From Rhodobacter sp. TJ_12 (GTDB lineage Bacteria > Pseudomonadota > Alphaproteobacteria > Rhodobacterales > Rhodobacteraceae): a stretch of DNA of 52,041 nucleotides. Every line of letters begins with the position of its first letter. Position 1 is the first letter of the stretch. The DNA lies in NCBI RefSeq assembly GCF_020023995.1, contig NZ_NRRD01000023.1, forward strand, positions 1-52,041, given 5' to 3'. Positions 1 through 52,041 of this stretch are shown piece by piece. The notes beneath the pieces are model-generated. The model was given only the letters and a program-made list of their open reading frames with translations. It did no database searches and was not told the DNA's origin. The translations under genes and the position numbers were made by a program.

Positions 1-302
1 GGTTTGGGGGCGGGCGCCGGGCTGTCATGCATCGACGACAGCAACAGTTCGAGCCGCTGCGTCGCCTGTTCGGCCCGTTCGGTGACCACGCGCAATTGCT
101 CAGCCGAGCTGGCCGAGGTCGCCTGCGCCCGGTTCAGCGCCTTAGTCATGTCATCGACTTGCGCCGACAGCACGGCAATCGCGCCGCCCATCCCGTTTTC
201 CAGCTGGTTAAAGCGTTTCAGGCGGCGGGCCAGAACCATGCAGTAGACGGTTGCACCCAGCGCGCCCAGACCCATCAGAATATCGGCGGTATACTGCAGC
301 AT
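1..302 (-). CDS. flagellar-cluster membrane protein with coiled coil (partial, C-terminus off window)
   Basis: This gene reads leftwards from an ATG at 302 and is still open at base 1, so only about 100 N-terminal residues are visible. Residues 5-25 form one hydrophobic segment. It is followed by a long Ala/Gln/Glu-rich stretch with few prolines that looks like a coiled coil. A strong AGGAGA ribosome site precedes the start, and only 10 bp separate it from the fliL stop, so the two are co-transcribed. In alphaproteobacterial flagellar clusters a small protein of this shape (DUF6468-like, as I recall the family) follows fliL. The family assignment is an inference from position and shape. A membrane-anchored helper of the motor or export apparatus would fit. 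Confidence 0.55.
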   Translation of the reverse strand, partial: MLQYTADILMGLGALGATVYCMVLARRLKRFNQLENGMGGAIAVLSAQVDDMTKALNRAQATSASSAEQLRVVTERAEQATQRLELLLSSMHDSPAPAPK

Positions 303-312
303 CTGCCTTCTC

Positions 313-804
313 CTAGTTCATCACGAATTCGATCACGAGCAGGTCATTGACCTTGTTTTGCCCGACGACCACCTGCACGCGGCGCAGCATTTGCGCGCGT
401 AGCCGCATCATTGCAGCAGGGTTTTCCAGATCCTTGACCGAGACCGCGCGCAAAAAGCCGTTCAGCACATCAAGCACACGGGGTTTCACCAGCTCCACTT
501 CCTGTTGGTAGACCAGTGGCACCTCTAGTTGCGCGGTGAAACGCAGGTGCTTGGCTTGGCCCTCGGGGAGCGAGATCACCATCGGATCAAGGGGGATGAA
601 GGCAATCTCCGGCAGCGGGTCCGGTTCAAGCACTTCTTCATGGGCATCTGCCCCCTCGGCGGGGGGCGGTGCCAAGATCATGCCGGAATAAAGCGCGTAA
701 AAAGCGCCCCCACCAAGCAGGAGCATCAGCACCAGCCCGATGATCAACGGCAGTTTCGATTTCTTCTTTGGCGCTTCTTCGCCTTCAGCTTCTGGCTCGG
801 CCAT
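313..804 (-). CDS. fliL: flagellar basal body-associated protein FliL
   Basis: FliL is a single-pass inner-membrane protein that rings the stator and supports motor torque. The 163-residue product has an acidic/lysine-rich cytoplasmic N-terminus (residues 1-18), a transmembrane helix at about 19-41, an acidic proline-rich linker and a periplasmic FliL domain of about 100 residues ending in the typical VIEFVMN-like tail. Length fits the family. The open frame extends 83 codons upstream across the fliF start region, but the ATG at 804 is the only start that leaves a normal FliL N-terminus. No good ribosome site lies at ideal spacing (a GGAGGA is about 24 bp away). It is divergent from fliF and heads a leftward operon with the downstream coiled-coil protein. 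Confidence 0.9.
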   Translation of the reverse strand: MAEPEAEGEEAPKKKSKLPLIIGLVLMLLLGGGAFYALYSGMILAPPPAEGADAHEEVLEPDPLPEIAFIPLDPMVISLPEGQAKHLRFTAQLEVPLVYQQEVELVKPRVLDVLNGFLRAVSVKDLENPAAMMRLRAQMLRRVQVVVGQNKVNDLLVIEFVMN

Positions 805-928
805 GGCGGTTCCCGATTTCTTCGTTCTTCCTCCATATAGACCGGCACCCACTAACCGATTGTTAAGGGCGATCGGAGAAAGATGCTCTCGACGACGGGG
901 CAGAAAGCCCGCTCGATGGAGGTGCGTC
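805..928. promoter_or_regulatory. divergent promoter region between fliL and fliF
   Basis: This 124-bp space separates the two divergent flagellar operons and must hold both promoters. I looked for a sigma-54 element (GG-N10-GC) and a clean sigma-70 pair and saw neither. The right end carries the GGAGGT ribosome site at 919-924 that fixes the fliF start. Confidence 0.5.
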
Positions 929-2575
929 TTGCAACAGCTCTTGGCCCTTTGGCAGGGATTGGACACGCTCAAGCGTGCGGTCGTGATTGGTGCGACGGTT
1001 CTTATGTTTGCCGCCATCATGGCGCTTTCCAGTTTCGCGGCGAAGCCGGACATGGCTTTGCTTTATGCGGGGCTGGAAGGTCCGCGTGCGGGCGAAGTGG
1101 TAACAGCACTGGAGGCGCGCGGGGTTCATTACGAAGTGCGCGGCGATTCGATTTATGTTGAATCGACCCGACGCGATGAACTGCGCATGTCGCTCGCGGG
1201 CGAGGGGCTGCCCGCCACCGGGGGCGCAGGTTACGAATTGCTTGATTCGCTTTCGGGCTTCGGCACCACCTCGCAAATGTTCGACGCTGCCTATTGGCGC
1301 GCGAAAGAGGGCGAACTGGCCCGCACCATCGTTTCCAACCCGATGATCCGCCAAGCGCGGGTGCATATTGCCGCCCCCGCGCCACAATCTTTCCGCCGCG
1401 AAACCCGTGCCAGCGCCTCTGTCACTGTGGTAACCGCCTCGGGTGGGCTTTCGCCCACCCACGCCAAAGCTTTGAAGTTCCTTGTTTCTTCCGCAGTTCA
1501 AGGGATGTCGCCCGATGATGTGTCGATCATCGACAGCGTGTCGGGGCTGATTGCAACGGGTGATGAAATCACCGGGCAGGCAGCGGGCGACCGCGCCGAG
1601 GAATTGCGCAAAAATGTCGAGCGGCTGCTAGAGGCGCGCGTGGGCTATGGCAATGCCGTGGTCGAAGTGTCGGTCCAAACCGTGACCGAGCGCGAAGCGA
1701 TCACCGAACGGCTGATCGATCCGGGCAGCCGGGTGCCGATTTCCACCGATGTTGAGGCCCGTTCGGACAAATCGGACGATACCAAGCCGGGTGCGGTAAC
1801 TGTGGCCTCCAACTTGCCCGATGGCGATGCGGGCAATGGTGGCAAATCGCAAAGCCAGTCCACCGAATCGCGTGAGCGCACGAATTACGAAGTCTCTGAA
1901 ACCACGCGAGAAGTGCTGCGTACGCCGGGCGACATCAAGCGGCTGACCGTGGCCGTGCTGGTGGACGGGGTCGAGGGCACCGATGCCAATGGCGTGGCGA
2001 CCACCGTGCCGCGCAGCGACGAAGAGCTTGAGGCGCTTAAAGAACTGGTGTCCTCGGCCGTGGGCTTCGACGAATCGCGTGGCGATGTGATCACCATCCG
2101 CTCGATGGCCTTTGAGCCGCTGACCGATATGGGCACGACCGCGAATGCGAGCATGTTTGCTTCGTCCTCGCTGGATCTGATGCAACTGATCAAGATCGCC
2201 GTGGCCGCCATTGTGGCGCTGGTGCTTGGGCTCTTTGTGATGCGCCCGATCTTGGCGCAGCGCGCCGCAGCGGCTGCCGCCATGGAGCGCGAGGAAATGT
2301 CGGGTCTGATCGGGGCCGAAGGTGTGCCCAGCTCTGACGGGACGCCTGCGCTGACGGGGGAGATTACCGAGGATGACATGCCGATGGGCGATATGGCCGT
2401 GGTGTCCGACTTCGACCTGGGCGACATGCCGATGACGATGGGCATGGGCAGCTTTGGCGAAGATGACAGCAATACCGATCCGGTCGCACGTCTGAAGAAA
2501 CTGATCGAGGAACGTCAGGCCGAATCGGTTGAGATCCTGCGGGCCTGGATGAACGAGACGGAGGAACGCGCATGA
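929..2575 (+). CDS. fliF: flagellar MS-ring protein FliF
   Basis: FliF builds the MS ring of the basal body in the inner membrane, houses the export gate and binds FliG. The product is about 548 residues: a first transmembrane helix at about 17-36, the YscJ/FliF ring-building modules, a low-complexity Ser/Thr/Asp-rich periplasmic stretch around 270-330, a second transmembrane helix near 420-440, and a C-terminal FliG-binding helix. I chose the TTG at 929 because GGAGGT sits five bases upstream; the longer in-frame reading would absorb the fliL start region. The fliH start overlaps the stop as ATGA. Ordinary family length; the start is moderately certain, the identity is not in doubt. Confidence 0.9.
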   Translation: MQQLLALWQGLDTLKRAVVIGATVLMFAAIMALSSFAAKPDMALLYAGLEGPRAGEVVTALEARGVHYEVRGDSIYVESTRRDELRMSLAGEGLPATGGAGYELLDSLSGFGTTSQMFDAAYWRAKEGELARTIVSNPMIRQARVHIAAPAPQSFRRETRASASVTVVTASGGLSPTHAKALKFLVSSAVQGMSPDDVSIIDSVSGLIATGDEITGQAAGDRAEELRKNVERLLEARVGYGNAVVEVSVQTVTEREAITERLIDPGSRVPISTDVEARSDKSDDTKPGAVTVASNLPDGDAGNGGKSQSQSTESRERTNYEVSETTREVLRTPGDIKRLTVAVLVDGVEGTDANGVATTVPRSDEELEALKELVSSAVGFDESRGDVITIRSMAFEPLTDMGTTANASMFASSSLDLMQLIKIAVAAIVALVLGLFVMRPILAQRAAAAAAMEREEMSGLIGAEGVPSSDGTPALTGEITEDDMPMGDMAVVSDFDLGDMPMTMGMGSFGEDDSNTDPVARLKKLIEERQAESVEILRAWMNETEERA

Positions 2576-3180
2576 CGCGGCGCGGCATCCAGCTTGAATC
2601 CTTCGAGGTCGACCCGACCCCGCCGGAGCCGCAGATCGAAATTGATCCGCGCGCCTTCGAAGAGGAACGGCTCGCGGCCTTCGAAAAGGGCTATACCGCC
2701 GGTTGGGACGATGCGATTGCCGCGCAAGAGGCCGAGGGCGTGAAACTGCGCTCGGAGCTTGCACAGAACCTGCAGGAATTGTCCTTCACCTATCACGAGG
2801 CACGCCAGCAGGTTCTCGGCGCGCTGCGCCCTCTCTTGGTCGATATCGTCGCCAAGATGTTGCCCGCGATGGCGCGCCAGACGCTGGCGCAGATGGTGGT
2901 CGAACAACTCGACCCGCTGTCGGAGCAGGCCACCTCGGTGCCAATCGCGGTGGTGGCCCACCCGGCCAGCTTGCCGATGATCGAAGATGTGATGGCCAAC
3001 CGGTCCAGCCTGCCGCTGGTGTTCCAGCCCGAACCCTCGCTGGGCGAGGGGCAGGTGTACCTCAAATTCGCCGAAACCGAGACGCGGATCGACCTTGATG
3101 GGGTGATCGGCGCAATCGGTAAGGCGATCGATACCTATTTCAGCGCCAACCAAGACCAGGAGGAGGCAGCTCATGGATGA
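2572..3180 (+). CDS. fliH: FliH-like flagellar export ATPase regulator
   Basis: FliH is a cytoplasmic stator-like dimer that holds the FliI ATPase and, with FliN, docks it at the C ring. The 202-residue protein has a proline/acid-rich N-terminus, a heptad-like helical region at about 30-80, and a C-terminal FliH/V-type ATPase E-subunit-like fold containing the alternating hydrophobic segments typical of the family. Sequence is weakly conserved in this family, so position between fliF and fliN is part of the argument. The ATG overlaps the fliF stop by four bases and its own end overlaps fliN by eight, showing tight translational coupling. Confidence 0.75.
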   Translation: MTRRGIQLESFEVDPTPPEPQIEIDPRAFEEERLAAFEKGYTAGWDDAIAAQEAEGVKLRSELAQNLQELSFTYHEARQQVLGALRPLLVDIVAKMLPAMARQTLAQMVVEQLDPLSEQATSVPIAVVAHPASLPMIEDVMANRSSLPLVFQPEPSLGEGQVYLKFAETETRIDLDGVIGAIGKAIDTYFSANQDQEEAAHG

Positions 3181-3445
3181 CATGCCCCAAACCGCGAATC
3201 CGTTTTCGCAAGTGCCGATCGAGATCACCATTTCCGTTGGCAAGGCGCGGCCGCTGGTGCGCGATCTGCTGCGTATGAAGCGTGATTCGATCCTACCGCT
3301 GGATCGCCGGGTGGAAGACCCGGTGGAGCTTTACGTGGGCGACAAGTTGATCGCGCGCGGCGAGTTGACCGAGATGGAGGGCGATTCGAACGGCCAATTG
3401 GCTGTGCGGCTCACCGAAGTCGTCGATCTGCAAAACGGGCTGTAA
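3173..3445 (+). CDS. fliN: flagellar motor switch protein FliN
   Basis: FliN forms the lower part of the cytoplasmic C ring and receives the FliH-FliI export complex. The 90-residue product is almost entirely a SpoA/FliN domain: an IEITISVGKARPLVRDLL-like first strand-helix, the ILPLDR turn, then the VELYVGDKLIARGEL strand pair that is the hallmark of FliN. An alternative ATG three codons inside (MPQ) exists. It overlaps fliH by 8 bp and ends 2 bp before fliP. Confidence 0.92.
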   Translation: MDDMPQTANPFSQVPIEITISVGKARPLVRDLLRMKRDSILPLDRRVEDPVELYVGDKLIARGELTEMEGDSNGQLAVRLTEVVDLQNGL

Positions 3446-3447
3446 TC

Positions 3448-4185
3448 ATGGCCCGTCCCTACAGATTATTAAGGTTAATCATCGGTGTTTTCCTGCTCTC
3501 AACCGCGCCAGCGGCGGCGCAGGAAATCACGCTGGATCTGGGGGGCGACGGTTCGCTGACCAGTTCTTCGTTGCTGCTGATTGCCGGGATCACGCTGCTG
3601 AGCCTCGCGCCCGGCATCGCGATCATGGTCACTTGCTTTCCCTTTATCGTCACGGTTCTGTCGATCTTGCGCCAGGCGATGGGGTTGCAGCAATCGCCGC
3701 CCAACATGCTGATCGTCAGCCTTGCGCTGTTTCTGACCTGGTACATCATGGAGCCGACCTTCATGGCCAGCTACCAAGCCGGGATCGAGCCGTTGATCGC
3801 GGGCAGTATCGATATGCTGACCGCTTTCGAGCGGGGGGTAGAGCCGTTCCGAATCTTCATGGCTGGGCGGATTGACCCGGGCACCTTCGATCAGCTTTCC
3901 GCGCTACGCGATGGTGTCGCCTATGAAGGCGAGATTCGCTCTGCGCCGCTGTCGATGTTGGTGCCCTCTTTCATGCTGTCAGAGATCACCCGCGCCTTTG
4001 AGATCGGCTTTCTGGTCTTTTTGCCCTTCCTGATCATCGACCTTGTGGTTTCGGCGATCCTGATGTCGATGGGCATGATGATGGTGCCGCCCGCCGTTGT
4101 GGCGCTGCCTTTCAAGCTTGCCTTCTTCGTGGTGGCGAATGGCTGGGTGCTTTTGTCGGGCGCGCTGGTGCGGTCTTATTCCTGA
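3448..4185 (+). CDS. fliP: flagellar type III export gate protein FliP
   Basis: FliP is a core subunit of the export gate that sits inside the MS ring. The 245-residue protein has a cleavable signal peptide (residues 1-25 ending in an Ala-rich AAAQ site), as FliP proteins do. Several hydrophobic segments follow: about 44-76 with the [22 protein letters not shown] signature region, then about 90-105, 185-210 and 215-240. The conserved [20 protein letters not shown] stretch lies near the C-terminus. The usual partners fliQ and fliR do not follow; the next gene is convergent msrA, whose 3' end overlaps fliP by 10 bp. The missing gate genes must lie elsewhere. Confidence 0.95.
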
Positions 4186-4673
4186 CGCTTTGGCAGAACC
4201 CATTCGGGGCGGATCCGGTGGCAGGTATAGCCATGCGGGATCCGCTCCAGATAATCCTGATGCTCTGGCTCGGCTTCCCAAAACGGGCCTGCTGGCGCCA
4301 CCTCGGTCACCACCTTGCCGGGCCACAGGCCCGAAGCATCGACATCGGCAATCGTATCGAGCGCGGTCTGGTGTTGGTCCGCGTTCAAATAATAGATCGC
4401 TGAACGGTAGGACGGGCCACGATCATTGCCTTGCCGGTTTGGCGTGCTCGGGTCGTGGATTTGGAAGAAAAATTCCAACAGCCGCCGATAGCTGATTACC
4501 TCAGGGTCAAAGACGATCTCGATCGCTTCGGCATGGGTGCCGTGATTGCGATAGGTGGCATTCGCCACATCGCCGCCCGAATAGCCCACGCGGGTCTTCG
4601 CAACGCCGGGCAGTTTGCGGATCAAATCCTGCATACCCCAAAAGCAGCCACCCGCCAGAATCGCCGTTTCCAT
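4176..4673 (-). CDS. msrA: peptide-methionine (S)-S-oxide reductase MsrA
   Basis: MsrA repairs methionine-S-sulfoxide in oxidised proteins using thioredoxin. The 165-residue product carries the GCFWG active site with catalytic Cys10 and the conserved [16 protein letters not shown] and [11 protein letters not shown] segments. The length is the minimal cytosolic form. The ATG follows the msrB stop directly (TAAATG), so translation is coupled and the two stereospecific reductases are made together. The 3' end overlaps fliP on the other strand by 10 bp. Confidence 0.96.
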
Positions 4674-5120
4674 TTAGTCCTCCAGCAATTTCAGATAGTC
4701 TCCATAGCCTTCGGCTTCCATCTGGTCTTTCGGGATGAAGCGCAGGCTGGCAGAATTGATGCAATAGCGCAGGCCGCCTCGGTCACGCGGGCCATCGGGG
4801 AACACATGGCCAAGGTGGCTGTCGCCATGGGCAGAACGGACCTCGACCCGGTTCATGCCATGGCTGAAATCGCGATGCTCGGTCACATGCGCCGCCGCGA
4901 CGGGCTGTGTGAACGACGGCCAGCCGCAGCCGCTTTCGAATTTATCGCGCGACGAAAAGAGCGGCTCGCCCGAAACGATATCGACATAAAGCCCCGGCGC
5001 GGTCGCGTCCCAATATTCCCCGGTAAAGGGGCGTTCGGTCCCGCTTTCTTGCGTGACATGAAACTGTTCGGGGGTCAGGCGCGCCAGCGCCTCTTCGGTC
5101 TTGCGATAGCGGGTCGACAT
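4674..5120 (-). CDS. msrB: peptide-methionine (R)-S-oxide reductase MsrB, zinc-less type
   Basis: MsrB reduces methionine-R-sulfoxide, complementing MsrA. The 148-residue protein has catalytic Cys120 in [11 protein letters not shown] and a second cysteine, Cys65, in the SGCGWPSF motif that can act as resolving cysteine. The two CxxC zinc pairs of many MsrB proteins are absent: the first site reads VDIVSG and the second RSAHGD. A GGAGG site stands seven bases before the ATG. It is the first gene of the leftward msrB-msrA pair. Confidence 0.96.
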
Positions 5121-5163
5121 AGGGCCTCCATCCTCGGGAACCGTTCAGATGGGGTGGCGCATG

Positions 5164-5198
5164 AAAAAGTCCAGCCCCCGCAGGGGATGTGCTTTTTT
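5164..5198 (-). terminator. stem-loop between tRNA-Lys and msrB
   Basis: An A-tract and G at 5164-5169 can pair with CTTTTT at 5192-5197, enclosing a CCCC/GGGG helix. Read on the minus strand it ends in a T-run, so it probably terminates the tRNA-Lys transcript. The middle of the stem is interrupted. Confidence 0.45.
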
Positions 5199-5215
5199 CG
5201 ATGTTGGGAAAGTGA

Positions 5216-5291
5216 TGGTGAGCCGTACAGGATTCGAACCTGTGACCCGCTGATTAAAAGTCAGCTGCTCTACCAACTGAGCTAACGGCCC
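5216..5291 (-). tRNA. tRNA-Lys (anticodon UUU)
   Basis: On the minus strand the 76 nt fold into a full cloverleaf: acceptor GGGCCGT/ACGGCTC with one G-U pair, D-arm with GCTC/GAGC, and an anticodon stem CTGAC/ATCAG region closing a loop CTTTTAA with anticodon TTT. The T-arm reads CACAGGTTCGAATCCTGT with the standard TTCGA loop, and the gene encodes its own 3' CCA. It reads AAA and AAG lysine codons. Confidence 0.97.
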
Positions 5292-5305
5292 ATCACTGGA
5301 GCGGG

Positions 5306-5334
5306 TCTCTAAAGGGGTGTGCCGGGGGGGTCAA
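5306..5334 (-). promoter_or_regulatory. probable promoter of tRNA-Lys
   Basis: On the minus strand TTGACC at 5329-5334 is a good -35 hexamer. TAGAGA at 5306-5311 lies 17 bp downstream as a weaker -10. Transcription would begin about eight bases before the mature tRNA 5' end. Confidence 0.45.
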
Positions 5335-5397
5335 GGGTCAAAGCGCGAAAAAATTGCGACACTGGAAAAAAGCCGGGCGCGGGTGTATGGCGCGCGG

Positions 5398-6231
5398 ATG
5401 GAACATGCGCCCCTCTCCCCCGCCGGTCTACGCTTTCTCAAGATGCACGGTCTTGGCAACGATTTCGTGATTATTGACGCCCGAAGCGGCGAAAACCCTG
5501 TCACGCCTGCGCTGGCACGGGCGCTTGGGGATCGGCACCGGGGGGTTGGCTTTGACCAGCTTGCGGTGATCTTGGCTGCCGAAGGGGCCGATTTCACGCT
5601 GGAATTTTGGAATTCCGACGGTTCGAAGGCCGGGGCCTGCGGCAATGCTACGCGCTGTGTGTCGGACCTTGTGATGCACGATCTGGGCAAAGAGTCGGTC
5701 ACGCTTTTCACTGAGCGCGGCCAGCTTGCCGCCTGTCGCCGGGCCGATGGGCTGGTTTCGGTGAATATGGGCGATCCGATTCTTGATGCGGCAGCGATTC
5801 CCGTTACTGCCGATCCGATGGCGCTGCCCTTGCCCGGTGACCCTGTCGCCGTGGGCATGGGCAATCCGCATTGCATTTTCTTCGTGCCCGACGCCGAGGC
5901 GGTGGATGTGGTCGCGCTGGGCCAGAAGGTCGAGCACCATCCCCTGTTCCCGGAACGCACCAATGTCGAATTTGCCGCGCTTGTGGCGCCGGATCATCTG
6001 CGCATGCGGGTGTGGGAACGCGGCGCGGGGGTCACGTTGGCTTGCGGCTCGGGCACCTGTGCCACCGCCGTGGCCGCGCATCTTAGGGGGCTTACTGGGC
6101 GGCATGTCATCGTGGATGTCGATGGTGGTCGGCTCGAAATCGATTGGCGTGACGATGGCGTCTGGATGACCGGCCCCACCGCAACGGTGTTCGAGGGGCT
6201 TTTGTCCCCCGCATTTCTGGCGGCCCTATGA
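5398..6231 (+). CDS. dapF: diaminopimelate epimerase DapF
   Basis: DapF converts LL- to meso-diaminopimelate for lysine and peptidoglycan synthesis. The 277-residue product shows both catalytic cysteines, Cys81 in GACGNATRC and Cys216 in ACGSGTCA, plus the N-terminal KMHGLGNDF and the MGNPHCIFF motifs of the pseudo-symmetric two-domain fold. The open frame runs 27 codons further upstream; I chose the ATG at 5398. The KMHGLGNDF core starts 15 residues later, so the exact start is uncertain. The stop overlaps mtaB as ATGA. Confidence 0.95.
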
Positions 6232-7487
6232 AACCGCCGGTCTTTGCCACGCTGGGCTGCCGTCTCAATGCCTATGAGACGGAGGCAATGAAAGAACTTG
6301 CCGCTGGCGCAGGGCTCGAAGGGGCCGTGGTGGTCAATACCTGCGCCGTCACGGCCGAAGCGGTGCGCAAGGCCAAGCAAGAGATTCGTAAGCTTGCGCG
6401 CGAAAATCCGCAAGCGCCGATCATCGTGACGGGTTGTGCCGCACAGACCGAGCCCGAAACCTTTGCAGCCATGGCAGAGGTCACGCGGGTCATCGGCAAC
6501 CATGAAAAGATGCAGGCCGAGACTTGGGCCGCCCTTGCCCCTAAAGGCGCGGAGTTCATTGGCGAAACCGAGCGGGTGATGGTCGATGACATTCTGTCGG
6601 TCAAGGAAACAGCGGGTCATTTGATCGACGGTTTTGGCCGTCACCGCGCCTATGTGCAGGTGCAAAACGGCTGCGACCACCGCTGCACCTTCTGTATCAT
6701 CCCCTATGGCCGGGGCAATTCGCGCTCGGTCCCGGCGGGCGTGGTGGTGGAACAGATCAAACGTCTGGTTGGCAAAGGCTTTCACGAGGTGGTGCTGACC
6801 GGCGTGGACCTGACCTCATGGGGGGCGGACCTACCCGGCGCGCCGCGCCTGGGCGATCTGGTGATGCGTATCCTCAAGCTGGTGCCCGACCTGGCGCGGC
6901 TGCGGATCTCTTCGATCGACAGTATCGAGGCGGATGAAAACCTGATGCTCGCCATCGCGACCGAGCCGCGCCTGATGCCGCATCTGCACCTTAGCTTGCA
7001 ACATGGCGATGATCTGATTCTTAAGCGGATGAAGCGCCGCCATCTGCGCGACGATGCGATTGCCTTTTGCGAAGAGGCGCGCAAGCTGCGCCCGGGCATC
7101 GTTTTCGGGGCGGATATCATCGCAGGCTTTCCGACCGAAACCGAAGAGATGTTCGAAAACTCGCTACGTCTGGTCGATGATTGCGGGCTGACCTTCCTGC
7201 ATGTCTTTCCCTATTCCACGCGCAAGGGCACGCCTGCGGCACGCATGCCTAAGGTCGCCGGCCCCACCGTCAAGGCCCGCGCGGCGCGGCTGCGGGAAAA
7301 AGGGCAGGCGGCGCTGTTGCGCCACCTTGAGGCGGAGCGGGGCGCCGAACGTCAGGTGCTGACCGAAGGACCGCGGCTGGGGCGCACCGAATATTTCACC
7401 GAGGTGCGCTTTGATCGCGATATGCCCGAAGGCACGCTGATGCGGCTGCGCATCACCGGCCATGATGGCGAAGGTCTAACCGCTTAA
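6228..7487 (+). CDS. mtaB: tRNA t6A37 methylthiotransferase MtaB
   Basis: MtaB is a radical-SAM enzyme that adds a methylthio group to N6-threonylcarbamoyladenosine 37 of tRNAs reading ANN codons. The 419-residue protein has the UPF0004 domain with three cluster cysteines (Cys11, Cys39, Cys70). The radical-SAM motif CxxxCxxC follows at 149-156, and the C-terminal TRAM-like segment ends the protein. Its N-terminal TLGCRLN is typical of MtaB rather than MiaB or RimO. It is translationally coupled to dapF (4-bp overlap). Its 3' end overlaps the convergent hypothetical by 4 bp. Confidence 0.93.
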
Positions 7488-7831
7488 GCCCCGGTCTCGA
7501 CGCAATGGCGCCGAAACGCGCGTTTCAGCATGTCCAGTTCGGCGCGCAAAAGGTCGATTTCGGCGCGCAGGTCTTCTTCCAGTGGCTCGCCCGTAACGAG
7601 GGTGAAATGCGTCAGCGTTTCACCGTCTTTGCGGATCAAAAAGGTCTGCACCCCGTCAGACAAAAGCTCTGCCGGGATCGGCAGGCGCAGCGCCCATTTG
7701 CCCGGTTCGGTCTGCGCGACGCTCAGATCGGGGAGGTCTTTTTCCAGATGCACCACTTGCAGATCGGGGGCCTCGGCCCCGGCCCAGATCCCTTCCCAAT
7801 GCCCCGCGCGCACCCGCGATAGTTCGAGCAT
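7484..7831 (-). CDS. conserved small hypothetical protein
   Basis: I do not recognise a function for this 115-residue cytosolic protein. It has no signal peptide or membrane segment. Residues 1-80 look like an all-beta domain with alternating hydrophobics (LQVVHLEKDLPDLSV, KWALRLPIPAELL). Residues 85-110 form an amphipathic helix or short coiled coil (EEDLRAEIDLLRAELDMLKRAF). It starts nine bases after the DUF6478-like gene and is probably co-expressed with it. Confidence 0.7.
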   Translation of the reverse strand: MLELSRVRAGHWEGIWAGAEAPDLQVVHLEKDLPDLSVAQTEPGKWALRLPIPAELLSDGVQTFLIRKDGETLTHFTLVTGEPLEEDLRAEIDLLRAELDMLKRAFRRHCVETGA

Positions 7832-7840
7832 ATCGCCCCC

Positions 7841-8623
7841 TCAAATCTCGGCGCGCGGATGGCGCGCGAATGTTAGATCGCGCAGCACGATCTGGTTCAT
7901 CTGTGGCCCTTCAAAGATGATATCGACCCAAGCCTTTTCGACCCGTTTTTCGTTCATCTTCGTATAGGCCAAGTCGAATTCTACAAAGTCCGTGCCCATG
8001 CTCAGCGGTAGTTCGCGCACCAATTGGTCGGTGTTCGGGCCGTGTTTGATATTGAGCCTGCAAAAGATCTCCAGCGGTTTTTCCAGCTCTACCCCCAGCG
8101 ACAGCCGGATCAGGTGATTGCGCCGCAACCCGCTCACCCCCGCCTCGGGCAGATCCAGCACCAGCGACAGGAACGAGCCGTCAAAGCGGAACACATCCAT
8201 GCGCAGCCCGAAAGGCGCCAGATCCAGCGCGCCGGTATTGCGCAGTTGGCGCAGGGTCAATTCGCTTACTTTGCAATCGTGAAACAGGGTGACCTCGCGC
8301 CCCATCATGGTGCGCGATTGCGCCCCCGCCACACCTTGCGGAAACACAGGCCCGCGCCACAGATCGGGGCGCCAGGCCCAGTCACATCCCAATGGCCGCT
8401 CAATCCCGTCGCCGCTTCCCAGCGGCATCGAAAGCCGCCCCTCGGCGGTAAAAAGCACCCGGTCGATTTCGCGGCGCAGCGCGCGTGCATCAGAACGCAA
8501 CTGCCGCAGGGCGCCCGGTTCCAGTGCGGGCGCCAGCCGCGCGGCACGCGCCCAGCGCGACAGCATTCGGCCCTGCACCAGACGATCAAAGAAGGAATTG
8601 GATTTGCCGCTCATTTTCACCAT
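7841..8623 (-). CDS. DUF6478-like family protein of unknown function
   Basis: This 260-residue protein resembles a Rhodobacteraceae-restricted family that I recall as DUF6478; the name is from memory. There is no signal peptide. The N-terminal 60 residues are basic and helical; the rest looks like a beta-rich lectin- or jelly-roll-like domain (residues 75-255) with repeated short hydrophobic strands. A second in-frame ATG at 8614 (MSGKSN) is an equally plausible start. It is upstream of and probably in one transcript with the 115-residue hypothetical. No function can be assigned. Confidence 0.7.
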   Translation of the reverse strand: MVKMSGKSNSFFDRLVQGRMLSRWARAARLAPALEPGALRQLRSDARALRREIDRVLFTAEGRLSMPLGSGDGIERPLGCDWAWRPDLWRGPVFPQGVAGAQSRTMMGREVTLFHDCKVSELTLRQLRNTGALDLAPFGLRMDVFRFDGSFLSLVLDLPEAGVSGLRRNHLIRLSLGVELEKPLEIFCRLNIKHGPNTDQLVRELPLSMGTDFVEFDLAYTKMNEKRVEKAWVDIIFEGPQMNQIVLRDLTFARHPRAEI

Positions 8624-8776
8624 GGTTCCCCAACGGCGTCAGGTTGCGCCAACCGCGTTACCATTTCAAAAACAATCGCGCCTGCGGGATTTTCTGGCAC
8701 GACAGGGGGCGAAAATGAAGTCTCAAATCCCCTTTTCGTGCTTTTAACGGCAATCGCCTTTGGGGAAATGGTGTGG

Positions 8777-9400
8777 CTAGTTCGCGGCGCGGATGCTTGC
8801 CTCTAGAGATTGTAGCAACTTGCGCTGGGTGGCATCGTCAAGCCCACTTCCGCGCAGTGGCATCACCGAAAGCGCCGCGACATGGCCCGAGATACCGGTG
8901 ATCGCGCGCCAATAGGTGCCATCGACCGGGCCGGATGTGTCGACCGAACGATCCGCAATCTTTAGAAACAGAAGCTTCTCAGACTGTTGCACGCGCAAAA
9001 TCTTCAAATCTTCGGCGCGGCCCGAACGCGCCATCCCCGCGCGCCCTGCTTCGGATCGGAAGAACCGCTCATATCCTTCCAGCGCGACTTGTGTCGGCAC
9101 TTTTGGCATCGGTCCGACGGCGGCGCTGAGCAAGGCGCGGTGGCGCGGCTGCGTCGCTTGCGGGTCCCGCGCGATCGCGGCGCAATTGCCCCAAAGCACA
9201 AAGGCGGCCTCGGGCGCGTCGCGCTGCGATTTGGGATCGATGCAGTAGCCCGTGGGGGCGGCAAGCGTCAGCTTCCCACCCAAGACAGTGACCCGATGTT
9301 GCGGGGATTTCGACTTCGCAACCGGCAGGTCGGCCATGCAGCCGGACAGCACCGTTGCCGCAAGCGTCATCGCCAAGGCCAGAGCTGTTCCGCGTCGCAT
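8777..9400 (-). CDS. predicted lipoprotein of unknown function
   Basis: The 207-residue protein begins with a basic n-region, a hydrophobic core and a lipobox LSGC (Cys21), so it should be lipidated and anchored facing the periplasm. The mature part has a short alternating strand pattern (RVTVLGGKLTLAAPTGYCID), two further cysteines in the first third, and no catalytic motif that I recognise. It stands alone: 153 bp downstream lies the DUF6478-like gene on the same strand, and the amino-sugar operon is divergent on the other side. Confidence 0.8.
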   Translation of the reverse strand: MRRGTALALAMTLAATVLSGCMADLPVAKSKSPQHRVTVLGGKLTLAAPTGYCIDPKSQRDAPEAAFVLWGNCAAIARDPQATQPRHRALLSAAVGPMPKVPTQVALEGYERFFRSEAGRAGMARSGRAEDLKILRVQQSEKLLFLKIADRSVDTSGPVDGTYWRAITGISGHVAALSVMPLRGSGLDDATQRKLLQSLEASIRAAN

Positions 9401-9547
9401 ATGGTCCCCCGTTCACGGAATTGTCCTACCAATCCGGTTCCTATGATCGCAAGCCTTGATCGGCTTCTGCGCGCGATCGCGCCGCGTTTTGCCTTGCCCG
9501 CCCTCGTCCGGCGCGGCATCGTTCGGCGCAGGGCAAACGGAGGCGAA

Positions 9548-10372
9548 ATGATCTATCTTGGTGTGGATGGGGGCGGCAGCGGCTGCCGCGCGGTTCTGGC
9601 CGATGCTGCGGGTCAGGTGCTGGCGCGGGCCGAAGGTGGGCCCGCCAATATCGCCTCCGATTTTGCGGCATCGCTTGGCAATCTCGAAGCGATTGTACGC
9701 GAGGTTCTTGGGTCGCATCCGACCGAAGATTTACGCGCGGTTTTGGGGCTCGCTGGCGCAAACCTGTCGGGCGCGGGCGATCGGCTGGCCACCGCTTTGC
9801 CGTTTCGGGCCCGGGTTGTGCAGGATATCGCCACCTCCTTGCGGGGCGCGTTGGGCAAAGGTGACGGGATTGTTGCGGCAATTGGCACCGGCTCCGTTTT
9901 TGCGCGGCAATTGAACGGAGAGGTTAAGGCGATTGGCGGCTGGGGCTTTCGCTTGGGCGACGAGGCTTCGGGCGCGTGGATGGGGCGGTTGATGCTGAAC
10001 CGGATCACGCGGATGGTGGATGGCTATGTGCCACGGACCCCCTTGGCCGAAACGGTCTTGGCCAAGCTGGGCGGCGGGCCGGGGCTTGTCGATTTTTCCT
10101 TGACGAAAACGCCCGGGGATCACGCGCGGCTTGTGCATTTTATGGCGGACGCGCTGGACGATCCGCTGACGCAAGAGATCATGGCCGAGACGCAGGCGGA
10201 ATTGCGCCGCGCGATTGGCCTTTTGCAGAAGGACCCGCCGTTGCCCGTGGTGTGGCAAGGGGGCTTGGGGGCGACACTGGCGCTACCGGATTGGCCGCGC
10301 GCTGCGCCTTTGGGCACGGCGGTTGACGGCGCGCTGGCGATGGCGATGGATGCGGCGACATGGGCAGAGTGA
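9548..10372 (+). CDS. BadF/BadG-family N-acetylglucosamine kinase
   Basis: The 274-residue product is an ASKHA-fold sugar kinase of the BadF/BadG/BcrA type, likely phosphorylating N-acetylglucosamine recovered from cell wall turnover. The phosphate-1 loop is at the extreme N-terminus (YLGVDGGGSGCRAVL), the phosphate-2 motif is IVAAIGTGS at about 100-110, followed by GGWGFRLGDEASG. The ATG at 9548 has GGAGG at ideal spacing. An upstream in-frame ATG at 9443 would add a basic 35-residue extension and is unlikely. It overlaps nagA by 13 bp, giving a two-gene GlcNAc-to-GlcN-6-P module; no nagB deaminase or transporter is adjacent. Confidence 0.85.
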   Translation: MIYLGVDGGGSGCRAVLADAAGQVLARAEGGPANIASDFAASLGNLEAIVREVLGSHPTEDLRAVLGLAGANLSGAGDRLATALPFRARVVQDIATSLRGALGKGDGIVAAIGTGSVFARQLNGEVKAIGGWGFRLGDEASGAWMGRLMLNRITRMVDGYVPRTPLAETVLAKLGGGPGLVDFSLTKTPGDHARLVHFMADALDDPLTQEIMAETQAELRRAIGLLQKDPPLPVVWQGGLGATLALPDWPRAAPLGTAVDGALAMAMDAATWAE

Positions 10373-11511
10373 TCTTTGCTGGCGCGCGGCTTTTTGACGG
10401 CGCAGCGTTCCATGAAGGTCAGGCCCTTGTCACTCGCGCGGGCCAAATCGAAGCCATCGTGCCCGAGGCACAGCGGCCCGAGGGGCAACAGATCGTGCTG
10501 AAGGGTGGGGTTCTGGCCCCGGGGCTGATCGATTTGCAAGTGAACGGCGGTGGCGGGGTGATGCTAGGCGCAGGCGCGGAGCCGCTCGAAGAAATTGCCA
10601 CGATTTGCGCGGCCCATGCTGCCTTGGGCGCGACAGGGGTTCTGCCAACGCTTATCACCACCTCGGCGGCGCAGACGCGACGGGTGTTGGCGGCGGGCGT
10701 GGCGGCGGTGGGCCGGGTGTCGGGCTTCTTGGGGCTGCATCTCGAAGGCCCGCATCTGGACCTAAAACGCCCCGGTTGCCATCCGGCCGAACATATCCGG
10801 CCAATGGATCAAGACGATCTTGAAACCTTGTGCGAGGCGCGGGCGGGCTTGCCCGCGCTCATGCTGACGGTGGCCCCTGCCTCGGTCACGCCCGACCAGA
10901 TTGCCCGTCTGACCGAGGCGGGTGTGGTGGTGTTTTTGGGCCATGCCGATTGCAGCTTTGCCGAGGCCGAAGCCGCAAAGCAGGCAGGCGCGCAAGGTGT
11001 GACGCATCTGTTCAACGCGATGAGCCAGCTTGGCTCGCGTGAGCCCGGTTTGGTTGGCGCGGCGCTCAGTCTGCCTTTGGCAACAGGGCTGATCGCCGAT
11101 GGTATTCATGTGGCGCCGCAAACCGCCAAGCTGGCCCTGCAATTGGCCGGGGAGCGGATGTTCCTTGTCACCGATGCGATGGCGGTGGCGGGCACTGATC
11201 TGACGGCTTTCGATCTGGCGGGGCAGCGCATCTTGCGGGCCGATGGCGCGCTGCGCACCGAAAACGGCACCTTGGCGGGGGCCGATCTCAGCTTGCCGCA
11301 AGCCTTGCGGTTTTGCATCGACAGGCTTGGCCTGTCGCCCGCGCAGGCCCTGGCGATGATGACCGCGCGCCCCGCGCAGGTGATCGGGGCCAAGGCCGGG
11401 CGGCTATCGCCCGGTCTGCCCGCCGATCTGGTGCATTTCAACGAGGATTGGCGGCTTGCCCGCGTCTGGCAGCGTGGGGTCGCGCGTCAGGCGAAATCCG
11501 AAACATCATAG
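10360..11511 (+). CDS. nagA: N-acetylglucosamine-6-phosphate deacetylase NagA
   Basis: NagA removes acetate from GlcNAc-6-phosphate to give glucosamine-6-phosphate. The 383-residue amidohydrolase has the N-terminal small beta domain (APGLIDLQVNGGGG), the LHLEGPHL motif carrying the metal-binding glutamate, the LGHADCSF and THLFNAMSQL histidines, and the catalytic aspartate in VTDAMA. The start lies inside the kinase gene (13-bp overlap), so the two are coupled. The 3' end overlaps the convergent serB by 25 bp. Confidence 0.95.
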   Translation: MGRVIFAGARLFDGAAFHEGQALVTRAGQIEAIVPEAQRPEGQQIVLKGGVLAPGLIDLQVNGGGGVMLGAGAEPLEEIATICAAHAALGATGVLPTLITTSAAQTRRVLAAGVAAVGRVSGFLGLHLEGPHLDLKRPGCHPAEHIRPMDQDDLETLCEARAGLPALMLTVAPASVTPDQIARLTEAGVVVFLGHADCSFAEAEAAKQAGAQGVTHLFNAMSQLGSREPGLVGAALSLPLATGLIADGIHVAPQTAKLALQLAGERMFLVTDAMAVAGTDLTAFDLAGQRILRADGALRTENGTLAGADLSLPQALRFCIDRLGLSPAQALAMMTARPAQVIGAKAGRLSPGLPADLVHFNEDWRLARVWQRGVARQAKSETS

Positions 11512-12359
11512 CCTTGGATGTAAAGCAGCGCCGACAGATCGCCGTGGTTGATCCGAATATCGCATTGGCTTGCGACCGAGGGTTTGGCATGAAGCGCCAC
11601 ACCGGCCCCCGCGAGGGTCAGCATACCCAAATCGTTCGCACCATCGCCCACCGCCATCACCTGTTCGGGCGCAAGACCCAGCCGGGCGGTGATGTCATGG
11701 AAGGCCTGCACCTTGGCCTCGCGCCCCAAAATCGGTGTGACCGGGATGCCGGTCAGCGTGCCGTTTTCCACCCCCAGCACATTGGCGCGATGCTCATCGA
11801 AGCCCAAAGTTTCGGCGACATGGGCCGTAAAGGCTGTGAACCCGCCTGAGACCAGCGCGCAATAGGCCCCATTTGCCTTCATCGTGCGCAAAAGATCGTG
11901 CGCGCCCGGCATGAAGGTGATGCGTTCGGCTATCACCCGGGCGATCACGCTTTCGGGCAGGCCGGTCAAAAGCCCCAGCCGCTCGGTCAGCGCGCCTTCG
12001 AAGTCCAATTCGCCATTCATTGCGCGGGCGGTGATTTCGCTTACCTGCGCGCCGACACCCGCCACATCGGCCAGTTCATCAATGCATTCTTGCTGGATCA
12101 TCGTGCTGTCCATATCGGCCAGCAGCATCTGTTTGCGCCGCCCGGCGGCAGGTTGCACGACAAGGTCGATCCCCAGCCCTTGAAGGTCTTGCCAGACCTG
12201 CCAGCGATTGTCGGGCACCGACTCCAGTTCGAATTCGGCCGCGATACCGGGGGCCAGCCAGCGCATCTCGCCGCCCCCCCATGCATTGCGCAGCGAATCG
12301 GCCGTAACGGCGTTCAGATTGGCGGCTTTGGGGTCAGAAAGCAGGGTGGCAATGAACAT
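11487..12359 (-). CDS. serB: phosphoserine phosphatase SerB
   Basis: SerB performs the last step of serine synthesis, dephosphorylating phosphoserine. The 290-residue HAD-family enzyme has an N-terminal ACT-like regulatory region (about 1-75), motif I DMDST with the nucleophilic Asp, the SGGFTAF motif II and GDGANDL motif III. I start it at the ATG at 12359 (MFIATLL), dropping a 15-codon upstream extension. The gene faces serC with 167 bp between them, so all three serine-pathway genes lie together in divergent order. Confidence 0.95.
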
Positions 12360-12526
12360 GGGCGATATCCGGGCTGTTTCCGATAGTGGAAAGTTGTGTC
12401 GCAATTCGGGTCAGATGCGACGCTTTAGCGTCATTTTGCGTATTGTGCCAGTGCAGCGAAACCTATACCAGCAACGGCGGGACACCCCTCCCCAACGAGG
12501 GGCGCTTATCTGGAAGGATAGCTTAT
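12360..12526. promoter_or_regulatory. serB/serC divergent intergenic region
   Basis: This spacer holds the promoters for serB (leftward) and serC-serA (rightward). A small perfect hairpin GACGC-TTTA-GCGTC lies at 12419-12432. I see no sigma-70 hexamer pair at 16-18 bp spacing that I would defend. The last 45 bases form the serC leader, listed separately. Confidence 0.5.
12481..12526 (+). ncRNA. serC-type leader RNA (two hairpins, second carries the ribosome site)
   Basis: Hairpin 1 is a perfect six-bp stem CCCCTC (12485-12490) / GAGGGG (12497-12502) with loop CCCAAC. Hairpin 2 pairs GCTTATC (12504-12510) with GATAGC (12517-12522), one T bulged. The Shine-Dalgarno GGAAGGA (12512-12518) occupies its loop and 3' arm, nine bases before the serC ATG. 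Two short hairpins ending on the start site of serC are the description of the serC motif known from comparative genomics in Rhodobacterales and related alphaproteobacteria. Its ligand is not known to me. Control of translation initiation is the obvious inference. Confidence 0.75.
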
Positions 12527-13678
12527 ATGGCTAGTTCTATGACTGCTCCGGCGACGCGGCCGGCGAATCCGCGTTTTTCTTCGGGCCCCTGCACGAAGAT
12601 CCCTGGTTACTCCCTCGACATGCTTGCTGATGCGCCGTTGGGCCGGTCGCACCGCGCCGCGGTTGGTAAAGCCAAGCTGAAAGAGGCGATTGACCTGACC
12701 CGTGAAATTCTGGGCGTGCCGGCGGATTACCGCATCGGTATCGTCCCCGCCTCGGACACCGGCGCTGTTGAAATGGCGCTCTGGTCGCTTCTGGGCGCCC
12801 GCAAAGCGACCATGTGCGCTTGGGAAAGCTTTGGCTCCGGCTGGGTCACCGATGTGGTGAAACAGCTCAAAATCGATGCCGAAGTGAAAGAAGCTGGCTA
12901 CGGCGATATCGTCGATTTTGCCACCGTCGATTTTAATACAGACGTTGTGTTCACGTGGAACGGCACCACCTCGGGCGTGCGTGTGCCTAATGGCGATGCT
13001 ATCCCGGCGGACCGCGAAGGCCTGACCATCTGTGACGCCACCTCGGCCGCTTTCGCGATGGATTTGCCGTGGGATAAGCTCGATGTCACCACCTTCTCGT
13101 GGCAAAAAGTCCTGGGCGGTGAAGGTGGTCATGGTGTGCTGATCCTGTCCCCGCGCGCTGTGGAACGGCTTGAAAGCTACACCCCCGCGTGGCCGCTGCC
13201 GAAAATCTTCCGCATGACCAAAGGCGGCAAGCTGATCGAAGGCATTTTCAAAGGGGAGACGATCAATACCCCCTCGATGCTTTGCGTTGAAGATTACCTT
13301 GTGTCGCTGAAATGGGCGCAAACCGTGGGCGGGCTGAAAGGCCTTGTCGACCGTGCCGCTGCCAATGCCAAAGTGGTGTGGGATTTCTGCGCCGCAAATG
13401 ACTGGATCGCGAACCTTGCCAATGACCCGGCGACGGCTTCGACCACCAGCGTTTGCGTTAAGTTCACCGATGACCGCATCAAAGACGGTGCCGCCTTTGC
13501 GAAAGCCGTGGCCAAGCGGCTGGAAAACGAAGGCGTTGCGCTGGACATGGGGGCCTATCGCGATGCCCCCGCAGGCTTGCGCATCTGGTGTGGCTCGACG
13601 GTGGAAACCGCCGATGTCGAAGCGCTGATGCCGTGGCTTGCTTACGCTTTTGAAGCGGAAATCGCGGCGCAAGCCTGA
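12527..13678 (+). CDS. serC: phosphoserine aminotransferase SerC
   Basis: SerC transaminates 3-phosphohydroxypyruvate to phosphoserine with glutamate, using PLP. The 383-residue protein is the short alphaproteobacterial form: NPRFSSGPC near the N-terminus, the [20 protein letters not shown] strand with the PLP-ring aspartate, and [14 protein letters not shown] with the Schiff-base lysine. The ATG at 12527 is set by the leader's GGAAGGA site; longer readings would translate the leader itself. serA follows after 82 bp in the same operon. Confidence 0.95.
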
Positions 13679-13701
13679 TTTTACGCCTGATCTGTGAACG
13701 C

Positions 13702-13724
13702 GATGGGCGCATACGGCGCCCATC
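13702..13724 (+). other. serC-serA intercistronic hairpin
   Basis: A perfect nine-bp stem, GATGGGCGC / GCGCCCATC with loop ATACG, lies between serC and serA. It is followed by CTTCCTAAATTTT rather than a clean T-run. It could stabilise upstream serC mRNA, attenuate serA, or act as a leaky terminator. Confidence 0.6.
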
Positions 13725-13760
13725 CTTCCTAAATTTTCCGAATATTCAGGAGCCCTAGAC

Positions 13761-15356
13761 ATGGCCCCCAAGGTTCTCATCTCCGACGCCCTCTCTGAAG
13801 CTGCCGTGCAAATCTTCCGTGATCGCGGCATCGAGGTCGACTTCCAGCCGAAACTTGGCAAAGACAAAGAAAAACTGGCCGAGATCATCGGCAATTACGA
13901 TGGTCTGGCGATCCGTTCGGCCACCAAGGCGACGGCTGCACTGCTTGAAAAAGCCACCAACCTCAAGGTGATCGGCCGCGCTGGGATCGGTGTCGACAAC
14001 GTCGATAAAGAAGCCGCGTCGAAAAAGGGCATCATTGTGATGAACACGCCCTTCGGCAACATGATCACCACCGCCGAACATGCGATTGCGATGATGTTCG
14101 CCGTCGCGCGCCAAATTCCCGAAGCCTCCGAATCGACCCATGCGGGCAAATGGGAAAAGTCGAAATTCATGGGTGTCGAACTGACCGGCAAGACGCTCGG
14201 TGTGATCGGCGCGGGCAACATTGGCGGGATCGTGTGCGACCGCGCCAAGGGGCTGAAAATGAAAGTCGTCGCCTATGACCCCTTCCTTGGCGAGGAAAAG
14301 GCGCAGAAGATGGGCGTCGAAAAGGTCGAACTGGAAGACCTTCTCAAGCGCGCCGATTTCATCACGTTGCACGTGCCGCTGACCGACAGCACCCGCAACA
14401 TCCTGAGCCGCGAAAACCTTGCCAAAACCAAGCCGGGTGTGCGCATCATCAACTGCGCCCGTGGCGGTCTGGTCGATGAAGAGGCGCTGGCCGAAATGCT
14501 GAAATCGGGCCATGTCGCGGGCGCTGCCTTTGACGTGTTCTCGGTCGAACCGGCCACCGACAATCCGCTTTTCAACCTGCCCAACGTCGTGTGCACCCCG
14601 CACCTTGGCGCCTCCACCTCGGAAGCCCAAGAAAACGTCGCGCTGCAAGTGGCCGAGCAGATGTCGAACTACCTGCTGGATGGGGCTGTTGAAAACGCGC
14701 TCAACATGCCGTCGATGACCGCCGAAGAAGCCAAGGTCATGGGCCCGTGGGTCAAATTGGCCGAATATCTGGGCGCCTTCATCGGTCAGATGACCGATGA
14801 GCCGGTCAAGGCGATCAACATCACCTATGACGGGTCCGCCTCGGGCATGAACCTCAAGGCGCTTGATTGCGCGGTGATCGCGGGCATCATGAGCCGTGCG
14901 AACCCCGATGTGAACATGGTCTCGGCCCCGGTGATCGCGAAAGAACGCGGCATCAAAATCTCAACCACAACGCAAGACAAATCGGGCGTGTTCGACGGCT
15001 ATATCAAAGTGACCGTGGTCACCGAAAAGCGCGAGCGCTCCATCGCGGGCACCTGCTTCTCGGATGGCAAGCCGCGCTTCATCCAGATCAAGGGCATCAC
15101 CATCGACGCCGAGGTGGGCCGACATATGCTTTACACCACCAACAAGGACGTGCCGGGCATCATCGGCACGCTGGGCACGATGCTGGGCAAGCATGGCGCG
15201 AACGTTGCCAACTTTACCCTTGGCCGCTCGGCGGCGGGTGGCGAAGCCATTGCCATTGCTTACCTGGATGAGACGCTGGGCGAAGCAGCGGTTGCCGATC
15301 TGGAAGCGACCGGCCTGTTCCAGCAGGTGAAACCGTTGGAATTCAACATCGGTTGA
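13761..15356 (+). CDS. serA: D-3-phosphoglycerate dehydrogenase SerA
   Basis: SerA commits 3-phosphoglycerate to serine with NAD. The 531-residue product is the long form. The catalytic domain carries the dinucleotide motif VIGAGNIGGIV at about 151-161. The catalytic set includes NCARGG and the CTPHLGAST histidine (about 270-285). After residue 310 come the ASB intervening domain and a C-terminal ACT domain (about 455-531, RHMLYTTNKDVPGIIGTLG), which usually mediates serine feedback. An AGGAG site precedes the ATG. It is the last gene of the operon; a strong terminator follows. Confidence 0.97.
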   Translation: MAPKVLISDALSEAAVQIFRDRGIEVDFQPKLGKDKEKLAEIIGNYDGLAIRSATKATAALLEKATNLKVIGRAGIGVDNVDKEAASKKGIIVMNTPFGNMITTAEHAIAMMFAVARQIPEASESTHAGKWEKSKFMGVELTGKTLGVIGAGNIGGIVCDRAKGLKMKVVAYDPFLGEEKAQKMGVEKVELEDLLKRADFITLHVPLTDSTRNILSRENLAKTKPGVRIINCARGGLVDEEALAEMLKSGHVAGAAFDVFSVEPATDNPLFNLPNVVCTPHLGASTSEAQENVALQVAEQMSNYLLDGAVENALNMPSMTAEEAKVMGPWVKLAEYLGAFIGQMTDEPVKAINITYDGSASGMNLKALDCAVIAGIMSRANPDVNMVSAPVIAKERGIKISTTTQDKSGVFDGYIKVTVVTEKRERSIAGTCFSDGKPRFIQIKGITIDAEVGRHMLYTTNKDVPGIIGTLGTMLGKHGANVANFTLGRSAAGGEAIAIAYLDETLGEAAVADLEATGLFQQVKPLEFNIG

Positions 15357-15378
15357 GCTAGGTAACGTAAGGTAATCG

Positions 15379-15407
15379 AGGCCCTCCGCGACCGCGGGGG
15401 GCCTTTT
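15379..15407 (+). terminator. intrinsic terminator of serC-serA
   Basis: An 11-bp stem (15379-15389 with 15394-15404, one G-U pair) closes a four-base loop and runs into TTTT. It lies 22 bp after the serA stop. Confidence 0.9.
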
Positions 15408-15421
15408 CCATTGGAGAGACT

Positions 15422-16180
15422 ATGCAGACCTACGCAATTGGCGACATCCACGGCCAATATGACCTGATGCTGCGCGCTTTTGAGATGATCGAGAAAGACC
15501 GCGCCGAAAATGGCGCCGCCGACAGCCCTGTGGTGGTGCTGGGCGATTTGTGCGACCGCGGCCCGAAATCGGCGCAGGTGATCGCGCATCTTTGCAAGAC
15601 GCAAGGCCAAGATGACCGGCTTGTGGTGATCAAGGGCAATCACGACCGGATGTTTACGCTGTTCCTTGCCGACCCATGGGCACGCGACCCGCGGTTGCGC
15701 GCCGAATTCACTTGGTTGCATCCGCGCCTTGGTGGGCCCCAAACGCTCGAAAGTTATGGCATCCGCGAGCCCGGCAACCGCCCTGTCGATCAGATCCATA
15801 CCGAGGCTTTGGCTGCCGTTCCCGCCGAGGAACGCATTTGGGCGGCGAACTTGCCCACCAGCTACACGCGCGGCGACGCGATTTTCGTGCATGCGGGCAT
15901 TCGTCCGGGCGTGCCCTTGCAACAGCAAGTCGAGGATGATCTGTGCTGGATCAGGGGCGATTTCTTGACCGATACGCGCGACCATGGTGCGTTGATCGTG
16001 CATGGCCATACCGCGCTGGATGAGCCCACCCATTACGGCAACCGCCTCAATCTGGACAGTTCGGCCGGTTACGGTGGTCCCCTTTCCACGGCGGTGATCG
16101 AGGGGCGCGAAGCGTGGCTTCTAACCCCCGAAGGGCGCAAGCCGCTTGAGCCCGTGCTGTTGGAACCCATGGTTCGTTAA
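15422..16180 (+). CDS. metallophosphoesterase (PP2A/ApaH-like serine/threonine phosphatase family)
   Basis: The 252-residue protein has the complete calcineurin-like metal-binding signature: GDIHGQ at residues 7-12, GDLCDRGP at about 41-48, GNHDR at about 72-76, and later histidines in VHAGI and VHGHT. This places it with the short bacterial PPP-type phosphatases (PrpE/ApaH/Pph-like). The substrate could be phosphoserine/threonine proteins or a dinucleoside polyphosphate; the sequence does not decide. It has its own start just after the serA terminator, so it is probably transcribed separately. Confidence 0.88.
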   Translation: MQTYAIGDIHGQYDLMLRAFEMIEKDRAENGAADSPVVVLGDLCDRGPKSAQVIAHLCKTQGQDDRLVVIKGNHDRMFTLFLADPWARDPRLRAEFTWLHPRLGGPQTLESYGIREPGNRPVDQIHTEALAAVPAEERIWAANLPTSYTRGDAIFVHAGIRPGVPLQQQVEDDLCWIRGDFLTDTRDHGALIVHGHTALDEPTHYGNRLNLDSSAGYGGPLSTAVIEGREAWLLTPEGRKPLEPVLLEPMVR

Positions 16181-16219
16181 CCCTTTGCGCCGATGCTAGG
16201 GCATCGCGGATCAAAGGGT
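16180..16219 (+). repeat. nested inverted repeat / stem-loop after the metallophosphoesterase
   Basis: An outer perfect 8-bp arm pair ACCCTTTG (16180-16187) / CAAAGGGT (16212-16219) encloses an inner 6-bp pair CGATGC (16191-16196) / GCATCG (16201-16206) with loop TAGG. It begins on the last base of the stop codon. No T-run follows, so it is not a standard intrinsic terminator. Confidence 0.7.
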
Positions 16220-16225
16220 GTCGCA

Positions 16226-16336
16226 ATGAAACATGGTGCAAAGGCAGAACTGATCGGGCGCTGGGAAATGACCGCGCCCAAGGGCAGCAATTCTGGCCGG
16301 GCGCGGTTGTGCCTGATTTGGCGTCTTGTTGCCTGA
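16226..16336 (+). CDS. possible 36-residue small ORF
   Basis: An ATG at 16226 opens 36 codons of basic, non-hydrophobic sequence ending in TGA at 16336. The only candidate ribosome site (AAAGGG) is buried in the 3' arm of the nested hairpin just upstream. It may be a leader peptide, a relic or chance. No family is recognised; conservation in relatives would be the only real support. Confidence 0.2.
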   Translation: MKHGAKAELIGRWEMTAPKGSNSGRARLCLIWRLVA

Positions 16337-16417
16337 CGTTCCGTCACGCGGGTCTTCGATGCTGTTCCCGGCGTTTGCGCAGGGGTAACCTTCGCGTAAC
16401 GGCACGGGAGGGTTCAC

Positions 16418-17593
16418 ATGACTGGCATCGTCATTCTAGCGGGGGCACGCACCGCCATTGGCAGTTTTGGCGGCGGTCTTTCGGGTTTCGCACCGATTGA
16501 TCTGGCCACGCATGTGACCCGTGCCGCACTGGATCGCGCCGCCGTGTCGGCACAGCAGATCGATCAGGTCGTCTTCGGTCATATCCTGAACACTGAACCG
16601 CGCGACATGTATCTGTCGCGCGTCGCAGCGGTGCAGGTGGGCGTGCCGGTCGAAACCCCGGCGATGAACGTCAACCGGCTGTGCGGCTCGGGTGTGCAGG
16701 CGGTGGTGTCGGCGGCGCAAGCGCTGATGCTGGGAGAAGGGGATTTCGCCCTTGCCGGCGGGGCCGAGGTGATGAGCCGCGCACCCTATATTTTGCAAAC
16801 CGCGCGCTTTGGTCAGAAAATGGGCGATACCAAAGCGCTCGATATGATGACCGGCGCGCTTACCTGTCCCTTTGGCACCGGGCATATGGGGATCACGGCG
16901 GAAAATGTGGCCCGCGATTTCGGCATTTCGCGCGAAGCGCAGGATGCCTTTGCGCTTGAAAGCCAGCGCCGGGCGGCGGCGGCCATCGCAGCGGGGGATT
17001 TCATGGCCGAAATCGCCCCGATTGAGGTGACCGGGCGCAATGGCACAGTGCTGTTCGACCGGGATGAGCACCCCAAGCCAACCACGGCTGAAAAGCTGGC
17101 AGCGCTGAAACCGGCCTTTCTCAAAGAGGGGACGGTCACCCCCGGCAATGCGAGCGGCATCAATGATGGGGCGGCGGCGTTGGTCTTGGCGCGTGAAAAG
17201 GCGGCGCTGGCCCACGGGCTCAAGCCGCTGGCGCGGATCATCGGGTCCGCCGTGGCCGGTGTGCGGCCCGAGGTGATGGGGCTAGGGCCGATCCCGGCGG
17301 TGCGGCGGCTGTGCGAAACAACCGGCCTTGGGATTGACGCTTTCGACGTGATCGAAAGCAACGAGGCGTTCGCGGCGCAGGCCTTGGCGGTGTCGCAGGA
17401 ATTGGGTCTTGATCCGGCCAGGGTGAACCCCGATGGCGGAGCGATCGCTCTAGGCCATCCGGTAGGGGCGACCGGGGCAATTCTAATCGTCAAGGCACTG
17501 CACAGGTTGCAGCGCACCGGCGCGCGACGGGCCTTAATTACTATGTGCATCGGGGGCGGGCAGGGGATCGCGCTGGCGATCGAGCGGCTTTAG
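16418..17593 (+). CDS. acetyl-CoA C-acetyltransferase (thiolase II family)
   Basis: This thiolase condenses or cleaves acyl-CoA units, either making acetoacetyl-CoA (polyhydroxybutyrate, ethylmalonyl-CoA pathways) or degrading 3-ketoacyl-CoA. The 391-residue protein shows the nucleophilic Cys in NRLCGSG (about residue 89), NEAFAAQ, the catalytic His in [10 protein letters not shown] and the general-base Cys in CIGGGQG. No phaB, fatty-acid or CoA-transferase gene is next to it, so the pathway is not fixed by context. GGGAGGG stands before the ATG. Its 3' end overlaps convergent pbpC by 4 bp. Confidence 0.92.
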
Positions 17594-19647
17594 GGCCGCA
17601 ACACAACCCGCCGATGCGCGGCACGGCCCTGCGCATCCAGCACCGTCAGGCTGACGTAACCGGGGCCGGAGAGGTTGAGCACCGTTTCACGCGCACGCGT
17701 GCCCACCAAAAGCGGCGCCCCATTGGCCAGCCATGTAAACGGCGGTTCGCCGCCGCGCAGCTTGACCACCAGCCCTTGGCCTGCGGTTTCCACCTCGGCC
17801 CCGTCGGGGGGGAACGTCACCTCGGGCGCGCCCATCACCGTTTCCGCAAAGGCGGCATCGCGCGGGCGAAAGCGTTGCAACGGTTGCGGCAGCCGGGCAT
17901 TCGGCAGCAATAGCGTGGCAGGCGGTGGCGGGGGCAGCTGGGCGCGTTCGGGCCCCAGCCGATCAAACAGTTCAAACAGCACGGGCGCCGCCAGATCGCC
18001 GCCAAAGGCCCCGGGCACCGGCGTGCCATCCGCGCGCCCCATCCAGACGCCCGCGACATGGTGCCCATCGAACCCCACGGCGAGCGCATCGCGGTGCCCG
18101 TAAGAGGTGCCGGTCTTATAGGCGATCCGGTTCGGCGTGCCGCCGGGGGGCGGCGCAAGGCGTGATAAAATCTCGCCCACCTGCCACGCGGCCACCGCGC
18201 CGAACAAACGCCCCTCCAGCGGATGCGCCCGGCCCGCCTCGGCCGAAAGCGCGACCGGCTGACCAAGCCGGGCCAGCGCGGCATAGGCCTGCACAAGGTC
18301 TTGCAGGTTGATCCCCAACCCGCCAAGGCTGACCGCCAGTCCGGGCGGCGCAGAGCTGGGCAGCGCTGGTTGCGCGCCCGCGCGGCGCAAACTGGCCGGC
18401 AACCGTTCCGGCCCCAAAGCCTCGGTCAGGCTGACCACGGGGATATTGAGCGATAGCGTCAGCGCTTGGCGCATGGTGACCGTGCCGCGAAATTCCCGGT
18501 CAAAGTTTTGCGGGCGCCACGGGCCAAAGGCGATGGGGCGATCTTCGATCAGGGTCTCGGGATGGGCCAGACCATCGTCAAAGGCCAGCGCATAGACAAA
18601 GGGTTTGAGCGTGGAGCCGGGCGAGCGGGGCGCTTGGCTCAGATCCACAAAACCGGCGCGCGCGCTGTCGGTCCAAGCGGCGCCGCCGACCTCGGCCAAA
18701 ATTTCGCCGGTCTGGTGATCGGCCAGCACCATTGCCACCGACACTTGTCCAACCTGCCCCCGCACGGCGCGCCGTGCCAGCTTTTCCGCCGCGCGTTGCA
18801 GTTGCGGATCGATGCTTGTCTCGATCCGCGTGCCCTTGGGGGCGGCGGCAGATAGGCGTTCGGTCAGATGCGGCGCAAGCGCCGGAAAGGCGCGCCTTTG
18901 CGCCGGGATCGGTTCGGCCCGTGCCGCAAATGTGCTGTCTGGCGTCAGCACCCCGGCTTGGGAGAGCCGGTCCAGAACCCGGTCCCGTGCCTCTTTGGCG
19001 GCGCGCGGGTGCCGGTCCGGGCGGCGCGTTTCGGGCGATTGCGGCAAAGCGATCAATAGCGCGGTCTGTGCGGGTGTCAGCCGACGCGGCTCTTTGCCAA
19101 ACCATGCCAGCGCAGCGGCCCGCAGCCCTTCAATATTGCCGCCATAAGGGGCAAGGCGCAGATAGAGATCAAGGATCTGATCCTTGTTTAGCTTCCGTTC
19201 AAGCGCCAGCGCCAACCGCGCCTGCCGGGCTTTGCCTGCCAGCGTGCCGGTGGGCCCATCTTCCAAAAGCCGCGCCACCTGCATCGTCAGCGTCGAGGCC
19301 CCCGAGACGACATGGCCATTCCAAACGACTTGGCCTGCGGCGCGCAAAACCGCCCAAGGGTCGACCCCGGCATGGTGGCGAAACCGGCGATCTTCATAGG
19401 CGATCAGGGCGTCTAAATAGGCTTGGTCGACGGGTCCGGGGGCCAGCCGCCAGCGCCCATCGGCCACGGCGAAGGCCCGCAGCAAGCTGCCATCGCGGGC
19501 CAGAACCTCTGTGCCGACCGGGACGCGAAGCGGTGGCAGCGGGGTGGTCGCCACCCAATCGTCAAAGGCATCACGCCCCCCCGCCACCAAAGCTAGGCCA
19601 AGGGCAGCGGCAAAGAATAGCCTTGGCCTGACGCGCGGTCGTCTCAC
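17590..19647 (-). CDS. pbpC: penicillin-binding protein 1C
   Basis: PBP1C is a bifunctional peptidoglycan synthase anchored in the inner membrane. The 685-residue protein has a signal-anchor (about 9-23) and a GT51 transglycosylase domain at about 45-220 with catalytic Glu85 in [12 protein letters not shown]. Its transpeptidase domain at about 275-580 carries Ser345-Thr-Leu-Lys348, Ser399-Leu-Asn and Lys511-Thr-Gly. A BiPBP_C domain at about 600-685 is diagnostic of PBP1C. The start is a GTG overlapping the alpha-2-macroglobulin stop (GTGA), so the two are coupled as in the widespread yfhM-pbpC pair. Confidence 0.95.
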
Positions 19648-22600
19648 TCGATCCGCACCATCCCGGTCGCCCCATGCGCGCGCATTTCGGGGCGATACAT
19701 ATCCTCGACCGAGGCGGCAGGATGCAGGAACCGGCCGGGGCTGACGGCACGCACGATATAGGCCAGCCGAAACGGTTGTTTCGAGCGCCAGTCAATCGCG
19801 GCCAAGAACTGGTCTTGCCGGAATTCCGTCATGCGCGGATTGCCCGTCAGATCGAGCCAATCGAGCGCGGCCACATCGCCCCCGCGCAAAAGGTTCGGGT
19901 TGTCAATTTCAAACCCGGCGGGCAGCGGGTCCGCCACCATCAGCCGCGCTTCGCGATAGCCTTGCGGGCGCACTTCCAGCACGGTCACAAGCCGCGTGCC
20001 TTGCGCCACAAGGCCGGGATCAACTGCCTCGCCATCCAGCGTGTAATAGCTACGCGAAATCGCCCAGCCATTACCGCCTGCGGGTTCGGGCACTTCGGGC
20101 GCGCCCACGGTGGTCAGCGTCAGCGTCGTGGCCCGCGCGCCGGTATTGGCAATGGCCAGGGACCGGCCCGCCGTTTGCGCATCGATCACCTTGACCAAGG
20201 GGCCCTCGGCAGGCTGGCCATCCACGGTCAGCCCTTCGGTGCCGGGTCGGTCGATCAGCGCATGGGCTGCCAAAAGCGTCCAAGTCGCTTCCTGCGTCGA
20301 CAGGGGCGTTTGCCCCAAGCGACGCATGACAGAGATGCCAACGCTGTCCATATCCACGGCCTGCGAGCCCGCTTCCGAGGCCAGCGCCAGCACCGCCGCG
20401 CTGTCGCGCAATTGCGTGCCGTAATCATCGCGCCAGCCGGTCTTTTCATTGCCCTGATCGCGGATCATACGGCCCGCGCGGGCAAACATCGCATCGGCCC
20501 GGGTCTGATCGCCATAAGAGGCCAGCGCCGCGCCCAATTGCGCCGCCGCCAAAGGTGTGGCGAAATCGTCGCCCTTCACATCGGCATAATAGCGCAGATC
20601 GCCGACTGCCGCCGCCCCTTCGCGCGCCAGCACCATCAGTTGATAGGCCAGATCGCGCCCGCCCCCGTTTGCGCCCGCATCGAAATCGGGCGCGTAATTG
20701 ACCTGATTGCGCAGATTGTCGAGCGCATTGCGAAACGCGCTGTCGGGGACGGTATAGCCCGCCTTGCGCGCCCGGCTCAGGAAGTCGGTGACATAGGCAT
20801 CCAGCCAGCCATCGCCCGCATTCGCGTGCCATAGCCCAAAGGCGCCAGAGGCATCTTGATTGGTCAGCACCTTGCGAATGGCCATATCGATCCGGGTGTC
20901 CAGATCCTTGGGCGCGGCCAGTTCCATCGCCTCAGCCACCGAAGAAAGATACAGCAGCGGCATCGCCTTGGAGGTGACCTGTTCGGTGCAGCCATAGGGG
21001 TAACGGTCCAGCGCGGCCAAAAGCGCAGGGGCCTCAAACCGCGCCAGCGGGCCAGAGGCCAGCGTGGCGCGTGCCGATCCGGGCAGGAAGCCGGCAAAAA
21101 CATTGGCGTCAAAGGTGAAAGTTTCCCCCGCCGCGAGGTCAAACCGCGATTGCCGCGCCACCTCGGGGCTTTGGCTTTTTACCTCTAGCTTGAGCGTCTT
21201 TTCCAGCAGCCTGCCATCGGGTGTGGCCAGCGCGACGCGCAATTCCTGCACACCTTCGGCCATCGGCGCGCTGAGCGGCACTTCGATTTCGGTCTTGCCC
21301 AGATCGGCCAGATCGACACCCGAGGGCGCGGCGCCAAGGCGCATCCCGGCAGAGCTTACATCCAGCCCCATCCGCCCCGAGGGCCCACTGGCATGGACGA
21401 TTTCCAACAACAGCCGTGATGTATCGCCCGGTGCCATGAAACGCGGCAGCGAGGCGGTGACGACGACCGGATCGCGCACCAGCACATCTTGGCTGGCTTG
21501 GCCGACCCCGGTTTTCGACCAGACCACCGCAGACAGCCGCACCGTGCCGTTAAAAGCAGGCATGTCGAAGCTGGTGTGGATCATCCCGTTTTCATCGGCC
21601 GTCAAAGCGCCCGAGACATAGGCCACCAGTTCCTCGGTCGGGGGGGGCGCTTGCATCGACATCTCGCGCGCAGCATCGCCGCCCGACCGGATTACGCCCG
21701 CCTCGCCCGCGCGGCCATCGATCAACCGCCCGTAAATGTCGCGCAGACCAACGCCCAGCCGCCGCTGGCCAAAGTAATGCGCCTGCGGATCGGGGACCTT
21801 GAAACCGGTCAGGTTCAAAATTCCCAGATCAACCGCCGCAATCGTGGCATGCACGGTTTCGCCCGGTGCGACCCCCGCGACTTTCAGCGTCACCGGCATC
21901 GGTGCGCGGGGTTCAGAGGTGTCGGGCATGTCAAACTGCACTTTAAGCGCCCGCTGACCCGGATCGACCTTGGCATAGGCCAGCCCCAGCGCCCGGTTCG
22001 GCGCGCGGGTGGGGGCGTCATCGGCCAAGGGTCGCAGGACCGATGCGGTGACGTAAGCGCCCGCGCCCCACTCTTCGGTCACAGGCAAGGTGATCTGATT
22101 CTCGCCCTCAGTCACCGCGACGGCTTCAAGCGCGATCACCCGGTTCGAAAGCACCGACACCAGCGCCATGCCATTGGCGGGCGCGACCACGCGCAAATTG
22201 GCCGTATCGCCCGCTTTGTAGGTGGGTTGGTCCAGCGAAAGCTGCAACCGGTCGGGGCTGGTCAGCACATCGGCGGGCGCATACCAGCCCGCATCGAACC
22301 CGTAGCTAGCCACCACCTCACCGGCGCCGTTTTCCAGCACAAGCTCATACTGGCCCCAGTCCACCTTGGCCGAGATCGCAAGCGGCGCAGCGGTGCCGGT
22401 GGTGCCATTGCCCTCGGCCACGCGGGTGCGATGGGTCACCGGTTCCCAATTCCATGACCCGTCTATCGCATACCATTGATACCGCGTCTCAACCCGGTTG
22501 AGCGTCCAGCGCAGGGGCTGCGCCACTGGGGTCAGCCGATCATTCAGCGCCACAACCTCAAAGCCCGCCTGCGCGCCTTCGGCCACGGTGTCGCCCTCAA

Positions 22601-25091
22601 ACAAGGGTCTGATCCCAACCACCGGCGCGGGCGGCATGACAAGACGCGAAATCCGCCGCTCTACTGGGCGGCCAGAGCCCTCGCGCACCCGCAGGGTGAA
22701 GGTTGCCTGCAAGGGGCGGCCTTGCTCAAAGCCGTAATCCGGAATCTCGGCCCAAATATCGGCATGGCCCTGCGCATCGGTTTCGGCGCTGTCCAGACCG
22801 CCCCAAGTGGTTTCGCTGGGCTCGTCATGGCGGCCAAAGCGATAGGCTTCATAGCTGGGCACGGCGGTCGCGGCGCGCATTGTCAGATCGCCTTCGACCT
22901 CAAGCCCCGCGCCCGGCGCGCCGAACAGATAGCGCGCATCCAGCCCGATCTTCGGAAGATCGCCGCCGGCCAGCACGCCGTCGGGCAGGCTCAGCGTGAA
23001 ATCGATCCGTTCGGGCAGGAAGTCTTCGACCAGCAGTTTCGTCGTGGCCAGTGGCGCGGCTTTGGGATCGGCGAAAAGATCCAGACGCCATGTGCCGCGC
23101 GGGGCCTGCGCCCCAAGGGGCAGGGCCACCAGGTGCCCGCCATCGCCCACATCTTCGGTCAGGGCGCGAATGTATTCGACACCATCGGGGCGCATCAGCA
23201 CTGCCGTCAGCGGCAGGCCCGCCAGCGCGGTGGCCGTGGCATCGCGTGCCAGCGCGGTCGCATGAATCGTTTCGCTCACCCGATAGGCGCCGCGATCGGT
23301 GGTCAAAAATACATCAATCGCCGGGGCGGCGGGCCGTCCTTCGACGCCGCGATCCGACAGATCAAATTCGGCATCCGAAAGTGAAAGGAAGGCCAGATCT
23401 TCGCCCCGCGTGACCGAGACAAGACCCGGCGCCAGATTGCCCTTGCCCGTGGTCAGTTCCGGTGCGAAACGGGCAAGACCCATGATATCGGTTTGGGCCG
23501 TGGCGATGACGCTGTTGCCTTTGGACACAAGCTCCACATCGGCTCCGGCCACCGCCGCCGCATCGGAAAGACCGCGCACCGCCACAGTTAGCCCATCGGT
23601 GCCCGAAAAGGTGCTAAGGCCCAGATCGGAAATGGCAAACCATTGTCCGGCGGGCGGATTTTCATAGTCATCCGCGCCGGGCACCGACGCGACCAGCACA
23701 TAAACCCCCGCGCCCAGCGGCCCGGTCACCTCTTGCACCGGCAGGCGGGTGGTCATGTCGCGGTTGACCTGCATTTTCACATCGGCGGTGCCGTGCCAAA
23801 CCTCTTCGGCCATCTGCCCGGCAAAGTAATCCAGCCCCCAACTGTCAAGCGAGCGGGCAAAGAATCCCTCGCGCATGGCCGCGATCAGGTTGCGGTCAGA
23901 CACACGCAGGATTTTCAGATCAAGATGTTCCAGATTGACGGTCTGCACCGGCACCCCGGTATCGGCCCCGCGCGGCAAGATATAGGCGCGCCCCGGAAAG
24001 CTGACCGCGGGGGAACGGTCGCGCACATAGGCCGTGATCGTCACATCCTTGCCCAAAGTTGTGCCCTCGGCATCGGGCAGGCCCTTGCGGAACGTCAGCG
24101 CCAAGCGCTCGCCATGATCCATGCCGCTGACACAGATCTGGTTGTTTTCCGCCTCGACGGTCAGCCCCGGTTTGGGCAGTTGCACGAAGCTTGCGTAATC
24201 CACCCCGCGCTTGGCGAGCTTTTCTGAAAAGGTGGCGCAGATGCGCGGGCTGGCGCTGTCGGCCTCCACCGTATGTTCGGCCATGCGAAAGCCATATTTT
24301 CCCTCGGCCGAATCCAGCGCGGCGGCGATCTCTTGGCGATTCGAAAGGGTTACGGCCAGCCGCAGCGCGGCCAACATTTCCTTGGTGCGGCGCGCCTTTT
24401 CCAGCGCTTGCGACATGACCAAAAGCGCCTGCGCCTGTGTGGCGGCATTGGGGGCGCGCAAATACCCGTTCACCGCAGCTGTCACCTGACGCGATGCAGC
24501 CGCGCTTGTTTCGCTCATGCGCAGTCCGATCGTGGCATAATCGATCCACAGATCGGCGGCATCGTTGAGCACCAAGAGCGCGCCGGTCAGGGCCAGCATC
24601 CGCGCCCGGTCGCCGCCTTCGCGTGCGGCTTGCAGCGCGCGCTGCAATTCCTCGACCGAGGCGAAATTCGTCATGTGCCGGCGCCCCATGGCATCGGCCA
24701 GATCGCTGGCCGCGGAAAGCGTGCCACCGCGCAAGAAGCCAAGGTCGGCGGCGCGGTCGCGCGCCCGCGCCTCGGTGCCCCGTGCTGCAGGGATCACAAC
24801 GCCCGAATAGGCCCCTTGGTAAGGCGACATGCCGGTGATGTCGGCTTTGGGAAAACAGGAATTGTTGCGGGCGTTGAAGGTGATCGCCTCGCAGGTCGGG
24901 TCAGCGAGACAAGCGGCCTGACAGGCTTCCAAAGATGTATTGAAAATTTGTGCAAGGTCGCGCCCGGCAAGGTCCATTCCTTCGGCAATAGACAGACGCT
25001 TGGCCGGGGTCAGAGGACGGTCCTGTGCCGCGCCCGGCAGCGCCGTCAGAAGCGAAAGTGACAAGGCGAGCAAAGCTTTGGGAAAATGCAT
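19644..25091 (-). CDS. bacterial alpha-2-macroglobulin with N-terminal PAN domain
   Basis: Bacterial alpha-2-macroglobulins are periplasmic protease traps. This 1815-residue protein has a signal peptide (residues 1-22, cleavage after GAA) and no lipobox, so it is probably soluble. A PAN/apple-like module with Cys57, Cys61, Cys67 and Cys79 follows, then a helical linker region. The long MG-domain array follows, with an HxSFDMPAFNGTVRLSAVVWS alpha-2-macroglobulin signature segment. A thioester-bearing domain has Cys1368-Thr-Glu-Gln1371 (YPYGCTEQ). The ATG at 25091 has GGAGGG four bases upstream; the open frame continues another 82 codons through the kinase gene. It is coupled to pbpC, consistent with guarding and repairing the wall after envelope breach. 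Confidence 0.93.
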   Translation of the reverse strand: MHFPKALLALSLSLLTALPGAAQDRPLTPAKRLSIAEGMDLAGRDLAQIFNTSLEACQAACLADPTCEAITFNARNNSCFPKADITGMSPYQGAYSGVVIPAARGTEARARDRAADLGFLRGGTLSAASDLADAMGRRHMTNFASVEELQRALQAAREGGDRARMLALTGALLVLNDAADLWIDYATIGLRMSETSAAASRQVTAAVNGYLRAPNAATQAQALLVMSQALEKARRTKEMLAALRLAVTLSNRQEIAAALDSAEGKYGFRMAEHTVEADSASPRICATFSEKLAKRGVDYASFVQLPKPGLTVEAENNQICVSGMDHGERLALTFRKGLPDAEGTTLGKDVTITAYVRDRSPAVSFPGRAYILPRGADTGVPVQTVNLEHLDLKILRVSDRNLIAAMREGFFARSLDSWGLDYFAGQMAEEVWHGTADVKMQVNRDMTTRLPVQEVTGPLGAGVYVLVASVPGADDYENPPAGQWFAISDLGLSTFSGTDGLTVAVRGLSDAAAVAGADVELVSKGNSVIATAQTDIMGLARFAPELTTGKGNLAPGLVSVTRGEDLAFLSLSDAEFDLSDRGVEGRPAAPAIDVFLTTDRGAYRVSETIHATALARDATATALAGLPLTAVLMRPDGVEYIRALTEDVGDGGHLVALPLGAQAPRGTWRLDLFADPKAAPLATTKLLVEDFLPERIDFTLSLPDGVLAGGDLPKIGLDARYLFGAPGAGLEVEGDLTMRAATAVPSYEAYRFGRHDEPSETTWGGLDSAETDAQGHADIWAEIPDYGFEQGRPLQATFTLRVREGSGRPVERRISRLVMPPAPVVGIRPLFEGDTVAEGAQAGFEVVALNDRLTPVAQPLRWTLNRVETRYQWYAIDGSWNWEPVTHRTRVAEGNGTTGTAAPLAISAKVDWGQYELVLENGAGEVVASYGFDAGWYAPADVLTSPDRLQLSLDQPTYKAGDTANLRVVAPANGMALVSVLSNRVIALEAVAVTEGENQITLPVTEEWGAGAYVTASVLRPLADDAPTRAPNRALGLAYAKVDPGQRALKVQFDMPDTSEPRAPMPVTLKVAGVAPGETVHATIAAVDLGILNLTGFKVPDPQAHYFGQRRLGVGLRDIYGRLIDGRAGEAGVIRSGGDAAREMSMQAPPPTEELVAYVSGALTADENGMIHTSFDMPAFNGTVRLSAVVWSKTGVGQASQDVLVRDPVVVTASLPRFMAPGDTSRLLLEIVHASGPSGRMGLDVSSAGMRLGAAPSGVDLADLGKTEIEVPLSAPMAEGVQELRVALATPDGRLLEKTLKLEVKSQSPEVARQSRFDLAAGETFTFDANVFAGFLPGSARATLASGPLARFEAPALLAALDRYPYGCTEQVTSKAMPLLYLSSVAEAMELAAPKDLDTRIDMAIRKVLTNQDASGAFGLWHANAGDGWLDAYVTDFLSRARKAGYTVPDSAFRNALDNLRNQVNYAPDFDAGANGGGRDLAYQLMVLAREGAAAVGDLRYYADVKGDDFATPLAAAQLGAALASYGDQTRADAMFARAGRMIRDQGNEKTGWRDDYGTQLRDSAAVLALASEAGSQAVDMDSVGISVMRRLGQTPLSTQEATWTLLAAHALIDRPGTEGLTVDGQPAEGPLVKVIDAQTAGRSLAIANTGARATTLTLTTVGAPEVPEPAGGNGWAISRSYYTLDGEAVDPGLVAQGTRLVTVLEVRPQGYREARLMVADPLPAGFEIDNPNLLRGGDVAALDWLDLTGNPRMTEFRQDQFLAAIDWRSKQPFRLAYIVRAVSPGRFLHPAASVEDMYRPEMRAHGATGMVRIE

Positions 25092-25124
25092 TGGACCCTC
25101 CAAGATGTGCGCCAAGAGCGTCTC

Positions 25125-27455
25125 ATGCATAGGAATTTCGATCAACGACCAAGCGCGTGGCGAAACAGTGTTAACCGCAAATTCACGCAAATGGCCGAGT
25201 TTCTGCATAAAGAATTTGGACGGGTGCCGGGCATGGAAGCCGCGTTGTCGGAAAAATTGGCGCAAGAGCGTCGCGCGCGGTTGGCCGCAGAGCGGCTGCT
25301 GGAGCAAAAAAAGCGGGAACTTTTCGCCGCAAATCAAAAGCTTGCGCTACATGCGCGGGCGCTTTCAGATCAGATCGTCAAGCAACGCCACGGGCTTCAG
25401 GTGGCGCTGACCGAGGCGGCCTCTCTCAAAGGGGAAAACCACCGGGTGCGCGGCGACCTGGAGCGCGCGGAATCGGTGGCGATGATCGCGCAGCGTCGCC
25501 TGTGGGATGCGCTTGAAACGATTCAGGACGGCTTTGCCGTCTATGACAGCGATTTGCGTCTGGTGGTGGCGAACAAGGCCTATCTGTCTTTTTTCCATGG
25601 GGAAATCGCCGTGACCGCCGGGGTCACCTATGATTCGGTGCTCAAGATCGTGGCGAGTCATCAGATGGTCGATATGGATGGGCGTGACCCGCTGGATTGG
25701 CACCATGACATGATCGCCCGGATCAAGCGCGAGCAGATCGAGCCGATGGTGCTGCGCACCCGCGAGGGCCGCCATATCAAGATGATCGACCGCTGGGGCG
25801 AAGACGGCGACCTTGTCTGTCTGTCGCAAGACATCACCCATATCATCGAGCGTGAACGCGAATTGGAAGAGGCCCGCAACAAGGCCGAAGCCGCGAACCG
25901 CGCCAAATCTGCCTTCTTGGCCAATATGAGCCACGAAATCCGCACCCCGATGAATGGGGTTGTCGGCATGGCCGAGCTGATGGCCGAGACCGATCTGACC
26001 GAGGAACAGCAGCTCTATGCCGAAACGATCCGGTCTTCGGGCGAAGCGCTGCTGACGATCATCAATGACGTTTTGGATTATTCCAAAATCGAGGCAGAGC
26101 GGCTGCGCCTTTACCCCGAGCAGTTTGATCTGGAACGGTGTCTGCACGAAATCATGGTGCTGTTGCAGCCCACGGCGAAAGATAAGGGGCTCAAGCTTCT
26201 GGTCGATTACGATCTGTTCCTGCCCACCCGGTTCATTGCCGATCCGGGGCGGATGCGCCAGATTCTGACCAACCTGATCGGCAATGCAGTGAAATTCACC
26301 CACACAGGTCATGTTTTGGCCCGTGTCGTCGGCTTTGAGCGGGACGATGACAGTTTTGAACTCCATGTCACGGTCGAGGATACCGGGATCGGCATTTCGC
26401 CCGACAGCATCGATCACGTATTTGGCGAGTTCAATCAGGTCGAAAGCACCTCGAACCGACGGTTCGAAGGCACTGGGCTTGGCCTTGCGATCACCCGGCA
26501 GTTGGTTCTGTTGATGGGCGGCTCTGTCTGGGTCGACAGCAATCTGGGCGAAGGATCGTGTTTCGGCTTCATCGTTACCTTGCCGCGTGCCGAGCCCGCC
26601 GACCCGTTGGACCGGCCCACGCCGGCGGTCACGTTGCGCGCGGCATTGGTGGTGGATGACCTGCTGGTGAACCGGGTCATTTTGGAACGCCAGCTTGAAA
26701 CCTATGGTCTAGATGTCACGCTGTGCCGCACCGGCACCGAAGCGTTAAGCGTGATCGATGATGGCGGGCAGTTCGATGTTGTGCTGACCGATCATCACAT
26801 GCCCGATCTTGACGGGATCGAACTGTCCAAACGGCTGCGCGCCAAGGGGCATCACACGCCGATCCTGCTTTTGACCTCGGACAGCGATGCATTGGCGCAG
26901 GCCGAGGCCGATTGCGATCTGTTCGGCTGCCTTGAAAAACCGGTGCTGCGCTCGGATCTGTTTCGGATGCTGCAAAAAATTTCGGTTGCGCCGCCAGAAG
27001 CCGAGGCCACGCCCGAACCGCCGCCGCCGCCGCCCGCGCCGGTTAAGCGGCAGATGCGGATCTTGGCCGCCGAGGACAATCGCACCAACCAGCTTGTCTT
27101 TGGCAAGATGGTCAAGGATCTCGACATCGATCTGCGCTTTGCCGGCAATGGCCGAGAGGCGGTCGAAGAATGGAAAAACTTCGCGCCCGATCTGATCTTT
27201 ATGGATATTTCGATGCCCGAAATGGATGGGCGCGAGGCCGCCCGCGCGATCCGCACGGCCGAATTCGGCACCGGCGCGCATGTGCCGATCTGTGCGCTTA
27301 CGGCCCATGCGATGGAAGGTGACAGCGATTCAATCTTTGCCGCGGGGATCGACCATTATCTGACCAAGCCGCTCAAGAAGGTCGCGATCACCGAGCGGAT
27401 CAAAACACATCAACCCGAAGAGGCGCGACCGGTGCTGCCCGAACTGGGGGAATGA
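25125..27455 (+). CDS. soluble hybrid sensor histidine kinase with two receiver domains
   Basis: The 776-residue protein has no membrane segment or signal peptide. In order: a coiled coil at about 35-120; a PAS domain at about 125-240 ([21 protein letters not shown]); HisKA with phospho-acceptor His270 in [12 protein letters not shown]; HATPase_c with the N box around Asn387, DTGIG at 419-423 and GTGLGLAI at 449-456. Receiver 1 is at about 505-620 with Asp556; a proline-rich hinge (626-640) leads to receiver 2 at about 644-765 with Asp694. No Hpt domain follows. The start is uncertain: 25125 leaves 33 bp to the divergent gene, while an ATG at 25191 would leave a more normal spacer. Ligand and output are unknown. 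Confidence 0.9.
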
Positions 27456-29522
27456 TCAGCGCGCTTCGGCGATGATTTCCAAAAAGGTCTCGGCGAAGCG
27501 TTCGAGTTTTGCCTCCCCCAAGCCACCGATCCGTTCCAGTTCGGCGCGGCTTCGGGGTTTTTTCTCTGCGATCCTGCGCAAGGTGGTGGCGGGGCAGGTC
27601 AAAAATCGATCCTGCCCGTCGGTGCCGCGTGCCAGATCGCGCTGCGCGGCCTCTAACGCATCATAAAGCGTGCCCGCTTCGCGCCCGGCCAATTTGCGCC
27701 GCGCCGGATGCACCGGCGTGGCGGCCTCGGCCCCGGCGATCACGTCCAAAAAGGCCGCGCCATAGCTTTCGAGCTTTTTCGCCCCCACGCCGCTGATCCG
27801 CGCGAATTGATCCAGTGTTTGCGGCCGGGTCTCGGCCATTTCGATCAAGGTGCGGTCGGGAAAGACCATATACGCGGGCAAGCCAGCGGTCTCGGCCAAG
27901 GCACGCCGCTTGGCCTTCAGCGCGGAGAGAAGCGGCGCATCTTCATCCGACACCAGCGCCTTGGGCACATGTTTCGCGCGGGCCTTGCGCACCAGATCGC
28001 GCCGCAACGTGATGCTTTCTTCGCCGCGCAAGATCGGGCGGGCGCGCTCGGTCATCACCAGCGCGCCATGACGCGCGGTATCAGGGCGAATGAGGTCATG
28101 TCCCTGCATTTGCCGAAACACCGCCTGCCATTGCGTTCGGGTCAGGTCTTTGCCCACGCCAAAAGTCGGTAGCCTGTCATGACCGCGCGCGGTGATCCGG
28201 TCATTGGTCTGGCCAAGCAAAATCTCGATCAGATGACCCGCGCCATAGCTTTCTTCGGTGCGCAGCGCAGCAGACAGCGCCTTGCGCACCGCCTCGGTGC
28301 CGTCAAAAAGCTCGGGCGGTGTGTCGCACAGATCGCAATTGCCGCAAGGCTCAGAACTTTCGCCGAAGTAGGAAAGGAGCCGCTGACGGCGGCAGCCCGT
28401 GGCCTCGGCCAGCCCCAAAAGTGCATTCAGCCGCCCATGATCCGCCGCTTTGCGCTCTGGCGGGGCCATGCCTTCGTCAATTTGCTGGCGACGAAAGCGG
28501 ATGTCATCAGGGCCATAAAGCGTCAGCGTTTCGGCGGGTGCGCCATCGCGGCCCGCGCGACCGATTTCCTGATAATAGCCCTCGATCGATTTGGGCAGGT
28601 CGGCATGGGCGACCCAGCGGATATCGGGCTTGTCGACCCCCATCCCAAAGGCGACGGTGGCGACCACAATCAGCCCGTCCTCGCGCTGGAAACGGGTTTC
28701 GACGGCGCGGCGATCCTCGGCTTCCATTCCGCCGTGATAATGGCAGGCGGGGTGTCCCGCCTCGCGCAGCGCTTTCGCCAACTGCTCGGTCTTGGCGCGC
28801 GAGGCACAATAGACAATCCCCGATTGTCCGCGCCGCGCCGCCGCGAAATCCAAGATTTGTTTGCGCGGTTGATCCTTGGGCTCAAAGGCAAGCGCGATAT
28901 TGGGCCGATCAAAGCCGCGCAAAAATGTGGCTGGCGCCTGCCCGTCAAACAGCCGGGTGACGATCTCGGCGCGGGTTTCCTCGTCCGCAGTGGCGGTAAA
29001 CGCGGCCAAGGGCACATTCAGCGCGCGGCGGAGATCGCCAATGCGCAAATAATCAGGGCGGAAATCATGGCCCCATTGGGACACGCAATGCGCCTCGTCC
29101 ACCGCAATCAACTGGGTGTTGGCGCGGCGCAGCAAGTTTTGCGTGCCGAGGCCCGCGAGCCGTTCGGGCGCGATATAAAGCAGCTTCAGCCGCCCGTCAT
29201 CGATGGCCTGAAAAACCTCTTCGGTTTCCGCTTCGGTATTGCCCGAGGTCAGCGCGCCAGCGGCCACGCCGGCTTCGCGCAAGGACCGAACCTGATCGCG
29301 CATCAGCGCAATCAACGGCGAAATCACCACTGTCAGCCCCTCAAGGCACAGCGCAGGAAGCTGAAAACAAAGCGACTTCCCGCCGCCCGTGGGCATGATC
29401 GCCAAAGTGTTTCGCCCCGCCAGAACTGCGCGCACGATTTCCTCCTGCCCCGGACGAAAGGCATGGAATCCGAAAACCGAGGCAAGCAATGCCTCGGGCG
29501 CAGTCTCCGGCTGGGCGGGCAT
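27456..29522 (-). CDS. recQ: ATP-dependent DNA helicase RecQ with two HRDC domains
   Basis: RecQ is a 3'-5' helicase acting in recombinational repair. The 688-residue enzyme has Walker A MPTGGGKS at about 43-50, the DEAH box at 142-145, VAFGMGVDKPDIRWV and the GRAGRDG motif VI. An RQC zinc segment has cysteines in GCRRQ and PCGNCDLCD near 375-395, followed by a winged helix. Two consecutive HRDC modules end the protein, at about 527-595 and 613-688; Escherichia coli RecQ has one. Its ATG directly follows the stop of the YggT gene (TAAATG). Its stop abuts the kinase stop as TGATCA with no intergenic base. Confidence 0.95.
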   Translation of the reverse strand: MPAQPETAPEALLASVFGFHAFRPGQEEIVRAVLAGRNTLAIMPTGGGKSLCFQLPALCLEGLTVVISPLIALMRDQVRSLREAGVAAGALTSGNTEAETEEVFQAIDDGRLKLLYIAPERLAGLGTQNLLRRANTQLIAVDEAHCVSQWGHDFRPDYLRIGDLRRALNVPLAAFTATADEETRAEIVTRLFDGQAPATFLRGFDRPNIALAFEPKDQPRKQILDFAAARRGQSGIVYCASRAKTEQLAKALREAGHPACHYHGGMEAEDRRAVETRFQREDGLIVVATVAFGMGVDKPDIRWVAHADLPKSIEGYYQEIGRAGRDGAPAETLTLYGPDDIRFRRQQIDEGMAPPERKAADHGRLNALLGLAEATGCRRQRLLSYFGESSEPCGNCDLCDTPPELFDGTEAVRKALSAALRTEESYGAGHLIEILLGQTNDRITARGHDRLPTFGVGKDLTRTQWQAVFRQMQGHDLIRPDTARHGALVMTERARPILRGEESITLRRDLVRKARAKHVPKALVSDEDAPLLSALKAKRRALAETAGLPAYMVFPDRTLIEMAETRPQTLDQFARISGVGAKKLESYGAAFLDVIAGAEAATPVHPARRKLAGREAGTLYDALEAAQRDLARGTDGQDRFLTCPATTLRRIAEKKPRSRAELERIGGLGEAKLERFAETFLEIIAEAR

Positions 29523-29810
29523 TTAGATGCCCAAAAGCCGCTGGATGAAGATCAGGGCGATGATCACGATCATCGGTGTCAGGTCGATGCCCTGCATCGG
29601 CGGCAAGATGCGCCGGATCGGGCCGTAAAACGGCTCCAGCGCGCGCGACAGCAGATCCCAGACCTTGTACACCAGCGGCTGGCGCATGTTCAGCACGTTA
29701 AAGCCAATGAGCCAGCTCATGATGACATGGGCCAGAATGATGAACCACAGGATCTGGAACACCAAAGACAGCGCCACCAGAACGCCATAGGGCAAGAAAG
29801 AAGTGAGCAT
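29523..29810 (-). CDS. YggT-family integral membrane protein
   Basis: The 95-residue protein has two hydrophobic helices (about 5-32 and 70-93) flanking a loop with the family signature RALEPFYGPIRRILPP. YggT (CcmQ/YlmG) proteins are implicated in membrane organisation and division; the biochemical role is unsettled. The ATG at 29810 has a GAGGG site and removes a 24-codon charged extension. It is the first gene of the pair with recQ, with a TAAATG junction. Confidence 0.88.
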   Translation of the reverse strand: MLTSFLPYGVLVALSLVFQILWFIILAHVIMSWLIGFNVLNMRQPLVYKVWDLLSRALEPFYGPIRRILPPMQGIDLTPMIVIIALIFIQRLLGI

Positions 29811-29852
29811 CGGAACCCTCCGCGAGACTAGCTGACAGGTAAGCGAGCCGGG

Positions 29853-29880
29853 GCCGGCTTGCAACCGCCGTGAAGCCGGC
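29853..29880. repeat. inverted repeat in the yggT/thioesterase divergent promoter region
   Basis: A perfect 8-bp inverted repeat GCCGGCTT (29853-29860) / AAGCCGGC (29873-29880) with a 12-bp spacer is followed on the plus strand by ATTTT. In a divergent spacer it is more likely an operator or an RNA hairpin than a terminator. Confidence 0.5.
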
Positions 29881-29953
29881 ATTTTCCGTAACGGGATTGT
29901 TGACCGGGCTGCTGCGCTGCGGCAAGGGGGGGGTAAGCTGAACGGAGGGGTTC

Positions 29954-30487
29954 ATGTATCCGATCATTCGGATGGCGAAAGCCATCATCGGTTCGCGCGG
30001 CAAGCGGATGGACATTCTGGACCAGATCACCACCACGCACCGGGCTTGGCCATGGGATATCGACCCGTGGAAAGACCTCAATAACGGGCGCATCATCACG
30101 TTGTTTGATCTGGGCCGGATCGCTTTGTCAGAGCAGACCGGGCTGACCAAGGCGATGATCCGCAACCGCTGGGGGATCGTGGTGGCGGGAAATACCACGC
30201 GCTACCGCAAGCGTATCACCATGATGCAGCGGTTCGAGATGCGCACCCGGTGCCTTGGCTGGGATGCGCGGTTTTTCTACATGGAACAGGCGATGTGGCG
30301 CGGGGAAGAGTGCTGCAACCACATTCTGATCCGCGGGGCCATTACCTCCAAGGCCGGGATCGTGCCGCCGCAGCAGGTGGTCGAAGACATGGGACACAAG
30401 GGCGAAAGCCCAGAATTGCCCGCTTGGGTGCAAGCTTGGGTCGAGGCCGATCAGCACCGCCCCTGGCCCCCCGAAATGCCGCGCTAA
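29954..30487 (+). CDS. hotdog-fold acyl-CoA thioesterase family protein
   Basis: The 177-residue protein belongs by eye to the 4-hydroxybenzoyl-CoA thioesterase-like (THEM6-type) hotdog group. It has a NNGRIITLFDLGRIAL segment (residues about 43-58) where the hotdog central helix and catalytic acid or Asn lie, a following strand VVAGNTTRYRKRITMMQRFEM, and RTRCLGWDARFFYMEQ. It probably hydrolyses an acyl-CoA in the cytosol; the substrate is unknown. The GGAGGGG site five bases before ATG fixes the start. The MFS gene begins 78 bp downstream. Confidence 0.8.
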   Translation: MYPIIRMAKAIIGSRGKRMDILDQITTTHRAWPWDIDPWKDLNNGRIITLFDLGRIALSEQTGLTKAMIRNRWGIVVAGNTTRYRKRITMMQRFEMRTRCLGWDARFFYMEQAMWRGEECCNHILIRGAITSKAGIVPPQQVVEDMGHKGESPELPAWVQAWVEADQHRPWPPEMPR

Positions 30488-30565
30488 ATTCCATGGATTA
30501 GGTAAATCTTGCGCCTTTGGCCGCTTTCGGGCTTTGATCTTGGCCAATCGGGTCAGGGGGGCACA

Positions 30566-31906
30566 ATGATCGCGGACCGCAAGCGCATCTGGGGATGGTG
30601 GTTTTTCGACTGGGCGAGCCAGCCTTATAACACGCTGTTGATCACCTTCATTTTTGCCCCTTTCATGAAGGTGTTGTTGGGCGATGGCACGACCGCGCAA
30701 ACGGTCTGGGGCTATGGCGTGGGGGCCGCGGGCTTGGTGATTGCGCTGGCCTCTCCCTTCTTGGGGGCGATAGCCGATAGGGCCGGGCGGCGCTTGCCGT
30801 TCGTTTGGTTGTTTTCGCTGATGTATGTGCTGGGGGCAGCGGGCCTGTGGTTCGCGATGCCCGGAGATTTCAGCCTTATCTTGATCATGCTGTCTTTCGC
30901 GATCGGCATGATTGGCATGGAATTCGCCACCGCCTTCACCAATGCGATGCTGCCTGACCTTGCCGGGCGCGAAAACATCGGCAAGGTCTCGGGCTCTGGC
31001 TGGGCCTTTGGCTACATTGGCGGGATGCTGGCGCTGATCGTGATGCTGGTATTCATGCAAGCCAGTCCAGAGACCGGCAAAACCATGGTCGGGCTGACGC
31101 CGCTTTTCGGGCTGGATGTTGCAACGCGTGAAGACACGCGCATCGTCGGCCCGCTAACCGCAGCGTGGTATGCGGTCTTCATGATCCCATTCTTTCTATG
31201 GGTGCGCGAGACGCGCCGCGCCGATGCCGTGCCGATTGCACAGGCCACCCGGGAGGCTTGGCCCGAATTGCGCGCCACGCTGGCGCAACTGCCGAAAACA
31301 CCCAGCCTGTTCGCCTATCTGGCCTCGTCGATGTTTTACCGTGATGCGCTCAACGGTATTTATACGTTTGGCGGGATCTATGCGGCGGGGGTGTTGGAGT
31401 GGTCGATCACGCAGATCGGGCTTTTTGGCATTTTGGGCACGATCACCGGCGCGACCTTTGCCTGGCTCGGCGGCAAGGCTGATGATCGCTTTGGCCCGAA
31501 GGCGGTGATTTTTGCCAATCTGATCTTGCTGACCTTGGTCACGATTGGTGTCGTGTTCATCTCGCGCCAAAGTGTGTTCGGTGTGCCCGTCCCGGCCGAT
31601 AGCACCCTGCCCGATATCGCGTTTTATGTTCTGGGCGGGCTTATTGGCGCGGGCGGCGGCGCGCTGCAATCGGCCAGTCGCACGATGATGGTGCGCCAGT
31701 CCGATCCAGAAAAGATTACCGAATGTTTTGGCCTTTACGCCTTTTCGGGCAAGGCCACGGCGTTCATCGCGCCGATTTCCATTGGCGTGGTCACCGGCAT
31801 CACCGGCAGCCAATCGGCCGGGATCACCCCGATCATCGTGCTTTTCGTATTGGGGGTGATCCTGCTAGGCTTCGTCAAAAGCGCGGGGGATGCCCGCACT
31901 GGCTGA
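30566..31906 (+). CDS. MFS transporter of the UMF1 (Atg22-like) family
   Basis: The 446-residue membrane protein has about 12 hydrophobic helices. The N-terminal WGWWFFDWASQPYNTLL signature and the RMMMVRQSDPEKITECFGLYAFSGKATAF-type segment near residue 375 are typical of UMF1/Atg22-like permeases, whose fungal member exports amino acids from vacuoles. The substrate is not known here. I start at the ATG at 30566 (MIADRK), since upstream codons lack a ribosome site. mepA follows after 11 bp, so export and wall turnover genes are co-transcribed. Confidence 0.88.
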   Translation: MIADRKRIWGWWFFDWASQPYNTLLITFIFAPFMKVLLGDGTTAQTVWGYGVGAAGLVIALASPFLGAIADRAGRRLPFVWLFSLMYVLGAAGLWFAMPGDFSLILIMLSFAIGMIGMEFATAFTNAMLPDLAGRENIGKVSGSGWAFGYIGGMLALIVMLVFMQASPETGKTMVGLTPLFGLDVATREDTRIVGPLTAAWYAVFMIPFFLWVRETRRADAVPIAQATREAWPELRATLAQLPKTPSLFAYLASSMFYRDALNGIYTFGGIYAAGVLEWSITQIGLFGILGTITGATFAWLGGKADDRFGPKAVIFANLILLTLVTIGVVFISRQSVFGVPVPADSTLPDIAFYVLGGLIGAGGGALQSASRTMMVRQSDPEKITECFGLYAFSGKATAFIAPISIGVVTGITGSQSAGITPIIVLFVLGVILLGFVKSAGDARTG

Positions 31907-31917
31907 GAGGAGCCCCG

Positions 31918-32826
31918 ATGAGACCCTTCCGCCTGTTTGCCGCCGTGACTGCCTTGGCGCTGGCTGTGACCTCTGTTGAAGCCGAGCCGCTGGCGCGCAC
32001 GCTTTTCGGGTCCAAATCCATGCCGGCACTTGGCGCGTCTGAGCCGATTGGCTCTTACGCGCGGGGCTGTGCGTCGGGGTTGATGCAATTGCCCGAAACC
32101 GGGCCGACGTGGCAGGCGATGCGGTTGAGCCGGAACCGCCATTGGGGCCAGCCAGAAACGCTATCTTTCATTCAAGATCTCTCGGCCTATGCGGCCACGC
32201 TGCCCGGGTGGAAAGGGCTTTATATCGGCGATATCAGCCAGCCGCGTGGCGGGCCGATGACCGGCGGGCATGCCAGCCATCAGATCGGGCTGGATGTCGA
32301 TATCTGGATGCTGCCGCCGCAATCGCTGCGGCTGAGCCGGGGGCAGCGCGAAAGCCTGTCGTCGATTTCGATCCGCACGGCGGATCAGACCCGCATCAAT
32401 GGCAATTGGACCCCCGCCCATGCCGCGCTGTTGAAAGCGGCGGCCCTGGACCCGCGGGTGGATCGGATCTTTGTCGCCGCAGCCGCCAAGATTGCCATGT
32501 GCAACCAAGCTACTCGGGCGGATAAGCGCTGGCTGCAAAAGATCCGCCCGTTTTATGGCCATAACTACCATTTTCATGTCCGGCTCAAATGCCCGCCCGG
32601 GTCGCGCCTGTGCCAGACGCAAAAGCCCACGGTGGCACGGTTGTCCAACGGCGGGGATGGTTGCGATGAAACCTTGAACTGGTGGGTGACCGATATGCTC
32701 AACCCGCCAAAGCCGACCGGCAAGCCGAAGAAACCAGCCAAACCCAAGCCGGTGAAGAAAAGCGCCAAAACCTATGTCATGTCGGACCTGCCCGCCCAAT
32801 GCCGCACCGTTCTCGCAGCGCCCTGA
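31918..32826 (+). CDS. mepA: penicillin-insensitive murein endopeptidase MepA
   Basis: MepA is a periplasmic zinc peptidase of the LAS/M74 type that cuts D-alanyl-meso-DAP cross-links. The 302-residue precursor has a signal peptide (residues 1-22). Zinc and active-site residues lie in GGHASHQIGLDVD (His118, His121, Asp128) and HNYHFH (His215, His218, His220). Paired cysteines (51, 195, 225, 232 and others) suggest disulfides as in the E. coli enzyme. The C-terminus has a Lys/Pro-rich low-complexity stretch (about 260-285) absent from E. coli MepA. GAGAGGAG precedes the ATG; the end overlaps the next gene by 28 bp. Confidence 0.93.
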   Translation: MRPFRLFAAVTALALAVTSVEAEPLARTLFGSKSMPALGASEPIGSYARGCASGLMQLPETGPTWQAMRLSRNRHWGQPETLSFIQDLSAYAATLPGWKGLYIGDISQPRGGPMTGGHASHQIGLDVDIWMLPPQSLRLSRGQRESLSSISIRTADQTRINGNWTPAHAALLKAAALDPRVDRIFVAAAAKIAMCNQATRADKRWLQKIRPFYGHNYHFHVRLKCPPGSRLCQTQKPTVARLSNGGDGCDETLNWWVTDMLNPPKPTGKPKKPAKPKPVKKSAKTYVMSDLPAQCRTVLAAP

Positions 32827-33701
32827 TCGCAGGCCTTGCCCTGCTTTTGGTGCTGGGAGTGGCGATGGGGCGCGCGGATCGCAGCCCCGCCCGTTTCAGC
32901 CAGGGCCTTCCTTTAAGGGAAGACGCCCCCGATTTCGGTGGGTTTTCGGCGCTTGAGCTTGATGCGTCGGGGCGAGAGTTCGTCGCGCTGTCCGATCGTG
33001 GAACGCTTTGGCGCGGGACACTTATCCGCGATGCGAACGAGCAGATCACCGATATTCGGTTCGCGGGCATGACGCGTTTGCACGGCCCGCGCGGGCGCCC
33101 CTTGCGAGGGGAGGCTGCTGATTCCGAAGGCTTGGCGGTGGGAGATGACGGGACCGTTCTGGTCTCGTTTGAGCGCGATGTACGGATCGGGGCTTTTGTG
33201 CGCGATATGGCGGCGGAGCTGACCTTGCCGCGTGGCCCGGCCTTTTCAACGCTGACAAAAAACAAGGAGCTTGAGGCGCTTGCGCTTGCGCCTGATGGCG
33301 CGCTTTACACCTTGCCAGAAGACCTTCCTAAGGCCGGGACGTCGCTTCCCGTTTGGCGCTTGCGGAATGGCCAGTGGACGGAGCCGTTTTCCATCTCGCG
33401 CGCGGGGGGGTGGAAACCCGTTGGCGCCGATTTCGGTCCTGACGGGCGCTTTTATCTGCTGGAGCGTGATCTGCGCGGGCTTTTGGGATTTGCCGCCCGG
33501 GTGCGGGTGTTCGAAATTTCCGGAGAAACGATTGCCGGGGGGCAGGTGGTGCTGCAAACGCCGCCCGGGCGGCATGGCAATCTGGAAGGGCTTGCAGTTT
33601 GGCGCGACCGAAGCGGCGCGATCCGGCTGACAATGGTTGCGGATGACAATTTCAGCGCCTTCATGCGCAGCGAGATTGTGGAATACAGCATTAATCCCTG
33701 A
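32799..33701 (+). CDS. exported phytase-like / esterase-like beta-propeller protein
   Basis: The 300-residue protein resembles the esterase-like phytase family (PF13449 type) of periplasmic beta-propellers. A signal peptide or anchor spans residues 1-27, followed by FGGFSALELDASGREFVALSDRG (the typical first blade), DSEGLAVGDDGTVLVSFER and KNKELEALALAPDGALYTLPE. Substrate unknown. The start at 32799 lies inside mepA (28-bp overlap), the only start that gives a clean signal sequence; coupling to mepA is likely. Confidence 0.82.
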   Translation: MPHRSRSALIAGLALLLVLGVAMGRADRSPARFSQGLPLREDAPDFGGFSALELDASGREFVALSDRGTLWRGTLIRDANEQITDIRFAGMTRLHGPRGRPLRGEAADSEGLAVGDDGTVLVSFERDVRIGAFVRDMAAELTLPRGPAFSTLTKNKELEALALAPDGALYTLPEDLPKAGTSLPVWRLRNGQWTEPFSISRAGGWKPVGADFGPDGRFYLLERDLRGLLGFAARVRVFEISGETIAGGQVVLQTPPGRHGNLEGLAVWRDRSGAIRLTMVADDNFSAFMRSEIVEYSINP

Positions 33702-33727
33702 GGTTTTGCTTGACCGAACCCGGGCGC

Positions 33728-33762
33728 GGGCGTATGCGACGCCCCGTCCGCATGGTGCGGAC
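33728..33762 (+). promoter_or_regulatory. tandem hairpins in the leader of the queuosine-precursor transporter
   Basis: Two perfect hairpins stand side by side: GGGCGT (33728-33733) / ACGCCC (33739-33744) with a 5-nt loop, and GTCCGCA (33746-33752) / TGCGGAC (33756-33762) with loop TGG. No T-run follows, so termination of the upstream gene is not well supported. They lie 37 bp before the transporter ATG and may be regulatory. They do not match the preQ1-I consensus as I know it. Confidence 0.45.
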
Positions 33763-33798
33763 CATGTCCCCGCTACCATGTAAAAACGGTGATCCAAC

Positions 33799-34419
33799 AT
33801 GCGCTACCTGCCCGGCATTCTTGCCATGGCCGCCATTGTCGTGGCCTCTAACATCCTCGTGCAATATCTTTACGGCCAATGGCTGACGCTCGGGGCCTTT
33901 ACCTATCCGCTGGCCTTTCTGGTCACCGATCTGACCAACCGGCTGCAAGGCGCGCGCGCCGCGCGGCTGGTCGTGGTGTCCGGCTTCGTCGTGGGCGTGA
34001 TTTGTTCGCTGATCGGCTCGCAGATCATGGGCGAATTCGGCCCGCTTGTCAGTTTCCGCGTCGCGCTGGCCTCTGGTCTGGCCTTCCTGACCGCGCAGCT
34101 GACCGATGTTTCGATCTTTAACCGGCTTCGCGCGCGCGGCGGCTGGTGGAAAGCGCCGCTGGTCTCGACCCTGATCGGCTCCAGCTTGGATACCGTGGTC
34201 TTCTTTACCGTGGCCTTTGCTGCGCAGTTGGCGTTCCTTGAGCCGGCCAATGATGTGAGCTGGGCCAATGAGGTTTTGCCGCTGTTGGGGATGGGACCGG
34301 CGGTGCCGCTTTGGGTCTCGCTTGCGCTGGCGGATTGGTGCGTAAAAATTACGCTTGCAGTCGTTGCGCTGGTGCCGTTTCGCGCAATTATTTGGCGGCT
34401 CTCGCCAAAGGTTGCGTAA
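33799..34419 (+). CDS. yhhQ: queuosine precursor transporter (YhhQ/VUT family)
   Basis: YhhQ-type carriers import queuine precursors (preQ0/preQ1) for the queuosine modification of tRNA wobble positions. The 206-residue protein has about six transmembrane helices and the family features FTYPLAFLVTDLTNRLQGA near residues 33-51 and SSLDTVVFFTVAF near 130-142. The start follows a weak site after the tandem hairpins. No queuosine-synthesis gene is adjacent. Confidence 0.9.
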   Translation: MRYLPGILAMAAIVVASNILVQYLYGQWLTLGAFTYPLAFLVTDLTNRLQGARAARLVVVSGFVVGVICSLIGSQIMGEFGPLVSFRVALASGLAFLTAQLTDVSIFNRLRARGGWWKAPLVSTLIGSSLDTVVFFTVAFAAQLAFLEPANDVSWANEVLPLLGMGPAVPLWVSLALADWCVKITLAVVALVPFRAIIWRLSPKVA

Positions 34420-34489
34420 TTTCACTTGTCATACACCAAATCTGTGCCACCCTTTGCATATCGGCAACGCATTGAAAGGAGGTGGTCCA

Positions 34490-34546
34490 TTGTCTAGAGT
34501 GATAGTGGAGAGAGGTGTCGGGACAGTGATGGGGGCCGAGGCCTGA
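34490..34546 (+). CDS. possible 18-codon ORF with extended ribosome site
   Basis: A TTG start at 34490 follows an almost perfect, extended Shine-Dalgarno (AAAGGAGGTG) and opens 18 codons ending in TGA at 34546. The peptide would be short, with charged and Val/Gly-rich residues and no hydrophobic segment. The same ribosome site is locked in the 11-bp helix of the surrounding RNA. It may be a leader peptide or a chance reading. Confidence 0.3.
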   Translation: MSRVIVERGVGTVMGAEA

Positions 34547-34627
34547 GGGCAGACCCAAAGGTTTCATCCATCGCTGGGACGGAGGATCTGATCCAGACCC
34601 TAACCGGACCATCTCCGTAGATCTCGG

Positions 34628-34662
34628 GGGCCGCAGGGAAAAACCCGCGGCCCTTTCTCTTT
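34628..34662 (+). terminator. first intrinsic terminator upstream of xseB
   Basis: GGGCCGC-A-GGG (34628-34638) pairs with CCC-GCGGCCC (34644-34653), one A bulged, with loop AAAAA and then TTTCTCTTT. Confidence 0.8.
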
Positions 34663-34676
34663 GCGACTTATCGACC

Positions 34677-34702
34677 AAGGGGGCGTTTCCGGCCCCCTTT
34701 TT
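34677..34702 (+). terminator. second intrinsic terminator upstream of xseB
   Basis: AAGGGGGC (34677-34684) pairs perfectly with GCCCCCTT (34692-34699) and ends in a T5 run. With the previous hairpin it makes a double terminator, so xseB-ispA-dxs should have its own promoter in the remaining 63 bp or depend on read-through. Confidence 0.85.
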
Positions 34703-34765
34703 GCTGTCCGGGGGCTGGATTTGGCCGCCGCGCCGTGGCACTTCGTGGGGGTCTTGGAGGGGCCG

Positions 34766-35008
34766 ATGGCGGAAATCGAAATTGCAGACATGACGTTCGA
34801 GCAGGCGATGGCCGCGCTTGAACAGGTGGTCAATCAGCTAGAACGCGGGGAAGTGGCTTTGGATCAGTCAATCCAACTGTCCGAACGCGGTGCATTGCTC
34901 AAAGAGCGCTGCGCAAAGCTGCTTAAAGAAGCCGAGGAACGGGTCGAAAAGATCACCCTTGGCGAAGGCGGGGTGCCCAAAGGCACGCAACCGGTGGAAG
35001 GTCTGTGA
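34766..35008 (+). CDS. xseB: exodeoxyribonuclease VII small subunit XseB
   Basis: XseB binds the large subunit XseA to form exonuclease VII, which degrades single-stranded DNA. The 80-residue helical protein has the family pattern TFEQAMAALEQVVNQLERGEVALDQSI and LLKERCAKLLKEAEERV. A GGAGG site precedes the ATG at 34766. The stop overlaps the ispA start (TGATG). xseB-ispA-dxs is a common bacterial order. Confidence 0.95.
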   Translation: MAEIEIADMTFEQAMAALEQVVNQLERGEVALDQSIQLSERGALLKERCAKLLKEAEERVEKITLGEGGVPKGTQPVEGL

Positions 35009-35874
35009 TGTTCGATCAACGTCTGAAGGAAGTGCAAGACGCGGTGGAAACCGCGATGCAGGCGACGATTGCCGCTTTTCCGCAAAGCGAATTGCGTGAT
35101 GCCATGGCCTATGCCGCGCAAGGCGGCAAGCGACTGCGCGCGTTCTTGGTTCTGGAATCGGCCCGTATTCATGGGCTGAGCGATGAACAGGCGATGCCCG
35201 CCGCGCTTGCGATCGAGGCATTGCATGCCTATTCGCTTGTCCATGACGATATGCCCTGCATGGATGATGATGATCTGCGCCGCGGTCAGCCTACTGTGCA
35301 CCGCAAATGGGATGAGGCCACCGCCGTTTTGGTGGGGGATGCGCTGCAAACCATGGCGTTTGAGCTTTGCGCCGATCCTGTCTTGGGCGATGCCGAACAT
35401 CGCATCGCGCTGGTAAAGGCCTTGGCCGAGGGGTCGGGCGCGGCGGGTATGGTCTATGGCCAAGCGCTCGATATCGCCGCCGAAACCGCCGCGACGCCGC
35501 TTTCGCTGGATGATATTATCAAGCTTCAAGCGGGCAAAACCGGGGCGCTGATTTCCTTTGCCGCGCAAGCCGGGGCCATTTTGGCGGGGGCCGATCGGGC
35601 GCCGTTTGCGGCCTATGCCAAGGCGCTGGGCCTTGCCTTTCAGATCGCCGACGACATCTTGGACGTGGAAGGCAGCGAGGAAGCGGCGGGCAAACGCCTT
35701 GGCAAGGATGCCGATGCGGGCAAGGCCACCTTCGTGTCCCACCTCGGTCTGGCGGGCGCAAAAGCCCGCGCGGCCGAATTGGTTGCCGAAGCCGTTGCGG
35801 CACTGGAGCCTTATGGCCCCGCCGCAGAACCCATGCGCGATGCCGCCCGTTTCGTGATCGCCCGCGACAAGTGA
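35008..35874 (+). CDS. ispA: farnesyl diphosphate synthase (polyprenyl synthetase) IspA
   Basis: IspA condenses isopentenyl and dimethylallyl diphosphates to geranyl and farnesyl diphosphate, feeding quinones, undecaprenol and carotenoids. The 288-residue protein has the first aspartate-rich motif [10 protein letters not shown] (about 82-91), the GKTGAL loop and the second motif DDILD (about 211-215). An overlapping GTG at 35005 is an alternative start. Seven bases separate it from dxs. Confidence 0.95.
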
Positions 35875-35881
35875 TATCCCG

Positions 35882-37792
35882 ATGAGCCACAAGCCAATCA
35901 CCCCCGTTCTCGATAAGGTCCATCTGCCCTCTGACCTGAAAGCTCTCTCTGATCGTGACCTGCAACGTCTGGCCGAGGAATTGCGCGCCGAGACGATTTC
36001 GGCGGTATCGGAAACCGGGGGCCATCTGGGCGCTGGGCTTGGGGTGGTAGAACTGACCGTGGCCCTGCATGCGGTTTTTGACTGCCCGCGCGACAAGATC
36101 ATCTGGGATGTGGGCCACCAATGCTACCCGCATAAAATCCTGACCGGGCGGCGCGACCGTATCCGCACGCTGCGCACCAAGGGCGGGCTGTCGGGTTTCA
36201 CCAAGCGCTCTGAGAGCCCCTATGACGCCTTTGGGGCGGGGCATAGCTCCACCTCGATTTCGGCGGCAACGGGCTTCACCATGGCGCGTGAGCTGGGGTC
36301 GGAATGCGGCGATGCGATTGCGATCATTGGGGATGGCGCGCTGACCGGGGGCATGGCGTTTGAGGCGCTCAACCATGCGGGCCATCTGGGCAAGCGGATG
36401 TTCGTGGTGCTGAATGACAATGAAATGTCGATCGCACCGCCGGTGGGGGCGCTGTCGTCTTACCTGACCCGGCTTTATTCCGAAGCGCCGATGCAGGATC
36501 TTAAGGCCGTGGCCAAGGGCGCGGTCAGCCTGTTGCCCGAACCCTTCCAAGAAGGCGCGCGTCGCGCCAAGGAAATGCTCAAGGGCATGGCCGTGGGCGG
36601 CACGCTTTTCGAAGAGCTGAACTTTTCCTATGTTGGCCCGGTCGATGGGCATGATCTGGATACGCTGTTGCATCTGTTCCGCACGCTGAAGACCCGCGCA
36701 CAGGGGCCGGTGCTGATCCATGCGGTGACGAAAAAGGGCAAGGGCTATGCGCCCGCCGAAAACCGCGCGGACCGCGGCCATGCGACGGCGCGGTTTGATG
36801 TGCAAACCGGCACGCAGCATAAAGCGCCCTCTAATGCGCCCAATTACACCAAGGTTTTTGCCGAAAGCCTGATCGATCAGGCGACGCGAGATGAAAAGAT
36901 CGTGGCCGTCACCGCCGCGATGCCCGAGGGGACGGGCCTGAACCTTTTTGCCGAACGCTTCCCGCGCCGCTGCTTTGATGTTGGCATTGCCGAACAGCAC
37001 GGCGTGACCTTTTCGGCGGGCTTGGCTGCGGGGGGCATGAAGCCGTTTTGCGCGATTTATTCCACCTTCTTGCAGCGCGGCTATGATCAGATTGTGCATG
37101 ATGTGGCGATCCAGCGGCTTCCGGTGCGTTTCGCCATCGATCGGGCGGGCTTGGTGGGCGCGGATGGCGCGACCCATGCGGGCAGCTATGACATTGCGTT
37201 TATGGCGAACCTGCCGGGCATGGTGGTGATGGCGGCGGCGGATGAGGCGGAGCTTGTGCATATGGTCGCCACGGCGGCGGCGCATGACGAAGGGCCGATT
37301 GCCTTCCGTTATCCGCGCGGTGACGGGATGGGGGTGGATATGCCCGCCCAAGGTGTGCCGCTGGAAATTGGCAAGGGCCGGATCGTGGCCGAAGGGGCGC
37401 GGGTGGCGATCTTGTCTTTTGGCACCCGGTTGGCCGAAGTGCTTAAGGCGCGCGAGGCTTTGGCGGCACGCGGCATGGCGCCGACCGTGGCCGACGCCCG
37501 CTTTGCCAAGCCCCTTGATACCGATCTGATTTTGCAGCTTGTGGCCGAGCACGAGGCGATCATCTGCATCGAGGAAGGCGCGGTGGGCGGCTTTGGCTCC
37601 CATGTGGCGCAGTTCCTGAGCGAGCAGGGGGTGTTCGACAAGGGCTACAAGTTCCGCTCGATGGTGCTGCCCGATACCTTCATCGACCATGCCAACCCGG
37701 CGGATATGTATGCCGCCGCCAAGATGAATGCCGAAGATATCGAGGCGAAGGTGCTGGATCTACTGGGCGTTGCCGTCGCGAAACGTGCCTGA
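35882..37792 (+). CDS. dxs: 1-deoxy-D-xylulose-5-phosphate synthase Dxs
   Basis: Dxs starts the MEP isoprenoid pathway by joining pyruvate and glyceraldehyde-3-phosphate with thiamine diphosphate. The 636-residue protein is full length. It has [29 protein letters not shown] and the thiamine-binding [18 protein letters not shown], followed by the pyrimidine-domain glutamate in [17 protein letters not shown] transketolase C-terminal domain follows. With ispA it forms a supply operon; a strong terminator follows 30 bp after the stop. Confidence 0.97.
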
Positions 37793-37822
37793 GCTGCGTC
37801 CTTCATCAAACCCATTGTGGAG

Positions 37823-37854
37823 CGCCCGGGCTATTAGCCCGGGCGTTTTCTTTT
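37823..37854 (+). terminator. intrinsic terminator after dxs
   Basis: A perfect 10-bp stem CGCCCGGGCT / AGCCCGGGCG with loop ATT is followed by TTTTCTTTT. The T-run touches the stop codon of the convergent ornithine cyclodeaminase-like gene. Confidence 0.93.
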
Positions 37855-38761
37855 AGCCCTGCACCGCGTCGAGAATGTAGCGCGCGATCATCAGGTCCAA
37901 ATGGGCGCCGCCGCCATTTTTGCATAGGGTAATCTCTTCGGCGCTTTGGCGGGCAAAGGTGCCAGTGCCAAGGTCGTAATAATCGGCGACGATATCCCCT
38001 TCCGCCATCACACCGCGCGCGATGGGGTCGCGGAACTCGCCGATATGATGCACCGTCGTCGCTCGCGCATCGCAAAAGATCCGCGCGCGCTGCAGCGTCA
38101 CGTCATCGGCCTCGCGCATATCGGGGCGGAAGGCACCGATCAGATCGATATGCGTGCCCGGTTGCAACCAGTCGCCGCGCAGCCATGGTTCGGTGGCCAT
38201 GGTCGTGCCCGCCACGATCTCGGCCTGACCAAGCGCGGTTTCAAGGTCCATTTCGACTGCCGCTTCCATGCGCGCGGCCAACCGCTCGGCGCTGGCCTGC
38301 GAGCGGTTCCAGATCGTGAAATTCGCCTGCGGAAAGGCCGAACGATAGGCGGCGATCATCGAGGCCGCGACATTGCCCGCCCCGCAAATCAGGATATTGC
38401 GCGCCTCGGGTCGGGCCAGTTTGCGCGCGGCCAACAGGCTGTCGCCCGCCGTTTTCCATTTGGTGACAAGGCCGAAATCCAGCACCGCATCCATCAGGCC
38501 GGTTTCATCGTTCATCAGCATCACGCCACCATTCACCGTGGCCAAATCAGGCGCATTGCCCGGCACGATGGTCGCCGCCTTGACCAGCATGCCCAGCCCG
38601 TCAATCAGGGCAGAGCGCGTCAACAGCGTGTCTTTATTGCGATAAAGAAAGCTGTCGGCGACCTCGGCGCGGGGCAGGGCATGGCCTGTGGCCAAAGCAT
38701 CGGTCAGTGCGATCCAGTCCAGTTTTGCTTCGGCCTCGGGGCCGATCATGGCGGGGGTCAT
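37853..38761 (-). CDS. ornithine cyclodeaminase / mu-crystallin family enzyme
   Basis: Members of this family are NAD(P)-dependent ornithine cyclodeaminases, alanine dehydrogenases or ketimine reductases. The 302-residue protein has a Rossmann motif ILICGAGNVAASMIAAYR at about 122-139, the substrate-side K in LVTKWKTAGDSLLAARKLA, and the IDLIGAFRPDMREADD segment. The exact substrate cannot be read from sequence. It is the last gene of a leftward chain: its start overlaps the HAD gene as ATGA, and AEC and possibly mbfA lie further upstream. Confidence 0.88.
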   Translation of the reverse strand: MTPAMIGPEAEAKLDWIALTDALATGHALPRAEVADSFLYRNKDTLLTRSALIDGLGMLVKAATIVPGNAPDLATVNGGVMLMNDETGLMDAVLDFGLVTKWKTAGDSLLAARKLARPEARNILICGAGNVAASMIAAYRSAFPQANFTIWNRSQASAERLAARMEAAVEMDLETALGQAEIVAGTTMATEPWLRGDWLQPGTHIDLIGAFRPDMREADDVTLQRARIFCDARATTVHHIGEFRDPIARGVMAEGDIVADYYDLGTGTFARQSAEEITLCKNGGGAHLDLMIARYILDAVQG

Positions 38762-39375
38762 TGGGCATCCTCTTGCGTCAAAAGCCCCTCGGCCACCAGC
38801 CTGTCGGCCCAGCCTTGGGGATGTTCGAAAAGATGGGTTTTCCAGCCGCGCGCGGCGGCGGCGTCGATATTCTCGGGCCGGTCATCGGCAAACAGCAGAT
38901 CGGCGCCTGACAGGCCCGTGTCCCGTTCCAAGAGTTCATAAAACCGCGGATCGGGTTTGATTAGCCCATGATGAGCGGACACGAACAACCGATCAAAGCT
39001 GCGCAGATAGGGATAGGCGGCGCAGGCAATCTCAAACGTTTCGCGCCCAAAGTTTGAAAGCGCGAAAACCGGCACACCCTTGGCCTTCAGCGCGGCCAAA
39101 AGCCGGGCCGAGTGGGGGATGCCGGGACTGGCCATGGTCAGCCATTCATCGTGCCACAGCATGATCGCCTCGGCCCAGTCCGGGCGCGCCTTGGCCAGCG
39201 CTTCGACGGTTTCACGAAACGGCGCGCCAAGGTCGATCTGCTCATTTTGCGCATGGATGCCGCTTTCGGCGAAAAAGGCTGCGGCACGGTGCGGCCCAAG
39301 GCGGGCTTCGTAAAAGGGTTCGGGGTTCCATTCGATCAGCACTTTGCCGATGTCGAACACAACAGCTTTGGTCAT
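38758..39375 (-). CDS. HAD-superfamily (subfamily IA, YihX-like) phosphatase
   Basis: The 205-residue hydrolase has motif I as FDIGKVLIEW, with the nucleophile Asp but a Gly where many phosphatases have the second Asp, as in the DxGxV branch that includes YihX. It also has ALSNFG (motif II), KPDPRFYELL with the Lys, and FADDRPENIDAA (motif III). Substrate unknown; sugar phosphates are typical for this branch. The ATG at 39375 overlaps the AEC transporter stop by four bases; an ATG four codons earlier is also possible. Confidence 0.88.
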   Translation of the reverse strand: MTKAVVFDIGKVLIEWNPEPFYEARLGPHRAAAFFAESGIHAQNEQIDLGAPFRETVEALAKARPDWAEAIMLWHDEWLTMASPGIPHSARLLAALKAKGVPVFALSNFGRETFEIACAAYPYLRSFDRLFVSAHHGLIKPDPRFYELLERDTGLSGADLLFADDRPENIDAAAARGWKTHLFEHPQGWADRLVAEGLLTQEDAQ

Positions 39376-40289
39376 TGGTGCACCCATGCGATGACGGCGG
39401 GAATGGTCAGAATGCTGACGGCGGTGGAAAACAAAATCGCCGAGGAAACGCGCTGTGGGGCAACGCCGAAATGCGCGGCCAAAATGTAGACATTGCCCGC
39501 GACCGGCAGCGCGGCCGCCGCAATCATCACGCCCGCCGCGAACGGTTCAACCGGGAAGATCAGCAGCGCCGCAACCGCGACGGCGGCGGGGTGCAGGAAG
39601 AGTTTCGCTGCCGAAAGCCAAGCTGCGGGACCAGCTTTTTCTGCCCTGCGCCCCGCCAAAGAGGCGCCAATGGCAAAAAGCGCCCCCGGCGTGGCGGCCG
39701 CGCCCAACAGCGTCATGAACTCAGCAAGTGGGCCGGGCATTGGCAGGTGCAAAAGCGCCCAAGCCAGCCCTGCCACCATGGAAACGATCATCGGGTTCTT
39801 GGCCAGCCCCAGGGCCAGCGGGGCAAAGGCCACGCGCCCATGGCGCGCATAAGTGACGATCAAGGTGATAAGCGTGGAAAACACGATCATATCGGCGGCC
39901 AGCACCATCAGCACCGGCCCGGCGGCCTTGGGCCCCAAAAGCACCACCAGCATCGGTACGCCCAGAAAGCCGGTGTTGCCGGTCATGGTGGTGTGGGCTT
40001 CCATCGCGGCTTCGGCCAGCGGGCGCGCACGGGCCCTGGCCACAGCAAAACCGATCAGCCAGACAAGGAACGACCCCGTCAGATAGGCGGCAAAGAAAGC
40101 GGGATCGAACAATTCCTCCAGCGGCAAGGTCGCCGTGAAGCGAAACAGCATCGCGGAAAGCGCGAAGTAAAAGACGAATTTCGTCAGCCAAGCTGTGGCT
40201 TCGGGTGGGAACATGCGCAACCGCCCGGCGGCCCAACCAAGCCCGATCAGCCCAAAAAAGGGCAGCGTCTTAAGAAAGATGTCCCACAT
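39372..40289 (-). CDS. AEC (auxin efflux carrier) family permease
   Basis: The 305-residue inner-membrane protein has about ten helices in two five-helix halves. It also has the family's central TGNTGFLGVPM motif (about 103-113) and an ALPVAGNVYILAAHFG segment near 275. Bacterial AEC members move small organic acids or malonate-like anions; the substrate is not indicated. It overlaps the HAD gene (ATGA), suggesting that transport, dephosphorylation and reduction act on related compounds. Confidence 0.88.
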   Translation of the reverse strand: MWDIFLKTLPFFGLIGLGWAAGRLRMFPPEATAWLTKFVFYFALSAMLFRFTATLPLEELFDPAFFAAYLTGSFLVWLIGFAVARARARPLAEAAMEAHTTMTGNTGFLGVPMLVVLLGPKAAGPVLMVLAADMIVFSTLITLIVTYARHGRVAFAPLALGLAKNPMIVSMVAGLAWALLHLPMPGPLAEFMTLLGAAATPGALFAIGASLAGRRAEKAGPAAWLSAAKLFLHPAAVAVAALLIFPVEPFAAGVMIAAAALPVAGNVYILAAHFGVAPQRVSSAILFSTAVSILTIPAVIAWVHQ

Positions 40290-40327
40290 GCGCCAGCGCT
40301 AGCATGCGCCGGGCGCGCGCACCATCC

Positions 40328-41305
40328 CTAGCCTGCGCCGATCAAAGCGCCCGCGGCAAAGACCAAGGCCCCGCCGATCACCACCTGCGTAATGGCACGC
40401 AAGATCGGCGTTTCCATATATTTGTTCTGGATCCAGGCGATCGCCCACAGTTCGACGAAGACGATGATCATGGCGATCACCGTGGCGGTCCAGAAGTCGG
40501 GGATAAGATAGGGCAGGGCGTGGCCCAGACCGCCAACCGTCGTCATGACGCCAGAGGCCAGGCCGCGTTTAAGCGGGCTGCCGCGCCCCGAAATGACGCC
40601 ATCATCATGCGCGGCTTCGGTAAAGCCCATGGAAATGCCCGCGCCCACGGCCGCCGCCAAACCGACCAAAAGCGTGGTCTTGGTGTCTTGCGTGGCAAAG
40701 GCGGTGGCGAAGATCGGCGCAAGGGTCGAGACCGACCCGTCCATCAGCCCCGCAAGCCCAGGTTGCACCCAGGTCAGCACAAATTGGCGATGCGCGGCGT
40801 TGTCTTCTTCGGATTTGGTGTCGTCGTCGAGGTTCTCTTCGACCAGCGCGGCGGCGTGCTTTTCATGGCCCACTTCGGCTGCCGCCAGATCGCCCAGAAG
40901 CTTGCGGGTATCGGCATCGGTGGTTTGCTGCGCGGCGCGGGTGTAGAACGCGCCCGCCGTGCGCTCCATTTCCTCGGCTTCTGCACGGATCGCGGCAAGC
41001 GACAGGTTCGCCGACAGCCACACGGGTTTGCGATTGTAAAAGCCTGCCACATGTTCGCGGCGGATCAGGGGAATCACCTCGCCAAAGCGGGCTGTGTGCC
41101 GGTCGATCAACATGCGGCGGTGCCCGTCTTCTTCTTCGGCCATGCCGTCAAAGACCGCAGCGGTGCCCGGATAGTCTTCGCGCAGGCGCTCGGCGAAGCT
41201 GCGGTAGATCCTCGCATCGTCTTCCTCGGACGAAATGGCGAGCGCAAGAATCTCTTGTTCCGACAGATCTTTGAAGCGGCGGCGAGGGGCCAATCCAGGC
41301 AGCAT
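40328..41305 (-). CDS. mbfA: membrane-bound ferritin / iron exporter MbfA
   Basis: MbfA exports iron and protects against iron and peroxide stress. The 325-residue protein joins an N-terminal rubrerythrin-like ferritin domain (about 12-155, with diiron Glu/His motifs SSEEDDARIY, EEEDGHRRM and AAEVGHEKHAA) to a C-terminal VIT1/CCC1-type membrane domain (about 180-325). The membrane domain contains LAGLMDGSVSTLAPIFA and GISMGFTEAAHDDG. An Irr box lies 11-31 bp upstream of the ATG. Only 38 bp separate it from the AEC gene downstream, with no terminator seen. Confidence 0.94.
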   Translation of the reverse strand: MLPGLAPRRRFKDLSEQEILALAISSEEDDARIYRSFAERLREDYPGTAAVFDGMAEEEDGHRRMLIDRHTARFGEVIPLIRREHVAGFYNRKPVWLSANLSLAAIRAEAEEMERTAGAFYTRAAQQTTDADTRKLLGDLAAAEVGHEKHAAALVEENLDDDTKSEEDNAAHRQFVLTWVQPGLAGLMDGSVSTLAPIFATAFATQDTKTTLLVGLAAAVGAGISMGFTEAAHDDGVISGRGSPLKRGLASGVMTTVGGLGHALPYLIPDFWTATVIAMIIVFVELWAIAWIQNKYMETPILRAITQVVIGGALVFAAGALIGAG

Positions 41306-41315
41306 GGCAGTATCC

Positions 41316-41336
41316 TTTTTAGAACGGTTCTAAAAA
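41316..41336 (-). promoter_or_regulatory. Irr box (iron control element) of mbfA
   Basis: TTTTTAGAA (41316-41324) / TTCTAAAAA (41328-41336) is a perfect 9-bp inverted repeat around CGG. It contains the full TTTAGAA-N3-TTCTAAA consensus of the iron control element bound by the haem-responsive Fur-family regulator Irr. Lying close to the mbfA start it should give repression under low iron, as in rhizobia. Confidence 0.9.
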
Positions 41337-41393
41337 TACAGGGGTTGCCTCACGATACAACCGAATAATCTAAACCATCCAGTTCGTTTTCTC

Positions 41394-41422
41394 TTGAAAA
41401 AGTGAACCGACCTGTTCATATA
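41394..41422 (+). promoter_or_regulatory. probable promoter of the 52-residue exported protein
   Basis: TTGAAA at 41394-41399 and CATATA at 41417-41422 are 17 bp apart. The spacer is filled by the first operator-like palindrome. Confidence 0.5.
41403..41418. promoter_or_regulatory. operator-like palindrome 1 (TetR style)
   Basis: The 16-mer TGAACCGACCTGTTCA lies between the -35 and -10. Its TGAAC...GTTCA arms match those of palindrome 2. Confidence 0.55.
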
Positions 41423-41429
41423 GGGGATG

Positions 41430-41445
41430 TGAACCAAGTGGTTCA
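41430..41445. promoter_or_regulatory. operator-like palindrome 2 (TetR style)
   Basis: TGAACCAAGTGGTTCA is a 7-bp perfect palindrome with a 2-bp centre, 27 bp centre-to-centre from palindrome 1 and immediately before the ribosome site. Two copies flanking a promoter is the typical layout for a TetR- or MarR-type repressor. Confidence 0.6.
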
Positions 41446-41461
41446 GAAAAGGAGATTCGCC

Positions 41462-41620
41462 ATGAAACGCCTGATTCTTGGCCTTGTGGCTGCCACGATG
41501 ACCGCTTCTGCCGCCGTTGCAGGGGGCTGGAGCTTTGATATGCCGCGGCTCGATTTTCCGGGGTCGGCCAGCCAAGTGACCCAAGGGTGCAACCATCTGA
41601 CGCAGCGCTGCACGCACTAA
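41462..41620 (+). CDS. 52-residue exported small protein
   Basis: AGGAGA six bases before the ATG starts a 52-codon gene. Residues 1-21 are a clear signal peptide (basic start, hydrophobic core, Ala-Val-Ala-Gly cleavage region). The mature peptide is about 31 residues, with Trp and Phe near its start and two cysteines six apart (Cys43, Cys50) next to histidines at the C-terminus. No family is recognised. It is divergent from mbfA and controlled by a promoter with two palindromes. The Cys/His tail could bind metal or form a disulfide; that is speculation. Confidence 0.65.
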   Translation: MKRLILGLVAATMTASAAVAGGWSFDMPRLDFPGSASQVTQGCNHLTQRCTH

Positions 41621-41628
41621 CTGCCCAA

Positions 41629-41672
41629 TTGCGCAGCGCTTTGCCCGCCAAGGCGCCGCGCCCGCTGCGCAA
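41629..41672 (+). repeat. 10-bp perfect inverted repeat after the small exported gene
   Basis: TTGCGCAGCG (41629-41638) / CGCTGCGCAA (41663-41672) encloses a 24-nt GC-rich loop. It starts eight bases after the stop codon. No T-run follows; it may act as a factor-dependent terminator or an mRNA 3' stabiliser. Confidence 0.6.
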
Positions 41673-41733
41673 AGATTGACCCTGCTGCCCCCGCGGCCTA
41701 CCCATGACACTTGGAAACCGGACGGGGGACAGC

Positions 41734-42342
41734 ATGGCCGAGCCGCGCGACGCATTGATCGTCATCGACATCCAGAACGACTTTTGCCCCGGCGGTGCGC
41801 TGGCGGTGGCGGGCGGCGATGAAATCTTGCCGCAGGTCAATGCGATGATGGGGCAATTCCCGGTCCGGGTGCTGACGCAAGATTGGCACCCGGAAAATCA
41901 CTCATCCTTTGCCGCCAATCATCAGGGGGCCGAGCCGTTCTCAGAGATCGATCTGCCTTATGGCAAGCAGACGCTATGGCCGGTGCATTGCGTGCAAGGG
42001 TCTGAGGGGGCCGATTTCCACCCCGGTCTGGATGTGGAACGCGCCGATCTGATCTTGCGCAAAGGTTTCCGCGCGCAAATTGACAGCTATTCCGCCTTTT
42101 TCGAAAACGATCACGAAACGCAAACCGGGCTTGCAGGCTATTTGCGTGACCGGGGCGTGGAACGACTAAGCTTTGTGGGCTTGGCACTGGATTATTGCGT
42201 CGCGTGGTCGGCGCTGGATGCCGCGAAGCTTGGCTTTGAGGTGCGGGTGCTGGAAAGTGCCTGCCGCGCGATTGATCTGAACGGTTCGCTGGATGCGGCG
42301 CGCGTTGCGATGCGGGCCGCTGGCGTCACCTTGGAAGCCTAA
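41734..42342 (+). CDS. pncA: nicotinamidase PncA
   Basis: PncA deamidates nicotinamide to nicotinate in NAD salvage. The 202-residue enzyme has the catalytic triad Asp12 (VIDIQNDF), Lys110 (LRKGF) and Cys155 (GLALDYCVAW), and the metal-binding QDWHPENH (Asp50, His52, His56). The ATG at 41734 gives a standard N-terminus; a start at 41704 would add ten residues. pncB follows after three bases, so nicotinate is passed directly to the next enzyme. Confidence 0.95.
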   Translation: MAEPRDALIVIDIQNDFCPGGALAVAGGDEILPQVNAMMGQFPVRVLTQDWHPENHSSFAANHQGAEPFSEIDLPYGKQTLWPVHCVQGSEGADFHPGLDVERADLILRKGFRAQIDSYSAFFENDHETQTGLAGYLRDRGVERLSFVGLALDYCVAWSALDAAKLGFEVRVLESACRAIDLNGSLDAARVAMRAAGVTLEA

Positions 42343-42345
42343 GTC

Positions 42346-43653
42346 ATGGTCGATATCGCCACCCGCGTTTACAATCACCGCTGGCAAATTGACCCGATTG
42401 TGCGGTCTTTGCTGGATACGGATTTCTACAAGCTGCTGATGTGCCAGTCGGTCTATCGCAACAATCGCGATACGCAGGTGACATTCAGCTTGATCAACCG
42501 CACCAAATCGATCCGGCTGGCCGAGTTGATCGACGAGGACGAACTGCGCGAACAGCTTGATTACGCGCGCGGGCTGCGCCTGACACGGGGCGAAAGCACA
42601 TGGCTGCGCGGCAATACCTTCTATGGCAAGCGGCAGATGTTCCGGCCTGATTTCATGGAGTGGTTCGAGGGCTTTCAACTGCCGCCCTACCATCTCGAAA
42701 AGCGCGACGGCCAATATGAGCTGACCTTTGAGGGCAATTGGCCCGAGGTGATGATGTGGGAAATTCCCGCATTGGCAATCTTGATGGAATTGCGCTCGCG
42801 CGCGGTGCTGCGTGCGATGAAGCGGTTCGAACTTCAGGTGCTTTACGCCCGTGCCATGACCCGGGTTTGGGAAAAGATCGAACGGCTCAAGCAGATCGAG
42901 GGCCTGAAGATCGCCGATTTTGGCACCCGGCGGCGGCATGGGTTCTTGTGGCAAGATTGGTGCGTGCAAGCGATGGTGGAGGGCTTGGGCGAAGCCTCGC
43001 AAGGGGGCGCCTTCACCGGCACCTCGAATTGCCTGATCGCGATGCGCCGCGATCTGGAGGCCGTGGGCACGAATGCTCATGAATTGCCAATGGTGATGGC
43101 GGCGCTTGCCGATAGCGATGCCGAATTGCGCGAGGCGCCCTATAAGGTGCTCGAAAACTGGCATGAAGAGCATGACGGTAATCTGCGCATCATTTTGCCC
43201 GACACCTATGGCACCAAAGGGTTCCTTGATCGCGCCCCCGATTGGCTGGCGGCGTGGACCGGCATTCGCATCGACTCCGGCAACCCGTTCGAAAGCGCGG
43301 AAACCGCGATCAACTGGTGGAAGGCGCGCGGCGAAGACCCGACGCAGAAGCTGGTGATCTTCTCCGACGGGTTGGACGTTGCACAGATCGAGGATTTGCA
43401 GGCGCGTTTCAAGGGGCGGGTCAAGGTCAGCTTTGGCTGGGGCACGCTGTTGACCAATGACTTCCGCGATCTGGTGCCCCAAGATGCACTCGCGCCGTTT
43501 AGCCTTGTGTGCAAGGCGGTGGCGGCCAATGGGCGGCCCACGGTGAAACTGTCAGACAACCCCGAAAAGGCCACCGGTCCGGCGGGCGAAATTTCACGCT
43601 ACCGCCGGGTTTTCGAGGTGGGTGCGCAGGAGCGCAGCGAGGTGCTGGTTTAA
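42346..43653 (+). CDS. pncB: nicotinate phosphoribosyltransferase PncB
   Basis: PncB joins nicotinate and PRPP to nicotinate mononucleotide, the Preiss-Handler step. The 435-residue protein shows [17 protein letters not shown] near the N-terminus, FGTRRRHGF, the SFGTSN-like FTGTSNCL, the IRIDSGNP phosphoribosyl motif and FSDGLD. It is co-transcribed with pncA. The stop overlaps the convergent phosphate transporter by four bases. Confidence 0.96.
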
Positions 43654-45161
43654 CCCGCCAGCGCGTTCAGCATCAGGAACAACAGGCCAGACAAAAGGGC
43701 GGAAGCGGGCACCGTAATCACCCATGCGGCGGCGACGGTGGCCATATGCGCGCGGCGCACCAACAAGCGGCGCGACCGTTCCTCGGGCGGGACCGGTTTG
43801 CCTTTTTGTAGCCCCAGCATCCGCATACGGCGCTCGGAATGCCATTCGCGGTAGAACCCAACGCCAAAGACACCGCCCACGGCGATATGGGTGGACGACA
43901 CCGGTAGGCCCAGCCACGAGGCGACAATCACCGTAATCGCGGCGGAAAGCGCCACGCAAAAGGCGCGCATCGCATTGAGCTTGGTGATTTCAGATCCGAC
44001 AAGCTGGATCAGGCGCGGTCCGAACAGCATCAACCCGACCGAGATACCAAGCGCGCCCACCACCATCACCCACAGCGGCACGGTGACATTGTCCGCCAGT
44101 TCGCCCGCCTCGACGGCATGCACGATTGCGGCCAGCGGGCCGACGGCATTGGCCACGTCATTCGCACCATGGGCAAAGGACAAAAGCGCCGCCGAAACCA
44201 CAAGCGGCAGGGTGAACAGCTTCTTGAGCGATTTCTTGCGGTTCTCCATGTCGCGCGATTGGCGCCGCACAAGCGGACGTGCGACCGCCCAAGCCGCCAG
44301 CCCAAGCGACAGGCCGATCAGCAGCGCTGTCATTGGCTCGACATGCATGACACGTTTCAGCCCCTTGATCGCAAGATAGGTGGCAAAAGCCCCCGTCATC
44401 ACGCCAATCAGGATCGGCACCCAGCGCCGGGCAGCGGCGATCTTGTCTTCGACATAGATCACCTTGGCCTTGATCAGCGCCAAGAAGGCCGCGGCGATCA
44501 GCCCGCCCAAGACCGGCGAAATGACCCAGCTTGCTGCGATCTTGCTGATCGCGCCCCAGTTCACGGCGCTCCAGCCCGCAGCGGCAATGCCTGCGCCGAC
44601 GACACCGCCCACGATGGAATGGGTGGTCGAGACCGGCGCGCCCATCCACGTGGCCAGATGCAGCCACAAGGCCGAGGCCAAAAGCGCCGACATCATCGCC
44701 CAGACGAAATGCGCCGCATCGGGCACGGCATCGGGGGCCAAAATCCCGGTCGAGACGGTTTTCACCACATCCCCCCCGGCCAAAAGCGCGCCCGACGTCT
44801 CAAAGATGGCGGCGATCAGAAGCGCGCCGCCCAGCGTCAGCGCATTGGCCCCCACCGCCGGGCCCATGTTGTTGGCCACATCATTCGCGCCGATGTTAAG
44901 CGCCATATAGGCGCCGATCGCGGCGGCCCCGATCACGATCCAAGCGCCCGGCTGTGCCCCCATCAAAACGCCTGCGGCCAGCGCGGTCAGCACGATGAAC
45001 GCCATCGACAGCCCCGGCGCGATAAGCGGCTTGGCCACGAATTGCCCGGCTTCCTCGATCCGACCAATCCGCTTGAGGTCTTTGTCGAGGGTTTTCCACT
45101 GATTGACGGGAGGTTTGGTCACGGCTGCGTTCCCCGAACGATCCCGATTCGCCTGCGTCAC
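43650..45161 (-). CDS. pit: low-affinity inorganic phosphate transporter (Pit/PHO4 family)
   Basis: Pit carriers move metal-phosphate with protons across the inner membrane. The 503-residue protein has two PHO4 signatures, [14 protein letters not shown] (about 91-104) and [14 protein letters not shown] (about 339-352). Each is followed by an [12 protein letters not shown]- or [12 protein letters not shown]-type motif, and there are about ten helices. A charged 45-residue cytosolic N-terminus and a central charged loop (about 300-320) are family-typical. No phoU or PhoB box is visible nearby, arguing against phosphate-starvation control. Confidence 0.93.
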
Positions 45162-45232
45162 AGGGGCGTTGGGATTCTGTTACATTCGGGCCGGGGCCCT
45201 AACCTGTTTGGACCAAAGGTTCAACGATGCAT

Positions 45233-45685
45233 TCACGAAAGCGTGCGTAAAAGCAGTTTCAGGTCTTTTTCCTGCACCCGTTTGGCGGCGGCTTTCGGGG
45301 TGACCCAATGGCGCTTGCGTCGCCCGGCTTCGGGGAATTTATCTTCCAGCGTTTCGACCTCGACCAGAAAGCACAGCACCTTGCAGCGCTGATCAAGCCC
45401 GGTCTTGCGGCGCTTGGTGTAGACATAACTGCCGACCGGGTCGGGCTTGACGGTGCCTTTCACGCCCGCCTCTTCCCAAGCTTCGCGCAGGGCCGCCTCG
45501 GCCAGCGTTTTGCCGCGCATCGGCCAGCCCTTCGGCACGATCCAGCGCCCGGTATCGAGCGAGGAAACAAGCAAGACCTCGGTCTTTTCGTCCTTGGGGT
45601 TGGTGCGGCGGCACAAGGCCGCGACCTGTAGCGCGTCGGGTTTTTTGCCGATCAGCGTGCCAAGGAAATGGGGCATGTCCATCAT
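45233..45685 (-). CDS. Nudix hydrolase (DIPP-like)
   Basis: The 150-residue protein has the Nudix box GWPMRGKTLAEAALREAWEEAG at about 53-74: REAWEEAG is intact, but the first Glu of GX5E is Lys. The PKG before it and a basic TKRRKTG loop resemble diphosphoinositol- or diadenosine-polyphosphate hydrolases, so a nucleotide or pyrophosphate substrate is likely. The ATG at 45685 overlaps the stop of the upstream kinase (ATGA). It is the last gene of the arfB chain. Confidence 0.88.
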   Translation of the reverse strand: MMDMPHFLGTLIGKKPDALQVAALCRRTNPKDEKTEVLLVSSLDTGRWIVPKGWPMRGKTLAEAALREAWEEAGVKGTVKPDPVGSYVYTKRRKTGLDQRCKVLCFLVEVETLEDKFPEAGRRKRHWVTPKAAAKRVQEKDLKLLLRTLS

Positions 45686-46656
45686 CCGATGTCCTCCCAT
45701 GGGGGGGTGTCTGCCAGCAAAAGCTGGGCAAGATCCAGCGCGCGTTGGGCATAGGCGCGTTGGCGTGGCAGGTCTTGGGGTGCGCGTGAAACCACCCAGC
45801 CTGCCGAGGCGAAGCCGCGAAGGGCCAAAAAGAGCGGCAACAGCGCCAGTTGATCGTCGGGCAGGGCACGGCGGGTCCGATAGCCTTGCACCAGCCGCCG
45901 CGCCTGTTCGGGCAGGTCCGGATCGCCCCAGCTTTGGATCAAGGCGGTGGCAAGGTCGTAAAGCCGCCAGCCCGGGCCGCAATCGTCAAAGTCGATCAGC
46001 CGCAGGGCGCCCGCTTCGACCATCACATTGGAGCGTAGCACATCGCCATGGATCGGCCCGTAATCCGTCGCCTGCGGCAACAGCAACGCCGCCTTTTCGC
46101 GGGCCTGCTGCAGCAGCAAAGATTCCTCGGGCGCAAGTGTGGGGTTTTCCCAAAACGGGCCCAGACGCGGTGCGGGGCCAATCAGCGCCTCGCGATCCCA
46201 AGACGCGCGGGCAAAGGGCGCGGGGCAGGCCCCGGCATCGGATGCATTGTGCAAATCGGCCAAAAGCGCGCCCAGTTCCCCGGCGCGCTTAAGCACGGCA
46301 GAATCCGCCAGCGGCACGCCCGCCTCGCCAAAGGGTTTGCCCGAGATCCAGCGCAGGCACGAGGCCGTCATGCCCTGCACCTGCGCGATCCATGCACCAG
46401 AAGCGGCAGGCAAAGGTTCGACCACGGCCACCCCGGCATCGGCCAGTTGTGCACACCATGCCAATTCGCAGGCAATCGCCGCCGGGTCCTGATAGCCGGG
46501 CCGGTGCAGGCGCAAGGCAAGCTTCGCGCCCGACCCGTGCAGCGTGGCAAAGACGATGTTTTCGGAGCGCCAGACAAGTTGCAACGGCGCGCCCTGACAC
46601 AGCCATGCGCGTTGCGCGGCGCTGGCCAGTTCATAGGCTTGGGCGTCGTCCATCAT
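45682..46656 (-). CDS. aminoglycoside-phosphotransferase-fold small-molecule kinase
   Basis: The 324-residue cytosolic kinase has the APH/choline-kinase catalytic loop IHGDVLRSNVM and the metal-binding DFDD. It follows a class-III aminotransferase of the phosphoethanolamine/phosphohydroxylysine phospho-lyase type, overlapping it as ATGA. In animals the matching kinase and lyase act in sequence (hydroxylysine or ethanolamine is phosphorylated, then eliminated). Here I infer a kinase for ethanolamine or a similar amino alcohol. Antibiotic resistance is unlikely. Confidence 0.8.
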   Translation of the reverse strand: MMDDAQAYELASAAQRAWLCQGAPLQLVWRSENIVFATLHGSGAKLALRLHRPGYQDPAAIACELAWCAQLADAGVAVVEPLPAASGAWIAQVQGMTASCLRWISGKPFGEAGVPLADSAVLKRAGELGALLADLHNASDAGACPAPFARASWDREALIGPAPRLGPFWENPTLAPEESLLLQQAREKAALLLPQATDYGPIHGDVLRSNVMVEAGALRLIDFDDCGPGWRLYDLATALIQSWGDPDLPEQARRLVQGYRTRRALPDDQLALLPLFLALRGFASAGWVVSRAPQDLPRQRAYAQRALDLAQLLLADTPPWEDIG

Positions 46657-47915
46657 GCGGGCATCTCCTGCAAGATCTGTGTCAGGGTTTCGGCCAGCAT
46701 CTCTGCATTGGCGCGTGAAAACGGCAGCGGCGGGCGCATCTTCAAGATGTGTTGGGCGCGTCCGACCCGGCCCAGCAAGATACCGCGATCCTTGGCCGCT
46801 TCCACCACACGGCCGCAAAAGGCGCCATCGGGCACCCCGTCGCGGGCAAACTCTATGGCAAAGAACAGCCCCAAGCCCCGCACATCTGCAATCAGCGGGT
46901 GGTGCAAGCTGCGCAGCAGGTCAAGCGCATAGGCCCCGACCGCTTCGGCGTTGGTGACCAGACCCTCTTCTTCGATCACCTCCAGCACGGCCAGCGCCGC
47001 GGCACAAGAGACCGGATTGCCCGCGAAGGTGTTGAAATAGCCAAAGGCATTGCGGAAGGCGGCCATCACATCGGGCCGGGCCACCACCGCGGCGACCGGA
47101 TGGCCATTGCCCATCGGCTTGCCCAAGGTCACCAGATCGGGCGCGAAGCCCAGCCGTTCATGCCCCCACCAATGGCTGCCCAATCGACCAAAACCGGGTT
47201 GCACCTCGTCGCACAAGATTAGGCCGCCCGCGCGGCGCACAACCTCCACCGTCGGGGCTAAAAAGCCCGGCTCCAGCCCCGGCATCCCTTCATTGGCAAA
47301 AATCGGGCACAGCATCAGACCGGCGAAGCCGTGGCCCGCTTGGTCAAGCTCTGCAATCGCCTGCGCCACGTTTTGCGCAAAGGCCGCGGCCTGCGTTTCC
47401 GGACTGCCCCCCAAGGGGGCTAGGCTGTCGGGTGCCGGCACGCGGCGGATATGGGGAGGATAGCCGCCAATCGGTGGGCGGCGGGTGGACAGATGTGCCA
47501 CCGCCGTGGTGTTACCGTGATAGGTGTTGTCGGTGGCGATCAAACCGGTTTTCCCCGTCACCGCCTGCGCCATGCGCAGGGCCACGTCATTCGCCTCTGA
47601 CCCGGTGCAGGTCATCAGCATCTGGCTCAGCCCGTGGCCGAATTTGGCCATCAGCCGCTCCCCATAGTCAAGGATGCCTTCATGCAGGTAACGGCTGTGG
47701 GTGTTCAGCTGCGCCGATTGGCGCGCGATGGCCTCGACCACGCGGGGGTGACAATGCCCCAGATGTGCGACGTTGTTGTAACAATCGAGATAGCGGCGGC
47801 CTTCGGCATCATAAAGCCAGACGCCTTCGCCGCGCACGATATGCACTGGGTCGTCATAAAAAGTGGGCACGTTCGGGCCCAAAAGCGCTGCACGCCGCGC
47901 CATCAAATCAGTCAT
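46653..47915 (-). CDS. class-III aminotransferase, probable ethanolamine-phosphate/phosphohydroxylysine phospho-lyase
   Basis: The 420-residue PLP enzyme has CTGSEANDVALRMA, CDEVQPGFGRLGSHWW with the PLP-ring Asp, and the Schiff-base Lys in LVTLGKPMGNGHP. The segment YLDCYNNVAHLGHCHPRVV with NTHSRYLHE closely matches the AGXT2L1/ETNPPL branch, which releases phosphate and ammonia from phosphoethanolamine or phosphohydroxylysine rather than transaminating. The adjacent kinase supports this. The ATG overlaps the arfB stop by eight bases. A plain omega-transaminase remains possible. Confidence 0.82.
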   Translation of the reverse strand: MTDLMARRAALLGPNVPTFYDDPVHIVRGEGVWLYDAEGRRYLDCYNNVAHLGHCHPRVVEAIARQSAQLNTHSRYLHEGILDYGERLMAKFGHGLSQMLMTCTGSEANDVALRMAQAVTGKTGLIATDNTYHGNTTAVAHLSTRRPPIGGYPPHIRRVPAPDSLAPLGGSPETQAAAFAQNVAQAIAELDQAGHGFAGLMLCPIFANEGMPGLEPGFLAPTVEVVRRAGGLILCDEVQPGFGRLGSHWWGHERLGFAPDLVTLGKPMGNGHPVAAVVARPDVMAAFRNAFGYFNTFAGNPVSCAAALAVLEVIEEEGLVTNAEAVGAYALDLLRSLHHPLIADVRGLGLFFAIEFARDGVPDGAFCGRVVEAAKDRGILLGRVGRAQHILKMRPPLPFSRANAEMLAETLTQILQEMPA

Positions 47916-48330
47916 CGTCGCCCACTTTCCCGCGCAGGGCCTTGACCTCGCCGCGGATCGATTTCGCGGCCAGGCGGCGGCGCTGGCTGCCCTTGGTCGG
48001 CTTGGTGGCGATCCGGCGCTTGGGCGCGACCAGCGCGGCGCGGATCATTTCGACCAGCCGCTCGCGCGCCAATTCGCGGTTGCGGGTCTGCGAGCGGGTT
48101 TCTTCAGCCCGGATCACAATTGCGCCCTCGGCTGTCCATTTACGGCCCGCGATGCGCTTGAGCCGGGTCTTGACCGCCGGGCTCAGATGCGGGCTGCGCG
48201 CGGCCTCGAACCGCAACTCGACCGCCGTGGAGACCTTGTTGACATTCTGCCCCCCCGGCCCTTGGGCGCGGGTGAAGCTTTCCGAAAGCTCCCAATCGGC
48301 AATCGCCAAAGTGTCATTGATCCAAAGCAT
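47908..48330 (-). CDS. arfB: alternative ribosome-rescue peptidyl-tRNA hydrolase ArfB
   Basis: ArfB (YaeJ) releases peptides from ribosomes stalled without a stop codon. The 140-residue protein has the catalytic GGQ in RAQGPGGQNVNKVST near residue 24 and a highly basic C-terminal tail (about 105-140) that enters the empty mRNA channel. I start at the ATG at 48330 (MLWIND), which matches the family N-terminus; seven more codons are open upstream. It is the first gene of a four-gene overlapping chain. Confidence 0.93.
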   Translation of the reverse strand: MLWINDTLAIADWELSESFTRAQGPGGQNVNKVSTAVELRFEAARSPHLSPAVKTRLKRIAGRKWTAEGAIVIRAEETRSQTRNRELARERLVEMIRAALVAPKRRIATKPTKGSQRRRLAAKSIRGEVKALRGKVGDDD

Positions 48331-48393
48331 GGCGCGAAGGTAACGAGCCATGCGGAAAACGAAAGGGCTTTCGGCACGAAACCTGCTGTGATC

Positions 48394-50406
48394 TTAGAGC
48401 GTGGCGCCCAGCCGGGTGCCTTGATCGATGGCCCGTTTGGCATCCAGCTCGCCCGCCACATCGGCGCCGCCGATCACATGCGCGGTGATCCCCTGCGCCT
48501 TAAGCGCCTCGGCAAGGCTGCGGCGGCTTTCCTGCCCGGCGCACAGCACCACGGTATCGGCTTCGATCAGGGTCGGGTTTTCGCGCGCTTCCCCAAAGGT
48601 GATGTGCAAACCTTCGGGCGTGATGCGTTCGTAATTCACCCCGCTAAGCATCTTCACGCCCTTGGCATGCAGCGCGGCACGGTGAATCCACCCCGTGGTC
48701 TTGCCCAAGCGACGACCGGGCTTTTCAGGCTTGCGCTGCAAAAGCGTCACTTGCCGCGCGGGCGCGCTTGGTGCGGGTTTGGCCAAACCGCCCGGGGTGT
48801 GTGCCGGATCGCCCACCCCCCATTCGCGGGCCCAGTCTTCGGGATGCAGGGTTGGGCTTTCGGTCACGGTTAGATATTCGGCCACATCAAAACCAATGCC
48901 GCCCGCGCCAACCACAGCCACGCGCGGCCCCGCCGTGACCGCGCCCGCCAAGAGATCGGCATAGCTGACGGCCAATTCCTCGCCCGTGATGCCGGGGCTG
49001 CGCGGGCTGACGCCGGTCGCAATCACCACCTCGTCAAATTCGCCAAGGTTGCGCACGGTGGCCTCGGTGTTCAGCCTTAGGCTGACGCCGGTCTTTTTCA
49101 GCATGGTCGCGAACCAGTCGGTCAGGCCGTGAAACTCTTCTTTGCCCGGAATGGCCCGCGCCAAGCACAATTGCCCGCCGATCTCGCGCCCTTTTTCAAA
49201 AAGCTTCACCGCATGGCCGCGTTCGGCCAAGGTGATTGCGCAGGCCATGCCCGCGGGGCCCGCGCCCACCACGGCGATGCGCTTAGGCTCTTGCGCTGGC
49301 GCCAGCACCAGTTCGGTTTCATGTGCGGCGCGCGGGTTTACAAGGCAGGTGGAGATTTTGCCCGAGAACGTGTGATCCAGACAGGCTTGGTTGCAGCCGA
49401 TGCAGGGCGCGATTTCCGCTGCGCGCCCGCTGGCGGCTTTGGCGACGAACTCGGGATCGGCCAAGAAAGGCCGCGCAAGGCTGACCATATCGGCCTGACC
49501 TTGGGCCAAGATCCCCTCGGCCACCTCGGGCGTATTGATCCGGTTGGAGGTGATGACCGGAATGCCCACCTCGGGCCGCAAGCGACCGGTCAGCCAAGCA
49601 AAGGCGGCGCGCGGCACCGAGGTGGCGATGGTGGGCACGCGTGCCTCATGCCAGCCGATGCCCGTGTTCAAAAGGCTTGCCCCTGCGTCCTCGATCGCCT
49701 TGGCCAGCGTCACCACCTCGTCCCAAGTGGACCCATCGGGGATCAAATCGATCAGCGAGATACGGAAGATGACAATGAAATCATCGCCCACCGCCGCGCG
49801 GACGCGCCGCATCACCTCGACCGGCAGGCGCATCCTGTTTTCATAAGAGCCACCCCAGTCATCGCTGCGGCGGTTCACATGGCGCACAAGGAACTGGTTG
49901 AGGAAATAGCCCTCTGACCCCATCACCTCGACCCCGTCATAGCCCGCTTCACGCGCGCGCGCGGCGGCAGTGGCAATGTCGGCGATCTGCTTTTCGATCC
50001 CGGCTGCATCCAACTCTTTTGGCGGGAAGGGCGAGATGGGCGATTTGATGGCCGAGGCGGAAACGCATTCCGGCCCATAGGCATAGCGCCCCGCATGCAG
50101 GATTTGCATGGCGATCCGCCCGCCTGCGTCATGCACCCGGTCGGTGACCATCCGATGATTGGCGAGATCTTCGGGGGTGAACAGCCCCGCCGCACCGGGA
50201 AACACCCCGCCTTCGCGGTTCGGTGCCATGCCCCCTGTCACCATCAAACCAACCCCGCCCCGCGCGCGGGCGGCGTAGAACTCTGCCACCCGGTTCCAAT
50301 CGCCGGTTTCCTCTAGGTTGGTGTGCATCGAGCCCATCAGCACACGGTTGGGCAAAGTGACATGCCCCAGATCAAGCGGTGTCAGCAGATGCGGATACTG
50401 GCCCAT
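48394..50406 (-). CDS. fadH: NADPH-dependent 2,4-dienoyl-CoA reductase family (FadH-like) flavoenzyme
   Basis: FadH removes double bonds of unsaturated fatty acyl-CoA intermediates. The 670-residue protein has an N-terminal OYE-type TIM barrel (1-330) binding FMN, with HAGRYAY and YDGVEVMGSEGYFLNQF. A 4Fe-4S site follows in PCIGCNQACLDHTFSGKISTC, then FAD and NADPH Rossmann modules with VVGAGPAGMACA and VVGAGGIGFDVAEYL. Related enzymes such as trimethylamine or histamine dehydrogenases share this layout, so the substrate is not fully secure. GGAGG precedes the ATG. It is divergent from a LysR regulator. Confidence 0.88.
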   Translation of the reverse strand: MGQYPHLLTPLDLGHVTLPNRVLMGSMHTNLEETGDWNRVAEFYAARARGGVGLMVTGGMAPNREGGVFPGAAGLFTPEDLANHRMVTDRVHDAGGRIAMQILHAGRYAYGPECVSASAIKSPISPFPPKELDAAGIEKQIADIATAAARAREAGYDGVEVMGSEGYFLNQFLVRHVNRRSDDWGGSYENRMRLPVEVMRRVRAAVGDDFIVIFRISLIDLIPDGSTWDEVVTLAKAIEDAGASLLNTGIGWHEARVPTIATSVPRAAFAWLTGRLRPEVGIPVITSNRINTPEVAEGILAQGQADMVSLARPFLADPEFVAKAASGRAAEIAPCIGCNQACLDHTFSGKISTCLVNPRAAHETELVLAPAQEPKRIAVVGAGPAGMACAITLAERGHAVKLFEKGREIGGQLCLARAIPGKEEFHGLTDWFATMLKKTGVSLRLNTEATVRNLGEFDEVVIATGVSPRSPGITGEELAVSYADLLAGAVTAGPRVAVVGAGGIGFDVAEYLTVTESPTLHPEDWAREWGVGDPAHTPGGLAKPAPSAPARQVTLLQRKPEKPGRRLGKTTGWIHRAALHAKGVKMLSGVNYERITPEGLHITFGEARENPTLIEADTVVLCAGQESRRSLAEALKAQGITAHVIGGADVAGELDAKRAIDQGTRLGATL

Positions 50407-50660
50407 GATGTCCTCCCGTTTCCGGCTACCTTACCCGCAGGTCAGCCGCTGTCACGCCCAACGCGGCGTCATCGCGGCAGGTGGGGCGAAAACCCGCGTG
50501 CCATGGGCGGGGTTAATGCTGCAGTCACCCGTGCAACAATCGTTTCCACGTCTTAACCGAACCGCGCAATTTCCCCGGTATTGTCCTTGCTCCGTCCCAT
50601 TTGCGCCCGATTTGGAGACGAAAGCTTTTGAGAACACGAAACATTGACGATGGATATCCG
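50407..50660. promoter_or_regulatory. fadH/lysR divergent promoter region
   Basis: This 254-bp spacer separates the FadH-like gene from its likely regulator. I see an imperfect AACCCGC/GCGGGGTT inverted repeat around 50491-50516 but no clear T-N11-A LysR box or sigma-70 pair. Confidence 0.4.
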
Positions 50661-51566
50661 ATGGACCGCCTGACCGAAATGGAAGCCTTTGCCACCGTCG
50701 TGGATCAAGGTGGCTTCACCGATGCCGCCAAGAAGATGGGCATTTCCAAATCCGCCGTTTCCAAACATGTCTCGGCGCTGGAGGCACGGCTGGGGGCCCG
50801 GCTTTTGAACCGCACCACGCGGCGCGTTTCGCCCACGGAAATCGGGCTGGCTTACTATGACCGGGCGCGGCGCGTGCTGAACGATGCGGGGGAGGCGGAT
50901 GCGCTGGTGACCTCGATGCAGGTGGCGCCTTCTGGGCTGTTGCGAATTTCGGTGGCAACTGATTTCGGGGTGAATTTGTTGTCGCCCGTTTTGGGGGATT
51001 TCTTGCAGGAATTTCCCGAGATCACCGTGAATATGGTGCTGAACAACCGCTATGTGGAGCTAATCTCCGAGGGCTTCGATATGGCGATCCGGGTGGGCGA
51101 GTTGGAAGACAGCACGCTGCGCGCCCGCAAGCTGACCGAAACCGCCAAGCGGATGATCGCCGCGCCGAGTTACTTTGAGAAATACGGCCGCCCCACCAAG
51201 ATCGACGACCTGAACGAACACAAGCTTTTGCATTATTCGAACCAGTCGAATGGTAATGTTTGGAAACTGACCGCGCCTTCGGGCGAGCGGCGGCAGGTGC
51301 GTTCGGCGGGCTGGCTGACGGTGAACGATGGCCAGTCGCTTTTGCATGCGGCAATTGCCGGGTTGGGGATCGCCTATCTGCCCTCGTTCCTTTACGCCGA
51401 GGCGATGGCGCAGGGGCTGGTGGAAGAAGCGATGCCCGATCTGCCGATGGAAACGCTGGGGATTTACGCGGTTTATCCGCCGGGCCGGTTCACCCAGCCC
51501 AAGGTGCGTGCCTTCATCGATTTTCTGGCCCAGACCTTCAACGACAAGGGGCCCGACAACTGGTAA
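50661..51566 (+). CDS. LysR-family transcriptional regulator
   Basis: The 301-residue protein has an N-terminal winged helix (about 1-60: MDRLTEMEAFATVVDQGGFTDAAKKMGISKSAVSKHVSALE) and a periplasmic-binding-like effector domain (about 88-295). It is of the CrgA/DsdC-like group with SDFG-type strands and a GRFTQPKVRAFIDFL tail. The divergent FadH-like gene is the probable target. I start at the ATG at 50661; a TTG at 50628 behind GGAG would add eleven residues. Confidence 0.92.
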   Translation: MDRLTEMEAFATVVDQGGFTDAAKKMGISKSAVSKHVSALEARLGARLLNRTTRRVSPTEIGLAYYDRARRVLNDAGEADALVTSMQVAPSGLLRISVATDFGVNLLSPVLGDFLQEFPEITVNMVLNNRYVELISEGFDMAIRVGELEDSTLRARKLTETAKRMIAAPSYFEKYGRPTKIDDLNEHKLLHYSNQSNGNVWKLTAPSGERRQVRSAGWLTVNDGQSLLHAAIAGLGIAYLPSFLYAEAMAQGLVEEAMPDLPMETLGIYAVYPPGRFTQPKVRAFIDFLAQTFNDKGPDNW

Positions 51567-51616
51567 TCGGGCCCGGGGGCGATTTTCTGGTGCGGCGTCT
51601 TTTCCGTCGGATGCCG

Positions 51617-52041
51617 TTACCTTGGGGTCGAAGCGAGCACCGCTTCGACCCTTCTATTTTGTTCGCGGCCTTCGGGCGTAAGGTTGGCGGTGCGCGGGGC
51701 GAGCCAGCCCGCGCCCTCGGCGCTTAGCTGCGCGGGGGCGACACCATATTCTGCGATCAGACGTTGCCGCACCGCCGCAGCCCGCCGCTGCGACAAGGCG
51801 ATATTGCCCGCCAGCGATCCGTCATTATCGGTATGCCCGACCAGTGCGATCCGGGTCTCGGGCCGGGTCGACAGGTAATCGGCCAGCGCTTCCAGCGAGG
51901 CGGATTCCGCCGTGCCCAGTGTGGCGGCGCCACTGTCGAACACCAGATCATCCAACACCACCGCGCCTTTGGCCTCGATCCGGGCGGCAAACCCGCCGAC
52001 AGGCGCTTGGACGGGGGGCGCGGGCGGAGGCGGGGCCAGAA
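51617..52041 (-). CDS. OmpA-family C-terminal domain protein (partial, N-terminus off window)
   Basis: The frame is open to the right edge, so only the last 141 residues are visible. They contain a Pro/Ala-rich linker and then a complete OmpA-like peptidoglycan-binding domain with DDLVFDSGAATL, VGHTDNDGSLAGNIALSQRRAAAV and EGREQNRRVEAVL (DAP-binding Asp and Arg). It is probably a periplasmic or outer-membrane protein tethering to the wall. An internal GTG at 51961 is not the real start. Confidence 0.88.
   Translation of the reverse strand, partial: LAPPPPAPPVQAPVGGFAARIEAKGAVVLDDLVFDSGAATLGTAESASLEALADYLSTRPETRIALVGHTDNDGSLAGNIALSQRRAAAVRQRLIAEYGVAPAQLSAEGAGWLAPRTANLTPEGREQNRRVEAVLASTPR

Follow-up and report, generated by a model that had tools for sequence, protein, structure and literature searches.

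A candidate rreR-type small mRNA with an extended Shine-Dalgarno sequence and a matching anti-Shine-Dalgarno arm in Rhodobacter sp. TJ_12

A short RNA gene of about 200 nt appears to lie between two genes of the window (the whole 52,041-nucleotide stretch of Rhodobacter sp. TJ_12 analysed here), with an 18-codon open reading frame (ORF) behind a Shine-Dalgarno (SD) sequence that matches the entire 3' tail of 16S rRNA. Its features are those of one small gene, not of a purely non-coding RNA. Comparison with relatives and predicted folds shows an SD, a start codon, a short ORF with conserved ends, a putative terminator, and, before the terminator, an anti-SD arm predicted to pair with the SD. 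The best overall explanation, at a probability of roughly 0.65, is a small alphaproteobacterial mRNA of the rreR type within the family of Rfam CC2171, rreB, and rreR, with ribosome access gated by the RNA itself. That the locus is an rreR-type member of this family is very probable; the gating mechanism derives from folding models and is tentative, with less than even odds.

Layout of the locus

The first-pass annotation had proposed a structured RNA with a 15-nt site complementary to the 16S rRNA 3' end, closed by a long-range helix. Such an RNA is borne out, probably with a promoter and terminator of its own (Table 1); the site proved to be 16 nt long, and the start codon and ORF immediately 3' of it had been overlooked. 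The reading frame begins TTG TCT AGA directly after the SD and ends GCC TGA; most relatives start with GTG or ATG, the locus with TTG at 34490. Read directly from the sequence, the 11-bp helix pairs GGAGGTGGTCC (34478-34488) with GGACCATCTCC (34606-34616) and includes one G-U. The inner helix, described as 8 bp between AGTGATGG (34525-34532) and CCATCGCT (34568-34575), also with one G-U, is actually 9 bp long. Of the two consecutive terminators suggested, the first is present in RNA folds as a GC stem from about 34628 followed by TTTCTCTTT, and relatives in the 57-row alignment have a GC stem and then a T-rich stretch wherever the aligned part extends that far; the second is the only one flagged by a simple terminator scan, for which 1.2 hits are expected by chance. 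The core pattern AAAGGAGGTGNTCCA has a single match in the 3.58-Mb assembly, and its reversed control has 0.

Table 1 Features of the small gene and its flanks
Feature	Position	Strand	Evidence
Promoter-like element: TTGTCA (34426-34431), 16-nt spacer, CACCCT (34448-34453)	34426-34453	+	Conserved in relatives
Extended Shine-Dalgarno GAAAGGAGGTGGTCCA, 16 nt with one G-U, complementary to the entire 16S 3' tail	34474-34489	+	Sequence reading, pattern search
18-codon ORF, TTG start, TGA stop, peptide MSRVIVERGVGTVMGAEA	34490-34546	+	Start and stop kept in relatives
Hairpin around the start codon, 34486-34494 with 34501-34509	34486-34509	+	Single fold; also RNAalifold, 57 relatives
Inner 9-bp helix, 34524-34532 with 34568-34576, 5' arm within the ORF	34524-34576	+	Covariation in 26 near relatives
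CTAACC motif immediately 5' of the anti-SD	34600-34605	+	AAC invariant in the 57-relative alignment
Anti-SD arm GGACCATCTCC, similar to the 16S tail, predicted partner of the SD	34606-34616	+	7-bp core paired in 57/57 relatives
First intrinsic terminator, putative end of the RNA	34628-34662	+	RNA folds; relatives
Second terminator-like hairpin, before xseB	34677-34702	+	Terminator scan (34677-34699)

The 16S rRNA end of the window's own genus was not found in the assemblies searched, one search pattern being strict, and the 3' tail was therefore drawn from general knowledge, relatives, and an oligonucleotide. With the tail assigned in this way, the 16 complementary nt lie directly 5' of the short ORF, which is the arrangement (16 nt or more) by which rreR is recognized. 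The assumed tail is backed by 24 matches in other members of the class that read on like antisense 16S, and by a Sinorhizobium meliloti oligonucleotide in the part of PMC6943124 available to us.

Relationship to known RNA families

A search of Rfam at gathering thresholds returned no match at the locus. By E-value the best match is RF01867 (CC2171), covered over its full length (model positions 1-159) at 26.8 bits (E = 8e-4), below the family's gathering cut-off of 75 bits, and it is the only RF01867 match at E 0.01 in its own 3.58-Mb genome. Relatives score 46 (L022), 43 (L021), 38 (L029), 36 (L026), 35 (L025), and 27.8 bits (L027); those at 36 to 46 bits (L021, L022, L026, and L029) appear to bridge the gap between the locus and RF01867. 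All eight further loci given (from Bradyrhizobium, Sphingomonas, Mesorhizobium, Rhizobiaceae, Chelativorans, Parvularculaceae, Defluviimonas, and Gemmatimonadetes) also match over the full length below the cut-off, at 27.8 to 37.6 bits (E 2.3e-4 to 0.06), and among the 15 loci searched the cut-off is passed by Methylobacterium, Bosea, and a Caulobacterales MAG. Across the class, 45 of 190 genomes have RF01867 matches, 7 above the cut-off; among 14 control genomes Caulobacter vibrioides and Deinobacterium chartae match, one above the cut-off.

CC2171, a Caulobacter sRNA, resembles the locus in its order of SD, start, and terminator and in aligning over the full length. It differs in being filed as an sRNA gene and in having its own closing helix, formed by the first codons with the segment before the terminator; this helix is not aligned at the locus, where SD/anti-SD pairing takes its place. 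In the part of PMC5596092 available to us, the Mesorhizobium huakuii sRNA candidate MH_s33 is a CC2171 match. We treat CC2171 as a probable member of the same wider family, although the locus formally fails the Rfam threshold.

The locus is, we presume, the rreR of Hahn et al. 2017 (RNA Biol 14:1353; cited in PMC7298713). There, rreB was reportedly described as a small mRNA of Bradyrhizobiaceae with a 14-aa ORF and a 17-nt SD that binds 30S subunits and is weakly translated, and rreR is said to be its 18-aa counterpart in the Rhodobacter/Roseobacter lineage. The stability of rreB RNA is likewise said to be ribosome-dependent, and the same three traits are attributed to rreR. Three Bradyrhizobium loci (L150, L161, and L167) encode 14-aa peptides of the form VSxxKRCHLAGIAR. 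The locus shares with rreR and rreB an extended SD complementary to the 16S 3' end and a very short ORF (18 aa in rreR, 14 aa in rreB), but departs from them in its TTG start and in a G instead of an A within the SD. To our knowledge, the abstract of Hahn et al. 2017 includes neither the anti-SD 3' arm nor its conservation. The RNA had at first been put forward as unannotated, and this stands only in part: it formally fails the Rfam threshold, but the full-length sub-threshold CC2171 match and the presumed identity with rreR link it to a known family.

Cuckoo RNAs and alpha-r14 carry CCUCC motifs that imitate the 16S anti-SD, with the mimic exposed. The locus also mimics the anti-SD, but its arm is predicted to pair with its own SD. 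StsR of R. sphaeroides was considered as a conceivable identity, and we encountered nothing linking it to the locus. As described in the parts of PMC7298713 and PMC10117765 available to us, rnTrpL/peTrpL of S. meliloti is a small dual-function RNA with a 14-aa ORF; it is comparable as a small alphaproteobacterial RNA with a very short ORF, but according to those parts it is leaderless, derived from a trp attenuator, and contains Trp codons, none of which applies here. The available portions of PMC10117765, PMC5082802, and PMC10783764 make no mention of the locus gene. The finding is already known in part, since the family has been described before; neither the tie to CC2171 nor the conservation of the anti-SD arm was encountered in the literature searched.

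Distribution and copy number

The SD-start-TC pattern AAAGGAGGTGNTNNNDTGTC is present in 149 of 198 genomes of the bacterial family, one copy each, and its reversed control in 0. A strict A-form, AAAGGAGGTGATCCN{1,2}DTG, which does not fit the window's own G-form, is found once each in 66 of 398 genomes of the phylum, 65 of these in the window's class; the sole match outside the class is G717:C44:103152-103170. A DNA search with the locus gave matches in 29 of 61 related genomes, its own included, and one of the matches (L028) lacks an SD and probably reflects chance similarity in the terminator. Single copies are usual, with two RF01867 matches in 6 of the 45 matching genomes. Genome G048 has two RF01867 matches, at C1:2921849-2922077, which is also its strict-pattern match, and at 805104-805255; these are possible paralogues of different types.

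Among the matches listed are two contigs from Gemmatimonadetes MAGs with the same SD-start layout, L098 (QKDC01000030.1, 7833-7852) and L139 (PWWP01000014.1, 169-188). Their ORFs have 20 codons and L-WAS-R in common, and L098 scores 35.6 bits to RF01867. Either the family extends beyond Proteobacteria or these are mixed bins. Three viral contigs (L211 904-923, L216 819-838, and L217 413-432) have a full 16S-tail SD before a 58-aa ORF (VSSCGSKRMRSGG...), which looks unrelated to the rreR/CC2171 family.

The locus scan covered at least 118 stretches, of which 80 were named. For comparative analysis we used 191 non-redundant loci, excluding viral loci (L209 on) and those with flanks shorter than 70 nt upstream or 230 nt downstream of the SD. 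Peptide pattern and length assign 75 of the 191 to a Rhodobacterales type; 57 of these were aligned (A1), and 26 of the 57 make up the alignment of near relatives (A2).

Conservation of the open reading frame

Counts of starts and stops in the 75 Rhodobacterales-type loci are circular, because an ORF-length filter and, for most loci, a pattern demanding a start codon were used in choosing them. The fairest test of the link between SD and start is a search with the bare 14-mer AAAGGAGGTGATCC, in which no start codon is demanded. It has 32 matches in 142 genomes of the class; 24 are antisense-16S-like, and all remaining eight continue N-[AGT]TG, five of them as N-[AGT]TGTC. The stop codon was examined free of any length demand in 77 relatives, filtered on their first eight residues. 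A stop stands at codon 19 in 73 of them (TGA 37, TAG 24, TAA 12, and TGG 0), and in-frame stops in codons 9-17 occur in 0 rows, against 10 rows in each of the shifted frames. Eighteen codons are also found in 47 of the 53 family loci that were not selected by ORF length, so that by both counts the 18-aa ORF is conserved in the Rhodobacter/Roseobacter lineage, as in rreR.

These counts bear on the possibility of a non-coding sRNA, as Rfam files CC2171 (type 'Gene; sRNA'), in which the SD-like stretch would act as an untranslated decoy for 16S tails or 30S subunits. The strong predicted pairing to the 16S tail and the absence of visible amino-acid-level selection would suit such an RNA, but a start codon recurs at the same spacing after all eight non-rRNA copies of the 14-mer, the stop at codon 19 is kept by way of three different stop codons, and ORF length is mostly constant inside clades. 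We consider this reading improbable. A ribosome-binding decoy was among the functions suggested at first; its purely non-coding form is unlikely, given the 18-codon ORF behind the site and the conservation of that ORF's start and stop.

The 18-aa peptide could itself be the product, a functional microprotein whose amount is merely tuned by the RNA structure. The constancy of the 18 codons in loci not chosen by length and the recurrence of a core like SRVILERGVGT among family members speak for a microprotein, but pN/pS is 0.81-0.93 in the ORF and 0.72-0.79 in shifted frames, the peptides of other clades bear no apparent relation to it (14 to 35 aa in most cases, with two outliers of 44 and 59), and the conserved core partly overlaps paired RNA segments. 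An excess of variation at third positions was not seen in the ORF. A selected peptide is unsupported, its pN/pS being no lower than in shifted frames, and a functional microprotein is an unlikely account of the locus. By these comparisons the ends of the ORF appear conserved, and the peptide seems to be kept measurably no further than the RNA, with no detectable amino-acid-level selection.

Pairing of the Shine-Dalgarno sequence with the anti-SD arm

Compensatory changes in the 11-bp helix had been named at the outset as a check on it, and the outcome is mixed: double changes are absent (0) from the 26 near relatives, in which 9 of the 11 pairs are invariant, while the core pairing is kept. 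All 57 rows keep a 7-bp SD/anti-SD core paired; three of its pairs vary, each on a single side and always without loss of pairing. In the set of 75 each position is paired in at least 72 rows, for which a shuffle test is powerless because the SD side never varies there. No double changes were found in this core among the 57 rows, and kinship together with the 16S constraint on the SD could therefore explain part of its conservation. The eighth pair, the only position free on both sides, is paired in 46 of 75 rows (mean 39.7 and maximum 43 in 500 shuffles), with 28 A-C mismatches among the 75.

RNAalifold on the 57 relatives predicts the SD/anti-SD helix, the start-codon hairpin, and a short UCGG/CCGG helix, with double changes in 2 of 19 pairs and a small covariation term (-0.78). 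The inner 9-bp helix is paired in 99.6% of cells in the 26 near relatives, with double changes in three pairs, and in 72.1% of cells in the 57 rows. Both helices jointly beat 500 of 500 shuffles on all five measures in the near relatives; in the 57 rows, a one-column slide of both helices gives 41 double-change cells versus 20 for the actual structure. The long SD/anti-SD helix, as far as alignments can tell, appears to hold up in relatives.

Folding and accessibility of the SD

The fold energy of 34470-34665 has a z of -4.07, and that of 34460-34662 a z of -2.99, with 1 of 200 shuffles folding as well. In the 75 Rhodobacterales-type loci the SD core GGAGG has a predicted unpaired probability of 0.03 in the full RNA, 0.62 in the 5' part alone (the RNA up to 12 nt beyond the stop codon), and 0.32 with the 3' part shuffled; the corresponding values for the window are 0.01, 0.56, and 0.25. 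When the T-rich terminator tail is included, the SD pairs with that tail in the minimum-energy fold, and a GGAGA within the ORF becomes the partner of the anti-SD; the SD core is predicted to be hidden in both minimum-energy folds. The predicted hybrid with the 16S tail is about -28.8 kcal/mol, and that of a short canonical SD about -12.5. Opening the whole 14-nt SD would cost 10.6 kcal/mol in the full RNA versus 8.0 in the 5' part, and 9.9 versus 9.4 in the window; measured this way the gate is a weak one, the end of the SD being already held by the start hairpin. The odds of gating are lowered accordingly, since the 3' arm adds little to the cost of opening.

In folding models the SD lock appears to be a trait of Rhodobacterales. 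In CC2171-type (n = 44) and MSS-type (n = 27) loci, the SD core is more accessible with the native 3' part than with a shuffled one (0.33 vs 0.23 and 0.22); the core is slightly more closed in Sphingomonadales (n = 23; 0.20 vs 0.27 shuffled), and a clear difference from a shuffled 3' part was not seen in Bradyrhizobium-type loci (n = 7). The longest contiguous SD helices come to 9.3 versus 7.5 shuffled in Rhodobacterales; the excess is just slight in MSS-type (7.9 versus 7.3), CC2171-type (7.6 versus 7.3), and eight 14-aa loci (8.4 versus 7.6), and there is none in Sphingomonadales. On the folds of other clades, a common lock across the class was rejected. The clades share an SD joined to a start codon rather than any single fold.

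Two arrangements outside Rhodobacterales were also observed. A 20-codon member (L178) contains the exact 16S tail GGATCACCTCC in its 3' part, which suggests that an anti-SD arm arose outside Rhodobacterales as well. In Bradyrhizobium members (L161 3642-3768), TCACCTC in the ORF can pair with the SD, and a downstream CCAGCGAG can pair with an overlapping stretch, possibly forming a two-state switch.

Genomic setting

A transporter-type gene (Pfam Vut_1, 33799-34419) lies upstream of the locus, and xseB (from 34766), ispA, and dxs lie downstream. Within the 45 nt searched, 62 of 75 relatives have an element with at least 4 of 6 matches to TTGACA (TTG demanded). In 59 of those relatives it stands 48-51 nt ahead of the SD. 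A conserved CAnnCT follows a 16-nt spacer; transcription is predicted from this to start near 34460. A generic promoter scan did not report this element and gave one weak site at 34472-34500 instead, over the SD and ORF. Elsewhere in the window are a serC leader RNA (RF00517; 12475-12526, + strand) and a tRNA-Lys(ttt) (5216-5291, - strand).

In 68 of 74 Rhodobacterales-type loci, a queuosine-transporter-type gene on the same strand lies no more than 300 nt upstream. In other clades an upstream transporter-type gene is found at 2 of 110 loci. This neighbour pattern across clades makes the RNA look like an independent unit. A riboregulated leader of the next genes had been offered as one of its possible roles, and a cis-acting leader or attenuator of the xseB-ispA-dxs operon would fit the RNA's position on the same strand directly 5' of xseB in most of the window's genus. 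Against such a leader, xseB, ispA, or dxs follows in just 17 of the 70 Rhodobacterales-type loci with enough flank (15 of the 17 belonging to the window's genus) and at 2 of the 107 other loci, and a terminator and a second terminator-like hairpin stand in between. With the downstream neighbour not conserved, cis-regulation of the operon was rejected as very unlikely.

A possible mechanism and its implications

If the rreR-type mRNA is gated as the folds suggest, the SD core would be open in the nascent RNA, giving a 30S subunit a kinetic window in which to bind before the anti-SD arm is made. The 3' arm, once made, would close the SD, and a free 30S subunit could still win by strand exchange from an unpaired AAA, by virtue of the long 16S complementarity. 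The 5' arm of the inner helix is located in the last codons of the ORF, and a ribosome at the fixed stop, 12 nt past that arm, would have to open the helix. Through SD closure, strand exchange, and helix opening, the RNA would thus read 30S availability, and translation would alter its fold and lifetime. This proposal fits the ribosome-dependent RNA stability reported for rreB. We infer that what matters is the act of translation, in competition with an internal mimic of the 16S tail.

A further step is speculative and, in our judgement, a long shot. The RNA could act as a sensor of free 30S subunits that is common across Alphaproteobacteria, as a rule with one copy per genome, and in which the 16S tail and its RNA-borne copy compete for the SD. 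If the 30S subunit prevails, the freed anti-SD arm or the refolded RNA would act on other messages or on ribosome supply; translating to the fixed stop would be the signal and the peptide a by-product.

CC2171 (a Caulobacter 'sRNA'), rreB (Bradyrhizobium), and rreR (Rhodobacter) look like one alphaproteobacterial gene family, which suggests that an entry classed as an sRNA gene is better treated as a small mRNA. With a peptide that seems irrelevant and an SD that matches the whole 16S tail, the family would lend itself to clean tests of how translation and RNA decay depend on 30S availability, SD strength, and RNA folding.
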